Shown: in pieces, positions 1 to 64,000 of the stretch | How positions within the stretch are numbered: position 1 is the stretch's first letter | Layout: every line of letters begins with the position of its first letter | Assembly: GCF_002087235.1 (NCBI RefSeq) | Contig: NZ_MUIO01000075.1 | Span: 1-64,000, forward strand | Direction: 5' to 3' | DNA length: 64,000 nt | From: Pseudomonas floridensis | GTDB lineage: Bacteria > Pseudomonadota > Gammaproteobacteria > Pseudomonadales > Pseudomonadaceae | Position numbers and translations under genes: made by a program | Notes under the pieces: model-generated | Database searches by the model: none | What the model was told of the DNA's origin: nothing | What the model saw: the letters and a program-made list of their open reading frames with translations, nothing else

Positions 1-78
1 TTGTCCGCGAAGACGGTGTCTTGAGCGCTGGATCTGGGGCGGATGTACAGGCCCCTTCGCGAGCAAGCTCGCTCCTAG
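1..78. repeat. REP-type intergenic repeat (left edge cut)
   Basis: The stretch contains the TTGTCCGCGAAGACGGTGT block and, inverted, GCGAGCAAGCTCGCTCC. The same arms recur in five other intergenic regions of this window (about 10.9, 31.8, 52.5, 57.2 and 60.6 kb). It has the form of the paired inverted REP units common between Pseudomonas genes. It lies just upstream of the DeoR-type regulator and its left part is outside the window. Confidence 0.8.
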
Positions 79-157
79 GATTGACGTCCCGATGCATACT
101 CGGCATATTTCGCTCGTTTGTGATCGTTAATGCTCGATTATGCAGGTTTTGATTTCC

Positions 158-934
158 ATGACGCCTACCCACGAAACCTTTCCCGGCGAACGCCAGCAGT
201 TGATCAGTGAACGACTTGCCCGTTATGGCCGGGTGATTGCGGCGGATCTGGCCAGCGAATTCAACGTGTCTGAACACTCGATACGCCGCGACCTCAGCGC
301 TTTGGCGACAGCGGGGCTGTGCAAACGCGTCTATGGCGGTGCCATTCTGCTGCGTAGCGCCGAAGGCCCGATGGCCGCTCGCGTTCAGCAAGACACTTCG
401 CGAAAAGACGCCCTTGGCCAAGCGGCCGCTTCGCTGCTCAGCGACGGGCAACACGTTTTCATCGACGCCGGATCGACCAACCTCGCCATCGCCAGCGCCA
501 TCGATCCGCAGTTGCAACTGACCCTCACCACCAACTCGCCCCTGATTGCCGTGCAACTGATGACCCTGCCGAACGCAGAGGTGATTTTGCTTGGCGGACG
601 GCTGAATCCCATCGCCGGCGGTGTAATCGGGCTGACGGCAGTCCAGCAATTGCGCCAGTTCAGTTTCGATCTGTGTTTTCTCGGTGCCTGCGCCCTCGAT
701 CCCGATAACGGCGTAACCGCGTTCGGTCTGGAGGACGCCGAGTTCAAGCGTGCAGTCGTCGCAGCAAGCGGCCAGATTGTGGTGGCCGTGACCAATGAAA
801 AGCTGTCCAGCGTGGCCCATTACCAAGTAGCGCAGTGTGAAGAAGTCGCGGCGCTGGTGGTCGAGCGAGACGCCCCCGGTGAGCGACTCGACCCGTTTCT
901 GGGCAGGATTTCCAATGTCATGACCGCCGCCTGA
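158..934 (+). CDS. DeoR/GlpR-family transcriptional regulator
   Basis: The protein (258 aa from the ATG at 158; 264 aa from the ATG at 140) has the DeoR plan. A helix-turn-helix covers about residues 15-65, including SEHSIRRDLSALA and a wing ending RVYGGA. A DeoRC sensor domain follows, with DAGSTNLAIA and the LLGGRLNP segment. Neither start has a strong ribosome binding site; 158 places the helix-turn-helix at the usual distance from the N terminus. Members usually repress sugar catabolic genes and release DNA on binding a sugar phosphate. The neighbour 97 bp downstream is galactose dehydrogenase, so control of sugar use is a reasonable inference, but the effector cannot be read from sequence. 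Confidence 0.85.
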   Translation: MTPTHETFPGERQQLISERLARYGRVIAADLASEFNVSEHSIRRDLSALATAGLCKRVYGGAILLRSAEGPMAARVQQDTSRKDALGQAAASLLSDGQHVFIDAGSTNLAIASAIDPQLQLTLTTNSPLIAVQLMTLPNAEVILLGGRLNPIAGGVIGLTAVQQLRQFSFDLCFLGACALDPDNGVTAFGLEDAEFKRAVVAASGQIVVAVTNEKLSSVAHYQVAQCEEVAALVVERDAPGERLDPFLGRISNVMTAA

Positions 935-1030
935 CGCAGAAACGGACGGATGCTGAGCGTTCCCATTGTCTGCTGCGCGATTTCCGTCTAGTTTGCTCCA
1001 CCAATAAGTACAAAAACCCAGGAGTCACTG

Positions 1031-1957
1031 ATGCAACCCATTCGTCTCGGTCTGGTGGGCTACGGCAAGATTGCCCAGGACCAGCACGTCCCCGCGATCC
1101 TCGCCAACCCCGCTTTCGAACTCGTCGCCGTTGCCACGCAAGGGCAGCCTTGCGCCGCAGTAGAGAACTTCAAGTCCCTGACCGAGTTGCTCGAAAACGG
1201 GCCTCAGGTCGACGCAATTGCCTTCTGCACGCCGCCGCAAGGTCGATTCGCCCTGGTGCAGCAAGCCATCGCCGCCGGCAAACACGTGCTGGTTGAAAAA
1301 CCGCCGTGCGCCACCCTCGGCGAGGCGATGGAACTGGTGAACCAGGTTCGCGAGCAAGGCGTCAGCGGCCTGTTCGCCTGGCATTCGCGTTACGCTCCTG
1401 GAATAGAGGCCGCCCGCGACTGGCTGGCATCCCGCACCCTAAAAAGCGTGAAGATCGAGTGGAAGGAAGACGTGCGCAAATGGCACCCCGGTCAGGCCTG
1501 GATCTGGCAACCCGGTGGCCTCGGCGTCTTCGATCCGGGCATCAACGCCCTGTCGATCGTGACTCACCTGCTGCCGCTGCAGCTGTTCGTCGAGTCCGCC
1601 GAGTTGCGCGTACCTGACAACTGCCAGTCGCCAATCGCTGCCGACATCAAAATGTCCGACGCTCATCACCTCGACATCCGTGCCGAGTTCGATTTCGATC
1701 ACGGTCATGACGAACTCTGGAGCATCGAAATCCGCTGCACCGAAGGCACGTTGCGTCTGGACAATGGCGGCGCCTTGTTAAGCATCGATGGCGTGAGCCA
1801 GAGCGTGTCGGAAGAGGGCGAATACGCAGCGGTGTACCGGCATTTCCAGCAACTGATTGGCGACCGGACAAGCGATCTGGACCTACAACCCTTGCGGCTG
1901 GTCGCAGACAGCTTTTTCGTCGGCAGTCGGGCGTTGGTCGCGCCGTTTTACGATTGA
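1031..1957 (+). CDS. gal: D-galactose 1-dehydrogenase (Gfo/Idh/MocA family)
   Basis: The 308-aa protein begins with a Rossmann dinucleotide-binding motif (GLVGYGKIAQ, residues 7-16) and has the family EKPP segment (residues 86-89) with the catalytic lysine. Over its length it closely resembles the known P. fluorescens galactose dehydrogenase of 304 aa, including KEDVRKWHPGQAWIWQPGG and the C terminus SRALVAPFYD. The enzyme oxidises D-galactose to galactonolactone with NAD(P)+ in the cytoplasm, the first step of the non-phosphorylative galactose route. A purine-rich AGGAG lies 6 bp before the ATG. It probably forms a unit with the DeoR-type gene upstream. Confidence 0.9.
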   Translation: MQPIRLGLVGYGKIAQDQHVPAILANPAFELVAVATQGQPCAAVENFKSLTELLENGPQVDAIAFCTPPQGRFALVQQAIAAGKHVLVEKPPCATLGEAMELVNQVREQGVSGLFAWHSRYAPGIEAARDWLASRTLKSVKIEWKEDVRKWHPGQAWIWQPGGLGVFDPGINALSIVTHLLPLQLFVESAELRVPDNCQSPIAADIKMSDAHHLDIRAEFDFDHGHDELWSIEIRCTEGTLRLDNGGALLSIDGVSQSVSEEGEYAAVYRHFQQLIGDRTSDLDLQPLRLVADSFFVGSRALVAPFYD

Positions 1958-1980
1958 CGGCCGGCTTCAGCGCTTTAAGG

Positions 1981-2026
1981 CCGTCACGCCACGCCACGCC
2001 ACGCCGCCCAGCCGGTGACGGTCTTT
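1981..2026 (+). terminator. possible gal terminator hairpin with CACGC repeats
   Basis: The inverted repeat CCGTCAC/GTGACGG (1981-1987 and 2015-2021) is followed by TCTTT. The loop carries four CACGC-type tandem repeats (about 1984-2003). It lies between the converging ends of the galactose dehydrogenase gene and cheB. The T-run is weak, so this is a tentative call. Confidence 0.35.
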
Positions 2027-2035
2027 CGCGAAGCG

Positions 2036-3112
2036 TCACCGGTGCAGGATCGCCTGATGGATTTCCTGCAACGGTATGATGCGCTGCGCCGCGTTGAGCT
2101 TGATGGCTTCCTTGGGCATGCCGAACACCACGCAACTGGCTTCGTCCTGAGCCACCGTCGAGCTGCCTGCGTCGAGCATTTCCTTGAGACCGCGAGCGCC
2201 GTCATCGCCCATGCCGGTCATGATGATCCCGGTGGCGTTCTTGCCCGCGAATTTGGCCACCGAACGAAACAGCACATCCACTGAAGGTCGATGCCGGTTG
2301 ACCAGCGGGCCGTCAATGACCTGAGTGTGATAATACGCTCCGCTGCGGGTCACCATCATGTGCTTGCCGCCGGGGGCGATGAGCGCCAGGCCGGGCAGGA
2401 TACGGTCGTTGTTCTTCGCCTCGCGGACCTCGATCTGGCACAGATCGTTGAGGCGGGCGGCAAAGGACGCGGTGAATTTTTCCGGCATGTGCTGCACGAT
2501 GACCATGCCAGGACACACCCTGGGCAGCGCCGTGAGGACCGCTTCCAGTGCCTGAGTGCCGCCGGTCGACGTGCCGATGGCGACGATGCGTTCGGTGGTC
2601 TGCGCCATGGCGTGGCCACTGGCGGCCGGCAGTATCGCGTCGGCGGTCAGTTTGCTGGCCGGCGTCAGCACGGTGGGCGCAGCACGTTTTCCCAGGTTCT
2701 TGACGTTCGAATTGGCCGCGGCACGAATCGCTGCGACCAACTCGGCCGCCGACTCGATGAGGAAGTTCTTCAGGCCCGTGGTGGGCTTGGTGATGATTTC
2801 CACCGCCCCGGCAGACAGCGCCTGCAACGAAGTCTCTGCGCCTTTCTGGGTCAATGACGAACAGATCACCACCGGCGTGGGGCGCTCGCTCATGATCTTC
2901 TTGAGAAAAGTGATGCCGTCCATACGCGGCATTTCCACGTCCAGCACGATGACGTCCGGCCATTCCCGGGCCAGCTTGTCCATGGCGAAGATCGGGTCCG
3001 AGGCGGCCCCCATCACATGCATATCCGGCGTATCGTTGAGGATCGCCAGCAGTACCTGGCGAACCACGGCCGAGTCATCGACCAGCAGTACGCTGATTTT
3101 TTTGGTGGGCAT
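2036..3112 (-). CDS. cheB: Chemotaxis response regulator protein-glutamate methylesterase CheB
   Basis: The 358-aa protein joins a receiver domain (residues 1-120; acidic pair D12/D13, phospho-acceptor D58 in [13 protein letters not shown]) to a C-terminal methylesterase domain (about 173-355). The esterase triad is visible as S182 in GTSTGG, H208 in QHMPEKF and D304 in GMGDDGA. CheB removes methyl groups from chemoreceptor glutamates and deamidates glutamines, resetting receptor sensitivity when phosphorylated by CheA. It is the last gene of the operon and its start lies 38 bp inside cheD, so the two are probably translationally coupled. Confidence 0.96.
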
Positions 3113-3608
3113 CGTTGTCGAGGGTTCCTGTTGGTTTATGCCGGACCCAGACGTTGCCGTTCCACAGGTCGAAGATGATGTTGCGGTAACCGGTGCTGCC
3201 CATGTCCTGAGCGATCAGGTGCAGATGGTGCCGCTCGGCAAGCTTCAGCGCGGCGCGAATATTGAGGTTGGCGACGTCATGCATGTGCAGGTTCTGACGG
3301 TGACAGGGAAACATCTCACCGCCGCCGAACAACTTGACCTGATAGTCCTCAGGTTGAGTGCCATGGGTCCGGGCGTGCTGGATGAGCAGTTCCAGTGCTT
3401 CGTCGGCGTACTTGCCGTCCAGTGGCAGACCTTTGCGGATACGCCCTGGCAGCATGAAGTGGCACATGCCGCCGATCCGCCGCTTTGGGTGCCAGAATGT
3501 GATCGCCACGCAGGAGCCGAGCAGCGTGCGCAGGCGGGTAGGGCGAGTCGCAAAACTCACCTCGCCTGGAGCCAGTACCACTTCGGCCGCGCCGACAGGC
3601 TTTTTCAT
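3075..3608 (-). CDS. cheD: Chemoreceptor glutamine deamidase CheD
   Basis: The 177-aa protein has the CheD signature: nucleophile C33 in [11 protein letters not shown] and H50 in [10 protein letters not shown]. The family deamidates specific receptor glutamines and can bind CheC/CheX-type partners. The ATG at 3608 overlaps the cheR stop by 4 bp (ATGA). The same frame stays open into cheR, but the coupled start after the cheR stop gives the normal family length and N terminus. It overlaps cheB by 38 bp at its 3' end. Confidence 0.93.
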
Positions 3609-4414
3609 GGCTTGCGATAAATCGAAGGGGTGATGAGTTTCAGGGTGTCGTTCACCCCGTTGAGGCTTTCCGAATGGCTGATGATGAAGTAGCCCCCGGA
3701 CTTCAGGCGCGGCAGCAATCGCGCTACCACCTTTCGTTTGGTTTCCTGGTTGAAATAGATCATCACATTGCGCAGAAAGATCACGTCGAACTCGCCCAGA
3801 TCGGGCAGGGTTTCGTTGAGATTGACCTGCACGAAGCTGACCCGGTTGCGCAGGTTTTTCTCGATCAGGAACGTGCCGCTCTGGCGACCGGTGCCTTTCA
3901 GACAGTACTTGACCAGCAAGGGCTGAGGCAGCGTCTCGGCGCGCTCCATGGGGTAATGGCCGCTGCGCGCCTTGGCCAGCACCTGAGTGCTGATGTCCGA
4001 GCCGATGACTTCCCACGGTGTCGTTCCCAGACTTTCGGCCAGGGTCATGGCCAGGCTGTAGGGCTCTTCGCCGGAGGAACTGGCGGCGCTCCACAGGCGG
4101 AACATCTTGCCCGGTGTCGCATGGGGCAGCACGTGCTGGCGCAGGAAGTCGAAATGCTTGGGCTCGCGAAAAAAATACGTCTCGTTGGTGGTCAGCAGGT
4201 CCAGGGCGATTTGCAGCTCTCCGTTGCGCTGATCGGTCATGATCAACTTGAAGTAGTCGCTGTAGCTGTTGAGTTCATAGTGTTTGAGGCGTTTGAACAG
4301 ACGCCCGGCGACCAGCGCCTTTTTGGCGGGCGACAGGTTGATGCCCGCTGCGCGATACAGCCAGGACTGGAACTGACCGAACTCGTGATCGTTGAGCGAC
4401 GCTGTGTTTGGCAT
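3605..4414 (-). CDS. cheR: Chemotaxis protein methyltransferase CheR
   Basis: The 269-aa protein has the helical CheR N domain followed by the SAM-dependent methyltransferase domain. Visible motifs are TTNETYFFRE, the SAM-binding segment WSAASSSGEEPYS, and FLRNVMIYF. It methylates glutamates of chemoreceptors, opposing CheB. It starts 8 bp after the cheW stop and ends in a 4-bp overlap with cheD. The length is normal for the family. Confidence 0.96.
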   Translation of the reverse strand: MPNTASLNDHEFGQFQSWLYRAAGINLSPAKKALVAGRLFKRLKHYELNSYSDYFKLIMTDQRNGELQIALDLLTTNETYFFREPKHFDFLRQHVLPHATPGKMFRLWSAASSSGEEPYSLAMTLAESLGTTPWEVIGSDISTQVLAKARSGHYPMERAETLPQPLLVKYCLKGTGRQSGTFLIEKNLRNRVSFVQVNLNETLPDLGEFDVIFLRNVMIYFNQETKRKVVARLLPRLKSGGYFIISHSESLNGVNDTLKLITPSIYRKP

Positions 4415-4422
4415 GGGCGGGC

Positions 4423-4962
4423 TCAGTGTACGTCGACGTCGAGAGCAGGCGCCTGGCCCGCTTCGGCGAGGCTGGACATTTCGTCGATGGACAGCACGCG
4501 ATCGACCTCCAGCACGATGACGAACTTGCCGTCGACCTTGGCCATGCCGCTGATGAAATCGGCGCGGATCCTCGCGCCGAAATTCGGCGGCGGCTCGATC
4601 TGCGACGCGGGGATTTCCAGCACCGCCGAGACCGTGTCGACCAGCAGGCCGATGTCCTGCGGCTGACCGTCTTCACTGCTCGCCTCGATGATGATCACGC
4701 AACTGCGCCGGGTGGTCTGGGAGTTCTGCCGGCCGAAGCGCGCCGACAGATCGACCACCGGCACCACGGCACCTCGCAGGTTGATCACGCCGCGCACGAA
4801 TGAGGGCATCATCGGCACCACCGTCAGGCTGCCGTATTCGATGATCTCCTTGATACCCAGAATGCCGATGGCGAACATCTCGTCGCCGAGCCTGAATGTC
4901 AGGTACTGCGCCTCTTCCTCGACCGCTGCCGCAGGTTGATGACTGTTGGCCAATGCGCCCAT
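4423..4962 (-). CDS. cheW: Chemotaxis coupling protein CheW
   Basis: The 179-aa protein carries one CheW domain (about residues 18-165), with YLTFRLGDEMFAIGILGIKEI near the start and FVRGVINLRGAVVPVVDL in the middle. It links the receptor to the CheA kinase in the signalling array. The ATG follows GGGAGAAACAC, a good ribosome binding site. It lies between the MCP gene and cheR in one operon. Confidence 0.95.
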   Translation of the reverse strand: MGALANSHQPAAAVEEEAQYLTFRLGDEMFAIGILGIKEIIEYGSLTVVPMMPSFVRGVINLRGAVVPVVDLSARFGRQNSQTTRRSCVIIIEASSEDGQPQDIGLLVDTVSAVLEIPASQIEPPPNFGARIRADFISGMAKVDGKFVIVLEVDRVLSIDEMSSLAEAGQAPALDVDVH

Positions 4963-4998
4963 GTGTTTCTCCCTGTATGACCTGTGTCGGGCCTGCGA

Positions 4999-6657
4999 TC
5001 AGAAACGGGTGAATTCCGATTCATCCGGGGCGCTGGCCATGTTGTAGGCGAAAGCCTTTTTCGGTGCGTGCTGGACCGGCCGCGATGGCTGGCGCGGCGG
5101 ATTGCCGCCGGAGTGGTCGATGCTGACGCTGCTCGCGACCGCCTGGGTGGTGGCGCCCAGTACGAAGAAGCTCATGGCCTGCTGCAACTGTTCGGCCTGG
5201 CTGCTCATTTCTTCGGCCGTGGCGGCGAGTTCTTCGCTGCTCGACGCGTTTTGCTGCGTTACCTGATTGAGCTGCGTCATGGCGGTATTGATCTGCGCCA
5301 CGCCTGCCGCCTGCTCCTCGGAGGCTGCGCTGATTTCCTGCACCAGGTCCGACGTCTTGTTGATCGACGGCACCATTTCGTCCAGCAGCTTGCCCGCTTT
5401 CTCCGCCATATCGACGCTGCTCGAGGACAGCTCGCCAATCTCCTGTGCTGCTACCTGGCTGCGTTCGGCCAGCTTGCGCACTTCGGCGGCAACTACCGCA
5501 AAGCCCTTGCCATGCTCACCCGCACGCGCCGCTTCGATGGCCGCGTTGAGCGCCAGCAGGTTGGTCTGGTAGGCGATGTCGTCGATGATGCTGATGCGCT
5601 GGGCGATCTTTTTCATCGCCACCACGGTCTGCTGCACCGACTCGCCGCCTTCGGTGGCTTCCTTGGCGGCCTTGCTGGCCATGCCGTCAGTGACTTTGGC
5701 GTTCTCGGTGTTCTGGTTGATGCTGGCGCTCATCTGCTCGACTGACGCGCTGGTTTCCTCGACGCTGGCGGCCTGCTCGCTGGTCGCCTGGCTCATCGAT
5801 TGTGCCGTGGCACTCACTTCTTCCGACGCACTGGCCAGGTTGTCGGCAGCATTGCGCACTTCGCCGATGATCTGCGCCAGCTTGCCGACCATGTTGCGCA
5901 TGGCATTGAGCACCATGCCGGTCTCATCCCTGGAACCGACCGAAATCTGCGCGTTGAGATTGCCCTCGGCCAGTTGACCGGCTGCGATGGCGGCTTCTTT
6001 GAGCGGACGGGAGATGATGCGCGAAATGAACAGGGCCAGCGCCAGGCCAATCAGCAGTGCAACGACCAGCACGGCGACGATCGAGATGCGTGCGCTTTCG
6101 TACAGGGCCGAGCCTTTTTCGCTGGCCACGGTGGCGCCTTGATCGTTCAGTTCGACCATTTTCTGCAACTGGCTGGTGGCCTCGTCGAAATGCAGTTTGG
6201 ATTCGCCGCGAAGCAGGTTGCGTGCCTGGGCCTCAAGGTTCTGCCGTGACAGCGCGAACAGTTCCTTGCTGACATTCAGGTACGCCGACCAGGCAGTGTT
6301 CACGTTGTTGAACATCTGACGGTCTTCATCGTTGACGAGCAGCCTCTCGTAGATCGCCAGGCGCGATTCGAACTGCTTGCGCGCCTCCGCCGCCTCCTGC
6401 TCCATCTGGGTTTTTTCCTGCTCGTTGTCGGCCGCAATATGGCGGTTTTCCTTGAGCCGGTAGTTGGCGGCATAGAAACGCATGCCCGACGCAGCGCGCA
6501 TGGACGGCATCCAGTTGTCCTTGATGTCCTGAGCGGCCTGGTTGACCTGGCCCAACTGGATAATGGCAAAGACGCCCATGGCTGCGGTCAGCGCCAGCAC
6601 CACCAGAAACGAGGTGATCAGCTTGGTAGAGATTTTGAGATCGTAAAACCATTTCAT
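4999..6657 (-). CDS. Methyl-accepting chemotaxis protein with C-terminal EFTRF
   Basis: The start is placed at the ATG at 6657 (552 aa, [10 protein letters not shown]...), which has GGAGG 8 bp upstream; an ATG 15 bp earlier lacks such a site. It has TM1 (about 12-33), a helical periplasmic four-helix-type sensor domain, TM2 (about 185-210), a HAMP domain and a cytoplasmic signalling domain. The hairpin tip is recognisable in [20 protein letters not shown]. The last five residues, EFTRF, fit the x-[HFYW]-x-x-[HFYW] pattern of CheR/CheB-tethering pentapeptides. The ligand is unknown. It sits between cheA and cheW, so it is probably the dedicated receptor of this system. Confidence 0.93.
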
Positions 6658-6687
6658 CGGGGTTACCTCCATGGAAGTGCAAATACG

Positions 6688-8787
6688 TCAGCGAGCAGCG
6701 GCCGAAAACGAATGAGGGGTGTGCGGCGGTCGCGCTTCCAGCTGGATGATCTGGTTGAGCAGTGCCGGTATGTCGAGAATCAGCGCAACCGCGCCGCTGC
6801 CCAGAATGGTCGAGCCGCTGATGCCGCGCAGGCCGCCGAACAGCTTGCCCAGCGGTTTGATCACGGTCTGGAATTCGCCGAGCAGGTCGTCTACCACCAG
6901 CCCGGCCTTGTGTTCGGCGTAACGCACCACGACCACGTTCTGGCGCCGGGCGGCGGGGCCTTCGTGATGAAAGTGATCGCGCAGGTAAACCAGCGGCAGC
7001 ACTTCGCCGCGCAGATCCAGATAGCCGTTGCTGCGGCTGGACTGGCGATCCTGATCGTCGAGTTCGATGCACTCCTGAACCATGTCCAGCGGGATGACGT
7101 AAGTCGACTGATCGATGCCCACCAGAAACCCGTTGATGATCGCCAGTGTCAGTGGCAGCCTGATGCGCACGATGGTGCCCTGACCGGGCTGGCTGTCCAG
7201 ATCCACGGTGCCGCGCAGCAAGGTGATGTTGCGCTTGACCACATCCATCCCGACGCCTCGCCCGGACAGGTTGGTGACCGCTTCGGCGGTCGAGAAGCCG
7301 GGCTCGAAGATCAGGTTGTATATCTCCTGATCGGTAAGCAGCGCGCCGTTGGCCACCAGACCGCGCTCCTGCGCCTTCTCCAGAATGCGTTCGCGGTTCA
7401 GGCCTGCGCCGTCGTCGGCAATTTCGATGACGATGCTGCCCGAGTCGTGGTACGCATTGAGGTTCAAGTGGCCCTTTGCAGGTTTGCCCGCAGCACGCCG
7501 TGCCTCGGCGTTTTCAATCCCGTGGTCCATGGCGTTGCGCAGCAGATGCATGAGCGGGTCGCCGATCTTCTCGACCACCGTCTTGTCCAGTTCCGTCTCT
7601 GCGCCACTGATGATCAGGTCGATGTCCTTGCCCAGTTCCTGGCTGACATCACGCACCACCCGACGGAACCGGTTGAAGGTGTCGCCGATGGGGATCATGC
7701 GCAGGTGCAGCGCGCCGTCGAGAATTTCTTCGACCAGGCCCGACACCGTGGAGCTGGCTTCCTGAAGCGGCGCATTGTCCGAAGAGCGGGCCAGCAGGTT
7801 CGCACCGGCGCTGGCGATCACCAGTTCGCCGACCAGATTGATCAGTTCGTCGAGCTTGTCTGCGTTGACTCGCACATAGCGGCCATCCTTGCCCTTCTGC
7901 TCCGAGGTCGGCGATGTCCGCTCTGCGGGAACCTGCGCCTGGCCTCTGGGGACGGCGCGCTGGTCGCCGAGCAACTCGCCAGTGCTGATCACCTGGCCTT
8001 GAACCTCCTGCGCCACCAGTTCGGTGCCGGTGGGCGCGGTGTCGTCGTGGCTCTCGTCTACAGCGGTGATCTCCACCACGCAGTCTTCACGGACGAAGTC
8101 GAACACTTCATTGATGGCGGCGTGCCCGGCTGCCGAGCGGAAGTCGATTTCGAAGCCCAGATGACAGGATTCCGGATCCCACGACTGCGCAGGCGGAATG
8201 TTGTCGGTCACGGTCGTCACCTGAACCATCTGGCCCAGCGTGTTGAGGTAGCGCAGGAAGGACAGCGGGTCCATGCCGTTGCGAAACACGTCCACGCCGA
8301 AATGCAGCGAAATGTGCCACAGCGTCTCGGCCTGAACAGCGCTGCCCGCCGTCGCCTGCGCGGCCTCGGCGGCAACGCTCGCTTCGCCGGGTGCCTGATA
8401 CGCTTGCAACGCCTCACGCAACGCGGCCTCCCGCTCCAGCGCTGGCGCCTGTAACGGCTCACCCCGGCTGGCCACGACATCGATCAGTTCCAGCATGTGA
8501 TCGCCGGACTTGAGCAACACCGCGATCAGCGCTGCATCCACCGAAACGCTGCCTTCACGCAGACGGTCGAGCACGTCTTCGACAATGTGGGTAAAGCTGA
8601 CAATCGGCGTCAGGCCGAACAACCCGGCCGATCCCTTGATGGTGTGAGCGGCACGAAACACTGCGCCGATGGCATCCTGATCGCCCGGCTCGCTTTCCAG
8701 TTGCAGGAGGGATTCCTCCATCGCCTGCAACAGTTCGCGAGCCTCGACGATGAACGTCTGCTGTGCCTGATCGAGATTAATGCTCAC
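6688..8787 (-). CDS. cheA: Chemotaxis histidine kinase CheA
   Basis: The 699-aa protein has all core CheA parts. These are a P1 phosphotransfer domain with H48 in AAHTIKGSAG, a middle region with a likely CheY/CheB-binding part (about 150-280), the P3 dimerisation helices, a P4 ATPase domain (HLLRNAMDHGIE, then DDGAGL and GRGVGMDVVK) and a C-terminal P5 CheW-like domain. The start is a GTG at 8787 preceded by GGAAG. It phosphorylates the CheY and CheB encoded in the same operon. No frameshift or missing catalytic motif was seen. Confidence 0.96.
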   Translation of the reverse strand: MSINLDQAQQTFIVEARELLQAMEESLLQLESEPGDQDAIGAVFRAAHTIKGSAGLFGLTPIVSFTHIVEDVLDRLREGSVSVDAALIAVLLKSGDHMLELIDVVASRGEPLQAPALEREAALREALQAYQAPGEASVAAEAAQATAGSAVQAETLWHISLHFGVDVFRNGMDPLSFLRYLNTLGQMVQVTTVTDNIPPAQSWDPESCHLGFEIDFRSAAGHAAINEVFDFVREDCVVEITAVDESHDDTAPTGTELVAQEVQGQVISTGELLGDQRAVPRGQAQVPAERTSPTSEQKGKDGRYVRVNADKLDELINLVGELVIASAGANLLARSSDNAPLQEASSTVSGLVEEILDGALHLRMIPIGDTFNRFRRVVRDVSQELGKDIDLIISGAETELDKTVVEKIGDPLMHLLRNAMDHGIENAEARRAAGKPAKGHLNLNAYHDSGSIVIEIADDGAGLNRERILEKAQERGLVANGALLTDQEIYNLIFEPGFSTAEAVTNLSGRGVGMDVVKRNITLLRGTVDLDSQPGQGTIVRIRLPLTLAIINGFLVGIDQSTYVIPLDMVQECIELDDQDRQSSRSNGYLDLRGEVLPLVYLRDHFHHEGPAARRQNVVVVRYAEHKAGLVVDDLLGEFQTVIKPLGKLFGGLRGISGSTILGSGAVALILDIPALLNQIIQLEARPPHTPHSFSAAAR

Positions 8788-8834
8788 GTGGACTTCCTTT
8801 GTCGATCACTGAACGTTGCTGCCAACGGAACGCG

Positions 8835-9125
8835 CTACAGCACGGCGCCCGGATTACACAGTCCGAATGTGTCCACCACCGCCTTGCTCTGGCCGGTCAG
8901 ACTCAGCGTGACGCCATTCCTGCCCGCCTCACGCTCGATGACCGCCAGCAACTGCAAGCCTGCGCCGTCCATTTCGGTGACCTGCGACAGGTCGACTTCA
9001 AGGTGTGGCGCCGCACCCAGTTGCGGTAGCAGCCCGGCGGCCAGTTCGGTCACCGTGTAAATCGTCAGTTCGCCATCGATGTGCACACGCGTGGTGTCAC
9101 CGGTCGTTTCGCTCAACATCGGCAT
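8835..9125 (-). CDS. STAS-domain protein of the chemotaxis operon
   Basis: This 96-aa protein is a single STAS domain, the fold of anti-sigma-factor antagonists. In the classical members the segment after the second strand is D-S-x-G with a phosphorylatable serine. Here it is EMDGAGLQLL, so glycine/alanine replace the serine and phospho-switching at that site is not expected. The ATG has GGAGG five bases upstream. It lies between cheY and cheA; homologues are known inside several Pseudomonas che operons, but their role is not established. Confidence 0.88.
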   Translation of the reverse strand: MPMLSETTGDTTRVHIDGELTIYTVTELAAGLLPQLGAAPHLEVDLSQVTEMDGAGLQLLAVIEREAGRNGVTLSLTGQSKAVVDTFGLCNPGAVL

Positions 9126-9148
9126 GCTGGCCTCCGTGGCCCCAGGGC

Positions 9149-9517
9149 TCAGGGCAGAATCAGCTTGGAAACCGCCGCCAGCATCTGCGCGGGCTGGAAC
9201 GGTTTGACCACCCAGGCTTTGGCTCCGGCGGCCTGGCCCTCGGCTTTTTTCGACTCCTGCGACTCGGTGGTGAGCATGATGATCGGCGTGAACTTGTAGT
9301 TGGCCAGCTTCTTCACTTCCTTCACGAAGGTGATGCCGTCCATGTTCGGCATGTTCACGTCGCTGATGATCAGGTGCACCTTCTGCCCGGTGAGCTTGCC
9401 CAGTGCGTCCCTGCCGTCGCTGGCTTCGATCACGTCGTACCCGGCACTTTTCAGCGCGATGCCGACTACCTGCCGAACGCTGCTTGAGTCGTCGACCACC
9501 AATACACTCTTAGCCAT
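9149..9517 (-). CDS. cheY: Response regulator CheY
   Basis: The 122-aa single receiver domain has the acidic pair D9/D10, phospho-acceptor D53 in LIISDVNMPNMDG, the switch threonine around T83 and K105 in WVVKPF. It is the phosphorylated output of CheA in this operon. GGAG lies six bases before the ATG. Whether it acts on the flagellar motor or on another output cannot be told from sequence. Confidence 0.95.
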   Translation of the reverse strand: MAKSVLVVDDSSSVRQVVGIALKSAGYDVIEASDGRDALGKLTGQKVHLIISDVNMPNMDGITFVKEVKKLANYKFTPIIMLTTESQESKKAEGQAAGAKAWVVKPFQPAQMLAAVSKLILP

Positions 9518-9526
9518 GATTCGCTC

Positions 9527-10744
9527 CTAGAAGAACGTGATTTCCTGAGAATTCTGCTGCGCAGCCGATTCGCCACGGTGTGTTCGGCGCTGTTCGTCGG
9601 TGGCGTAAGTGGACTCCATGCGCGCCAGCCATTCACGGGCGTCGATGGCAATGGCCAGGTCGGGCGACTGGCTGGACTGCTGCAAATGACTGTGCAGCGA
9701 ATCGATGTTGTCACGCACATGAGAGAGGATCTGGCTGACCCGGTCCTGAAACTGCAGGCTGACCAGTACTTCCGTCATCTCGTCGCGAATGCCGTAGCTT
9801 TCCTGTTTGAGCAGATCGGCGGACTGGGCGAGGCGGCTGGTGATGCTCTGAAAACGTTGCAGCACGTGCTGAATGCTTTGTTCGGACTCGGCCACCGAAT
9901 GATTGTCCTGATCCGCACCGCTTGACGCGGCCTGCACCAATTGAGTGATGGCGTTGTTGATGATGTCGACCTTGGCCGACATCTGCTGGCCGGTCTCGCT
10001 GGACTTGCTCGACAGACTGCGCACCGCATCGGCCACCACCGCAAAACCTCGACCGGCTTCCCCGGCGCGGGCGGCTTCGATGGCGGCGTTGAGGGCCAGC
10101 AAGTTGGTCTGCGCGGCAATGGCCGCCACATCGGCGGCCATGGTGCGCAATTCGCCGGTGTACGCTGTCAGGCTGCGCACCTGCGTCAGCGTCTCATCGC
10201 GGCTGGCCTGAGTGGCCTTCAAGGAGTCGATGACATGACTCAGCTCGCTGTCACTCTGCGCCAGCACCTTGAGCGCGCCATCGGCATTTTGCCCATCCAG
10301 TTCGCCCGCAGCCTGCTGCGAAGCCTGCACGGTTTCCTGCAAACGCTCGGAGATGCCGGTGAAGCGGCTGGTCAGCTCGACAATCGCGGTTTCAGTCTGC
10401 TGACGCGAACTCTCGACCTGCTTGACCCAGATCGGCATGGCACCCAGAAACACTTCATTGATCTGTGCCCGCGACGCCTGTGCACCGAGTGACGCTTCCT
10501 GGGCCCGATGCTGTTCCAGTGCCCACGCCGCAGCGCGCATGGTTTCTTCACGTTGCGAACGCGCACTCCACCAGCCCGCGCCAACACCCAGAAGGGTGAG
10601 CACAGCCGATGCAGCAAGATGGGAAGGTGTGGTGCCGGACTGCGTCAGGATCCACGCAACGGCCGGAACGACCGGGACCAGGGGAAACCAGAGAAAACGC
10701 GGATGACTTTGACCTGGAGTACTGCCGTATTGACTCGACGTCAT
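9527..10744 (-). CDS. Membrane-anchored methyl-accepting chemotaxis protein without a large periplasmic domain
   Basis: The 405-aa protein has two closely spaced N-terminal membrane segments (about residues 17-34 and 44-62). No large periplasmic domain and no HAMP are visible. A cytoplasmic coiled coil follows, with the receptor tip recognisable in [21 protein letters not shown] (about residues 205-225). The C terminus ends in EITFF, which does not fit the CheR pentapeptide pattern because the second residue is not aromatic. It is the first gene of the minus-strand che operon, 9 bp before cheY, and probably senses an internal or membrane signal. Confidence 0.88.
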
Positions 10745-11167
10745 GGGTTCGATCCTTGAACGTTACAGCGGATGGAAGCAACTAAGGGGTTATCTGCCTC
10801 GACCATGGCAACTTTAGACCGCACGGACGCCACCCGTCCGGTTGATGACAGATTGGCGAAATCAGCGTGAAATACCTGCATACAGGTTTAGCTGTGATTC
10901 TGGAAATTGCTAGGAAAGGCGCACCCGTGGCAGCGGACGTGCACGCGCCCCTTTGGTAGGAGCGGACGTGCACGCAGCCCCTTGGTGGGAGCGGACTTGT
11001 CCGCGAAAACGGTGTGTCAGGCGCTGGTTTTTGGGTGTTTGCACGGGCCTCTTCGCGGACAAGTCTGCTCCCACGAAAACATGTTTTTTCAGGGGTACAG
11101 CTTGCTGTTGCCACGGGTGGAGAGTGAGCACCTTTAGCCGCCGTGTACGCTTAACCCTCGCAACCGT
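10745..11167. repeat. Gene-free spacer with a compound REP cluster (10917-11078)
   Basis: No gene is supported here. From 10926 two adjacent copies of a GCGGACGTGCACGC-containing unit of about 30 bp run into a normal REP pair. In that pair GGTGGGAGCGGACTTGTCCGCGAA is matched by the inverted TTCGCGGACAAGTCTGCTCCCAC at about 11050-11075. Short open frames across it are artefacts of the repeats. The left part (10745-10916) probably holds the promoter of the che operon. Confidence 0.75.
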
Positions 11168-11410
11168 TCAGGCGCTGCGTTCGCGATATTGCTGCCATTG
11201 CTCCCAGCAGTTCTCCGCAACGATATCCGGGTAGCCTCGTTTCTCTTCCATGCTGAGCGCGGCACTGAACCGAAGTGCGATGCACGTCGCCTTGTCCCGG
11301 ATGCTGACGACTTCTTCCTCGGTGAGTGGAGAACCTTTTTCGTTTTCAGCCGCTGTAAGAATGACTACCAGCGCAGGTACGAAAACAAGGCAAATCGGAT
11401 CGGTATCCAT
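11168..11410 (-). CDS. Small conserved hypothetical protein
   Basis: The 80-aa product starts at an ATG preceded by GAGG at 7 bp. The N terminus (ICLVFVPALVVILTAA) is hydrophobic and could be a membrane or core strand. The rest is charged, with LTEEEVVSIRDKATCIAL and EEKRGYPDI. From memory, similar proteins of this size occur across Pseudomonas without a known function. It is followed by nothing on its strand for more than 400 bp. Confidence 0.75.
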   Translation of the reverse strand: MDTDPICLVFVPALVVILTAAENEKGSPLTEEEVVSIRDKATCIALRFSAALSMEEKRGYPDIVAENCWEQWQQYRERSA

Positions 11411-11502
11411 CAGTATTCCTCAAGTTTTTTCGCACCCTGGCAGATTGGCGGAGCGGGCCGGATGCTTGCTCACAGTGCGTTCATGAACCTGCGTGCTACT
11501 CG

Positions 11503-11961
11503 CTAATCCGCAAACGCCGCCTCGATAAATGCCTCCAGCGTCTTCTCTTCGAGAATTTCCACCGAGAAATGCCCGAACCGCTTGGGCAGCCAGATGATCC
11601 TTCCTCCGGAGGGCGATTGCAGGTTCGAACGATCCAAGGGCTTGCCATTCTCGTCTTCAGGCTGAACACCGGCTGCCATGAGTTCGTCGTAAGCCGTCTC
11701 GATGTCCGGCGTCGAATAACAATGCCGATAAATCATTCCCTCGCCCGACGTGTCCAGCAGCTCCTTCAAATTCCCCGCCAACGGCTGGACCAGCATGAAG
11801 CGCTCCGCACCGATCATTGCGATGGCGTAGCGCACATGCAAACCGCCGCGTTCCCAGACCAGGGTTTTCGAGATTCTGGCTTGCAGGATCCGGGCGTAAT
11901 AGCTGCAGGCTTCTTCCAGGTCAGTGACGAGGACGTCGATGTGGCTGAATTTCAGGTCCAT
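11503..11961 (-). CDS. VOC (glyoxalase/bleomycin-resistance fold) family protein
   Basis: The 152-aa protein opens with KFSHIDVLVTDLEEACSYYARIL, the first beta-alpha-beta module of the vicinal-oxygen-chelate fold. A second module begins near YRHCYSTPDIETAYDEL and ends GHFSVEILE. Candidate metal ligands are H7 and the terminal EILE glutamate. The reaction is not predictable. No strong ribosome binding site precedes the ATG. It is transcribed away from the HIT-family gene. Confidence 0.8.
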   Translation of the reverse strand: MDLKFSHIDVLVTDLEEACSYYARILQARISKTLVWERGGLHVRYAIAMIGAERFMLVQPLAGNLKELLDTSGEGMIYRHCYSTPDIETAYDELMAAGVQPEDENGKPLDRSNLQSPSGGRIIWLPKRFGHFSVEILEEKTLEAFIEAAFAD

Positions 11962-12084
11962 TGAGAAGTGTTCCAGATGATGCGGCGGATTGGCGAAGTC
12001 CCATGCAATTTCGCATGTCTGAGGTGCGGTGTCCTATTCTCCCGTTGTAAATCAGTTGGCGATGAGGCGCCGGAGGAGGGGCAC

Positions 12085-12519
12085 ATGACTGAACTGGGCA
12101 TCTTTGAGACGAAGCACTGGCTGGTCAGCCATCGACGGGACGCGCGGTACAGCGGGTATCTGATGGTTGCGTCAGTTGCACCGGCTGCTGATCTGGGCGA
12201 CCTGAACGACGCGGCGCTGGCTGAGTTGGGAGGGGTTTTGCGCAGGACAGAACAGCTCCTGATGCGGGCGTATGAGCCTCGAAAAGTGGTGGTGTATAAA
12301 TTGGGATTCTCTACAGGGTTCAGTCTGCATTTTCATGTCGCGCCGGTTACTGAGGCACTGCTTGCGGAGGTTGCAGGTCATCCGGCGTATGCATCCGAGC
12401 CGGATGGGAACGACGTCATACTTTTCTTGAGTCGTGAGTATTGCGAGCGGGTGTTGAATGCAGAGGAGACGGCGATTCAGGCTGGCGAAGTGGTCAGGCT
12501 GAGAGGGATGCTGAACTGA
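12085..12519 (+). CDS. HIT-family protein with incomplete histidine triad
   Basis: The ATG at 12085 follows CGGAGGAGGGG, so it is preferred over the longer frame beginning at 11968; it gives 144 aa. The C-terminal half has STGFSLHFHVAPV, which aligns with the HIT motif HxHxH but has serine in place of the first histidine; the catalytic and last histidines are kept. HIT proteins hydrolyse or transfer nucleotide phosphoramidates and dinucleotides. The substrate here is unknown. Confidence 0.75.
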   Translation: MTELGIFETKHWLVSHRRDARYSGYLMVASVAPAADLGDLNDAALAELGGVLRRTEQLLMRAYEPRKVVVYKLGFSTGFSLHFHVAPVTEALLAEVAGHPAYASEPDGNDVILFLSREYCERVLNAEETAIQAGEVVRLRGMLN

Positions 12520-12559
12520 TAGTAATACCGCCTTAGTCAGACTTGATATCGAGGTGCAT

Positions 12560-12584
12560 GCAGGAGGGCAAAATGCCCTCCTGC
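12560..12584. terminator. Bidirectional hairpin between convergent genes
   Basis: A perfect 10-bp stem (GCAGGAGGGC/GCCCTCCTGC) with loop AAAAT lies between the converging ends of the HIT-family gene and the ycaC-like gene. A clear T-run is missing on both sides, so it may slow or process transcripts rather than act as a classical terminator. Confidence 0.6.
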
Positions 12585-12593
12585 GATTACCTG

Positions 12594-13220
12594 TCAGCGG
12601 GCAGTCAAGGCTGCGTAGCTGTTCATCAGGTTGCGGTAGTTCGGAATACGCTGCGACAGCAGATTGCCCAGGCCTTCGATATCGTTGCGCCAGTCACGCT
12701 GCAACTCACACGCCACCGAGAACCAGTTCATCATCTGCGCGCCGGCCTGTGTCATGCGGTTCCAGGCGGCCTGCTGCACCGCCGTGTTGAACGTGCCGGA
12801 CGAGTCAGTCACCACGAACACATCAAACCCTTCAGCCAGCGCCGACAAGGTCGGGAACGCGACACAGACATCCGTCACCACACCGGCAATGATCAGTTGC
12901 TTGCGGCCAGTAGCCTTGATTGCTTTGACGAAGTCTTCGTTGTCCCAGGCGTTGATCTGGCCAGGGCGAGCGATGTACGGCGCGTCCGGGAACATCTCTT
13001 TGAGTTCCGGCACCAACGGGCCGTTCGGGCCTTGTTCGAAGCTGGTGGTCAGAATGGTCGGCAGCTCAAAGAACTTCGCCACATCGGCCAACGCCAACAC
13101 GTTGTTCTTGAACTCGTTCGGAGTGAAGTCCTGCACCAGCGAAATCAAACCGGTCTGGTGGTCGACCAGCAGAACTACGGCGTCGTCTTTGTTCAGGCGG
13201 TTGTAAGTTGCATTGCTCAT
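12594..13220 (-). CDS. ycaC: YcaC-type cysteine hydrolase (isochorismatase superfamily)
   Basis: The 208-aa product matches the length of E. coli YcaC and shares long blocks with it, such as NVLALADVAKFFELPTILTT, PYIARPGQINAWDNEDFVKA and ACELQRDWRNDIEGL. The catalytic set of the superfamily is present: D20 (LLVDHQTG), R85 and C119 (GVVTDVCVAFP). The fold hydrolyses amide or ester bonds in small molecules, but YcaC's physiological substrate is not known. AAGGA lies 8 bp before the ATG. The gene stands alone. Confidence 0.92.
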   Translation of the reverse strand: MSNATYNRLNKDDAVVLLVDHQTGLISLVQDFTPNEFKNNVLALADVAKFFELPTILTTSFEQGPNGPLVPELKEMFPDAPYIARPGQINAWDNEDFVKAIKATGRKQLIIAGVVTDVCVAFPTLSALAEGFDVFVVTDSSGTFNTAVQQAAWNRMTQAGAQMMNWFSVACELQRDWRNDIEGLGNLLSQRIPNYRNLMNSYAALTAR

Positions 13221-13521
13221 GGTGGAGTCCTTTTCGAAGTGGTGAGTGGCGTCGTTTCAACGTGTGGCTAGATTAATGTCCATCTGAAGGTTGAAAAAGC
13301 GCTTGGAAAAGGTTTGTCTGTCAACTTGAGCGAGACAATTGCAGCGGCAGTTATGTGGCGATTGCAGGTAATTGGTGGATGACGACAGGCGTATTTCGAA
13401 CTACAGATGAGTTTCAGAGCAAAGCGCCCGGGCAGTCCCAAAGCCAGCTTCTGTTTGATTGACACGTTCCGGTGGATTCATTGTAATGGCCGCCGTTCAC
13501 AGGCGATGCAAGGGATCTGCG
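13221..13521. other. Spacer between divergent genes, no gene seen
   Basis: These 301 bases separate the start of the ycaC-like gene from the DUF3592 gene. Short open frames are present on both strands but none has a recognisable product or ribosome binding site. The AT-rich part around 13300-13390 probably carries the promoters of the two divergent genes. Confidence 0.5.
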
Positions 13522-13959
13522 ATGAGCAACGCACCATCTTCCGAACGGGGCGACCTGCTCCGTGCACTGATTTTCTTACCGCTGGGCCTGTGCCTGCTCT
13601 ATATCACCCTCTGGATGGCTCAGGACCGGCTTGGCTTTCTGGCCCAGGCACAACGCGCCGAAGGGCAGGTCAGCGCTCTGAATTCGGGCGGCAGTCATCC
13701 TCAGATCGACTTCACCGACGCCACGGGAAAAGCGCTCAGCTACCCTGAAAGCGGATTCATCTTCGGCTATGCAGTGGGAGACTCAGTGACCGTGCTCTAC
13801 CGTGCCGAGGCCCCATCCAGCACCGCGATCATTGAAGACCGAGGCGCGCTATGGGGCGCGAGCCTGCTGGCGGGCCTGTTCGCCATCGTATTTACCGCAG
13901 GCGGCGGCTATCACTTGGCCGCCTGGATTCGCCAACGCCGAATGACGCAGCCCTTATAA
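13522..13959 (+). CDS. DUF3592-type membrane protein
   Basis: The ATG at 13522 (145 aa) follows AAGGGATCTGCG and is preferred over the in-frame ATG 63 bp upstream. It has a membrane helix at about residues 13-32, a small extracytoplasmic beta-rich segment, and a second helix at about 110-132. The central part resembles the DUF3592 pattern (EGQVSAL... FIFGYAVGDSVTVLY). The function is unknown. It is the last gene before the accessory island. Confidence 0.72.
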   Translation: MSNAPSSERGDLLRALIFLPLGLCLLYITLWMAQDRLGFLAQAQRAEGQVSALNSGGSHPQIDFTDATGKALSYPESGFIFGYAVGDSVTVLYRAEAPSSTAIIEDRGALWGASLLAGLFAIVFTAGGGYHLAAWIRQRRMTQPL

Positions 13960-13968
13960 GCAGTTCAG

Positions 13969-14385
13969 CTACACCTTCCGGGCTAGCTGCTCACGTATCT
14001 CTTCGATGGACAGCCCTCTGGTCTCGACCATCATCCCCGGCGCCTGGATCAACCCAATCTCCGCCTCAGTCAGTCCGATACCGCGCAGGCTATCAACCCA
14101 CCGCTGGAGCCGTACCGGAGCCGTCTCCCTGGCGTTCGGCCCTTTGCTACGTAGACACCCGTCGCACATGTCATCAGGCGAAGACTTGCTTGCCCATGTG
14201 CCGGGCCGTCGATATTCGAACACCCCGCAGTCACACCGACAGACCCAGACAGCGCCTTTCCCCGAGCGGCTAGAGCGACACCAGGCAATCGCCGTCAGTT
14301 TGCCTCGACGTTTACCGGTGTGGTCAGTGGCATGCCCGGGGCGGGGTTGGAGTTGCGACAGACAGTGCAGAGTAATTTTGGTCAT
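13969..14385 (-). CDS. Phage-type zinc-ribbon protein
   Basis: The ATG at 14385 follows a GGAGG site, giving 138 aa. The centre has WVCRCDCG and, about 24 residues on, MCDGCL: two pairs of cysteines as in the zinc ribbons of phage proteins that carry GKRxGKLT...CRCDCG. The C terminus (LTEAEIGLIQAPG...LSIEEIREQLARK) is helical. It is divergent from a phage-type repressor gene with palindromic operators between them, a typical phage switch layout. The product may bind nucleic acid. Confidence 0.65.
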   Translation of the reverse strand: MTKITLHCLSQLQPRPGHATDHTGKRRGKLTAIAWCRSSRSGKGAVWVCRCDCGVFEYRRPGTWASKSSPDDMCDGCLRSKGPNARETAPVRLQRWVDSLRGIGLTEAEIGLIQAPGMMVETRGLSIEEIREQLARKV

Positions 14386-14603
14386 GGAATACCTCCTTGG
14401 ATAATTGATGACGCGGGGCGATTGGCTTTTTCCGGGCAAGCCGATCCCGTTGGCGCTTGTGCACCGGTTTCTTTTTGGGTTTTACGTGGGGGGTTGGAAG
14501 GCTTAGATGTCAGTCTGGGTTCAGGCTGATCACCTGCAGTTACGCAGGCCGTATCAGCAGACGATCCGCACTCTGATAACCTCTGTCGAGTATTTGATTT
14601 AGG

Positions 14604-14642
14604 GTTCCTTATTTGGAACTAATTTAGTTCCTTGCAAGGAAC
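14604..14642 (+). promoter_or_regulatory. Overlapping palindromic operators before the phage-type repressor
   Basis: Three symmetric sites built from GTTCC/GGAAC half-sites overlap here. They are GTTCC-N6-GGAAC (14604-14619), the perfect 17-mer GGAACTAATTTAGTTCC (14615-14631) and the perfect 16-mer GTTCCTTGCAAGGAAC (14627-14642). On the minus strand TTGCAA (14637-14632) and AAATAA (14614-14609) are 17 bp apart and could be the promoter of the zinc-ribbon gene. The repressor GTG lies 23 bp downstream. Autoregulation and control of the divergent gene are inferred. Confidence 0.7.
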
Positions 14643-14665
14643 CTGTCAAGAGGGGAAATCAAAGC

Positions 14666-14902
14666 GTGGATCTGCCAGAAAAAATGAAAGCCATCCGAGC
14701 ACAGGAGGGCCTGACCCAAAGCGAGTTTTGTGAAGTCGTGGGGATCAGCATCAGCAGCTGGAAGAAATATGAGGCGGGGATCACCGAGATGGGGCTGCAG
14801 CCTTTTCTGAAGGTGGCCAATCACGAGCGGTTCAGGAAGTACGCGCTTTGGCTGACCACCGGGGAGGTGGCACCGGAGAGTGGGCAGGTTAGGCCGGGGT
14901 AG
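14666..14902 (+). CDS. Small XRE-type phage repressor-like protein
   Basis: The 78-aa product starts with GTG (AGGGG lies about 10 bp upstream). Residues 5-45 form a helix-turn-helix of the XRE kind: KAIRAQEGLTQSEFCEVVGI, then SISSWKKYEAG. No S24 peptidase domain is attached, so it is a short Cro/CI-like protein or the DNA-binding part alone. It lies directly downstream of the GTTCC/GGAAC operators, which it probably binds. An alternative ATG at 14684 would cut into the first helix. Confidence 0.75.
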   Translation: MDLPEKMKAIRAQEGLTQSEFCEVVGISISSWKKYEAGITEMGLQPFLKVANHERFRKYALWLTTGEVAPESGQVRPG

Positions 14903-14974
14903 GTGTCCGGATTGATAAGGGGCAAGTCCAGCCTATACTCCGGGTCTCATTTCTATAGCTTGGAGAGCTAGTGG

Positions 14975-15343
14975 ATGGCAAATGTCTCTTTCTATGATCG
15001 CCACGGTAGAGCGATTGCTTGGTACGACGACGAACAGGATAGCCCGGCCATTTACATGTACAGTGGTCGACCGGTAGCGTGGATCAGTGAGGAGTCAATT
15101 TACGCTTACTCTGGCGTTCATCTCGGTTGGTTTGTTGATGGCTGGATCCGAGACGCAAGGGGTAACGCGGTCTGCTTCACCACTGATTGCAGCGGAGGGC
15201 CTGCACGACCTGCAAGACAGGCACGGCCCGCAACAGGTGCGCGTCAAGCTCGGCCAGCACGAGGGGCTCGCCAGGCACGACCTCCAAAACCTGCACGAAC
15301 CTCATCGTGGTCCACGTTGACCGGTGAAGGCTTCTTTGAATGA
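14975..15343 (+). CDS. Four-fold beta-flower protein with Pro-Ala-Arg tail
   Basis: The 122-aa product begins with four short repeats of one strand pattern: SFYDRHGRAIAWYDD, AIYMYSGRPVAWISE, SIYAYSGVHLGWFVD and WIRDARGNAVCFT. This fits the small four-fold beta-flower fold. Residues 73-110 are a low-complexity tail rich in A, R, P and Q, made of repeated ARQARPA-like units. A GGAGAG site precedes the ATG. The role is unknown; the basic tail may bind DNA or a partner. It sits between the phage-type switch and the restriction genes. Confidence 0.7.
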   Translation: MANVSFYDRHGRAIAWYDDEQDSPAIYMYSGRPVAWISEESIYAYSGVHLGWFVDGWIRDARGNAVCFTTDCSGGPARPARQARPATGARQARPARGARQARPPKPARTSSWSTLTGEGFFE

Positions 15344-16005
15344 ATTCCCTTCGCTTTTTCGTTTGAGGGTGCGTTGTATGGTCCTTACCTGACACGCCGG
15401 GAAACGAAATAGGTTCAAGGGTGTTGCCGCTGATGCGATTTTGACCCAGGCTGCCGGAACCCATTGACCTACCCTGATCGATAGCCATCTGACAGCTGTC
15501 CTAAGCGACTGTGGTCACAAAATCGATGCCACGCTACGCCTAATCCTGAGCTTTGGTCCAGTGGCGTTGCCTAAGCAAAGAGATGGCCAAATCGAGTGCA
15601 AACAGCTGGTCAGAGGGAGTGGGTTGGGTGGTCAGGTGCTAGGTATTCTCCAGGCTTGCTCTTGTCGGTTGAGGACCACTGAGGGCGGCTATCTAGATCG
15701 AGCTTCGTGGCTTGGCTGGAGGCACCTATTAAAACAGAGGACGAAGGTCGACCTCCATGGTAGATGCAGGTGACCTCCTAACCTCGGATGCCGTAAACTG
15801 CCGGCGCTGCATAGATAGGCGTTTTGGCAGAAAGCCTCAGCGCACCACGTAGCATTTTTGTTGCCGGGGGGAAGTGCAGCATTTTTGCTGCCGCACCCGA
15901 GGCGGATAGCGTCAGATAAGCCCAAGGGCTGAACGTGCTATCGATTTGATCGAGCGTGCATCGAGGTAGGACCTGCTTAAGTTGGCGCACCTAAAAAGGA
16001 AGTGT
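15344..16005. other. 660-bp spacer in the island, no gene recognised
   Basis: No open frame here has a recognisable product. The only structure noted is a direct repeat of AGCATTTTTG(T/C)TGCCG at 15851-15866 and 15878-15893. The region may include decayed mobile DNA and must contain, or lie just upstream of, the promoter of the restriction-modification operon. Confidence 0.45.
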
Positions 16006-17793
16006 ATGAATACCGTTGCTGCGAATGCTCCCTGGATCGATCTGAGAATCGATCCTATTCAGCGCTATCAGTCATGCAAGGCTATGGCGAGAGGGTATGC
16101 AAACGCGGAAAGGTCAGTGGAAGCGCGTTTGGGACATGCTCATGCTTTCTGCGCGGCGGTCGTCTGCTCTTATTGGGGCGTGATTTGTGAGCGATCCAAC
16201 ACAAATTTCAGCGTTAAACCGTTGACCGTTGATGTTCCACCGCTTGTCGTTGATGTACAGCATGTTGCGGATGAGACGGGCCGTTTGATTGCCGAGTTTC
16301 CTGTCGAGGACGCCGGATACCTAATTGGCAGCCTTTACACCGTTATGTTGCCTGACGCGCAGCGCTCTGCCATGGGCGCCTACTATACGCCGCCGCCCTT
16401 GGTGAGCCGCTTGCTTGATATGGCGGAACAAGCGGGTTTCGATTTTTCAACAGGTAGCGCAATCGACCCCGCATGTGGCGGCGGAGCTATCCTCGCCCCG
16501 TTGGCATTGCGCATGGTTGCTCATGCGAACGGAGTTGACCCCGCCTGGACGCTTCGCCAGCTAGGGGTAAGGTTGAAGGGCACGGATATAGACCCATTCG
16601 CCGCCTGGATGGCACAGGTTCTGGTTGAGGCCGCAGTAATGCCGATATGCGTGTCGGCTCGCCGCAGGCTAGCTGACGTTGTCACTGTCGCGGATGCGCT
16701 GCGCCCAGTTTCCGGAGCAGCAACTTTTGATCTTGTTATTGGCAATCCGCCCTATGGGCGAGTCACGCTCGACGAGTCAATGCGCAACTCCTACTCCCGC
16801 TCACTCTACGGTCATGCGAATCTTTACGGACTGTTCACTGATTTGGCACTTCGCTTGGCCAAGCCTTGCGGAGTAATTACCTATCTCACCCCTACATCTT
16901 TCTTGGGAGGGCAATACTTTAAGGCTCTACGCCGTTTGGTTACCGCTGAAGTCACAGCTGTTGGATTTGACTTCGTGTCTGACCGGGAAGGTGTCTTTGA
17001 CAACGTTCTACAGGAAACCATGCTTGCTACATATGTGTGCGAAATTCGGGACGTTGCTGCGGAGGTTTCTGCGCTGATTCCACAAGGCTTAAATGTAGCT
17101 CGGGTGGAAAAGTTAGGCTCGGTGAATGTCTGTACTACGGGTGAGCCGTGGCTGCTGCCCCGTACCAGGGAGGACGCCGCTATCCTAAGCGCTATGGAGA
17201 ACATGCCTACCCGACTAGCTGGGCTAGGGTACGCGGTTTCAACGGGGCCCCTGGTATGGAACCGCCACCGAACCCAGCTTCGGACCGAGCTAAATGTAGA
17301 TACGTTGCCGTTGATTTGGGCTGAATCGGTGACGACGAGTGGCTTTACTTTCAAGGCAGATCGTCGCGGTCATGTACCCTATTTTGCCCCCGAACGCTCT
17401 CAACCCCATTTGATAACGAAAACTACATGCGTATTGGTCCAACGAACGACATCCAAAGAGCAGGGGCGACGCTTAGTGGTTGCGGTCCTACCCCAAGAGT
17501 TCTTGGATAGCAACGGCGGAGCGGTCATAGAAAACCACCTGAATATGGTGTATGCCCCTTCAGCATCTCTAGCGCGTGTTACTCCCATGACGATCGCCGC
17601 GCTCCTGGGCACCGAAGCGTTAGATCGAGTATTTCGGTGCATCAGTGGTAGCGTTGCGGTCTCGGCCTATGAACTGAACGCTTTACCGCTGCCTGATGTG
17701 GCGCAGTTGTGTAGGCTAGAAACTATGCTGCTTAACGGTTCTCCTATGAGCGCCGTGGAACGCTTGGTATCGTCTTTCTACGGAATTTCTTGA
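16006..17793 (+). CDS. Type II N6-adenine DNA methyltransferase (BsuBI/PstI-type system)
   Basis: The ATG at 16006 (595 aa) follows AAAAAGGA and is preferred over a TTG 24 bp upstream. Amino-methyltransferase motifs are visible in gamma-like order: GAYYTPP (124-130, motif X), DPACGGGAIL (154-163, motif I) and NPPYG (247-251, motif IV). The C-terminal part probably recognises the target. It methylates adenine in host DNA to protect it from the nuclease encoded next door. The genes overlap (stop TGA at 17791 with TTG at 17790). Codon use is more AT-rich than in the flanks, a sign of transfer. Confidence 0.88.
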   Translation: MNTVAANAPWIDLRIDPIQRYQSCKAMARGYANAERSVEARLGHAHAFCAAVVCSYWGVICERSNTNFSVKPLTVDVPPLVVDVQHVADETGRLIAEFPVEDAGYLIGSLYTVMLPDAQRSAMGAYYTPPPLVSRLLDMAEQAGFDFSTGSAIDPACGGGAILAPLALRMVAHANGVDPAWTLRQLGVRLKGTDIDPFAAWMAQVLVEAAVMPICVSARRRLADVVTVADALRPVSGAATFDLVIGNPPYGRVTLDESMRNSYSRSLYGHANLYGLFTDLALRLAKPCGVITYLTPTSFLGGQYFKALRRLVTAEVTAVGFDFVSDREGVFDNVLQETMLATYVCEIRDVAAEVSALIPQGLNVARVEKLGSVNVCTTGEPWLLPRTREDAAILSAMENMPTRLAGLGYAVSTGPLVWNRHRTQLRTELNVDTLPLIWAESVTTSGFTFKADRRGHVPYFAPERSQPHLITKTTCVLVQRTTSKEQGRRLVVAVLPQEFLDSNGGAVIENHLNMVYAPSASLARVTPMTIAALLGTEALDRVFRCISGSVAVSAYELNALPLPDVAQLCRLETMLLNGSPMSAVERLVSSFYGIS

Positions 17794-18896
17794 CAGTGTC
17801 TTTGCCACCCCTTCCCCCGCTGAACCTGATTATCGAACGATTGCCAGCGATTTTTCCTGAGGGTACTGAGAACCGAAACTACGTGATCAGGGAAATGGCT
17901 GCGAAGACGATTTTCGTGATGTTTTATACTGGGGCTATTGAGGGGGCTGATCGGTGGGTAAGGCCTAGTCAGATAACTGGTATGTCTGATATCCAAGCCG
18001 CGCTCACAGATGAAGATAGCCGTGAGGCGTGGGCCAAGATGTCGTTGGAGCAAAAAAATTGGCGTCCAGCATCAGCTTGGTACGCAGTGGACAGTCGAGA
18101 GCCGGTCCGGGACGAAACGCTGCGTAACGGTTTGGTGTCGTTACGTGCGGTGCTGGCACGCCCTGGTATACCCACAACTTCTTCCAAACCCAAGCATGCT
18201 TTGGAGGCTTCGTTCGCCCGGCTATTTGATCCAAGTTTGATGTACGAAGAGCTAGAAGCCGCTGTCCTTGCTTGGCAAGAATCGCATCTGTCCAAGGCGG
18301 CGCTCTCCAGGCTTCGCCTAGTAAAACATGGCGCGACTGTCGCGACTGATGCCGTAAAGATAAATTTCCCTAATGGTGAAACTCGCTCCCTATCTCCTGG
18401 TCCGTCAAGTGTAATAACAAAGTCTGTCATTGAGGAGTTTGCGCCCCGCTTCCTGAATCAGCCCGCAGTACTATGGCTTTCCGAATCGGGTAACAAAGTC
18501 GTTTCTAGGGATGAAACCCTAGCACTTGCTCTTGGCTTCAAAATAGACGCATCTAAAGCTTTGCCGGATATTATTTTAGTAGATCTAGGGTCTGACGCCG
18601 GTGGAGCTGACATGTTCGTCCTGTTTGTCGAAGTAGTTGCTAGCGATGGGCCAATAAATCGCGATAGGAAATTAGCTCTGAAAGCAATTTCAGCTGAATC
18701 CAGCTTTGACGAAAAAAATTTAATGTTTTTAACTGCTTTTATGGATCGCGCCAGTGCACCATTCAGAAAGTGTATCGCTGAGCTGGCGTGGGGATCTTAC
18801 GCCTGGTGCGCATCTGAGCCGGATCATATTATTGAACTGCGAGAAGGGCCGTCAGACAAACTTTTCGACATTCAATTTGGGCAATTAATAAAATAA
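17790..18896 (+). CDS. Type II restriction endonuclease, BsuBI/PstI family
   Basis: The protein has 368 aa if started at the TTG overlapping the methyltransferase stop, two residues fewer from the GTG at 17796. The segment WYAVDSREPVRDETLRNGLV and the core LPDIILVDLG followed by FVLFVEVVASDGPINRDRK are the conserved blocks of BsuBI/PstI endonucleases. The last two give a PD...(D/E)xK-like active site. Known members cut CTGCAG, but specificity may differ here. There is no clear ribosome binding site, so expression probably depends on translational coupling to the methyltransferase, which would ensure that methylation comes first. Confidence 0.9.
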   Translation: MTVSLPPLPPLNLIIERLPAIFPEGTENRNYVIREMAAKTIFVMFYTGAIEGADRWVRPSQITGMSDIQAALTDEDSREAWAKMSLEQKNWRPASAWYAVDSREPVRDETLRNGLVSLRAVLARPGIPTTSSKPKHALEASFARLFDPSLMYEELEAAVLAWQESHLSKAALSRLRLVKHGATVATDAVKINFPNGETRSLSPGPSSVITKSVIEEFAPRFLNQPAVLWLSESGNKVVSRDETLALALGFKIDASKALPDIILVDLGSDAGGADMFVLFVEVVASDGPINRDRKLALKAISAESSFDEKNLMFLTAFMDRASAPFRKCIAELAWGSYAWCASEPDHIIELREGPSDKLFDIQFGQLIK

Positions 18897-18917
18897 CGCA
18901 AAAAGGAGGATGCAAAA

Positions 18918-19184
18918 ATGGCTCCAAGTAACTGGGCGGAACACGCTTATGATGCGGTAGTAAGGGTGGCAGAGGCTAATAAGGAATTCACGCCCGACGA
19001 CGTATGGAATACTGGCCTTCCAAAGCCAGCAGAGGCACGTGCTCTAGGAGGCGTAATGGCCCGAGCCAAGAGAAATGGAGTTATTGAAAAAACTGGAAGG
19101 GTGAAGCCCACCACCCAGGCTGAAAGCCATGGTACTGATGTGACAATATGGAAGTCATTAATTTTCAAACATGCTCCCGCATGA
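18918..19184 (+). CDS. Small winged-helix-like protein next to the restriction genes
   Basis: The 88-aa product starts at an ATG with AAAAAGGAGG nine bases upstream. Its pattern (AVVRVAEANKEFTPDDVWNTG, then PAEARALGGVMARAKRNGVI) resembles the short winged-helix proteins of phages and mobile elements. It lies 21 bp after the endonuclease on the same strand, so it probably shares the transcript. A role in controlling the restriction operon is possible, but it lacks the XRE fold of classical C proteins. Confidence 0.6.
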   Translation: MAPSNWAEHAYDAVVRVAEANKEFTPDDVWNTGLPKPAEARALGGVMARAKRNGVIEKTGRVKPTTQAESHGTDVTIWKSLIFKHAPA

Positions 19185-19234
19185 GGAGTTTCAGATAGTG
19201 AATTTCCGCACGTTATCCGATGCCCACTTTTTGC

Positions 19235-19264
19235 AGCCACTAACCCTAATTTAGTGGCTTCTTA
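19235..19264 (+). terminator. Putative terminator of the restriction operon
   Basis: The 9-bp inverted repeat AGCCACTAA/TTAGTGGCT (19235-19243, 19251-19259) with a 7-base loop is followed by TTCTT. It lies 50 bp after the last gene of the restriction operon. Confidence 0.5.
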
Positions 19265-19661
19265 ATAGCAAGCGGCTGCTAAACACGTATTCCCTTTGGT
19301 CGAAACGCGAAGCCCACCCTCATTGGGAACAAATTCTTGCAAAATGCGACACCTCGCTCATGCCACTAACCTTGCCCCATAGAGCGAATCAGCCTAAATG
19401 AGCACCCTCTACATCAGGGTATTGCTGCAAATTGGAGCCTGATCCGGTCGGCCCGCCACGATACTCGTGACTGAGTGCCGCGTTCTGACCAGCAGCATTT
19501 ACTGTTAGGCTGCGTCTAGCTCATCCTCGGCTCTTCATGCCTGACGCCAAGCCTGAATGAGGGCGCTAGTTTCACGCCGACTCCGTGGGCGATTACTTCT
19601 TTTTCATGTCCATGTAATGGCCGGCGCTGGCGATCACGCTGGCCCCTCTATTCAAAAAAGA
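19265..19661. other. Island spacer, nothing recognised
   Basis: About 400 bp without a supported gene on either strand. The open frames present are short and lack recognisable products. Confidence 0.4.
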
Positions 19662-20141
19662 TTACCGACCGCTCGGCAAGGGCGGTCGGGTCTCAACTTG
19701 TTCAAGGCTTACCCTATATGTGGTGTAGGTGTCGCCATCCTCAAGATAAAGGTCGCTTCGATATCTCAGTACTGCGCCTTTGAGTTTTATGTGCAGGCCG
19801 TTGGCGACGCGTTGAATGACCACGTCTTTCAAATCGGTGTCTGAGACCAGAAACGGCGGCGTCTTGCCCAGATACACCTTCATGGTTTCGTCAGTCGATT
19901 CACGGTTATCCATATAGAACTTCAGCGTCTTGGGCTCCGAACGATCCCTGGCTTCCTCGACGATATATAGCCACCCCCCCGGGATGAAGTTTTGCTTCAG
20001 TACTATTTGCGGGGGAAGCTCCGGTTTGTGCAGGTAGCCATAGGTGAGAAAGCCGACGAAGCAGAGCAGCGAGGCTATTGCGAGGTACTTTTTCAGCCTG
20101 GGCTTTAGGGCTTGCCATTCGGTTTTATTCACAGGCTTCAA
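19662..20141 (-). CDS. Hypothetical membrane-anchored protein
   Basis: The 159-aa frame starts at TTG (20141), with an in-frame GTG at 20132; neither has a strong ribosome binding site. A single membrane helix (about residues 20-37, AIASLLCFVGFLTYGYL) is followed by a soluble, beta-rich domain of about 120 residues. The family is not recognised. It is a lone island gene between the restriction operon and the integrase remnant. Confidence 0.55.
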   Translation of the reverse strand: MKPVNKTEWQALKPRLKKYLAIASLLCFVGFLTYGYLHKPELPPQIVLKQNFIPGGWLYIVEEARDRSEPKTLKFYMDNRESTDETMKVYLGKTPPFLVSDTDLKDVVIQRVANGLHIKLKGAVLRYRSDLYLEDGDTYTTYRVSLEQVETRPPLPSGR

Positions 20142-20452
20142 CTTTGGGTGTCAATGGTTGTCTTGGTAAGCGCCCAGCGTGGCGCAATGTCGACACTTGA
20201 AGAGGTACCTACGCAGCGGGCGAATGACATCGGCCAGTTACTGCCATATCAATGGATACCTGCTTGAGCTACGCAAGCGTGTGTTCCTCATTCTTAGTCA
20301 TTGCTTAATCATGATGCTCCGTCTTGGCGCTGACAAGGGAAGCCGATCGGTAAGCGATGCACAGCAAATTGCTCGCATATCAGCTGATATCTGGTGAAAT
20401 CACGCAAGGTGACTTGGCTGGACGCATACTATTTAGTCACCGCGAAGATGAG

Positions 20453-20506
20453 CTTTCGAAGTCCAGTGATTTTCGCGCGCGCGAAAATGAAGAGATCCTT
20501 CGAAAG
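20453..20506. repeat. Nested near-concentric inverted repeats
   Basis: The inner element, ATTTTCGCGCGCGCGAAAAT (20469-20488), is a perfect 20-bp palindrome. It is flanked by the inverted pair CTTTCGAAG (20453-20461) and CTTCGAAAG (20498-20506), with centres only about one base apart. No gene is supported within 300 bp. The region lies between the hypothetical membrane-anchored gene and the integrase remnant. The function is unknown; a recombination or regulatory site is conceivable. Confidence 0.75.
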
Positions 20507-20534
20507 TAGATACAGCCCGTCGATCTGTTACGGC

Positions 20535-20800
20535 TATCAATTTCTAGCTCCCGTTAGAGGGTTGTAACCTTGGACCGCGAATCTGGCTCTTGCCATGATG
20601 CTCGTACATTCTCTTTGCTTCGCCTCGGCTGCTGCTTCCGACTGGCGTTTTGCCGCAGCTAGTCGGTGCTCGGAATCTTGCTCTGCTCGGCGTGTCGCCT
20701 CGGCAGCTATGCTGGTTTGGCGTCTCTCTCTGCTTGACGTGCCTGATTCTGAGCTTCCAACTTTGCCTGTTGCACCTGCTGTTCTGCGTTTCGTTGACCA
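20535..20800 (-). pseudogene. Frameshifted remnant of a coiled-coil coding sequence
   Basis: Read on the minus strand, one frame gives QRNAEQQVQQAKLEAQNQAR-QAERDAKPA and then stops. A second frame continues with AAEATRRAEQDSEHR-LAAAKRQSEAAAEAKQREC and runs on to a stop near 20542. Both pieces have the same A/E/Q/R-rich coiled-coil composition and abut, so they look like one broken gene end. It lies directly downstream of the truncated integrase. Confidence 0.45.
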
Positions 20801-20804
20801 CTAC

Positions 20805-21293
20805 CTAGTCCCACTCCTGAATTGCCACGGTGTACAAGTGGCTCAAAAGGGCCAACTCCAGACGCACGGTGTTGTTGCTTGTTGGCTTGTCACGACTGGT
20901 GATTGATACCAGACGCGTATCTCGGTAATTGGCAATGATTTCTGCGGAGAGCGCAGCCATCGAGTACTTGGCTAGATGGCTTATCAACTGTTGAGCTTTG
21001 GTTGCTTCGGCGCGCTGAGTCGTCGGTTTCTTCGTTGGGCTGATCTCGGTCGGATATCGCTTTAAAGCCATGGCCAATGTCATGCGCTCTGAACCGCTCC
21101 GCTGGATGTACACGCCTCTGAGCATTTCATCTTTTGTGCGACGGGCCCAGTCTTCGGCATCACGCTTTGCACGAAAGGTCTTCTCGTTGGCGGGCCATCC
21201 GGTTGTCCGCCCTATGGCCTTCAAGATGTCAGTGTGCTTTGACGATGGCGGCCATGTTATTTCTGCTTCAAAAACGTGCTGTTGTTTTGGCAC
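20805..21293 (-). pseudogene. Truncated tyrosine-recombinase integrase (N-terminal part)
   Basis: The frame from the GTG at 21293 gives 162 aa with an N-terminal arm-type DNA-binding part (KTFRAKRDAEDWARRTKDEM) and a core-binding SAM-like part (TKAQQLISHLAKYSM... NNTVRLELALLSHLYTVAIQ). It stops at EWD, so the catalytic domain with its R-H-R-Y residues is missing; full integrases are about twice as long. It lies directly beside the tRNA gene on the same strand, the usual place for the integrase of a tRNA-targeted island. The element is probably no longer self-mobile. Confidence 0.8.
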
Positions 21294-21351
21294 AGTACTG
21301 ATTTCGTACGTGGACCATAGAACTGGCTCGGCTGTTTTTGTCGCAGACAGC

Positions 21352-21376
21352 AAAAAGCCGCGCAATGCGCGGCTTT
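21352..21376 (-). terminator. Terminator of the CAU tRNA gene
   Basis: Read on the minus strand, AAAGCCGCGC and GCGCGGCTTT form a perfect 10-bp stem with a 3-base loop, followed by more T residues. It starts 7 bases after the tRNA 3' end. Confidence 0.85.
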
Positions 21377-21382
21377 CAAAGG

Positions 21383-21459
21383 TGGTGGGCCCACACGGAC
21401 TCGAACCGTGGACCAAAGGATTATGAGTCCTCTGCTCTAACCAACTGAGCTATGGGCCC
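21383..21459 (-). tRNA. tRNA with CAU anticodon, probably tRNA-Ile2
   Basis: The 77-nt gene folds as a full cloverleaf. The acceptor stem is GGGCCCA/TGGGCCC, the D arm GCTC...GAGC, the anticodon stem GAGGA/TCCTT around CTCATAA, the T stem CACGG/CCGTG, and CCA is encoded. The anticodon CAU at 21425-21423 fits elongator Met or lysidine-modified Ile2. The anticodon-loop context and the TGGTC variable loop look more like Ile2. Its 3' end borders the integrase remnant, so it is the likely attachment site of the island. Confidence 0.9.
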
Positions 21460-21474
21460 TCAGCAGGACGCGGA

Positions 21475-23976
21475 TTATAACGGCGGTTTCGCGGCTGTGC
21501 TATCCGAAAAGTCCGAAACGTCGATAAGAAGGAACCTGGCGCAGAATTCCTCCGGCGGCAGGGGCAGGCTGACGATGTAGCCCTGGATCTGTTCGCAGCC
21601 TTCTGCAGCGAGGAATTGTTGCTGGTCGCTGTTTTCCACGCCTTCGGCGATGACGGTCAGTTGCATGCTGCGGCCCAGGGCGATGATGGCGCGGACGATG
21701 GCGGCGTCGTGGGTGTCTTCGGGCAGGCCGCGGACGAAGGACTGGTCGATCTTGAGGATGTCCAGCGGCAGGCGTTTGAGGTAGCTGAGCGAGGAGTAGC
21801 CGGTGCCGAAGTCGTCGATGGCCAGCTGGACGCCGAGTTTCTTGAGTTTGTGCAGCACGGCCAGGGCTTCCTGGGTCTGGCTCATGATGAAGTTTTCGGT
21901 GATTTCCAGTTGCAGGCAGCCGGGCTCCAGGCCGTTGTCGGCCAGCAGTTGTTCGATGCGGCCGACCAGGTTGGGCTGGCGCAGCTGCGCCCCGGCCAGG
22001 TTGACGGACAGCGGGCCGAACGGTTTGTAGACTTTGCGCCACTCGTGCATCTGGCGGCAGGCCTGTTCCAGCACCCAGTCGCCGATTTGCAGGATCATGC
22101 CGTTTTCTTCGGCCAACGGGATGAAGTGCTCGGGCGGTACTTCGCCGAAGGTGGGGTGACTCCAGCGAATCAAGGCTTCTGCGCCCACCATCGTGTTGCT
22201 CAGCACGCTGGTCTTGGGCTGGAAGGACAGGCTCAGTTCGTTGCGGTCCAGTGCGCGCCTCAGCTCCTGTTCAAGCGCAATGCGTTCGCTGGCTTGGGAG
22301 GTGAGGTCGCGGGTGTAGCTTTCGACGCGGTTGCGGCCCTTGGCCTTGGAGCGGTACATGGCGGCGTCGGCGTTCTTGACCAGTGTGGCGACGTCGGTGC
22401 CGTCGGTGGGGAACAGGCTGCAGCCGATGCTGGAGCTGATGAAGAACTCGTGTTCGCCTGCCTGAAAGGGCGCGTTGAAGGTGCTCAGCAGTTTGTTGGC
22501 GATGGTCTGTGCATCGCTGGGTTGCAGCAGGCCGGGCAGCAGGACGATGAATTCGTCGCCGCCCAGCCGTGCCACGGTGTCGATGTCGCGCAGGTTTTCC
22601 TTGAGGCGCTGCGCGATGCCTTTGAGCAGCAGGTCGCCGACCGGATGACCGAGGCTGTCATTGATGTGTTTGAAGCGATCCAGATCCAGAAACAGCACGG
22701 CGCCCAGGCTGCCTGACTCTTCACTGTGTAGCAGGGCGGTTTGCAGGCGGTTCTCGAACAGGGTGCGGTTGGGCAAGCCGGTGAGGGGGTCGTGGTGGGC
22801 CTGATAGTCGAGGCGGGCTTGAGCGTGTTTGAGGCTGGAGATGTCGGCGAATACGGCGACGAAGTGGGTGATGAGGTGATCCTTGTTGCGCACCGCGCTG
22901 ATCGTCAGCCAGCTCGGGTAAATGTCGCCGTTCTTTCGCCGGTTGTAGATCTCGCCTTGCCAGTGACCGTCCGCTGTCAGTTGGTGCCACATCGCTGCGT
23001 AGAAAGCGCTGTCGTGCTGCCCCGAGGCCAGCAGGCGGGGCGTATGGCCGATGGCTTCGGCTTCGCTGTAGCCGGTGATCTGGCTGAAGGCACGGTTGAC
23101 CGCATTGATGCGCTGGCGCGTGTCGGTGATCAGCACGCCTTCGGCAGTGCTTTCGAAAACGGTGGCGGCCAGGTGCAGTTTTTCCTGCATGTGCTGGCGC
23201 TCGGTGACGTCCCGGCAGATGGTCAGCAGGCAGTCTTCGCCATCGATAGGCACGGGGTGCGAAGACAGCTCGCAGAGCCGGATATTGCCTTCGGAGCCGC
23301 GAATCCTGGCGTAAAAGTCGCGAACGGAGCCATGTTGCCTGATGTGGTGGATCATGGTCTGACGTTCACTCTGGTCGGCCCAGATGCCCAGGTCGAGCGT
23401 GGAGCGTTCAAGGCACTGTTTTTCGCTATAGCCGGTGATGCGGCAGAAGCCGTCGTTGACCTCGAGGATCACCCCGTCGTGGACGCGACTGATGGTCAGG
23501 CCGTCAGGGGAGGCGTGAAAGGCTTTGGCGAATTTCTCTTCGGAGAGTTGCAGTTGTTGCTGCGCCTGCTTGAGCGGAGTGATGTCGCGAACCACCACCA
23601 GCACGGCCGGTTCCGGGCCCAGCTCGAAAGGCTGCGCCGACATCAGTCCTGAGAATGTCTCTCCGTCCTTGCGTCGGAAGGGCATCTCCAGATTACGGAT
23701 ATGGCCTTTTTGCAACTGTTCCAGAAGGCCGGGCCCGATGCCCGGCACGGCCCAGATGTTTATCTGGGTCGGGGTCTTGCCAATCACTTCGTCGGTGGTG
23801 AGGCCGGTCTGTTCGACAAAGGCTTTGTTGGCTTCGAGGATCTGACCGTCGATGAGGCTGGCGATCACCATGATGTCCGGGCAATGGGCAAAGACTGAGG
23901 CAAATCGGTCTTCGGATACACGCAACGCTTCTTCGGTTTTTTTGCTGTCACTGATGTCGGTCATTAATCCACGCAT
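21475..23976 (-). CDS. PAS-GGDEF-EAL protein, RmcA-like, N-terminally truncated
   Basis: The 833-aa open frame has three PAS domains (about 20-135, 145-260 and 270-385), a GGDEF domain with an intact RLGGDEF near residue 472, and an EAL domain with an intact EALIRW near residue 598 plus DDFGTGYSSLSYLKRLP. Such proteins make and/or degrade cyclic di-GMP. The place next to rpoD and the CAU tRNA is that of P. aeruginosa RmcA, which has a periplasmic sensor, a membrane segment and a further PAS domain. Here the frame begins inside a PAS-to-PAS linker (MRGLMTDISDSKKTEEAL) with no signal or membrane segment. Whether it is still expressed is uncertain, as the ATG has only a weak ribosome binding site. 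Confidence 0.85.
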   Translation of the reverse strand: MRGLMTDISDSKKTEEALRVSEDRFASVFAHCPDIMVIASLIDGQILEANKAFVEQTGLTTDEVIGKTPTQINIWAVPGIGPGLLEQLQKGHIRNLEMPFRRKDGETFSGLMSAQPFELGPEPAVLVVVRDITPLKQAQQQLQLSEEKFAKAFHASPDGLTISRVHDGVILEVNDGFCRITGYSEKQCLERSTLDLGIWADQSERQTMIHHIRQHGSVRDFYARIRGSEGNIRLCELSSHPVPIDGEDCLLTICRDVTERQHMQEKLHLAATVFESTAEGVLITDTRQRINAVNRAFSQITGYSEAEAIGHTPRLLASGQHDSAFYAAMWHQLTADGHWQGEIYNRRKNGDIYPSWLTISAVRNKDHLITHFVAVFADISSLKHAQARLDYQAHHDPLTGLPNRTLFENRLQTALLHSEESGSLGAVLFLDLDRFKHINDSLGHPVGDLLLKGIAQRLKENLRDIDTVARLGGDEFIVLLPGLLQPSDAQTIANKLLSTFNAPFQAGEHEFFISSSIGCSLFPTDGTDVATLVKNADAAMYRSKAKGRNRVESYTRDLTSQASERIALEQELRRALDRNELSLSFQPKTSVLSNTMVGAEALIRWSHPTFGEVPPEHFIPLAEENGMILQIGDWVLEQACRQMHEWRKVYKPFGPLSVNLAGAQLRQPNLVGRIEQLLADNGLEPGCLQLEITENFIMSQTQEALAVLHKLKKLGVQLAIDDFGTGYSSLSYLKRLPLDILKIDQSFVRGLPEDTHDAAIVRAIIALGRSMQLTVIAEGVENSDQQQFLAAEGCEQIQGYIVSLPLPPEEFCARFLLIDVSDFSDSTAAKPPL

Positions 23977-24260
23977 AAGTGCTCACGTCCGTGCTTGGTC
24001 TGGCTGCCGATATCGCGGGGTCCAGAGCACTCGATTCCCGATCGTTGCGCACGAATGGGCCAAGGCTGTGGTCGTTACCGCTGCTGGTTTATTGCTTGCA
24101 GAAGGCTTCAGCATCGGCGGCGTTTTCGTGCGCACGATGCTGCGGTAAAAACCTTGGCAACAACCGATAGGCCAAAGGGTAGCCAGCAGGCTTTTCGCCT
24201 GAGGTGACACATAGTTGTAGGTCAAATTTTTGAAGTCTGCCTCTCGAGCGACGACTGGCC
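23977..24260 (-). pseudogene. Frameshifted PAS-domain remnant, lost 5' part of the PAS-GGDEF-EAL gene
   Basis: Read on the minus strand, pieces of a PAS domain appear in order but in alternating frames. They are FKNLTYNYVSPQAKSLL, then GYPLAYRLL, QGFYRSIV, HENAADAEAFCKQ, RVLWT, and RDIGSQTKHGREHL. The last runs directly into the MRGLMTDISD that starts the downstream frame. The first break fits loss of one G (SLL-GYPL). No membrane or periplasmic sequence lies further upstream before the rpoD terminator, so the original 5' end has been deleted. Confidence 0.7.
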
Positions 24261-24334
24261 GTGGCGCAAAAAAAGGCTGGCTGCCGATGAGGGGTGGGGC
24301 GTGGCGCTGAGTGAAGCACAAGGGCCAGAAATGC

Positions 24335-24360
24335 AAAACCCCCGGCAGGCCGGGGGTTTT
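24335..24360 (-). terminator. rpoD terminator
   Basis: AAAACCCCCGG and CCGGGGGTTTT form a perfect stem around a 4-base loop, with A- and T-runs on both sides. It lies 24 bp after the rpoD stop codon and can work in both directions. Confidence 0.9.
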
Positions 24361-24384
24361 GTTTGAGCGCGTAGCGTGGTGCGT

Positions 24385-26235
<1,851 letters not shown>

Positions 26236-26302
26236 AACACCCTATCCACTGAAGGTCTTGGCGGGCAAAAAACAAGCCGAGGATTATACCCGAGCTATGA
26301 CC

Positions 26303-28258
26303 TCACGCGCCAGTTGAGGTCGGGGTTTGTGCAGGAACATTGCGATTTAGCAGTTCACGAAGCTGAATTTTCTCTTCTGCACTCAGCTCGGTTTGACGTG
26401 CTTTGCTGATCAGATGTTCCAGGCTACGCTCGCGTTGGCGAGCGGATAAGCTAGTTATAGTGTCGAAAAACTGTTGTTCAAGGTTATCGGCCTCGATCAA
26501 CCATTCCTTTTCGGCCAATGCGCGCAGCAAACGGCCCTGTTCGGTTCCATGCCACCGCGCTATCAACTGTAACGACCGAAGTTTGGGATTCTTTTGCCGC
26601 GCTTCAATGAGCGACACCAGCAATTGTGCCTGTGACTGGTCTTCTGCCGCGAAATGGCTGGCATTTTCGACTTTCTCGGCCAGTTCAGGATGGTGCAGCA
26701 AAGTTCGCAGTGCGGCCTGCATCGGCGGTTCGACAGCGGTCGGCACCCGGGGTGTGCGCGGTTCGAAGTCCGGACGCTTGCCTTTCTTGTCCCAGGGTTT
26801 CTTTTCCCATTTTTTCTGATTCTGACCGCCGGTTTTCTTCGGCGTCCATTCCTGCTGCGCTTCGTAGCCGCCTTGTGGCTGGTAGTCGGCAAAGTCAGGC
26901 ATGGCGTCGTAATCGACGTAGGGGTCGTAACTGGGCGGCGCTTCGCTGGGCGCGTTCTGCACCAGTTGGCTGACGGCTTCGCCAGTCAGGCCGGTAATCT
27001 CGCTCAGGCGCTGACGCATCAGTGTCTTCAGGTTCGCGCCCGGCACCTTATCGATCAGCGGGGCGGCGAGGGTGGCCATGTGTGCCTTGCCCTCGAGCGA
27101 GCGCGGATCGGCCTCTTTGGTCAGTTGCTCGAAGAAATAATCAGCCAGCGGCTGCGCATGCTGATTGATTCGCGCCCGGAACGCGTCAGTGCCTTCGGAG
27201 CGCACCAAGGTGTCCGGGTCTTCGCCTTCGGGCAGAAACAGAAAGCGCGCACGCCGCCCGTCCTGCAAGCTCGACAGGGTGGCTTCCAGCGCACGCCAGG
27301 CGGCATTGCGGCCAGCCTGATCGCCGTCGAAACAGAACAGCACGTTGGGCACCACCCGGAACAGCCGCTTCAAATGCTCTTCGCTGGTCGCTGTGCCCAG
27401 CGTGGCTACGGCATTGCGCAAGCCTTGTTGGGCCAGCGCGATCACGTCCATGTAGCCTTCGACGACAATGATTTCGTCCAGGTTGCGATTGTGCTTGCGC
27501 GCCTCGAACAGGCCATACAGTTCCTGGCCTTTGTGAAAGACGGGGGTTTCCGGCGAGTTCAGGTATTTGGGCTTGTCGTCACCCAGTACGCGACCACCGA
27601 AGGCGATCACCCGTCCGCGTGAATCGCGAATCGGGAACATCACCCGATCCCGGAAGCGGTCGTAGCGCTTGCCGGTTTCAGCGTTCTCGATCAGCAGACC
27701 GGCATCGATCATGACCTTTTGCTGCAATGAGTCGCTGCTCAGGTGCTTGTACAGGTTGTCCCAGCCCGGTGGCGCGAAGCCCAGGCCGAAGTCCCGTGCG
27801 ATCTCGCCGGACAGGCCGCGGCCCTTGAGGTAGTCCACGGCGGCTTTGCGGCTGGGATGGCTCTTCAAGGCCTGGCGGTAGAACTCGGCCGCGGCGGTGA
27901 GCAGCGGGTACAGCGGCGAGTCGGTCGGCTGGCGCGGCTTCTGGCCTTTGACGCCTTGCTCGCGCGGCACTTCCATGCCGGCCGCCTTGGCGAGGTCCTC
28001 GACTGCCTGGGGAAAATCCAGGTTGTCGTGGTCCATGATGAAGCCCAGCGCGTTACCGCCTGCGCCGCAGCCGAAGCAGTAGTAGAACTGTTTGTCCGGG
28101 CTGACGCTGAAAGAGGGGGTCTTCTCTTTGTGAAACGGGCAGCAGGCGCTGTAGTTCTTCCCGGTTTTCTTGAGCTGCACGCGTGAACTGACCACGTCGA
28201 CGATGTCGGTACGGTTCAGAAGGTCGTCGATGAAGCTCTGGGGAATCAGCCCGGCCAT
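26303..28258 (-). CDS. dnaG: DNA primase DnaG
   Basis: The 651-aa protein has the N-terminal zinc-binding domain (CPFHKEKTPSFSVSP... YYCFGCGAGG, residues 40-65). The TOPRIM catalytic core follows (VVEGYMDVIALAQ near 265-278, FCFDGDQAG near 310), then a Q/K/P-rich linker (about 430-500) and a C-terminal helicase-binding domain. It makes RNA primers at the replication fork. It is the middle gene of rpsU-dnaG-rpoD. Confidence 0.99.
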   Translation of the reverse strand: MAGLIPQSFIDDLLNRTDIVDVVSSRVQLKKTGKNYSACCPFHKEKTPSFSVSPDKQFYYCFGCGAGGNALGFIMDHDNLDFPQAVEDLAKAAGMEVPREQGVKGQKPRQPTDSPLYPLLTAAAEFYRQALKSHPSRKAAVDYLKGRGLSGEIARDFGLGFAPPGWDNLYKHLSSDSLQQKVMIDAGLLIENAETGKRYDRFRDRVMFPIRDSRGRVIAFGGRVLGDDKPKYLNSPETPVFHKGQELYGLFEARKHNRNLDEIIVVEGYMDVIALAQQGLRNAVATLGTATSEEHLKRLFRVVPNVLFCFDGDQAGRNAAWRALEATLSSLQDGRRARFLFLPEGEDPDTLVRSEGTDAFRARINQHAQPLADYFFEQLTKEADPRSLEGKAHMATLAAPLIDKVPGANLKTLMRQRLSEITGLTGEAVSQLVQNAPSEAPPSYDPYVDYDAMPDFADYQPQGGYEAQQEWTPKKTGGQNQKKWEKKPWDKKGKRPDFEPRTPRVPTAVEPPMQAALRTLLHHPELAEKVENASHFAAEDQSQAQLLVSLIEARQKNPKLRSLQLIARWHGTEQGRLLRALAEKEWLIEADNLEQQFFDTITSLSARQRERSLEHLISKARQTELSAEEKIQLRELLNRNVPAQTPTSTGA

Positions 28259-28684
28259 GGCAGTCTCATATCAAGCGTGTTGCGAAAGTATCGGGGTGAC
28301 TCTACGAGCGTTGCGTCAGCCTGTCAGCCGCCATTTTGAATGGCAGTGCAACAAGCGGGCACGTCTTGGCATCCGAAAGTCGGTGCTGAGGCCTGGAAAG
28401 GTGGTAAATGCGTGCCCATCGGCCGGGCTGCACACGAGACGCTGCCTTGGCTGAGCTTCTTGCGAAGTCATCAAGGCATACTCGTCTTGTCCATTGGTCG
28501 ATCTGCTGTCCGAGTGGACGTGACCAATGTTGCCTGTAAGCAGGCTGGGACGTGCTTGACTGAAATCCGGGTCGCATGTGCGGCCTTGGACCTGCTCGGT
28601 CAATCTAGCGTGATGCTGTATTGCAACTGCCGACAGCCCGACTGTAAGGCCGGGCAAGGCAGAAGCTTTCGACGTCAGTCTGTA
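28259..28684. other. rpsU-dnaG spacer without the expected yqeY gene
   Basis: In P. aeruginosa a yqeY-type gene lies between rpsU and dnaG. Here these 426 bases contain no YqeY-like frame on either strand; the open frames present show no known protein. An imperfect hairpin just after rpsU (about 28626-28665) may attenuate transcription into dnaG. Nothing else was recognised. Confidence 0.55.
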
Positions 28685-28900
28685 TTAATACAGACGAACG
28701 GCGCGGCGCTGTTCGCGCTGTACTTTCTTGGCGTGACGCTTGACAGCAGCAGCTGCCTTACGCTTACGCTCGGAAGTCGGCTTCTCGTAAAATTCGCGGC
28801 TACGAACTTCAGCCAGAACACCGGCTTTTTCGCAGGAGCGCTTGAAACGACGCAGAGCTACGTCGAAGGGTTCGTTCTCTTTAACTTTGACGGCTGGCAT
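28685..28900 (-). CDS. rpsU: 30S ribosomal protein S21
   Basis: The 71-aa basic protein matches S21 over its full length ([40 protein letters not shown]). It binds the 30S subunit and helps start translation. It is the first gene of the macromolecular-synthesis operon, divergent from tsaD with a 198-bp spacer that holds both promoters. Confidence 0.99.
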
Positions 28901-29098
28901 CCAGAGCTACCTTCATTCATTACCGGGGTCAACGCTTCGTGCAAACACTGCACAAAAGTACGTCGGTTTTTAAGGGTTGCGGATGTTAACCCCTCATTGA
29001 GAGGAATGCAAAGCCTCTGATCGAAAACCGCTGGTCGGCACCTCGGTCGGCGACTATTATGCGCGCCTTCAAATCTGCCCCCTACAAGGCGCAAACCC

Positions 29099-30124
29099 AT
29101 GCTAGTACTGGGATTAGAAACGTCCTGCGACGAAACCGGCGTCGCGCTTTACGACAGTGAGCGCGGTTTGCTGGCCGATGCATTATTCAGTCAAATCGAC
29201 TTGCACCGCGCCTATGGCGGCGTGGTGCCTGAGCTGGCTTCGCGTGATCACGTCAAGCGCATGCTGCCGCTGATTCGCCAGACGCTGGCCGAGGCTGACT
29301 GCGTGGCGACCGACATTGACGCCATCGCCTACACCGCCGGGCCGGGTCTGGTGGGTGCCTTGCTGGTCGGTGCTTCATGCGCTCAGGCGCTGGCCTTCGC
29401 CTGGGATATCCCGGCGCTCGGCGTGCATCACATGGAAGGCCATCTGCTGGCCCCGATGCTGGAAGAAAATCCACCGCAGTTTCCGTTCGTCGCCTTGCTG
29501 GTTTCGGGCGGGCATACGCAGTTGGTGCGCGTCGACGGCATCGGTCAGTACGAATTGCTGGGCGAGACCCTGGACGACGCGGCGGGCGAGGCATTCGACA
29601 AGACGGCCAAGATGATGGGCCTGCAGTATCCCGGCGGTCCGGAAATCTCCAGGCTGGCGACGCAGGGTGTAGCGGGGCGGTTTGTCTTCCCCAGACCGAT
29701 GACCGATCGTCCGGGCCTGATGTTCAGCTTCAGTGGCCTGAAAACCTCCGCGCTCAATGCCTGGCAGCAATGCCAAAGCGCCGGGGACGACAGCGAGCAA
29801 ACCCGTTGCGACATCGCTCTGGCCTTCCAGCAGGCGGTAGTGGAGACTTTGACCATCAAGTGCAAGCGTGCGCTCAAGCAGACCGGGCTCAAGAGCCTGG
29901 TGATTGCTGGGGGCGTCAGCGCCAATAAGGCGTTGCGCTCGTCGCTGGAGAGCATGCTGGGCGAGTTGCGCGGGCAGGTGTTTTACGCACGCCCCGAGTT
30001 CTGCACGGATAACGGCGCGATGATCGCGTTCGCCGGATGCCAGCGTTTGCAGGCCGGGCAGAAAGAGGATTTGAGCATCAGCGTGCAGGCGCGCTGGCCG
30101 ATGGAGCAATTGTCGAGCCTGTGA
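29099..30124 (+). CDS. tsaD: tRNA N6-adenosine threonylcarbamoyltransferase TsaD
   Basis: The 341-aa protein has the ASKHA fold typical of TsaD. It begins [18 protein letters not shown], has [13 protein letters not shown], the metal-binding [13 protein letters not shown], and VSGGHTQLV. It transfers the threonylcarbamoyl group to A37 of ANN-decoding tRNAs, together with TsaB and TsaE. It is divergent from rpsU and converges on plsY. Confidence 0.98.
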
Positions 30125-30172
30125 GGGTGTGGGGTGATTCGAAGGGCGGATGAGCGTGATCCACCTTGCCCT

Positions 30173-30742
30173 TCAGAAATGCCGTTCGCGCCCGGCGAGC
30201 AGGTCGCGTAGATTGCTGCGATGGCGCCAGACGATCAGCAGGGTCAGGACGCTCATGGGCAGCAAGGCCCGGGGTTCCTGCCAGGCCAGCAGTGGCAGCG
30301 TGAGAGGGGTGGCGATCAAGGCGGCGAGCGAACTGGTGCGGGTGAGACGCAGCGTGAGCAGCCAGACGGCAATGGCCAGTATGGCGGCGGGCAAGTAGAG
30401 CCCGAGCAGTACGCCAGCGGCAGTCGCGACACCTTTGCCGCCGCGAAAGCGGAAGTACAGCGGGAACAGATGGCCGAGCACTGCGCTGACACCGATCCAG
30501 CCCTGTTGCGAAGGATCAAGGCCCCAGGCGCTGGCGATCAGCACCGGGACCAGCCCTTTGCACAGGTCGCCGAGCAGCGTGAAGACGGCCATTTTCTTGC
30601 CGGCCAGGCGCAACATGTTGGTAGCGCCCGCGTTGCCCGAGCCGCTGTCACGCGGGTCGGGATTGCCGCTGAGGCGGCTGAGCAGGATGGCGAAGGACAG
30701 TGAGCCGAGCAGGTAGGCGAAAGTCGCCAGTAACCAAAACAT
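30173..30742 (-). CDS. plsY: Glycerol-3-phosphate acyltransferase PlsY
   Basis: The start is set at the ATG at 30742 (189 aa, [15 protein letters not shown]), the usual family N terminus; a second ATG lies 9 bp upstream. It has five membrane segments with the conserved loops [33 protein letters not shown] and, near the C terminus, [14 protein letters not shown]. It acylates glycerol-3-phosphate from acyl-phosphate in the inner membrane, the first step of phospholipid synthesis. Confidence 0.97.
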
Positions 30743-30816
30743 GCTAACCATTCCGGGCGAGGATGCCCTGATTCTAACGGCGCATCGCGCCCTTGTCGTG
30801 CAGCGGAGAGTAGTGC

Positions 30817-31170
30817 GTGGACAGAGTTTTCATCCAGGGTCTTGAGGTCGATACAGTGATCGGCGCTTATGACTGGGAGCGCGGCATTCGTCAGTGCCTG
30901 CGTCTGGACCTGAGTTTTGCCTGGGACAATCGACCTGCCGCAGCGGGCGATGACCTGAGCAAGGCGCTCGACTACGCCAGTGTATCGACCCGCATTCAGG
31001 CCTTCGCCGAACAGGCACAGTTTCAACTGGTCGAGACATTCGCCGAGCGTCTGGCCGAAGTGCTGATGGCTGAATTCAACATTCCCTGGCTGCATCTGAG
31101 GCTAACCAAGCCCGGTGCCGTGGCTGCCGCTGCCGGTGTGGGCGTGGAGATCGAGCGCGGATGTCGCTGA
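30817..31170 (+). CDS. folB: Dihydroneopterin aldolase FolB
   Basis: The 117-aa protein has the FolB fold, starting [21 protein letters not shown] and with the catalytic lysine in LRLTKPGAV. It cleaves dihydroneopterin to hydroxymethyl-dihydropterin in folate synthesis. The start is a GTG with GGAG nine bases upstream. Its end overlaps folK by 10 bp, so the two are co-translated. Confidence 0.97.
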
Positions 31171-31685
31171 CGCGGATTTTCCTCGGGCTCGGAAGCAACA
31201 TCGAGCGCGAAAGGCATTTGCATGCCGGGCTGGATGCGCTGCACGGCTTCCTGAGTGACATGCAGTGCTCGCCGGTGTTCGAGAGTCACCCGGTGGGCAT
31301 CAAGAGCGGTCCGTTCTTCAACCTGGTGGTGTCGGCCCTGACCGATCTGCCCCTGCTGGAACTGGATCGCCGCCTGAAATTCATTGAGGCCGACAACGGC
31401 CGCTACGCCCCGGATCGCAAAGGGTTACCGCTGGACATCGACGTGCTGCTGTACGGCGAACAGGTCGGCAATTTCGACGGGTTGATCCTGCCTCGTGCAG
31501 AGATTCTCAAGAACGCTTTCGTGCTATGGCCACTGTCGCTGATCGCTCCGGATCGCGTGCATCCCGGCGCAGGCGTGCCATTCAGCAAGCTGTGGGCTGA
31601 TGCGCAGATCGATCAGCAGCTCTGGCCCGTGGCGTTCGAATGGCAGGGCACAGCGCTGACGCCTGCCGGGTTGCTGCAGAGCTGA
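31161..31685 (+). CDS. folK: 6-hydroxymethyl-7,8-dihydropterin pyrophosphokinase FolK
   Basis: The 174-aa protein has the HPPK pattern: IFLGLGSNIERERHL at the N terminus, GPFFNLVVSA, and the signature PLDIDVLLYG with the magnesium-binding aspartates. It makes the pterin diphosphate used by dihydropteroate synthase. It overlaps folB and is followed by REP elements. Confidence 0.94.
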   Translation: MSLTRIFLGLGSNIERERHLHAGLDALHGFLSDMQCSPVFESHPVGIKSGPFFNLVVSALTDLPLLELDRRLKFIEADNGRYAPDRKGLPLDIDVLLYGEQVGNFDGLILPRAEILKNAFVLWPLSLIAPDRVHPGAGVPFSKLWADAQIDQQLWPVAFEWQGTALTPAGLLQS

Positions 31686-31708
31686 CATGCGCGCCGCCTG
31701 ATCGTCCC

Positions 31709-31880
31709 CGGCCTCACTTGTCCGCGAAGAGGTCTTTTCAGACGCTGCACTCAGCAAGCCCGCCCTCACTTGTCACTGCGTCGTGGGAGTGGACTTGTCC
31801 ACGAAAAGGCCGGTACAGGCGCCAGGCATTTAGCGCCTGATCCGCTGCCTTCGCGGACAAGTTGGCTCCCACGAGCGTGC
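31709..31880. repeat. REP cluster between folK and cca
   Basis: The segment has a half unit (CACTTGTCCGCGAAGAGG) followed by a full pair: GTGGGAGTGGACTTGTCCACGAA and the inverted TTCGCGGACAAGTTGGCTCCCACGAG. The arms match the other REP elements in this window. It lies between converging genes. Confidence 0.85.
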
Positions 31881-31898
31881 GCCAGGTTCATCGGGCGA

Positions 31899-33128
31899 TC
31901 AGCCGTGATATTCCGCCTTGTAGATTTTCAGGGCATCCAGTCGCTCGTTTTTCAGGGCGTCGCCCAATTCCTTGCCCTGCAGACCCTTCTCCAGCAGCGG
32001 CTGTACCGACACTGCGCGCGCCGCCTGCGCTGCGCCGCGCAGGTAATCCGCCTGTGGATAACTGCGCTGCTCGAAACCCTGACGACCTCGCGCATCCATC
32101 TCGCACGCCGCGATGAACTCCTCGAAGCGCTGCGGTCTGCGGTACACGTCGAAGCTGTGCAACAGCTCGAGCACGGTTGACGGTTTGAGCTCCAGCGCCC
32201 TGTGTCCGTGCGTGTGGTACTGGCCGACCAGCAGCGCCAGTTCCTGACACTCCCGTGGCACGCGGAATCGTTCGTTGACGGCTTTGATCAGGCGCAGGCC
32301 GGTGTGTTCATGAGCGATGTGCCTCGGCCATTCGGCTTCGGGTGTCAGGCCTTTGCCGAGGTCGTGCAGCAGGCAGGCCCAGCGTACGCTCAGCGGATGC
32401 TCATGAATGGCCGCCTGCTCAAGGACGCTGAGCACATGCACGCCGGTGTCGATTTCAGGATGGTGCGCTGCAGGCTGAGGCACGCCAAACAGCGCCTCGA
32501 CCTCGGGCATCAATTCCTTGAGCGCGCCGCATGTATGCAGCACCTCAATGAACACTTGGGGCTGCTTCTCCATCAGCGCACGGGATATTTCTTTCCAGCT
32601 GCGCTCAGGAGTCAGTGCCTTCAGTTCACCGGATTCGCTGAGCTGGCGCATCAGGTCCAGCGTCTCGGCGGCGATGCTGAAACCCTGCGGCGCGTAGCGG
32701 GCCGCGAAACGCGCAACGCGGAGCACTCTGAGTGGATCTTCGGCGAACGCAGGGGAAACGTGGCGCAAGATGCGCGCTTCCAGATCCTGCCGGCCGTGGT
32801 ACGGATCGGTCACATTGCCGTCTTTGTCTTCGGCCATTGCGTTGATCGTCAGGTCGCGGCGAATCAGGTCCTGCTCCAGTGTGACGTCGGGGCTGGCGTG
32901 AAAAACGAATCCGCCATAGCCCACGCCACTTTTCCGTTCGGTGCGCGCCAGGGCATATTCTTCGCCAGTCAGCGGGTGAAGGAACACCGGAAAATCCGTG
33001 CCGACCGGGCGATAGCCCTTCACCAGCATTTCTTCGGCCGAAGCGCCGACGACCACCCAATCGATATCGGTAACGGGTTGACCCAGCAGGCGGTCGCGAA
33101 CAGCACCGCCAACTTTATAAATCTGCAT
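31899..33128 (-). CDS. cca: tRNA CCA-adding enzyme with HD domain
   Basis: The 409-aa protein has the class II nucleotidyltransferase head ([12 protein letters not shown], then the metal-binding D21 and D23 in TDIDWVVVG), the RNA-binding neck, and a C-terminal HD phosphohydrolase domain ([25 protein letters not shown]). It adds or repairs the 3' CCA end of tRNAs. The ATG is preceded by GGAGG and a T6 run that together form the 3' part of a hairpin, described separately. Confidence 0.97.
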
Positions 33129-33180
33129 AAAAAACCTCCGTAAGCGCGACAGGATAAACCTTGCGTCGACCTTACGGAGG
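33129..33180 (-). terminator. Hairpin plus U-run directly before cca, containing its ribosome binding site
   Basis: On the minus strand CCTCCGTAAG (33180-33171) and CTTACGGAGG (33144-33135) form a perfect 10-bp inverted repeat around a 26-base loop. It is followed at once by TTTTTT and the cca ATG. It has the form of an intrinsic terminator for transcripts from the SpoVR gene (stop at 33226). The GGAGG in the 3' arm is also the only good ribosome binding site of cca, so folding would hide it. Confidence 0.7.
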
Positions 33181-33225
33181 CTAAAACCGAACGATTACCC
33201 GTTTAAGACTCAACGGCTCAGGTGC

Positions 33226-34788
33226 CTAGAGGTGAACGACCGCCAAATCGAGCCGGGGATATTCACCGTCGGCGTGCTCGCCTCGCGGTGGTACGTGATG
33301 GGTTTTCACGATCTGGTCGCCTTGTAGCGTCTCCAGATGAATATCGAAGCCCCACAGGCGATGCAGGTGCTTGAGCACCTCGTCCGTCGAATCGCCCAGC
33401 GGTTTGCGATTGTGCTGCTGGTGACGCAGGGTCAGCGAGCGATCACCGCGCCGGTCGATGCTGTAGATCTGCACGTTCGGCTCGCGATTGCCCAGGTTGT
33501 ACTGCGCGGCGAGTATTTCGCGAATGGTCCGGTAGCCGTTTTCGTCATGAATCGCCGGCACCAGCAGGTCATCTTTCTGATCGTCGTCCATGATGCTGAA
33601 CAGCTTGAGGTCACGAATGACCTTGGGCGACAGGTATTGGAGGATGAAGCTTTCGTCCTTGAAGCTGCTCATCGCGAACTTGATTGCGGTCAGCCAGTCG
33701 GTGCCGGCGATTTCCGGAAACCATTGGCGGTCTTCTTCGGTGGGGTGTTCGCACATCCGGCGAATGTCCTGGTACATGGCAAAACCCAGGGTGTAGGGGT
33801 TGATGCCGCTGTAGTAAGGGCTGTCGAAACCGGGCTGATAGATGACGCTGGTGTGCGACTGCAGGAACTCCAGCATGAAGCCGTCGGTGACCAGGCCTTC
33901 GTCGTACAGGTCGTTCATCAGCGTGTAGTGCCAGAAGGTGGCCCAGCCTTCGTTCATTACCTGAGTCTGGCGCTGCGGGTAGAAGTACTGCGCGATCTTG
34001 CGCACGATGCGCACCACTTCGCGCTGCCAGGGTTCCAGCAGCGGCGCGTGTTTCTCGATGAAGTACAGGATGTTTTCCTGCGGCTCGGCCGGGAAGCGCG
34101 CGTTGTCCTCCTTGCTGCCTTTGTCCGCGCTTTTCGGAATGGTGCGCCACAGGTCGTTGATCTGACGCTGCAAGTGCTCTTCGCGGTCCTTCTGCCGACG
34201 CCGTTCTTCTTCGGCAGAAATCGGATACGGCCGCTTGTAGCGGTCTACACCGTAGTTCATCAGCGCATGGCAGGAGTCGAGCAGGTCTTCCACCGCGTCG
34301 ATGCCATGCCGCTCCTCGCACTGCATGATGTACTGCTTGGCGAACACCAGGTAGTCGATAATCGAGCTGGCGTCGGTCCAGGTACGGAACAGGTAGTTGC
34401 CCTTGAAGAAGCTGTTATGCCCGTAGCAGGCATGGGCCACCACCAAGGCCTGCATGCAGATGGTGTTTTCTTCCATCAGGTAAGCAATGCACGGGTCCGA
34501 GTTGATCACGATTTCATACGCCAGACCCATCTGGCCCCGCGTATAGGATTTTTCAGTGCTGAGGAAGTGCTTACCGTAGGACCAATGGTGATAGCCCAGC
34601 GGCATGCCGACTGACGCGTAGGCGTCCATCATCTGTTCGGCGGTGATCACTTCGATCTGGTTGGGATAGGTGTCCAGCGCATAACGCTCGGCGATACGGC
34701 TGATTTCGCGGTCGTATGCCTGGATCAGTTCGAACGTCCACTCTGACCCGGTGGAGATGGGTTGGCGTTTCTGTTCTCTGGCGGTCAT
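33226..34788 (-). CDS. ycgB: SpoVR-family protein (YcgB)
   Basis: The 520-aa protein has the SpoVR-family features: the N-terminal [33 protein letters not shown], the internal [17 protein letters not shown], and a C-terminal domain ending in a basic segment. The biochemical role is not settled. Such genes are stress- and stationary-phase-linked in proteobacteria and travel with yeaH and prkA. Its ATG overlaps the yeaH stop by 4 bp, so the pair is coupled. Confidence 0.96.
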
Positions 34789-36056
34789 GACACTAACCTT
34801 CGCTGGAAGAGTTCGCGGAATACCGGATAGATATCACCGGCAGAGACGAGCTGCTGCTGGGCGAACGTGTCGGCATATTCTTCGCCGATGCGCTCGTATT
34901 CGTACCACAGGGCCTGATGTTCGCGCGGTGTGATTTCCACGTAGGTGTAGTACTGCACGAACGGCATGATCTGCTTGGTCAGGATGTCGCGGCATATCGG
35001 CGAGTCGTCGTTCCAGTTGTCGCCGTCGGATGCCTGGGCGGCGTAGATATTCCATTCGTTGCTTGGATAGCGCTCGGCCATGATCTCCTGCATCAGTTTC
35101 AATGCGCTGGAGACGATGGTGCCGCCGGTCTCCCGGGAATAGAAAAACTCTTCCTCGTCCACTTCGCGGGCACTGGTGTGGTGGCGAATGAACACGACTT
35201 CGATCTTGTCGTAATTACGCTTGAGAAATAGGTACAGCAGGATGAAGAAGCGTTTGGCGATGTCCTTGGTCGCCTGGGTCATGGATCCGGAGACGTCCAT
35301 CAGGCAGAACATCACGGCCTTGGAACTGGGGTTGGGCTGCTTGACCAGCAGGTTGTACTTGAGGTCGAAGGTGTCCAGATAAGGCACGCGACGAATGCGC
35401 GCCTTCAGTCGGTCAATCTCGACTTCCAGTTCCTGAATGTCGCCAAAGTTGTCAGGTTCCTCACGCTTCATGCGCTCAAGCTCGTTGATCGCTTCCTTGA
35501 GCTTGGCGCGGCTGCTGCCGGACAGCGCAATGCGTCGCGCATGGGCCGAACGCAGCGTGCGAATGATGTTGATACGTGACGGATTGCCTTCGTTGCTGAT
35601 CCCGGCGCGAACGGTCTTGAAGGTGTCGGTGCCGGTCAGGTTGCGTTTGACCAGATTGGGCAATTCGAGGTCCTCGAACATGAATTCGAGAAACTCTTCC
35701 TGGGTGATCTGGAACACGAACTCATCCATGCCTTCGCCGGAATTGCTCGCCTTGCCAGGCCCCTTGCCGCCGCCGCCACCCTGCGGACGCGCAATGTGCT
35801 CGCCGGTGGTGAATTCTTTGTTGCCTGGATGGACGACGGTCTGTTTACCACCACGTCCGTGATGCAGCACCGGTTCGTCAATGTCTCGGCCGGGAATGCT
35901 GATCTGCTCGCCATGCTCCATATCGGTAATGGAACGACGGCTGACAGCTTCTTCCACTGCCTTTTTGATGTGGTCACGATAACGCCGCAGAAACCGTTGC
36001 CGGTTTACCGTGCTTTTGTTCTTGCCGTTGAGACGTCGGTCAATCACATAGCTCAT
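34785..36056 (-). CDS. yeaH: YeaH/DUF444-family von Willebrand-type protein
   Basis: The ATG at 36056 (423 aa, [15 protein letters not shown]) follows CGGAGGGCCT; an upstream in-frame ATG is less likely. The C-terminal half has a von Willebrand-type metal site in [14 protein letters not shown] glycine/lysine-rich linker ([11 protein letters not shown]) lies at about residues 95-110. The family works with the PrkA kinase in E. coli and Pseudomonas stress responses; the mechanism is not known. It is translationally coupled to the SpoVR gene. Confidence 0.96.
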
Positions 36057-36059
36057 AGG

Positions 36060-36125
36060 CCCTCCGGGCAGCTTCAAGTTACAAGCTTCAAGCCGTGAGC
36101 CTGAAGCTTAAAAGCAAGCGCTGGC
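36060..36125. repeat. Short imperfect CTTCAAG-type repeats
   Basis: Just upstream of yeaH, short repeats and inverted repeats of AGCTTCAAG/CTTGAAGCT occur (GCTTCAAGTTACAAGCTTCAAG, then GCCTGAAGCTT). This heptad-like pattern is common between Pseudomonas genes. No coding sequence is involved. Confidence 0.5.
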
Positions 36126-36192
36126 ACAAAACAGCACCTCAAGCGTGCGTAATGCACGCCTGAGGTTTACAGCCTGCCGCTTGCCGCTGCCA

Positions 36193-38115
36193 TTACTGCG
36201 ACTTGCGTACGCGCAGATACCATTCGGAGAGTAGACGTACCTGTTTATCGGTGTAGCCCCGTTCAACCATTCGAGTGACAAAGTCGTTGTGCTTCTGCTG
36301 GTCTTCCTTGCTGGCCTTGGCATTGAAGCTGATGACCGGCAGGAGGTCCTCGGTGTTGGAGAACATTTTCTTCTCGATCACCACACGCAGCTTCTCGTAG
36401 CTGAGCCAGGTCGGGTTCTTGCCGTTGTTGTTGGCGCGGGCGCGCAGCACGAAGTTGACGATTTCGTTGCGGAAATCCTTCGGATTGCTGATGCCGGCCG
36501 GTTTCTCGATCTTCTCCAGTTCCTCGTTGAGTGCGACACGGTTGAGAATCTCGCCGGTTTCGGGATCGCGGTATTCCTGATCCTGAATCCAGAAATCTGC
36601 ATACAGCACATAGCGGTCGAAGATGTTCTGACCGTACTCGCTGTAAGACTCCAGGTACGCAGTCTGAATCTCCTTGCCGATGAACTCGATGTAGCGCGGA
36701 GCCAGGTATTCCTTGATGAAGCGCAGATAACGCTCGCGCGTTTCGGCCGGGAATTGCTCCTGTTCGATCTGCTGCTCAAGCACATAGAGCAGGTGCACCG
36801 GGTTGGCGGCGATTTCATGCGGATCGAAGTTGAACACCTTGGACAGGATCTTGAACGCGAAACGGGTCGACAGACCGTTCATGCCCTCATCGACACCTGC
36901 ACTGTCGCGGTACTCCTGAATCGACTTGGCTTTCGGGTCGGTGTCCTTGAGGTTCTCGCCGTCGTACACGCGCATTTTGGAGTAGATGTTCGAGTTGTCC
37001 GGCTCCTTGAGGCGCGACAGCGTGGTGAACTGCGCCAGCATCTTCAGCGTGTCCGGCGCGCAATGAGCCTTGGAAAGTGAGCTGTTGAACAGCAGCTTGT
37101 CGTAGATCTTGATCTCGTCGCTGACCCGCAGGCAGTACGGCACCTTCACGATATAGATACGGTCGATGAAGGCTTCGTTGTTCTTGTTGTTGCGGAAACT
37201 GTGCCATTCCGATTCGTTGGAGTGCGCCAGCAGGATACCGGTGAACGGGATCGCGCCCAGGCCCTCGGTGCTGTTGTAGTTACCTTCCTGAGTGGCGGTC
37301 AGCAGCGGGTGCAGAACCTTGATCGGTGCCTTGAACATCTCGACGAATTCCATCAGGCCCTGGTTGGCCCGGCAGAGTGCGCCCGAGTAGCTGTAGGCAT
37401 CGGCATCGTTCTGCGGAAACTCTTCCAGCTTGCGGATATCAACCTTGCCGACCAGCGCCGAGATGTCCTGGTTGTTCTCGTCACCCGGCTCGGTCTTGGC
37501 GACCGCAATCTGATTGAGAATCGATGGATAGAGTTTCACCACTTTGAACTGACTGATGTCGCCCCCGAACTCAGCCAGACGCTTGGTCGCCCAGGGCGAC
37601 ATGATGGTGCTCAGGTAACGCCTCGGGATGCCGAAATCTTCTTCCAGAATCGCGCCGTCTTCATTGGCATTGAACAGGCCCAATGGTGATTCGAAGACCG
37701 GCGAGCCCTTGATGGCGTAGAACGGGACTTTTTCGATCAGTTGTTTGAGTTTTTCAGCCAGCGAAGATTTACCACCGCCAACCGGTCCGAGCAGATAGAG
37801 AATCTGCTTCTTTTCTTCCAGGCCCTGAGCGGCATGGCGGAAATACGAAACGATCTGGTCGATGCATTCTTCCATTCCATGGAAGTCAGCGAACGCCGGA
37901 TAGCGACGAATTACCTTGTTGGAGAAAATCCGCGACAACCGCGAGTTGGTGGAGGTGTCCACCAGCTCAGGTTCGCCAATGGCCAGCAGAAGACGTTCTG
38001 CCGCCGAGGCGTATGCGCTGCGATCCTGTTTGCAGAGCTCCAGATACTCCTGTAGCGAGAGCTCTTCCTGACGTGTGGTTTCAAAGCGTTGTTGGAAGTG
38101 GCTAAAAATACTCAT
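36193..38115 (-). CDS. prkA: PrkA-type serine protein kinase/AAA protein (YeaG)
   Basis: The 640-aa protein has the N-terminal AAA-type domain with a P-loop (LLGPVGGGKSSLAEKLK, about residues 108-125), the segment GILLAHSNESEWHSF, and a C-terminal kinase-like domain. It belongs to the PrkA/YeaG family, which phosphorylates proteins during nutrient stress. The order prkA-yeaH-SpoVR is the conserved Gram-negative stress module. A 284-bp spacer upstream should hold its promoter; no clear sigma-54 site was found. Confidence 0.97.
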   Translation of the reverse strand: MSIFSHFQQRFETTRQEELSLQEYLELCKQDRSAYASAAERLLLAIGEPELVDTSTNSRLSRIFSNKVIRRYPAFADFHGMEECIDQIVSYFRHAAQGLEEKKQILYLLGPVGGGKSSLAEKLKQLIEKVPFYAIKGSPVFESPLGLFNANEDGAILEEDFGIPRRYLSTIMSPWATKRLAEFGGDISQFKVVKLYPSILNQIAVAKTEPGDENNQDISALVGKVDIRKLEEFPQNDADAYSYSGALCRANQGLMEFVEMFKAPIKVLHPLLTATQEGNYNSTEGLGAIPFTGILLAHSNESEWHSFRNNKNNEAFIDRIYIVKVPYCLRVSDEIKIYDKLLFNSSLSKAHCAPDTLKMLAQFTTLSRLKEPDNSNIYSKMRVYDGENLKDTDPKAKSIQEYRDSAGVDEGMNGLSTRFAFKILSKVFNFDPHEIAANPVHLLYVLEQQIEQEQFPAETRERYLRFIKEYLAPRYIEFIGKEIQTAYLESYSEYGQNIFDRYVLYADFWIQDQEYRDPETGEILNRVALNEELEKIEKPAGISNPKDFRNEIVNFVLRARANNNGKNPTWLSYEKLRVVIEKKMFSNTEDLLPVISFNAKASKEDQQKHNDFVTRMVERGYTDKQVRLLSEWYLRVRKSQ

Positions 38116-38399
38116 GACGTCACCTCGCTCGATACGTTGAGCCGGCGGCGGATCGTCAGTCGATGCTGGCAGCAGCTGAGTATCCAGATGCCGTTTACCC
38201 CCCAGAACACCATAAAAGTAACTACCGATGACCCACGCGCCGGTGTACCGGCTCTCCCCTGATTTCGGATGGCCTGAGGCTAAGGATAGTTCGGATTCGG
38301 AAAGATAAAGAAGGGATGAGCGAGAAGACGGGCTGACCGTTCGTCAGTTAGGGCGCGAACCCGCGTAGAACGCGGGATCGACTGTCATAAAAATATTTT

Positions 38400-38723
38400 T
38401 TATCGGCCTTGCACGGTTTCGGCCGGAAAAGTGGAGCGCCACAGCTCAAAACCGCCATCTACGCTGTAGACGTCCGAGAATCCCTGACCCACGAGGTAGG
38501 CGGCTGCACTCTGGCTGGAGTTGCCGTGATAGCAGATCACGACGAGGGGTTTGTCCAGGTCGGCGTTGGCGATGAAGTCGGCGATCGAGTGGTTATCCAG
38601 GTGCAGCGATTCGGGAATGTGGTTGCTCTCGAAGGTCTGGGCATCCCGAACGTCGACCACCACCGCGCCATGTTCGCGCAGGGCTTGAGCCTGTTCGGGG
38701 GGAATACGTTTGAATTCGGTCAT
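38400..38723 (-). CDS. glpE: Thiosulfate sulfurtransferase GlpE
   Basis: The ATG at 38723 (107 aa) has AGGAG upstream and overlaps the apaH stop by 4 bp; the longer upstream frame is only apaH read out of frame. A single rhodanese domain carries the active-site C64 in VICYHGNSS, plus [19 protein letters not shown]. It transfers sulfur from thiosulfate to acceptors such as cyanide or thioredoxin. It is the last gene of the lptD-to-glpE run. Confidence 0.95.
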
Positions 38724-39622
38724 TGCGGGGACTCCTGAGCCTGGGGCGGCTGATGACGGCTGGCGTCTGCCGGTATTCGGGTGACGGTCGGTGCTGCCAC
38801 GTGGCCGACAGCATCGCAATTGCATCGATGACGTTCAAGGGTGTCGACGTTGAGCAGTGTCATGGCGCCGCCCCACACGCAGCCGCTGTCCAGCGCAAAC
38901 ACGTCTTGCTCGTCGCAGCGGCCTTCCAGCGCGGCCCAGTGACCGAAGATGATTTTCACTGCGCGGGTCTTGCGGTTCTTGTGGCTGAACCAGGGCGCGT
39001 AACCGGGCTTTGCGGTCTCGACGCCTTCCTTGCCCTTGAGGTCGAGCTTGCCGTCGCTGGTGCAGAAGCGCATGCGGGTGAAGTAATTGGTGATGACCCG
39101 CAGGCGCGTGACGCCGCTCAGGTCGTTGTCCCATTTGGCAGGCTCGTTGCCATACATGCCGTCCAGAAACGGCTCATACAGGTTGTCGTCCTGTAGGGCG
39201 CGTTCGACTTCAGCCGCGTGTTTGAGCGCTTTTTTCAGCGACCATTGCGGCGCGATCCCGGCGTGAACCATGGCGACATGACGTTGCTCGTCGTAATGCA
39301 TCAGCTTTTGCTGGCGTATCCAGTTCAACAGGTCGTCGCGATCCGGTGCTTCAAGGATTTCGCGCAGGGTATCGCCTTTTTTCAGGCGTTCTATGTTGCG
39401 TGCGGCCGCCAGCAGGTGCAGGTCATGATTGCCCAGCACACAGACCACCGATTGCCGGATGCCGTACAGGTATCGAAGCGTTTCCAGCGACTGCGGGCCG
39501 CGGTTGACCAGATCACCCACTAGCCACAGCTGATCCTTTTGCGGATCGAACTGCACATGGTCAAGCAGGCATTTCAGCGGTTCCAGGCAACCTTGCAGGT
39601 CACCAACGGCGTACACCGCCAT
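38720..39622 (-). CDS. apaH: Symmetrical bis(5'-nucleosyl)-tetraphosphatase ApaH
   Basis: The 300-aa protein has the metallophosphatase motifs [20 protein letters not shown] and [10 protein letters not shown], and histidines further on (VHAGIAPQW). It hydrolyses diadenosine tetraphosphate to two ADP. The ATG shares one base with the apaG stop, and its end overlaps glpE by 4 bp. The last 25 residues are rich in P, Q and R and vary in the family. Confidence 0.97.
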
Positions 39623-40002
39623 CAGTGCAGGGCGCCCGGTACGGCAAGGCGGAAGGGCGCAATGATGGCGTCGAAGCGTTTACCGTCCTCGGCCAGCATC
39701 TGATAGGAGCCTTGCATGTTGCCGACCTTGGTGGTCATGACCGTGCCGCTGCTGTAGGTATGGCTCTGGCCAGCCTTGATCAGCGGTTGCTGACCCACAA
39801 CGCCTTCGCCACGAACTTCCTCGACATGGCCGTCGCCATCGGTGATGACCCAGTGTCGGGACAGCAGCTTGGCTGGCAACTGGCCGTTGTTCTGGACCGT
39901 GATGGTGTAGGCAAAAGCGAAGCGGTTCTGCTCGGGCTGAGACTGTTCTGAGAGAAAACGCGTGACGACGCTGACGTCGACCTGATAACGGGAATCGGAC
40001 AT
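39622..40002 (-). CDS. apaG: ApaG protein
   Basis: The 126-aa protein is a single ApaG domain of the fibronectin-III-like fold, with [20 protein letters not shown] and the G-rich [16 protein letters not shown]. Its partner and ligand are uncertain, but it is conserved between rsmA and apaH. It starts 116 bp after rsmA and overlaps apaH by one base. Confidence 0.96.
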
Positions 40003-40118
40003 TCAGTAGGCCTTGAAATCCATAGCTAAAAAACTGGGGCACTCGATAGAAGCATCAGTCTAGGACAAGTAAACGGAAAATGACTAATGGCCGTCTGCCG
40101 TTTACCTGTTACCGAAGC

Positions 40119-40925
40119 TTACTCCGCTACGGGCTTTTCGCTCAGCTTGTCTGCCAGGCGAACGAAAGCGGCCAGATCCAGCTGCTCCGGACGCAGGCTG
40201 CCGTCCACGCCAGCAGCGGTGATGTCGTCGCTGCTCAACAGCAGTTTGAGGGTGTTGCGCAGGGTCTTGCGACGCTGGTTGAAGGCTTCGCGAACGACGC
40301 GCTCCAGCAGGCGGTGATCCTTGGCGGGATGAGGCAGCGTCTCGTGAGGCACCAGACGCACGATTGCCGAGTCGACTTTCGGTGGCGGATTGAACGCGCC
40401 GGGTCCGACGTTGAACAGGTGTTCCACACGGCAGTGGTACTGCACCATGATCGACAAGCGGCCCCAGTCGCCACCGCCGGGCCCTGCGGCAAGACGCTCG
40501 ACCACTTCCTTCTGCAGCATGAAGTGCATGTCGCGAATCAGGCTGGCGTTTTGCAGCAGATGGAAGATCAGCGGCGTGGAAATGTTGTACGGCAGGTTAC
40601 CGACGACGCGCAGGCTGCGCGGTTCGGCGCCCAGACTGTTGAAGTCGAACTTCAGCGCATCGCCCTGATGCAGGTTGAAGTTGGGCTTGCCGGCGAACTG
40701 GCTGTTGAGGATCGGAATCAGGTCCTTGTCCAGTTCCACGACGTCCAGACGCGCGCCGCTGTTGAGCAGGCCTTCGGTCAGTGCGCCCTGGCCCGGGCCG
40801 ATTTCCAGCAGACGGTCTTCGGGTTTGGCCCGGATCGCGCGCAGGATTTTGTCGATAACGCCTGCGTCGTGCAGGAAGTTCTGCCCGAAACGCTTGCGCG
40901 CCCGGTGTTGGTAGAGCTCGGTCAT
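40119..40925 (-). CDS. rsmA: 16S rRNA dimethyladenosine transferase RsmA (KsgA)
   Basis: The 268-aa protein has the N-terminal [10 protein letters not shown], the SAM motif [15 protein letters not shown], and the catalytic NLPYNIS. It dimethylates two adjacent adenines near the 3' end of 16S rRNA (A1518 and A1519 in E. coli numbering), a late step of 30S assembly. It overlaps pdxA by 4 bp. Confidence 0.98.
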
Positions 40926-41911
40926 GAATGGGTCTCGGCCATCTGGTAGGCGGTGTGCAGCGCGACGTGCAGGCTGCCGGTGTCAATCTTGCCGCTGCCC
41001 GCCAGGTCCAGCGCGGTGCCGTGGTCGACGGACGTGCGGATGATCGGCAGACCGAGCGTCACGTTGACGGCTGCGCCGAAGCCTTTGTATTTCAGCACGG
41101 GCAGGCCTTGATCGTGGTACATCGCCAGCACCGCATCGCAGTGCTCCAGATATTTGGGGGTAAACAGAGTGTCGGCGGGCAGCGGGCCGCGCAAGTCAAG
41201 TCCATCGCTGCGCAGACGCTCCAGAGTTGGTTCGATGATGTCGATTTCCTCGCGCCCCAGATGCCCGCTCTCACCGGCATGGGGGTTGAGGCCGCACACA
41301 AGGATGCGCGGATGAGGAATGCCGAACTTGTTCACCAGGTCGGCGTGCAGGATGCGCGTGACACGCTCCAGTCGATCCGCCGTGATGGCATCCGCCACAT
41401 CGCGCAGCGGCAGGTGAGTGGTCACCAGCGCGACACGCAGGTCGCCGGTGGCCAGCATCATCACCACTTGTTCGGTGTGCGTCAGTTCTGCGAGAAATTC
41501 GGTATGCCCGGAAAAGGCGAAGCCGCCTTCGTTGATCACGCCCTTGTGCACCGGCGCAGTGATCATGCCGCTGAACAGGCCATCGAGACAGCCTTGTCCG
41601 GCACGGGTCAGGGTTTGCAGCACGAACCCCGCATTGGCTGTGTTCAGTTCGCCTGTGACCACCGGCGCGGCCAGTGGCGTATCCCAGATGTAAAGGCTGC
41701 CAGCGGGTGCGGGCGAGTCGGGGAGGGCGTCCGGGGTTACGTCGATCAGATCGACGGCCACGCCCAGTTGCGCGGCCCGCTCATTGAGCAGGTCGCGGCT
41801 GGTGATGGCAATCAGGGGGTGTGGCTGAGGCTGCGTGGCGAGCAGCAGGCAAAGGTCAGGACCTATGCCGGCCGGCTCGCCGGGTGTCAGGGCGAAGCGC
41901 TTTGGTTTCAC
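40922..41911 (-). CDS. pdxA: 4-hydroxythreonine-4-phosphate dehydrogenase PdxA
   Basis: The 329-aa protein has [15 protein letters not shown], the metal-binding [23 protein letters not shown] and [16 protein letters not shown]. It oxidises 4-phosphohydroxy-L-threonine in vitamin B6 synthesis. Both ends overlap their neighbours by 4 bp (surA before, rsmA after), so translation is coupled. Confidence 0.98.
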
Positions 41912-43236
41912 TGAGCAGCCTGGGCTGCGCCAGGAAGCTTGATTTCAACGTAGGCTTCGTCACGGATCTGACGCAACCAGGTTTGCAGCTCTTCGTCGTA
42001 CTTGCGGTTACGCAACACGTTCAGGGCCTGTTGATCACGGGCCTGGCTGGTGGCATCCGTTGCACGACGGCCGAGGACTTCCAGAACATGCCAGCCGTAA
42101 GCGGTCTTGAAGGGTTTGGAGACCACGCCCTGAGGCGTTTCGGTCATGACTTCGCGGAACTCCGGAACCAGCGAGTTGGGATCGACCCAGTTCAGGTCGC
42201 CGCCGTTGAGTGCCGAACCCGGATCTTCCGAGAAGCTCTTGGCCAGTTCGCCAAAGTCTTCGCCGTTTTCGATGCGGTCATACAGCTTCTCTGCCAGACG
42301 CCTGGTCTCTGCTTCGCTGCGGATTTCACTTGGCTTGATCAGGATGTGACGCACATGCACTTCATCGCGCATCTGGGCCTGGCCTTGACCACCGCGTTTT
42401 TCCAGCAGCTTGAGAATGATGAAACCACCCGGCGTACGCGCCGGAGGGGTTACGTCACCGATCGGCATCGAACTGAGCATGTCGCCGAACGGTGGCGGCA
42501 GTTGGGCTGCCTTGCGCCAGCCCATGTCGCCGCCTTCCAGCGCGCTTTCGCTCGAGGATTTAGCGATCGCCATCTGGGCGAAGTCGGCACCTTTCTTCAA
42601 CTGGTCGTAAACGTCCTTGGCCCTGCGCGCCGCCGCCTGGATCGCATCGGAAGATGCGCTGTCAGGCGTGGCGATCAGGATGTTGGCCAGGTGAAACTCT
42701 TCGGACAACTGAGCCTTGCCCAGATCGGAGGCCAGGAAGTTCTTCACTTCCTGTTCGGAGACCTGGATACGCTCTGCCACGCGGCGCTGGCGCACACGGC
42801 TGATGATCATTTCCCGGCGAACCTGCTCGCGTGCATCGTTATACGACAGGCCGTCATGGGCGAGAGCAGCACGGAACTGGTCAACGCTCATGTTGTTGCG
42901 CTGGGCAATGGTGCCGATCGCCTGATTCAGCTCTTCGTCAGTGACGCGAATGCCGGAACGCTCGCCAATCTGCAACTGCAGGTTTTCCAGAATCAGACGA
43001 TCCAGAACCTGCTGTTGCAGCGCTTCGGCAGGCGGTACGCCCGATCCGCGTTTGGCGATGGTTTGCTGAACCTCGCGAACACGCTGGTCCATCTGGCTTT
43101 TCATGATCACGTCGTTGTCGACGATGGCCACGACACTGTCCAGAGGTTGAACCGCTGCATGCACTGCGCCGCTCAGGAGTAACGCGCCCAGCATCAGCGG
43201 GCGCAGACAATCAGAAAGCTTGGTCTTCACGTTCAC
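41908..43236 (-). CDS. surA: Periplasmic chaperone/peptidyl-prolyl isomerase SurA
   Basis: The 442-aa frame starts at a GTG (43236), with AAGG six bases upstream; a second GTG at 43230 is possible. A signal peptide (about 1-27, cleavage after VHA) is followed by the SurA N domain ([22 protein letters not shown]), two parvulin domains ([10 protein letters not shown] and [11 protein letters not shown]) and a C-terminal helix. It folds outer-membrane proteins, including LptD made by the preceding gene. It overlaps lptD by 26 bp. Confidence 0.97.
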
Positions 43237-46018
43237 GATAACCTTGGATGCCTTTGTCGAGGAAGCTCTCTACCTTGGCGCCGGTCACGCCGCCGAGTCC
43301 CTTCAACACGATTTGTAGGAATATGCCGCGGTCGCCTTTTTCGTTCTGAGGCGCTTCCTGGCTGAATTCGTCGTAATCAATCCAGTAGCGGTTGATCAGG
43401 CGCAGTTTCCAGCAGCAGTTGTCGTATTCGAAACCACCAAAGGCCTCGATGGTACGGTCGCGGTTGTAGTCATACTGCCAGCGGCTGATGAGGCTCCATT
43501 GCGGGATGATCGGCCAGATGACCGAGAAATCATGCTGCTGGATCTTGTAGTAGTCCTTCACGTAGCCCGGAGTACCCGGGGTGCCGTAGTCGCCACCACC
43601 CACGGTCCAGCGGCCAGTGGTCTGGTCGAAGCGGACCTGGTCGTTGCGATAGCGATAGCCAGCGTTGATGACCTTGTTCGGATTGTCTTCAGGCTGGTAG
43701 TGGAACATCGCGCTGCCCGAACGGGTGCTCTTGCTGTCCGGATCCCAGTTGAAATCGGAGTTGAAGCGCCAGTCGCGGTTGAAGCGGTAGGCGTATTCCA
43801 GCGCGTATGGCGAAACCTGCGCCTTGGCGTCGTCACGATCAGCGAACGAAATACCTGGCAACTGAACCTTGCGGTCTTCGAAATAGAGAGCCTGACCGAT
43901 GCTGAAGGTCTGACGCTCGAAGCCGTTGTCTTCAATCCAGCGGTTGGTGATACCCAGCGACAGCTTGTTCTCATCGCCAATACGGTCGGAACCAGTGAAT
44001 CGGTTATCACGGAACAGGGACGAGTAGTTGAAGGTGCTTTCGCCAGTGTCGAAGACCGGAATGTCAGTCTGATCTTTCTCGGGAACGTAGAGATAGAACA
44101 GGCGCGGCTCAAGGGTCTGGCGGTAGTTCTTGCCGAACCATTGGGTATCGCGATCAAAGTACAGGCCGCTGTCGACGCTGAAGACAGGTACGCTACGGCT
44201 TTGGCTGCTGCTGTATTCCTCGTCAGCCAGCAATGAAGCCTTGCCCTGGCTGTCCAGGTCGAGATCGTACTGGGTGTAGACATACTTGAGCTTCGGTGTC
44301 AGGAAGCCGTAGGTCCAGTTCATCGGCAGGCTGACCGAAGGTGCGAGGTTCAGACGGTCGCCATTGGCACGGGCGAGTCCTGCAATGTTTCTGTCGAGCC
44401 TCGGTGTACCAACAGGAGTACCGTCAGCTGCGAACGGACCACCATTTTCATCAAAGTATGTGCCATCACGCAGATCACGCTCGAAACGAACCGCTTCGGT
44501 CTGGTAATCGAACTTCAACCCGCCCGGGTTGTAAGGCAAGGTACCGTTGAAGGTAATCTGCGGCAGGCGGTTGTACGGCGTGATGTTGGCAATGGTCGCC
44601 AGCTTGTAGGCCTGAGCATTGAACATTGCGGTGTAGCTATCGCCACGATAGGTCAAGGAACCCTGCTGATTGATGTAGTCAGTTCTGCTCACACCAATCT
44701 GATCGGTTTCCAGATCCTGGAAATAGTACGGGTCGCTGATGTCGGTGTAATCGACCTGGGTCAGCCAGCGCGAATCCAGCCCGCCCTTGTGCTGCCAGTT
44801 GATCATCCAGCGCGTCTTGTCGTAGTCGGACTGCAGCTTGCGCTCGTCGTCTTCGTCGTTCAGGTAGGCAGCGCCGAACTGGCCTTCGCTGCTCTTGGTC
44901 AGGTAGCGGAACTCACCTTCCATCAGCAGGCCGCGTTTGGCCATGTAGCGTGGGTACAACGTGGCGTCGTAGTTCGGTGCCAGGTTGAAATAGTAAGGCG
45001 TGACCAGCGTGAAGCCGGTGTCGGTGCTCGTGCCGATGGTCGGTGGCAGGAACCCTGACTGGCGACGGTCGTCGATCGGGAAATAGATATACGGCGTGTA
45101 GAGTACCGGTATGTCCTTGACCCGCAGCGTCACGTTGGTCGCGGTGCCGAAACCGGTCGCCGGGTTCAGCGTGACGTTGTTGCCTTTCAGCGTCCAGGCG
45201 TTGCTGTTCGGTTCGCACGTGGTGTACGTGCCGTCCTTGAGGCGAATGATCGCGTTCTCGGCACGCTTGGCGTACAGCGCGTTACCGCGAATGTTCGACT
45301 TGTGCAGGACGTACTCGGCGTTGTCGACACGGGCTTCGCCGGTGTCGAGCTGCAGTTCGGCCTTGTCGCCGACGATCAGCGCGCCGTTGTCACGCAGACG
45401 CACGTCACCGTTAAGTTCACCACGGTTCTCGGCCTGATGTAGGGCGGCTTCCTGAGCCTGTACCTGCATGCTGCCCTGACGCAACACGACGTCACCGGCC
45501 AGGGTCGCAACCTGTGCTTCCTGCTCGTAACGCGAGGCTTTGGCACCGACGAACATCGGCGCTTCGCTCATGGGTGTCTTGTCATCCATGCCAGGGCGAA
45601 TCGGCTCCACGTAGGCACCCGAGCAATACGGACCGGTTTCGGCCAGTTGCGCTGCGGTGAGCTTGTCACGAGGAACCCAATCGAGGTGGCTGTAGTCAGC
45701 ACTACGCGACTTCAGGCCTTTGCCCTTGGCTTCGGTCACCAGTTGCGTGGACGCAACCTGTTCGCCAGTGGATGTGCTTTCCGAGGTTACGGCGCCGTTG
45801 GAACTGACCGACGTCGTGCTGTGCACGGGGCGTGGAGGCAGCTCAGCGGCAGCGGTAGCGGATTTCGGCGCACAGTTCCAGGCACCCGAAGCAGAGACTG
45901 AGCAGTCATACTGTTCCGCGGCAACCACGAACTGAGTGGCCAGAGGTTGCATCGCCAGCAGACTGCCGGTTACGAGCAACGGAAATTTTTTACGAAACGC
46001 GGGGGATTTCAATGCCAT
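43211..46018 (-). CDS. lptD: LPS-assembly outer-membrane protein LptD
   Basis: The 935-aa protein has a signal peptide (about 1-33), a Pseudomonas-type N-terminal extension (about 34-140), a periplasmic OstA/LptA-like beta-jellyroll (about 145-310) with repeats like GDVVLRQG...[21 protein letters not shown], and a large beta-barrel to the C terminus. A cysteine pair (C282, in YTTCEPN, and a late CCW) may take part in the disulfides needed for LptD/LptE assembly. It inserts lipopolysaccharide into the outer leaflet. It is first in the operon and is divergent from amgK. Confidence 0.98.
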
Positions 46019-46147
46019 CTTATTAGTCCGGGCTTCCTGCGCGCCATCTGCCCGCGGGGGGGCCGCACGCCTCTCGATGGGCTGAAAAAGATTCCGGATA
46101 ATAAAGCATGACCCGCTTGACGGCTAGCGCCGTCGGAGACCCTTGTA

Positions 46148-47173
46148 ATGCCAGATCAAGATATACGCCTGCAATCCCTGAAAGTTTGGCTCGATGAGCA
46201 GTTGCCAGCGCTGTTCGCGGCGCAGAATTGGGGCGCCGTACCCCCGGCCACGTTGACTGCGGCCAGTAGTGACGCCAGTTTTCGCCGTTATTTCCGTTGG
46301 GAGGGCGAGGGTCGCACTTTTATTGTCATGGACGCGCCGCCGCCTCAGGAAAACTGCAAACCGTTTGTGGATATCGCTCATTTATTGGAAAAGTCGGGCA
46401 TCAATGTTCCGAAAATTTACGCCGAAGACCTCGCTCAAGGCTTTTTGCTGCTCAACGATTTGGGTCGGCAGACTTATCTGGACGTGATCGATGCCGATAA
46501 CGCTGATGAATTGTTCGCCGATGCCATCGATGCGTTGCTGGCCTATCAGCAGTTGCCAATGGAGGCGCCGTTGCCTTCTTACGATGTGGCCCTGTTGCGC
46601 CGTGAGCTGGAACTGTTTCCCGAGTGGTACGTGAAACGTCATCTGGGTGTCGACATGGATCAAGCGCAACTGGCCGATTGGCAGCAGGCCAGTGAGCTGC
46701 TGATCGAGAGTGCGCTGATACAGCCCAAAGTGCTGGTACACCGTGACTACATGCCGCGAAACCTGATGATCAGCGAACCCAATCCAGGCGTGCTGGATTT
46801 TCAGGACGCGGTCTACGGGCCGGTCACCTATGACATCACCTGCCTGTTCAAGGATGCTTTTCTGAGCTGGCCTCAGGAGCGTGTCACTGGCTGGCTGAAA
46901 GCCTATTGGGACAAGGCGCGGGTGCTGGGCATTCCGGTGCACGACGACTTCGCCTCGTTCGAGCGGGCCAGCGACCTGATGGGCGTGCAGCGTCACTTGA
47001 AGGTCATCGGGATTTTCGCGCGCATCTGTCATCGCGATGGCAAGCCGCGTTATCTGGGCGACGTTCCGCGTTTTTTCGCCTATATAGAAGCCGTTCTTTC
47101 GCGGCGTCCGGAACTGGCACAGTTGGGCCAGTTGCTGACCAGCCTGCAGCAGCCTGCCGAAACAGCGGTCTGA
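46148..47173 (+). CDS. amgK: N-acetylmuramate/N-acetylglucosamine kinase AmgK
   Basis: The 341-aa protein has the aminoglycoside-phosphotransferase fold, with VLVHRDYMPRNLMI as the catalytic loop and VLDFQDAVYGP as the metal-binding loop. In Pseudomonas it phosphorylates MurNAc at C1 in the peptidoglycan-recycling bypass that feeds MurU. GGAG lies nine bases before the ATG. It is divergent from lptD and is followed 54 bp on by murU. Confidence 0.95.
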   Translation: MPDQDIRLQSLKVWLDEQLPALFAAQNWGAVPPATLTAASSDASFRRYFRWEGEGRTFIVMDAPPPQENCKPFVDIAHLLEKSGINVPKIYAEDLAQGFLLLNDLGRQTYLDVIDADNADELFADAIDALLAYQQLPMEAPLPSYDVALLRRELELFPEWYVKRHLGVDMDQAQLADWQQASELLIESALIQPKVLVHRDYMPRNLMISEPNPGVLDFQDAVYGPVTYDITCLFKDAFLSWPQERVTGWLKAYWDKARVLGIPVHDDFASFERASDLMGVQRHLKVIGIFARICHRDGKPRYLGDVPRFFAYIEAVLSRRPELAQLGQLLTSLQQPAETAV

Positions 47174-47197
47174 AGGCAGCGCGCCGATCATTTTTGA

Positions 47198-48666
<1,469 letters not shown>

Positions 48667-48690
48667 TACGTCGGTGAGGCGCGTTGCCGA

Positions 48691-49653
48691 CTATTGCGCC
48701 TCGACCCAGCCACGAACGCGCCGGAATATCTGTTCTTGTTCGGTCTCTTCATTGCCCACAATGTTGATCAGCCCGACCTGAGTAAAGCCTGGTCCCTTGG
48801 CCCGCTTGCTGGCTTGCAGGCGGGCGGTCGCAGCTTGTTGGCCCTGGTTCTTGTAGATGAAATCGGCGGTCTTGACCTTCAGCGTCGGCACCATGTCCAG
48901 CAGCGTCGGCGGACGATTGGCCGGTTCGCGTGCGGCCACCATCACCAGTTTCTGCACCAGCGGCGAAGGCCGTTCGCTCATGAAGCGCGTCGCCCAGTAG
49001 GCACCACTGCTGTGGCCGAGCAAGACGATGCTGTGCGCCTTGTTCTGCTGCGCAAAGGCAATCGCGCTTTCAATGCGCGCAAAGACCTGCTCGGCCTGAG
49101 CCTTGTTGCGCTCTTCGTCGGCCGCGGCTCTGGCCGTGTCGGCGCTCGCCTGCGCCTCAGCATCTGCGGCAGCGTCCTTGGCAGGCGCATCCTTTGGTGC
49201 GTCCTTGGGTTTTTCGGCACTGGCATCGGCTGCGACATCCGCCTCGCGCGGCATCAATGCGTCGTCCTGAGCATCCGGCAAGGTAATGCTCAGGCTGGAC
49301 CAGCCCACATTGGGGAATTTGCGGCGCAACGGTCCGACCACGTCGGGCCAGTCCGGCGATTCGCCCGCGCCGGGCAAAATGATGACGGTGCCTTGCGGCT
49401 CGTCGCTGTTGGCCGGTTTCCAGAGCGCCAGAAAGGTGTCCTCCCCGGCTTGCAGCTGTTGAATATCCTGCGCGGGCAGTTGACGTTCAAGGGCAATTGC
49501 ATCTTCCTGCGCCCGGCTGGGCAAGGGTGCACGCTCGACAGGTGCTTCGGCGGCGGCATCCTTGGCGGGCTCGGCCGCTGTCGCAAACGGCGCACAAGGT
49601 ACGATCAATGACAGAAACAATGCAGGAAACATTGCGCGAATGGTGTGGGACAT
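48691..49653 (-). CDS. DUF3530-family predicted periplasmic alpha/beta hydrolase
   Basis: The ATG at 49653 (320 aa) is preferred over the TTG 12 bp upstream. Residues 1-26 form a signal peptide (cleavage near FATAA). An alpha/beta-hydrolase core follows, with GTVIILPGAGESPDWP and a nucleophile-elbow-like GHSSGAYWATRF. Between them lies a long low-complexity stretch of A, D, K, P and E (about 145-190). The substrate is not known. It converges on the J-domain gene. Confidence 0.82.
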   Translation of the reverse strand: MSHTIRAMFPALFLSLIVPCAPFATAAEPAKDAAAEAPVERAPLPSRAQEDAIALERQLPAQDIQQLQAGEDTFLALWKPANSDEPQGTVIILPGAGESPDWPDVVGPLRRKFPNVGWSSLSITLPDAQDDALMPREADVAADASAEKPKDAPKDAPAKDAAADAEAQASADTARAAADEERNKAQAEQVFARIESAIAFAQQNKAHSIVLLGHSSGAYWATRFMSERPSPLVQKLVMVAAREPANRPPTLLDMVPTLKVKTADFIYKNQGQQAATARLQASKRAKGPGFTQVGLINIVGNEETEQEQIFRRVRGWVEAQ

Positions 49654-49764
49654 CGGATATTCCAAGCCAGAAACTATACCGGCAGCCTAATGGGTTGATC
49701 GGCTTTTGTCAGGCCTGAGCCTGAGCGGTCTGCGACCGTCACATAACCATATGAGAACGACACG

Positions 49765-51789
49765 TTGCTAACTCGTCTTCGGCGCATCGGTTTTATCGGC
49801 TGCCTGGCTGTGCTCTTGATGGCGCAAGTGGCGAATGCACAGCTTGATGAGCCCGATGTGTCGTCGCGTGCGCAATTGAGTCAGACCCAGCGCGACTGGC
49901 TGAATCGGCACGGCCCGCTGCGCGTCGGGTTGGTGATGCGTGCGCCTTATGCGCAATTCGATCAACGCCTTCAGCAACTGTCCGGGGCCAATGTCGATTT
50001 CATGAATGCGCTGGCTGCAACGTTGCCGGTCGAGCTGGTGTGGCGCAATTTTTCTGACCAGGCAGCGCTGGAGAAAGCGCTGGCCGATGGCGAAGTGGAT
50101 GTCGCGCCAGGCCTCACGCAGACGCCTGCCGGACTGAAGGTCTGGCTGTTTTCCGATCCGTACCTGCGTGTTTCACAGTTGCTGATCGGCGAGCGCGACG
50201 GCAGCACTGCCGTGGATCTGGACAAGCTCGACAACCGTTCGCGCGTTGCGGTACGCATGCCGAGCACGACGGCTGACTATCTGCACGGCAATTATCCACA
50301 CCTCAATCTGCAGGGTGTGCCGCTTGAGCGTCAGGCGCTGCAATTGCTGCTCAGCCAGCAGGCGCGCTACGCAGTGGTCGATGAGGCTCAGCTCAGTCGG
50401 CTGCTGCGCGAGCCCGAGTTCTCCGGATTGGCGGTAGTGGGCGACATCGGCCTGCCGTTGCTGCTGCGAGTCGCTTCACGGCGAGATGTGCCGGAACTGG
50501 CGACCATCATCGGCGAGGCGCTGCGCGCCGTTCCGGCCAAGGACCTTGATCAGTTGCATACCCGCTGGATGCCGCTGACGCCTTCGCATTTCGGCGAGTC
50601 GCCGGGACTGTGGAAAAACCTCTGCATTCTGTTGCTGGTGATGTTGCTGGCCTGTTTCGCCATCGTGGTCTGGCAGCGTCGCCAGCAGCAGGCGCTCGAG
50701 CAGGAGTTGCTCGCCGCCCGCGAGGACATCGCTCGCCGGGTGCAGGGCGAGGAGGCGTTGCGGCTGGCGCAGTTTTCCATTGATCAGAGCACCGTCGGCA
50801 TCCTCTGGGTCAACTGGGACAGCCGCGTGCGTTACGCCAATCGTGCCGCCGAGAGCATCCTCGGCTATGGCACGGGCCAGGTGATCGAGCGGCCTTTGAT
50901 CGATTTCGACCCCGGTCTGCACATGGATCGCTGGCTCAACCTGTGGAAAAACGCACGCTCCGCTGAAGACAGTCCGCAGCTCTTTGAAACCAACTGCGTG
51001 CGCGCCGACGGCAGCGTATTGCCGGTGGATGTCTCGTTGAGCTTCCTGCGTTTTCGTGAGGCAGAGTACCTGGTGGTGTTTCTCAGCGATGTCAGCGAGC
51101 GTCGTCGCGCCCATGATCAGTTGCGTGAGTTGTCGGCGCATCTGGAGAGCGTGCGTGAAGAAGAGAAGGCCCGAATTGCACGCGAGGTTCATGACGAGCT
51201 TGGGCAGATGCTGACCGTGCTCAAGCTGGAAACCTCGATGTGCGAACTGGCCTACGCTGAACTTGACCCTGGCTTGAGTGAGCGGCTGGTCAGCATGAAG
51301 AAACTAATCGCGCAGCTGTTCCAGTTGGTCCGCGACGTGGCCACAGCGCTGCGGCCGCCGATTCTCGACGCGGGTATCGCTTCGGCCATTGAGTGGCAGG
51401 CCCGTCGTTTCGAGGCGCGCACGCAGATCCCTTGTCTGGTGCAGGTTCCGGACAATTTGCCGGTCCTCAGCGATGCGCGGGCGACCGGCATGTTCAGGAT
51501 TCTTCAGGAGGCGCTGACCAATGTGATGCGCCACGCGCAGGCGCACACGGTCGAGATCAGCCTGACCCTGGAGCGGGGCGTGATGTGCATGACCATTGCC
51601 GATGACGGGCAGGGCTTTGTCAGCGGTGACATCGAACCCGGCAGAACGGTGTCGTTTGGTGTGGTCGGGATGCGCGAGCGTGTTCTGATGCTGGGCGGTC
51701 GATTGGAGCTGGACAGCGAGCCGGGTGAGGGCACAACCTTGCGCGCCTATATTCCGTTGGACCCCGCTGGACAGGAGCGAGAAAAGTGA
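49765..51789 (+). CDS. agtS: Sensor histidine kinase AgtS with periplasmic solute-binding domain
   Basis: The 674-aa product starts at a TTG, as no in-frame ATG is close. It has a signal sequence, a periplasmic type-3 solute-binding domain (about 50-275), a membrane helix (about 288-306), a PAS domain (about 330-450), an HPK7-type dimerisation domain with H476 in IAREVHDELGQ, and a C-terminal ATPase domain (MRHAQAHT, DDGQGF, GVVGMRERV). The gene order matches P. aeruginosa agtS, which controls uptake of 4-aminobutyrate and 5-aminovalerate. It overlaps agtR by 4 bp. Confidence 0.88.
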   Translation: MLTRLRRIGFIGCLAVLLMAQVANAQLDEPDVSSRAQLSQTQRDWLNRHGPLRVGLVMRAPYAQFDQRLQQLSGANVDFMNALAATLPVELVWRNFSDQAALEKALADGEVDVAPGLTQTPAGLKVWLFSDPYLRVSQLLIGERDGSTAVDLDKLDNRSRVAVRMPSTTADYLHGNYPHLNLQGVPLERQALQLLLSQQARYAVVDEAQLSRLLREPEFSGLAVVGDIGLPLLLRVASRRDVPELATIIGEALRAVPAKDLDQLHTRWMPLTPSHFGESPGLWKNLCILLLVMLLACFAIVVWQRRQQQALEQELLAAREDIARRVQGEEALRLAQFSIDQSTVGILWVNWDSRVRYANRAAESILGYGTGQVIERPLIDFDPGLHMDRWLNLWKNARSAEDSPQLFETNCVRADGSVLPVDVSLSFLRFREAEYLVVFLSDVSERRRAHDQLRELSAHLESVREEEKARIAREVHDELGQMLTVLKLETSMCELAYAELDPGLSERLVSMKKLIAQLFQLVRDVATALRPPILDAGIASAIEWQARRFEARTQIPCLVQVPDNLPVLSDARATGMFRILQEALTNVMRHAQAHTVEISLTLERGVMCMTIADDGQGFVSGDIEPGRTVSFGVVGMRERVLMLGGRLELDSEPGEGTTLRAYIPLDPAGQEREK

Positions 51790-52415
51790 TTCGTGTACTG
51801 GTAGCTGAAGACCACACTATCGTGCGCGAGGGGATCAAGCAATTGATCGGCCTGGCCAGAGACCTGCAAGTGGTGGGCGAGGCGAGTAACGGCGAACAGT
51901 TGCTCGACACCCTGCGCCATGTGACCTGCGAAGTGGTGCTGCTGGATATTTCCATGCCCGGCGTCAACGGTCTGGAAGCCATTCCGCGGATTCGTGCGCT
52001 GGACAATCCGCCAGCCATTCTGGTGCTGTCGATGCACGACGAGGCGCAGATGGCCGCGCGTGCGCTGAAGATCGGCGCCGCCGGGTACGCCACCAAGGAC
52101 AGTGACCCGGCTCTGTTGCTGACAGCGATCCGCCGGGTCGCGGCGGGCGGGCGTTATATCGATCCGGAACTGGCCGACCGGATGGTGTTCGAGGTTGGCC
52201 TCACCGACAATCGCCCTTTGCATTCACTGCTGTCGGAACGCGAGTTTTCCGTTTTCGAGCGTTTGGCCCAAGGGGCGAACGTCAACGATATCGCCCAGCA
52301 ACTGGCGCTGAGCAGCAAGACCATCAGCACTCACAAGGCTCGTCTGATGCAGAAGATGAAACTCAACTCGCTGGCCGACCTCGTCAAATACGCGATGGAG
52401 CACAAGCTGCTCTGA
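51786..52415 (+). CDS. agtR: LuxR-type response regulator AgtR
   Basis: The 209-aa protein joins a receiver domain (D9 region VAEDH, phospho-acceptor D54 in VVLLDISMPGVNG, conserved K in YATKDSD) to a C-terminal LuxR/NarL helix-turn-helix (LSEREFSVFERLAQGANVND-IAQQLALSSKTISTHK). AgtS is the expected kinase. The ABC operon that follows is the expected target. Confidence 0.93.
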   Translation: MIRVLVAEDHTIVREGIKQLIGLARDLQVVGEASNGEQLLDTLRHVTCEVVLLDISMPGVNGLEAIPRIRALDNPPAILVLSMHDEAQMAARALKIGAAGYATKDSDPALLLTAIRRVAAGGRYIDPELADRMVFEVGLTDNRPLHSLLSEREFSVFERLAQGANVNDIAQQLALSSKTISTHKARLMQKMKLNSLADLVKYAMEHKLL

Positions 52416-52453
52416 GTCTGAAAACGACATGCATCAGATTCTGAACACCAGCT

Positions 52454-52550
52454 CGTGGTAGCGGACGTGTCCGCGACAAATGGGCAGGCGACGCAGATGC
52501 GCAGGGTTGGCGATCCATCGCGGACAAGCGGAGCGTCGCCCGGTCCGCCC
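52454..52550. repeat. REP element between agtR and agtA
   Basis: The segment has GTAGCGGACGTGTCCGCGACAA followed by an inverted, partly degenerate ATCGCGGACAAGCGGAGCGTCGC arm. It lies in the 307-bp spacer, 170 bp before the agtA start. The rest of the spacer must carry the agtA promoter, but no clear site was identified. Confidence 0.65.
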
Positions 52551-52722
52551 CCACCCGATGCCGTGTTATTTCGAAAACATGTCCATTCCCGCCATCGTTG
52601 TAGGGCAATCCCTACCCCAGGCCTTCCAGCCCGCCTAGGCTAATCTCTCATCACCCCCGATTTTCGGGGCCTCGAGGCTGTTCTAGTCTTGATGCCACGC
52701 AGACAAAACAAAGGTGTGGGTA

Positions 52723-53847
52723 ATGAGCGACGTCGATACAAGCGCTGGAGCAAGTGATGTTCTGGTCAGCTTTCGTGGTGTGCAGAAGAGCTACGACGGC
52801 GAAGCACTGATCGTCAAAGATCTCAACCTGGACATTCGCAAAGGCGAGTTCCTGACCCTGCTCGGGCCGTCCGGCTCCGGCAAAACCACCAGCCTGATGA
52901 TGCTCGCCGGTTTCGAGACCCCGACCGCGGGCGAGATCCTGCTCGGCGGCCGTGCCATCAACAACGTGCCGCCGCACAAGCGCGACATCGGCATGGTGTT
53001 CCAGAATTACGCGCTGTTCCCGCACATGACCGTGTCCGAGAATCTGGCTTTCCCGCTGTCGGTACGTGGCATGAGCAAGACCGACATCGGAGAAAAAGTG
53101 AAGCGTGCGCTGGGCATGGTCCAGCTGGATACGTTCGCGCATCGTTACCCGGCGCAGTTGTCGGGCGGGCAGCAGCAGCGCGTGGCGCTGGCTCGCGCCC
53201 TGGTGTTCGAACCGCAACTGGTATTGATGGACGAACCGCTCGGCGCACTCGATAAACAGCTGCGTGAACACATGCAGATGGAAATCAAGCACCTGCATCA
53301 GCGTCTCGGTGTGACCGTGGTCTACGTGACCCACGATCAGGGCGAGGCCTTGACCATGTCCGATCGTGTCGCAGTGTTTCATCAGGGCGAAATCCAGCAG
53401 ATCGCGCCGCCTCGCAGCCTTTATGAAGAGCCGAAAAACACCTTCGTGGCCAATTTCATTGGCGAGAACAACCGTCTCAACGGGCGTCTGGTCAGTCATG
53501 ACGGCGATCGTTGCGTGGTCGAGCTGGAGCGTGGCGAAAAGGTGCATGCGTTGGCAGTCAACGTCGGTCAGCCGGGCGCTCCGGTCACCCTGTCGATTCG
53601 TCCTGAGCGCATCAACCTCAACGGCCGCAGCGAGAACTGCGCGAACCGGTTTTCCGGTCGTGTGGCCGAGTTCATCTACCTGGGCGATCACGTACGTGTG
53701 CGTCTGGAAGTGGCGGGCAAGACGGACTTCTTCGTCAAGCAGCCCATCGCCGAGCTGGATCCGGCGCTGAGCGTTGGTGACGTCGTGCCCATCGGATGGC
53801 AAGTCGAGCATGTCCGCGCGCTCGATCCCTTGCAGCAAGAGCATTGA
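52723..53847 (+). CDS. agtA: ABC transporter ATP-binding protein AgtA
   Basis: The ATG at 52723 (374 aa) follows AAGGTG. The Walker A motif GPSGSGKTT (about 46-54), Q-loop, signature LSGGQQQRVALARAL, Walker B LVLMDEP and the switch histidine are all intact. A C-terminal TOBE domain lies at about 280-365. It is of the PotA/polyamine type. It powers the importer formed with AgtC and AgtD. Confidence 0.94.
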   Translation: MSDVDTSAGASDVLVSFRGVQKSYDGEALIVKDLNLDIRKGEFLTLLGPSGSGKTTSLMMLAGFETPTAGEILLGGRAINNVPPHKRDIGMVFQNYALFPHMTVSENLAFPLSVRGMSKTDIGEKVKRALGMVQLDTFAHRYPAQLSGGQQQRVALARALVFEPQLVLMDEPLGALDKQLREHMQMEIKHLHQRLGVTVVYVTHDQGEALTMSDRVAVFHQGEIQQIAPPRSLYEEPKNTFVANFIGENNRLNGRLVSHDGDRCVVELERGEKVHALAVNVGQPGAPVTLSIRPERINLNGRSENCANRFSGRVAEFIYLGDHVRVRLEVAGKTDFFVKQPIAELDPALSVGDVVPIGWQVEHVRALDPLQQEH

Positions 53848-53930
53848 TCCATCGATAAAAGCAACAACAGAGGCGAATCGATCGCCCACCTCCAATCGCT
53901 TACCAACACTGCTCGTGGAGAAAAGAATAA

Positions 53931-54965
53931 ATGCTGAAACCATTGAAGTTCACCGCCATCACCTTGGGCATGATGTGCGCAGCGCAAGCCATGGCAGCCA
54001 CTGACCTGACTGTCATTTCCTTCGGCGGTGCCAACAAGGCCGCGCAGGAAAAAGCCTTCTACGCGCCGTGGGAAAAGGCCGGCAACGGCAAGATCATCGC
54101 CGGTGAGTACAACGGTGAAATGGCCAAGGTCAAGACCATGGTCGACACCAAGAGCGTGTCCTGGGACCTGGTGGAGGTCGAGTCGCCCGAGCTGGCGCGC
54201 GGCTGTGACGAAGACATGTTCGAAGAACTTGATCCGGCCATATTGGGCAAGTCTGCGGACTACGTGCCGGGTGCGATTACCACATGCGGCGCCGGTTTCT
54301 TCGTCTGGTCCACGGTGCTGGCCTACAACGCCGACAAGGTTGCCAGTGCGCCGAGCGGTTGGGCCGATTTCTGGGACACCAAGAAATTCCCGGGCAAGCG
54401 CGGTCTGCGCAAGGGCGCCAAGTACACGCTGGAATTCGCTCTGATGGCCGACGGTGTAGCGCCAAAAGACGTCTATAAAGTGCTGGCCAGCAAAGACGGT
54501 CAGGACCGTGCGTTCAAGAAGCTCGATGAGCTCAAGCCTAACATTCAATGGTGGGAAGCAGGCGCGCAGCCGCCTCAGTACCTTGCGTCCGGCGACGTGG
54601 TGATGAGCTCGGCCTACAACGGCCGCATCGCTGCCGTACAGAAAGAGAGCAACCTGAAAGTGGTGTGGACCGGCGGCGTCTACGACTTCGACGCCTGGGC
54701 CATTCCAAAAGGGTCCAAAAACGCAGAAGCGGCGAAGAAGTTCATCGCCTACAGCTTGAGCCCTGAGCAGCAGAAGACTTACTCGCAGAACATCGCCTAC
54801 GGTCCGGCCAACACTCAGGCCGTCGCGTTGCTGGATAAGGAAACCCTGCAGAACATGCCGACCACCCCTGAAAACATCAAGGATCAGGTGCAGATGAATG
54901 TTGCGTTCTGGACCGATAACGGCGAATCCCTGGAGCAGCGCTTCACTGCCTGGGCTGCCAGGTAA
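53931..54965 (+). CDS. agtB: Periplasmic substrate-binding protein AgtB
   Basis: The 344-aa protein has a signal peptide (1-22, cleavage after MAA), then a PotD-like two-lobe binding protein starting TDLTVISFGGANKAAQEKAF. In P. aeruginosa the equivalent system takes up 4-aminobutyrate and 5-aminovalerate. It starts 83 bp after agtA. Confidence 0.92.
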   Translation: MLKPLKFTAITLGMMCAAQAMAATDLTVISFGGANKAAQEKAFYAPWEKAGNGKIIAGEYNGEMAKVKTMVDTKSVSWDLVEVESPELARGCDEDMFEELDPAILGKSADYVPGAITTCGAGFFVWSTVLAYNADKVASAPSGWADFWDTKKFPGKRGLRKGAKYTLEFALMADGVAPKDVYKVLASKDGQDRAFKKLDELKPNIQWWEAGAQPPQYLASGDVVMSSAYNGRIAAVQKESNLKVVWTGGVYDFDAWAIPKGSKNAEAAKKFIAYSLSPEQQKTYSQNIAYGPANTQAVALLDKETLQNMPTTPENIKDQVQMNVAFWTDNGESLEQRFTAWAAR

Positions 54966-55043
54966 CCGTGTCACGTTGAGTTAGATCCGGGTGCTTCCTG
55001 TGTCAGGGAGCACCCTCTTCGTTGAAAGATTCCGGAGTTCGCT

Positions 55044-56291
55044 ATGGCCACCGCCGTGCCCCTGACTGAAGGCGCCAGCCCCAACTTGAAGCAACGTCTC
55101 GCACGTGCAGAGCGAGTCAATCGCTGGAAGGCTCAGGCGCTGATCGCGCCGCTGGTCATCTTCCTGCTGCTGGTGTTTCTGGTGCCGATCGCCGCGCTGC
55201 TCTACAAAAGCGTCAGTAACCCGGAAGTCGTTGCCGCTTTGCCGAGCACCGTCATCGAAGTTCAGAAATGGGATGGAAAAGGGCTGCCGCCCGAGTCGGT
55301 CTACAAGGCGCTGAGCCTGGACCTGGCTGAAACCCGCAAAAATTCAACCCTGGGCGAGCTGTCCAAGCGCCTGAACATGGAACTGGCCGGTTACCGCAGT
55401 CTGCTGAGCAAGACTGCTCGCGCGCTGCCGTTCAAGACTGAACCTGCCTCTTATAAAGAAGCGCTCGAAGCGCTGGATGAGCGTTGGGGCGATCCCGCCT
55501 ACTGGCAAGCCGTGCGGCGCAACACCAGCAGCATCACGCCGTACTACGTGTTGGCCGCCGTCGATCATCGTATCGACGATCTCGGTGAAGTGGCGCCAGC
55601 GACACCCGATCAGGCGATTTACCTGGATATTTTCGCCCGTACCTTCTGGATGGGGTTTGTCATCACCGTCATCTGTCTGGTGCTGGCGTATCCGCTGGCC
55701 TATCTGCTGGCCAGCCTGCCTTCGCGTCAAAGCAACCTGCTGATGATTCTCGTGCTGCTGCCGTTCTGGACCTCGATTCTGGTGCGCGTCGCGGCCTGGA
55801 TCGTGCTGCTGCAGTCCAGCGGATTGATCAATAGCGCGCTGCTGGCGATGGGCATCATCGACAAGCCGCTGGAGCTGGTCTTCAACCGGGTCGGCGTCTA
55901 CATCTCGATGGTGCACATCATGCTGCCGTTCATGATCCTGCCGATCTACAGCGTGATGAAGAACATTTCCCCGACCTACATGCGCGCCGCCATTTCGCTG
56001 GGCTGCCATCCGTTCAGCAGTTTCTGGCGTGTGTACTTTCCACAGACTTATGCCGGAATCGGTGCCGGTTGCCTTCTGGTGTTCATTCTGTCGATCGGCT
56101 ACTACATCACCCCGGCATTGCTGGGCAGCCCGAACGATCAGATGGTCAGCTACTTCGTCGCGTTCTACACCAACACCAGTATCAACTGGGGCATGGCCAC
56201 CGCGCTGGGCGGTCTGCTGCTGTTGGCGACCATCGTGTTGTATCTGATCTATAGCTGGCTGGTCGGCGCCAGCCGCCTGCGTCTGAGCTGA
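55044..56291 (+). CDS. agtC: ABC transporter permease AgtC
   Basis: The 415-aa protein has one membrane helix near residues 33-56, a large periplasmic insert (about 60-200), then five further helices with the EAA-type loop in YMRAAISLGCHPFSSFWRVYFPQ. The insert makes it about 130 residues longer than the usual PotB-type permeases. It starts 78 bp after agtB. Confidence 0.93.
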   Translation: MATAVPLTEGASPNLKQRLARAERVNRWKAQALIAPLVIFLLLVFLVPIAALLYKSVSNPEVVAALPSTVIEVQKWDGKGLPPESVYKALSLDLAETRKNSTLGELSKRLNMELAGYRSLLSKTARALPFKTEPASYKEALEALDERWGDPAYWQAVRRNTSSITPYYVLAAVDHRIDDLGEVAPATPDQAIYLDIFARTFWMGFVITVICLVLAYPLAYLLASLPSRQSNLLMILVLLPFWTSILVRVAAWIVLLQSSGLINSALLAMGIIDKPLELVFNRVGVYISMVHIMLPFMILPIYSVMKNISPTYMRAAISLGCHPFSSFWRVYFPQTYAGIGAGCLLVFILSIGYYITPALLGSPNDQMVSYFVAFYTNTSINWGMATALGGLLLLATIVLYLIYSWLVGASRLRLS

Positions 56292-56302
56292 GGAGCGTCA
56301 CC

Positions 56303-57127
56303 ATGTTGAATCCCTACACGTCGCCGATCGAGCGTATCTGGCATTACGCGCTGCGTATCCTCTGTGCGCTGGTGCTGCTGTTTCTCGTGCTGCCGGTGCT
56401 GGTCATCGTGCCGCTGTCGTTCAATTCCGGCAGTTTTCTGGTCTATCCGCTGCAAGGGTTTTCCCTGCACTGGTATCAGGACTTCTTCAATTCGGCCGAG
56501 TGGATGCGAGCGCTGAAGAACAGCATGATCGTCGCCCCGGCCGCCACGCTGCTGGCGATGGTGTTCGGCACGCTGGCGGCGATTGGCCTGACGCGTGGCC
56601 ATTTTCCCGGTAAGGCGCTGGTCATGGCGCTGGTGATTTCACCGATGGTGGTGCCGGTGGTCATCGTCGGTGTGGCCAGCTATCTGTTTTTCGCTCCGCT
56701 TGGGTTGGGCAACAGTTATACCTCGCTGATATTGGTGCACGCGGTATTGGGCGTGCCGTTCGTGATCATCACCGTGTCGGCGACATTGCAGGGCTTCAAT
56801 CACAATCTGGTGCGTGCGGCGGCCAGCCTGGGTGCTTCGCCATTGACGGCATTTCGTCGGGTGACCTTACCTCTGATCGCTCCGGGCGTGATTTCGGGTG
56901 CCTTGTTCGCGTTCGCGACCTCGTTCGATGAGGTGGTCGTCACACTGTTCCTGGCCGGGCCTGAACAAGCGACGTTGCCACGCCAGATGTTCAGCGGCAT
57001 TCGCGAAAACCTCAGCCCGACCATCGCTGCCGCCGCGACCTTGCTGATCGGCTTTTCGGTCGTGTTGCTGCTGGTGCTGGAATGGTTGCGTGGGCGTAGC
57101 GAGAAATTGAGGACTCAGGTGGCCTGA
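56303..57127 (+). CDS. agtD: ABC transporter permease AgtD
   Basis: The 274-aa protein is a PotC-type permease with six predicted helices and an EAA loop (LVRAAASLGASPLTAFRRVTLP). It starts 11 bp after agtC, so the two are co-translated. It forms the membrane channel with AgtC. Confidence 0.93.
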   Translation: MLNPYTSPIERIWHYALRILCALVLLFLVLPVLVIVPLSFNSGSFLVYPLQGFSLHWYQDFFNSAEWMRALKNSMIVAPAATLLAMVFGTLAAIGLTRGHFPGKALVMALVISPMVVPVVIVGVASYLFFAPLGLGNSYTSLILVHAVLGVPFVIITVSATLQGFNHNLVRAAASLGASPLTAFRRVTLPLIAPGVISGALFAFATSFDEVVVTLFLAGPEQATLPRQMFSGIRENLSPTIAAAATLLIGFSVVLLLVLEWLRGRSEKLRTQVA

Positions 57128-57404
57128 CCGTGTCTTGCGGCGCTTTATCAAAACGCCGCATTTCCAGCGCCTGCCCGGGCCTCTTCGCGAACAAGTTCGC
57201 TCCCACTCGACCAGGCCTTCGCTCTGTGAGGCGCCCGTGGGAGCCAACTTGTCCGCGAACGCTTTATCAAAACGCCGCATTTCCAGCGTCTGCACGGGCA
57301 TTTCGCGAACAGGGGAGCGCCTACGTCAGCGGGCGATCTGCGACATATTAAGAAACGTTGGAGTACAATGCGCGCCACCGTGATTCTGCTCAAACAGGTG
57401 CGTC
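57128..57404. repeat. REP cluster with a 40-bp direct repeat, before rpe
   Basis: Two 40-bp copies starting CGCTTTATCAAAACGCCGCA (57141-57180 and 57260-57299) are nearly identical and 119 bp apart. They flank and interleave REP arms (TTCGCGAACAAGTTCGCTCCC and GGGAGCCAACTTGTCCGCGAAC). A third, truncated arm follows near 57300-57313. No coding sequence is supported. The rpe promoter probably lies at 57340-57400. Confidence 0.8.
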
Positions 57405-58079
57405 ATGCAGCCCTTCGTTATTGCCCCATCGATTCTTTCCGCTGACTTCGCCCGCCTGGGCGAGGAAGTCGACAATGTCCTGGCCGCTGGCGCGGACTTC
57501 GTCCATTTCGATGTCATGGACAACCACTACGTCCCGAACCTGACCATTGGTCCGATGGTGTGCAGCGCGCTGCGTAAATATGGTGTGACAGCCCCTATCG
57601 ATGTGCACCTGATGGTCAGCCCGGTGGACCGGATCATCGGCGATTTCGTCGAGGCCGGTGCCACCTACATCACCTTTCACCCTGAAGCCACCCAACACAT
57701 CGACCGCTCGCTGCAGTTGATCCGTGAAGGCGGCTGCAAGTCGGGTCTGGTGTTCAACCCGGCGACGCCGTTGAACCTGCTGGAGTACGTCATGGACAAG
57801 GTCGACATGATCCTGCTCATGAGCGTCAACCCAGGCTTCGGTGGCCAGAAGTTCATTCCCGGCACCCTCAACAAACTGCGTGAAGCACGCGCTTTGATCG
57901 ACGCCTCGGGGCGCGACATCCGTCTGGAGATCGACGGCGGCGTCAACGTCAACAACATCCGTGAGATCGCCGCCGCCGGTGCCGATACCTTCGTGGCCGG
58001 CTCTGCGATCTTCAATGCCCCCGATTACCGCGAAGTGATCGAAAAGATGCGCAGCGAACTGGCGTCTGCCCGCGCATGA
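57405..58079 (+). CDS. rpe: Ribulose-phosphate 3-epimerase
   Basis: The 224-aa TIM-barrel protein has [35 protein letters not shown], the metal-binding DVHLMV and [10 protein letters not shown]. It interconverts ribulose-5-phosphate and xylulose-5-phosphate. It overlaps gph by 4 bp. Confidence 0.98.
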
Positions 58080-58894
58080 GCGGCTTCGAGCAGCTGTTCG
58101 CAGGTCAACTGCCCAAGCTGATCATGTTCGATCTGGACGGCACCCTCGTGGATTCGGTACCGGACCTGGCCGTCGCGGTGGACAAAATGTTGCTCCAGCT
58201 AGGCCGCCCTGCGGCGGGTCTGGAATCGGTGCGCGCCTGGGTCGGCAACGGTGCTCCGGTGCTGGTGCGCCGGGCACTGGCCAACGACATCGATCACAAC
58301 GGTGTCGATGACGCGCTGGCCGAACAGGGTCTCGAGATATTCATGCAAGCCTACGCAGAAAAGCACGAGTTCACCGTGGTCTATCCCGGCGTGCGTGAAA
58401 CCCTGAAATGGCTGCAGAAGATGGGCGTGCAGATGGCGCTGATCACCAACAAGCCGGAGCGTTTCGTTGCGCCGCTGCTCGACGAGATGAAGCTGGGCCG
58501 CTTCTTTCGCTGGATCGTTGGTGGCGACACCATGCCGCAGAAGAAGCCGGACCCCGCCGCGTTGTTTTTTGTCATGAAAATGGCCGGCGTCCCGGCCTCG
58601 CAATCCCTGTTCGTCGGCGATTCGCGTACCGACGTGCAAGCCGCCAAGGCCGCCGGTGTGGCGTGTGTCGCGCTGAGCTATGGCTACAACCACGGTCGCC
58701 CGATTGCCGAGGAATCCCCGGCCATGGTGATCGACGATCTGCGCAAGCTGATTCCCGGTTGCCTGGATCAGGACGCTGAGATACTGTTGCCCGACATCGA
58801 ACGTCCCTCCCATAGAGATTCCATCGTGGTGGTCACTCGCAAACTCTGGATGAAAGTCATGAAGGCTCTGGCCCGCTGGCGTTGGCGCGCCTGA
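58076..58894 (+). CDS. gph: Phosphoglycolate phosphatase
   Basis: The 272-aa HAD-family protein has motif [11 protein letters not shown] with the nucleophile aspartate, the threonine-containing [10 protein letters not shown], the KPDP lysine and [15 protein letters not shown]. It removes phosphate from 2-phosphoglycolate, a by-product of DNA repair. The C terminus is about 40 residues longer than the HAD core. It is coupled to rpe and lies 70 bp before trpE. Confidence 0.95.
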
Positions 58895-58964
58895 CTTGAT
58901 CCTGGCCGGCTTGCCGGTACGTTTGCCTACTTGACCGATTTATCCTCACACCACGAGGTTGCTC

Positions 58965-60446
58965 ATGAACCGTGAAGAATTCCTGCGTTTGGCCGCTGAC
59001 GGCTACAACCGCATCCCGTTGGCCCGCGAAACCCTGGCTGACTTCGACACGCCGCTGTCGATCTACCTGAAACTGGCCGACCAGCCGAACTCCTATTTGC
59101 TGGAGTCCGTTCAGGGCGGCGAGAAGTGGGGGCGTTACTCGATCATCGGTCTGCCATGCCGCACGGTACTGCGCGTGCATGGCCAGCGCATCAGCATTAC
59201 TCATGACGGCGTCGAGATCGAAAGCCTCGAGTCCGAAGACCCACTGGCGTTCGTCGAGGCGTTCAAGGCGCGTTACAACGTGCCGACCATCGCCGGTCTG
59301 CCGCGCTTCAATGGCGGGCTGGTCGGCTATTTCGGTTATGACTGCGTGCGTTATGTCGAGAAGCGTCTGGCGAACTGTCCGAACCCCGATCCATTGGGCG
59401 TGCCTGACATTCTGCTGATGGTGTCCGACGCTGTCGTGGTGTTCGACAACCTGGCTGGCAAGATGCACGCCATTGTGCTGGTCGATCCGGCGCAGCAGGA
59501 TGCCTACGAGCAGGGGCGTGCGCAGCTCGACGAACTGATGGACAAGCTGCGCCAGCCCATCACGCCACGTCGCGGCCTGGACCTGGATCGCCCGCCCGCG
59601 CCGGATCCGGTATTTCGCTCCAGTTTCACGCAGAGTGATTACGAAGCGGCAGTCGATACCATCAAGCAGTACATTCTGGCGGGCGACGTGATGCAGGTCG
59701 TACCGTCGCAACGCATGTCCATTGACTTCAAGGCCGCGCCCATCGATCTGTATCGGGCGCTGCGCTGCTTCAATCCGACGCCTTACATGTACTTCTTCAA
59801 CTTCGGTGACTTCCATGTGGTCGGCAGTTCGCCGGAAGTGCTGGTGCGGGTCGAAGACAATCTGATCACCGTGCGTCCTATTGCTGGCACGCGGCCACGC
59901 GGCGCCAACGAAGACGCTGACCTGGCGCTGGAAAAAGACCTGCTGTCCGACGACAAGGAAATTGCCGAGCACTTGATGCTCATTGATCTGGGCCGCAATG
60001 ATACCGGTCGCGTGTCAGAGATCGGCACGGTCAAGCTGACCGAGAAAATGGTCATCGAGCGCTATTCCAACGTGATGCACATTGTTTCCAACGTCACCGG
60101 CCAGTTGAAAGACGGCCTGACCGCGATGGATGCACTGCGGGCGATTCTGCCAGCGGGCACCTTGTCGGGCGCACCGAAGATTCGTGCGATGGAAATCATC
60201 GATGAGCTGGAACCGGTCAAGCGCGGTGTTTATGGCGGGGCAGTGGGGTATTTTGCCTGGAATGGCAACATGGACACCGCTATCGCGATTCGTACCGCAG
60301 TGATCAAGAACGGCGAGCTGCACGTACAGGCGGGCGGCGGGATTGTGGCTGACTCGGTGCCTGCGCTGGAGTGGGAAGAGACGCTCAACAAACGTCGCGC
60401 GATGTTCCGGGCGGTGGCGCTGGCGGAGCAGACCGCGGCGGAGTGA
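58965..60446 (+). CDS. trpE: Anthranilate synthase component I TrpE
   Basis: The start is the ATG at 58965 (493 aa), with GAGG eight bases upstream; the TTG 6 bp earlier is not needed. The chorismate-binding domain has [39 protein letters not shown] and AGGGIVADS. It makes anthranilate from chorismate with TrpG. No leader peptide was found in the short spacer before it. It marks one side of the trpE-trpG pyocin/tailocin site. Confidence 0.98.
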
Positions 60447-60499
60447 GCGGTTCAATCTGTCTGGTGCCTGAGATTGCACTCGAAGCATCCCTCACTGAT

Positions 60500-60838
60500 C
60501 AGTTGCTGTAGGAGTGGACTTGTCCACGAAGACGGTGTTTTCGGCGCTGATTGGTTGGTGTCTGCACCGGCTTTTTCGCGGACAAGTCCGCTCCCACTGG
60601 CAGTTGCCGTAGGAGGGGACTTGTCCACGAAGACGGTGTTTTCGGTGCTGATTTGTTGGTGTCTGCACCGGCTTTTTCGCGGACAAGTTGGCTCCCACTG
60701 GCAGTTGCCGTAGGAGTGGAGTTGTCCACGAAGGCGGTGTTTTCGGTGCTGATTTTCGGTGTCTGCACCGGCTTTTTCGCGGACAAGTCCGCTCCCACTG
60801 GCAGTTGCCGTAGGAGTGGACTTGTCCACGAAGGCAGT
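60500..60838. repeat. Tandem array of about 101-bp paired REP units
   Basis: Three full units start at 60500, 60601 and 60702, and a fourth, cut unit starts at 60802. Each begins CAGTTGC(C/T)GTAGGAGTGGA, has GACTTGTCCACGAAG, then an inverted TTTTTCGCGGACAAGT(C/T)(C/G)GCTCC and ends CCCACTGG. The array ends right against the estA stop codon (60841). Short open frames through it on both strands are repeat artefacts. Confidence 0.93.
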
Positions 60839-60840
60839 GC

Positions 60841-62772
60841 TCAGAAGTTCAGACTCAACGCCACGTTGGCACCCTGCTGCGTCACGTCGTCGTTCTTGCG
60901 CCAGTTGTAATTGGCACGCAGCGTGAGGTCCTGAGTCAGCTTCTGGCTGACGCCGAAGGTGGCCCGGTTCAGGTTGCGTTGCGGGGTATAGCCGTCCAGC
61001 GTGAAGTCGATGGATGGCAGGCTGTTGAGTGATAGGGTCACGTCCTGCTGGTCAGTCTCGAACTCCCGTTCACGCGCCACTTCTCCCCAGATCTGGGTTG
61101 ACGATGTGACCTGGAACTTGCCCTGCAAACCCACGCCCGCCCGACGGGATTTGCGTGTCTGGTCGCTGAAGGTCAGTGCGGTCGAGCGAGTACCTTCCTC
61201 GGAGTAGCCGTCCACGTCGATGTCCGCATAATCCGCGCTGACGAAAGGCGACAGGTGCCAGCGGCTGGCTGTCCCTGCGAGGTCGAAACCAATGCGGGCG
61301 CTGACGGCCCACATTTCGCCATCAGTGTCACCTTTCTCTTGACCTTCGCTCACGCCCAGCGCGAATTTACGTTCGGCATTCTCGTAGTCCAGCTTGCCGC
61401 CGGAAGCCGCCAGGTCGCCCCACCAGTGGTTGGCCTGGTATTGCAGAAACGCCGTGGCGATGTAGCTGTTGAGCTTGTAGTCCGAATCTCTTGGACCCGC
61501 TTCCAGATTCTGGCGATAAGCCCCGGCGACCACACCCGTGCGCCAGTGGTCGGCGAAACGGTAACTGGTGCCGATGGTCAGGTTATAGCCTTTTCCATCA
61601 GCGTCTGCTGACGTGTCCTGAGCATCGATGTCCAGTTTCTGACCTCCCGCCGAGAGGATGCCTTGCCATTGCCCGACTGCCTGCCAGTTGCCGAAATCGC
61701 TGAGCCATTGGGCATGGAGTTCGTCCTGGTGGGCGCGCAGGGTGGTGTTGGCCATTTCAGGCAGCAGGGTGATTTCCCACGGTGCCGACAGCAATGAATA
61801 CGCATAGTCGGCCAACAAGCGCTGACCGGCTTCGGTCGGGTGGACGCGATCGTTGAAGAACAGCTTGGTTGGATCGGGCGTCGTGCCGGAACGACCGTAA
61901 GTAGCGCTTTCGTCGCAGTTATCGCCGCTGAAACAGGTGCCCACCAGGTCTTCATTCGGGTCGAAGCCGAAGCGCGCCGCAGAGGTGAGGGTTTCGCTGA
62001 TCAGCAGCGGCACGTTGAGCGGGATGATCTGCGCGTCAACCTGCGTCAGACGGCTCACCAGTTGTTCGTTGAATCGGGCGCTGAGTCTGGAGGTCGTTGA
62101 CTCCAGCACGGTGCCGCTCAAGGCTGGCGTTTTGCCGATGTCCGGCAGCAGCCAGACCATGATGTAACGTGCGCCAGCCTGCTGCAGCACCTGCGCGCTG
62201 TCGGCCAAGCGGTCTGCGGCATCTTCGGCGTCGCCGGAACTCAACACACGTCCCTGCAGGAAATCGTTACCGCCCCCTGTCAGGTAATAGAGCGCGTTCG
62301 GGTCTGCCCGCAAGCCGTTGGCGGGCAGATAACCCGTACGGCTGCGCAACACGGTCTGCGATCCGCTGGTGATCGGGGTCACGGTGTCGGATCGGGTCGT
62401 GATCGAATCCAGAATCTGATCGGTCCGATAGCCGCCCACCGCCCAGTTGTTACCGTCCGGCAGGCCCAGCGCTGCGTTGACCGGCGAGGTAGAGGGCGCA
62501 AGATCGCCTGCGGGGACATTGAGCATCCTGCCGATGAGCGTCGATGAATTGAGGTTGTACACCTCGCCGCTGCCGTCCTGATAAGTCGGGCCGACTCGGT
62601 TGGTGAAGCGCAAAGTGGCACCGGCGGGTCCGTCGGTATCCGGAAACTGACCAGCGTCCGCGAGGCTGTCGCCGAAGACCACCATGGTCGAATAAGGGGC
62701 GGCGACGGCTGAGCTACAGGCCAGCGAAAGTAGACAGGCCGCAAATGGCCATCGCCTTGATGTCATGATCAT
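60841..62772 (-). CDS. estA: Autotransporter GDSL esterase EstA
   Basis: The 643-aa protein has a signal peptide (about 1-25), a GDSL catalytic domain with nucleophile S36 in [11 protein letters not shown], the GGGND block and the catalytic D/H pair in [13 protein letters not shown]-terminal autotransporter beta-barrel (about 380-643) ends in phenylalanine (VALSLNF). EstA-type enzymes stay anchored in the outer membrane with the esterase facing out, and in P. aeruginosa affect rhamnolipid production and motility. The first ATG (62772) has AAAGGAT 7 bp upstream. Confidence 0.95.
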
Positions 62773-62884
62773 GAGAAAGATCCTTTCCTGTTTTTATTCT
62801 ATCTAGGAAACGTAGCAAGCCTCTTCATGACCGCCAGTACTGAAGGAAGTTACCGCCCAGTGGTTGCTCCATCACGTTTGCGAA

Positions 62885-63127
62885 TCATGCGGCCTTGTCT
62901 GTGACGATGTCGTTAAGGTAGTTGGCCAGGTCATGCAGGTAGACGAACGGATGACCCTGACGGGTGCCACCGGTACGGCTGACTTTCAACGCGATACGCC
63001 CGGCGTTGATCTTGCGCAACAGGTTGCGGTCGTTGGACAAGTGCGAGAAATAGCGCTCTCTCACCGCACTCAGCGATGGGCACGGCGTTGCGAATTCCTT
63101 GCGAAGTTGGTCGAGTATGTCGTTCAT
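62885..63127 (-). CDS. prtN: PrtN-family pyocin/tailocin activator
   Basis: The ATG at 63127 (80 aa) has AAGGGAG seven bases upstream; the longer open frame is not supported. The core VRERYFSHLSNDRNLLRKINAGRIALKV and the end YLHDLANYLN match the PrtN pattern (a YFSxL helix, then FLRKINAG and L.DLA.YL). In P. aeruginosa PrtN switches on pyocin genes after RecA inactivates PrtR. The place just after trpE and estA matches that system. It is the last gene of a three-gene leftward unit. Confidence 0.78.
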   Translation of the reverse strand: MNDILDQLRKEFATPCPSLSAVRERYFSHLSNDRNLLRKINAGRIALKVSRTGGTRQGHPFVYLHDLANYLNDIVTDKAA

Positions 63128-63168
63128 TCCGTGACTCCCTTTTCTGTGTACAGGTAAAAAGTGCAACG

Positions 63169-63351
63169 TCACGCCGCATCTCCGCCCAAGGGGGCAGAGT
63201 GCGAATCGATGACGGGCGAGGCCTTGGGCCGGTTGTTGGCCACAACCAGGAATTGCCCGGTCTGGCGCTGGATCATCTGTATGAGATGTCTGTCGCAGGC
63301 TGCCGGGTGCAGATAAACCGGGCAGCGTGTCAGTTGTCGTGTGGTTTGCAT
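63169..63351 (-). CDS. Small conserved protein of the pyocin regulatory region
   Basis: The ATG at 63351 (60 aa) has GGAG seven bases upstream. The sequence MQTTRQLTRCPVYLHPAACD-RHLIQMIQRQTGQF has two cysteines and a histidine (RCPVYLHPAACD) but no known motif. From memory, similar short proteins occur beside repressor genes in Pseudomonas. It follows the promoter and operator array and lies 41 bp before prtN, so it is probably the first gene controlled there. Confidence 0.65.
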   Translation of the reverse strand: MQTTRQLTRCPVYLHPAACDRHLIQMIQRQTGQFLVVANNRPKASPVIDSHSAPLGGDAA

Positions 63352-63380
63352 GTTCGTACTCCATAACGAGGTGCAAACAA

Positions 63381-63409
63381 ACAATACGATATGTAGTAAA
63401 ACACTGCAA
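63381..63409 (-). promoter_or_regulatory. Predicted promoter of the small-protein/prtN unit
   Basis: On the minus strand TTGCAG (63409-63404) and TATTGT (63386-63381) are 17 bp apart, a good sigma-70 layout. The start codon of the 60-aa gene is 30 bp downstream of the -10. The two operator-like repeats at 63383-63398 and 63408-63423 overlap the -10 and -35. Confidence 0.6.
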
Positions 63410-63442
63410 TACAGTTTGTAGTATTAAATACGTTTTGTATTA
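63383..63442. promoter_or_regulatory. Three tandem operator-like repeats AATAC-N5-GTA(G/T)TA
   Basis: Copies are AATACGATATGTAGTA (63383-63398), AATACAGTTTGTAGTA (63408-63423) and AATACGTTTTGTATTA (63427-63442). Each is an imperfect dyad (AATAC...GTATT). Centre-to-centre steps are 25 and 19 bp. The first two overlap the predicted promoter; the third overlaps the DUF1654 stop codon. They are probable binding sites for the nearby S24-type repressor or for PrtN. Confidence 0.7.
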
Positions 63443-63697
63443 GCAGGTGTCTGCAGAGTCGACGTACCAGGACACGTTCACCGAGCCGGTCTCAAGGTTG
63501 CGGGTCACAGTAATGCCTTCAGCCTCGCTGATCTCTTCCACGATCTGCTCCCAATGAAGGAGCGACTCGCCCCGTTCACGTATCAGCAGCACCTGATGAT
63601 CGATCTGCGCCTTGGGACTGGTGATCAGGTCTTGGATACGCTGGGCGAGCGCCAGATAGGCATCATGTTGCGATACATCGGGTGTCAGGTTTTGCAT
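63440..63697 (-). CDS. DUF1654-family protein under an SOS box
   Basis: The ATG at 63697 (85 aa) has AAGGAG seven bases upstream; an upstream in-frame start is less likely. The sequence YLALAQRIQDLITSPKAQ, then LHWEQIVEEISEAEGITVTRN and a C-terminal VNVSWYVD strand, fits the small DUF1654 family of Pseudomonas, whose role is unknown. The SOS box 17 bp upstream suggests DNA-damage control. Confidence 0.72.
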   Translation of the reverse strand: MQNLTPDVSQHDAYLALAQRIQDLITSPKAQIDHQVLLIRERGESLLHWEQIVEEISEAEGITVTRNLETGSVNVSWYVDSADTC

Positions 63698-63714
63698 GCG
63701 TGAACTCCTTTTTA

Positions 63715-63730
63715 CTGTATGTGCATACAG
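63715..63730 (-). promoter_or_regulatory. LexA-type SOS box over the DUF1654 promoter
   Basis: CTGTATGTGCATACAG is a CTGT-N8-ACAG site, the form of the LexA box, and sits in the inverted repeat 63713-63732. It overlaps a possible -10 (TACTGT, 63732-63727), which lies 17 bp from a -35-like TTGCGT (63755-63750). LexA or the neighbouring LexA-like repressor may bind. Confidence 0.8.
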
Positions 63731-63803
63731 TAGTTGAGTAATATTTCCCACGCAAGCGGCAAACCTTTCCTATCTGTCAGCGCGTCGCTTGAACGTCGCC
63801 CAT

Positions 63804-63828
63804 TAAAAAGCCCCGCTTGGCGGGGCTT
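63804..63828 (-). terminator. Terminator after the S24-type repressor gene
   Basis: Read on the minus strand, AAGCCCCGC and GCGGGGCTT form a perfect 9-bp stem with a 3-base loop, followed by TTTTT. It lies 18 bp after the repressor stop, so the repressor and DUF1654 genes have separate transcripts. Confidence 0.9.
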
Positions 63829-63846
63829 CGGGCATATCGAGAGGAC

Positions 63847-64000
63847 TCAGAGGCGCATCGTCATCTGTCTGATGACACCGATCAGTTTGCACTCTTCACT
63901 GACCGCGATGGTGGGGTAGGCCGGGTTAAGCGGTTTGAGGAAATAACGCCCGGCATCCTCGACCAGCTTCTTGAACGTCGCCTCGTTGCTTTCGGGAAGC
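63847..64000 (-). CDS. S24/LexA-like repressor, C-terminal part only (PrtR-type)
   Basis: Only the last 50 codons are in the window. They read TFKKLVEDAGRYFLKPLNPA-YPTIAVSEECKLIGVIRQM and end MRL. The K-rich segment, YFLKPLNPAYP and the closing strand IGVIRQ fit the C-terminal end of S24 peptidase domains of LexA-like phage repressors. Such proteins cleave themselves on contact with RecA filaments. Beside PrtN and after trpE it is the likely PrtR counterpart; the DNA-binding part lies outside the window. Confidence 0.8.
   Translation of the reverse strand, partial: LPESNEATFKKLVEDAGRYFLKPLNPAYPTIAVSEECKLIGVIRQMTMRL

Follow-up and report, generated by a model that had tools for sequence, protein, structure and literature searches.

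The 64,000-nucleotide stretch of the Pseudomonas floridensis genome analysed here (the window) ends inside the gene for a CI-like S24 repressor, and three sites that stand before the nearby prtN-like gene are very probably operators of this repressor, which is predicted to cleave itself. The initial annotation had taken these sites to form a repressor switch. This appears to be right in substance, and repressor operators are the best reading of the sites on the comparative evidence set out below.

Three dyads at the putative prtN promoter

The tailocin regulatory genes adjoin trpE, which was recognized by a Pfam match; trpG was not identified on the window's contig. Conservation was scored in 16 loci (15 named P. 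syringae-group records and the window) and, with 32 more from viral contigs, in 48 loci in total. The features within the window are:

58959-60446: trpE
62885..63127, minus strand: prtN-like activator gene, 80 aa (PF11112 PyocinActivator, E=6.9e-24), in 16/16 loci
63169..63351, minus strand: lineage-specific 60-aa gene (phrog_13491, E=4.5e-16, function unknown), detected in 4/16 loci
63381..63409, minus strand: putative prtN promoter, with -35 TTGCAG at 63404-63409, a 17-bp spacer and -10 TATTGT at 63381-63386
63385..63395, minus strand: O3, putative operator, in the spacer and running into the prtN promoter -10
63410..63420, minus strand: O2, putative operator, running into the prtN promoter -35; kept in 46/48 loci
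63429..63439, minus strand: O1, putative upstream operator (dyad core), abutting the DUF1654 stop codon (63440-63442); kept in 41/48 loci
63440..63697, minus strand: DUF1654 gene, 85 aa (PF07867, E=1.6e-14), in 16/16 loci
63715..63730, minus strand: CTGT-N8-ACAG (LexA-type) box upstream of DUF1654, in 16/16 loci
63847..64000, minus strand: the part of the CI-like S24 repressor gene that lies within the window (whole gene 63847-64491 on the contig)

A pattern search located exact 16-bp copies of AATAC-N5-GTA(G/T)TA at 63383-63398, 63408-63423 and 63427-63442, and the three copies with steps of 25 and 19 bp that had been described at the outset are thus present as such. The exact pattern has three matches in the whole 6.1-Mb genome, all of them at the prtN promoter, and the reversed control pattern has four. 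As a genus-wide marker the 16-mer was tried and abandoned as uninformative, with at least one match in 215 of 398 Pseudomonas genomes and similar counts for the reversed control; no triple outside this genome was found among the matches listed for these 398 genomes. Since the exact spelling is uninformative, the analysis was moved to the 11-bp dyad TAC-N5-GTA, which is the conserved unit. The 16-mer first put forward as the motif therefore exists, but as a local spelling of this dyad. When the 200-bp prtN promoter segment was shuffled with its dinucleotide content retained, one of 20,000 shuffles gave three TAC-N5-GTA dyads (shuffle mean 0.14).

The O3 sequence, TACATATCGTA, occurs once per locus in 48/48 loci. 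The O2-O3 distance is 25 bp in 46 of the 48 loci, O2 being degenerate in the other two, and the O1-O2 distance is 18-20 bp in the 41 loci where O1 is kept. The promoter pattern TTGnnn-17-TAT[TC]GT is likewise found in all 48 loci (-10 TATTGT in 45, TATCGT in 3), and across loci O3 overlaps the -10 and O2 the -35 of this promoter. A sigma-70 consensus scan of positions 62700-64000 reported no promoter at its threshold. The letters of the proposed TTGCAG-17-TATTGT promoter are thus both present and conserved, but its description as a 'good' promoter is not borne out by the scan. The prtN promoter and the divergent phrog_4300 promoter described below are accordingly termed putative, their conservation being set against a poor sigma-70 consensus match.

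The promoter had also been thought to read into the 60-aa gene and a PrtN-family gene. The PF11112 match bears out the latter, but the 60-aa gene was detected in only four of the 16 loci. Within 63128-63351, ATGCAAACCACA is kept in most other aligned loci and there continues straight to prtN; judged by this comparison of leaders, it looks as if the 60-aa gene had been inserted here or lost elsewhere.

The CTGT-N8-ACAG sequence that had been noticed some 270 bp away was placed at 63715-63730, 272 bp off, and is taken here to be a LexA box by the known consensus. The box before the DUF1654 gene is conserved in all 16 loci, and the suggestion that two separate inputs act on neighbouring promoters is therefore plausible; the conserved box is the observed part of that suggestion. 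A GC-rich stem followed by a T-run was seen by eye between the repressor gene and the LexA-type box.

The repressor gene, a second array and the tailocin cluster

The window's contig (C261) runs past the window to position 81,843. The protein encoded by the complete repressor gene contains Peptidase_S24 (E=2.2e-25) and HTH_3 (E=5e-11) domains and matches the lambda repressor (3bdn) over residues 17-209 (E=1.4e-30). In lambda CI, cleavage involves an Ala-Gly site, a serine and a lysine; in the alignment with 3bdn these fall on an Ala-Gly pair, on the serine of SMTAP and on the lysine of TFKKL in the present repressor. The motif VIAKL had been considered as the site of the catalytic lysine and was dropped, as the lambda CI alignment puts the lysine in TFKKL.

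A second triple array is found outside the window, in the intergenic region between the repressor gene and phrog_4300, where dyads start at positions 64503, 64529 and 64562 of C261, approximately 1.1 kb from the first array. In this region 0 of 20,000 shuffles gave three dyads. The 81.8-kb contig holds 13 TAC-N5-GTA dyads, six in the two promoters and seven elsewhere. The divergent phrog_4300 promoter displays the same fusion of operator and -10 as the prtN promoter, once per locus in 48/48 loci; its -10 is TATTGT in 42 loci and TATTTT or TATTTA in six, and its -35 is not TTG in four.

Past the window, the plus strand carries the phrog_4300 gene (divergent from the repressor gene), a com gene (Zn_ribbon_Com), the gene for a B-lectin-like protein and a holin-like gene, followed by genes for the tail terminator, the sheath, the tube and the proteins of tail-fibre assembly, and by one for a lysin of family GH19. 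The contractile-tail families PF04984, PF17482 and PF10618 were found in the sheath and tube genes. Given these sheath, tube and other tail genes, what had been called a probable tailocin is, as judged from gene content, a contractile (R-type) tail cluster. With the PF11112 match, these genes just past the window agree with the placing of the proposed switch before a PrtN-family gene at the tailocin entrance.

The B-lectin-like protein (276 aa, C261 65547-66377) occupies the first cargo slot and scores 31.3 bits against a Pfam cut-off of 32.4; it could perhaps be a lectin-like bacteriocin. A search of the remaining 15 loci turned up a relative (45%) in L042.

Conservation of the six sites

Over both triple arrays, 276 of 288 sites are kept across the 48 P. 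syringae-group loci, which are related, so that the counts are not independent; some of the loci may come from the same or near strains, and the downstream block of L251 is identical to that of the window's genome. In the 16-locus set 92 of 96 sites are kept, the exceptions being O1 in L043 (P. avellanae) and the middle repressor-side site in L044, L045 and L048 (P. capsici, P. cichorii). In the 32 viral-contig loci the figures are 96/96 on the repressor side and 88/96 on the prtN side. Invariant columns in the 16 loci amount to 34 of 36 in the dyad cores, 18 of 30 in the five-base spacers and 26 of 165 in other non-coding positions. Lack of conservation in related genomes had been named as the finding that would speak against the switch; the repeats are instead kept across the group. 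Because O1 is degenerate in 7/48 loci, O2 in 2/48 and the middle repressor-side site in 3/16, not every site would seem to be essential. A dyad further along the window's contig, past the window (L006:3461), was considered as a seventh operator and rejected, as it is not conserved.

Co-variation of recognition helix and operator

In a first set of 55 S24 repressors, all 32 with the recognition helix GHWL carry the dyad at -81 to -83, counted from a computationally chosen start codon, and none of the 23 with other helices has a dyad within 200 bp upstream. The helix rule was fixed from this set before a second set of 40 was examined, the rows of which were picked by coordinates before the upstream DNA was inspected; G052 and G197, where the motif had already been seen, were left out. 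Here, 35/35 GHWL repressors have the dyad at -82 or -83. One of the five with other helices also has it (L188, with the nearly identical helix VAHWL) and was counted as a miss (Fisher p=5e-5, a value that ignores relatedness).

The GHWL repressors found outside the P. syringae tailocin had been considered as tailocin repressors in their own right. This was dropped, since a divergent DUF6124-type neighbour was found instead, in 45/45 cases. In 11 stretches (10 genomes) with such repressors, tblastn found no PrtN, DUF1654 or tail genes. A PrtN profile gave no match in 51 stretches (those 11 and the 40 of the second set), most of which have flanks of no more than 1.5 kb, while 3/3 controls were found. 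Solitary GHWL S24 repressors, for example L226:8341-9069, thus occur across Pseudomonas, with the dyad at -82 or -83 in 45/45 loci.

A query with the same helix retrieved three S24 proteins from the window's genome, of which the tailocin repressor alone has the GHWL helix. A paralogous module in this genome (C260:14496-15531) combines a DUF1654 gene and a LexA-type box with an S24 repressor whose helix is different. The 200 bp upstream of its repressor contain no TAC-N5-GTA, and a different palindrome, AAGCATGCTTA, was seen there by eye; this module may be regarded as a built-in control for the pairing of helix and operator. Elsewhere in the genome, two further PF11112 (PrtN-family) genes lie close together (C2:3863-5670), with an S24-type protein near them (C2:8895-9089).

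Both the S24 repressor and the PrtN-family protein had been named as candidate binders. The repressor is favoured over PrtN or DUF1654, since repressors with its helix have the dyad before them even in stretches (mostly with short flanks) that yielded no PrtN and, in the 11 searched for it, no DUF1654.

Which protein uses the repeats

If the repeats were instead PrtN sites for the autoregulation of prtN, their position immediately before that gene would be explained, and PrtN is thought to use repeated sites, as at the P. aeruginosa P-box, described in PMC4905994 as four repeats of 10-11 nt. However, the repeats here are spaced by 19 and 25 bp and not by 10-11 nt, P-box-like 11-bp repeats are located elsewhere, and the dyad stands before same-helix repressors in stretches where the profile found no PrtN (0/51, mostly with short flanks), which makes this reading very improbable. 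The adjoining LexA-type box and DUF1654 gene suggest that another regulator could use the repeats, be it LexA, the product of the DUF1654 gene or some general AT-binding factor. This is nevertheless very improbable, in that the dyad is unlike CTGT-N8-ACAG, tblastn detected no DUF1654 in the 11 stretches (10 genomes) around repressors of the same helix, and such a binder would give the co-variation with the helix no reason.

The segment is AT-rich and seven of the 13 contig dyads lie outside both promoters, as might be expected if the repeats had arisen by chance in AT-rich intergenic DNA. Against this, three dyads appeared in only 1 and 0 of 20,000 shuffles of the two regions, the dyads stay while their flanks vary and are conserved over 48 loci, and the additional dyad at L006:3461 behaves as a chance copy should in not being conserved. 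An origin by chance is extremely unlikely.

A model for the switch

With the three sites as operators of the adjacent S24 repressor, we infer the following course of events. Repressor dimers would bind TAC-N5-GTA, and those at O2 and O3 would mask both elements of the prtN promoter, its -35 and its -10, with O1 as an auxiliary upstream site. On the second array the same repressor would repress its own gene and phrog_4300, prtN being repressed through the first array. DNA damage would activate RecA, and self-cleavage of the repressor at the Ala-Gly site would free both promoters, after which PrtN would activate the tailocin late promoter. The DUF1654 gene points the same way as prtN, and the LexA box ahead of it would provide a second SOS input, which could read through into prtN. 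By analogy with lambda, looping could occur between the arrays, which are 1,116-1,134 bp apart (O3 to the repressor-proximal site, 48 loci).

A repeat block downstream of phrog_4300

A non-coding block follows phrog_4300 past the window (C261 65090-65275), and such a block is present in 48/48 loci. In the window's genome it contains three tandem 11-bp repeats. These repeats vary, a strict pattern being matched in 14 of 32 viral loci and a relaxed pattern in 22 of 48 loci, and the P-box consensus was not found in tandem in 15 tailocin loci (L043, with too little DNA, was left out). Related blocks follow relatives of phrog_4300 in 50 of the 54 viral-contig loci examined (56 fetched), and the P-box consensus occurs in tandem in 16 of 53 homologous viral blocks as against 0 of 1,459 other windows. 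The PrtN profile gave no match around the 56 viral loci, where flanks of up to 3 kb were covered, and either PrtN or the phrog_4300 protein may use the repeats.

The block fits the phage-associated promoter element PAPE, which is found with a com gene, and the PAPE reports describe its regulator as yet to be identified (PMC3899960, PMC3973379). In one genome a second copy of the block (84%) precedes a gene for levansucrase (GH68, E=3e-171), and another has a second copy near a contig end; the window's own genome has the tailocin copy only. HexR, which reportedly acts at these levansucrase promoters according to a later report, would be a rival regulator. It is a tentative and rather unlikely idea that PrtN acts both on the tailocin 11-bp array and on the PAPE copies that drive levansucrase in other P. 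syringae strains. If true, PrtN would be the missing PAPE regulator, and DNA damage would turn on the tailocin and levan synthesis jointly in strains with PAPE levansucrase copies.

Comparison with known systems

The closest parallel in wiring is that of P. aeruginosa, where PrtR represses prtN and PrtN acts through the P-box (PMC8609362). A tblastn search with this repressor and PrtN against the g9 PrtN loci gave no match, and the P. aeruginosa-like repressor and operator were therefore compared. The loci used are presumably of the P. aeruginosa type, a label based on gene order; L138, for example, has the order trpE, prtN, prtR, ptrB-like, the names following PAO1. In both groups an S24/HTH repressor lies near a prtN-family gene beside trpE, with conserved repressor-type sites at both promoters. 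However, the match between the P. aeruginosa-like repressor and the present one is limited to 32 residues of the HTH (E=0.003), and for this reason the latter is not called PrtR: it is, as far as sequence comparison goes, PrtR-like in function and no PrtR ortholog. Eleven of the 12 P. aeruginosa-like loci were aligned (L149, with a repressor match from residue 7, was left out); these share TACAAC-N4-GCTATA at prtN, and TACAACC-type sites were seen by eye at prtR. One TACAAC-N4-GCTATA at prtN in these loci thus contrasts with three TAC-N5-GTA in the P. syringae group, where DUF1654 and the LexA-type box also lie between the repressor gene and prtN. The present system thus has the predicted wiring of the PrtR/PrtN arrangement, with a different repressor and operator.

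Lambda has three operators per array with a spacing of approximately 24 bp, and looping between OL and OR. The present system resembles it in the full-length match of its repressor to CI, the cleavage residues and the two triple-operator arrays, but belongs to a domesticated tailocin and not to a phage; one of its two arrays would control an activator gene, and 1,116-1,134 bp separate O3 from the repressor-proximal site. The chromosomal S24 repressors beside DUF6124 share the GHWL helix and the TAC-N5-GTA at -82 or -83. They differ in having one or two dyads, as against two triple arrays here, and in their divergent DUF6124-type gene (45/45) and lack of tail genes (11 stretches, 10 genomes).

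In the available parts of the open-access literature no description of an operator of this kind was found for the P. syringae tailocin. The dyad would thus provide a testable operator sequence for the P. syringae-group tailocin repressor, tied to its recognition helix, and the pairing of operator and helix may make further repressor targets predictable across Pseudomonas. The trpE-side tailocins of the P. syringae group and of P. aeruginosa-like strains would then have a common wiring, with different repressors and operators.
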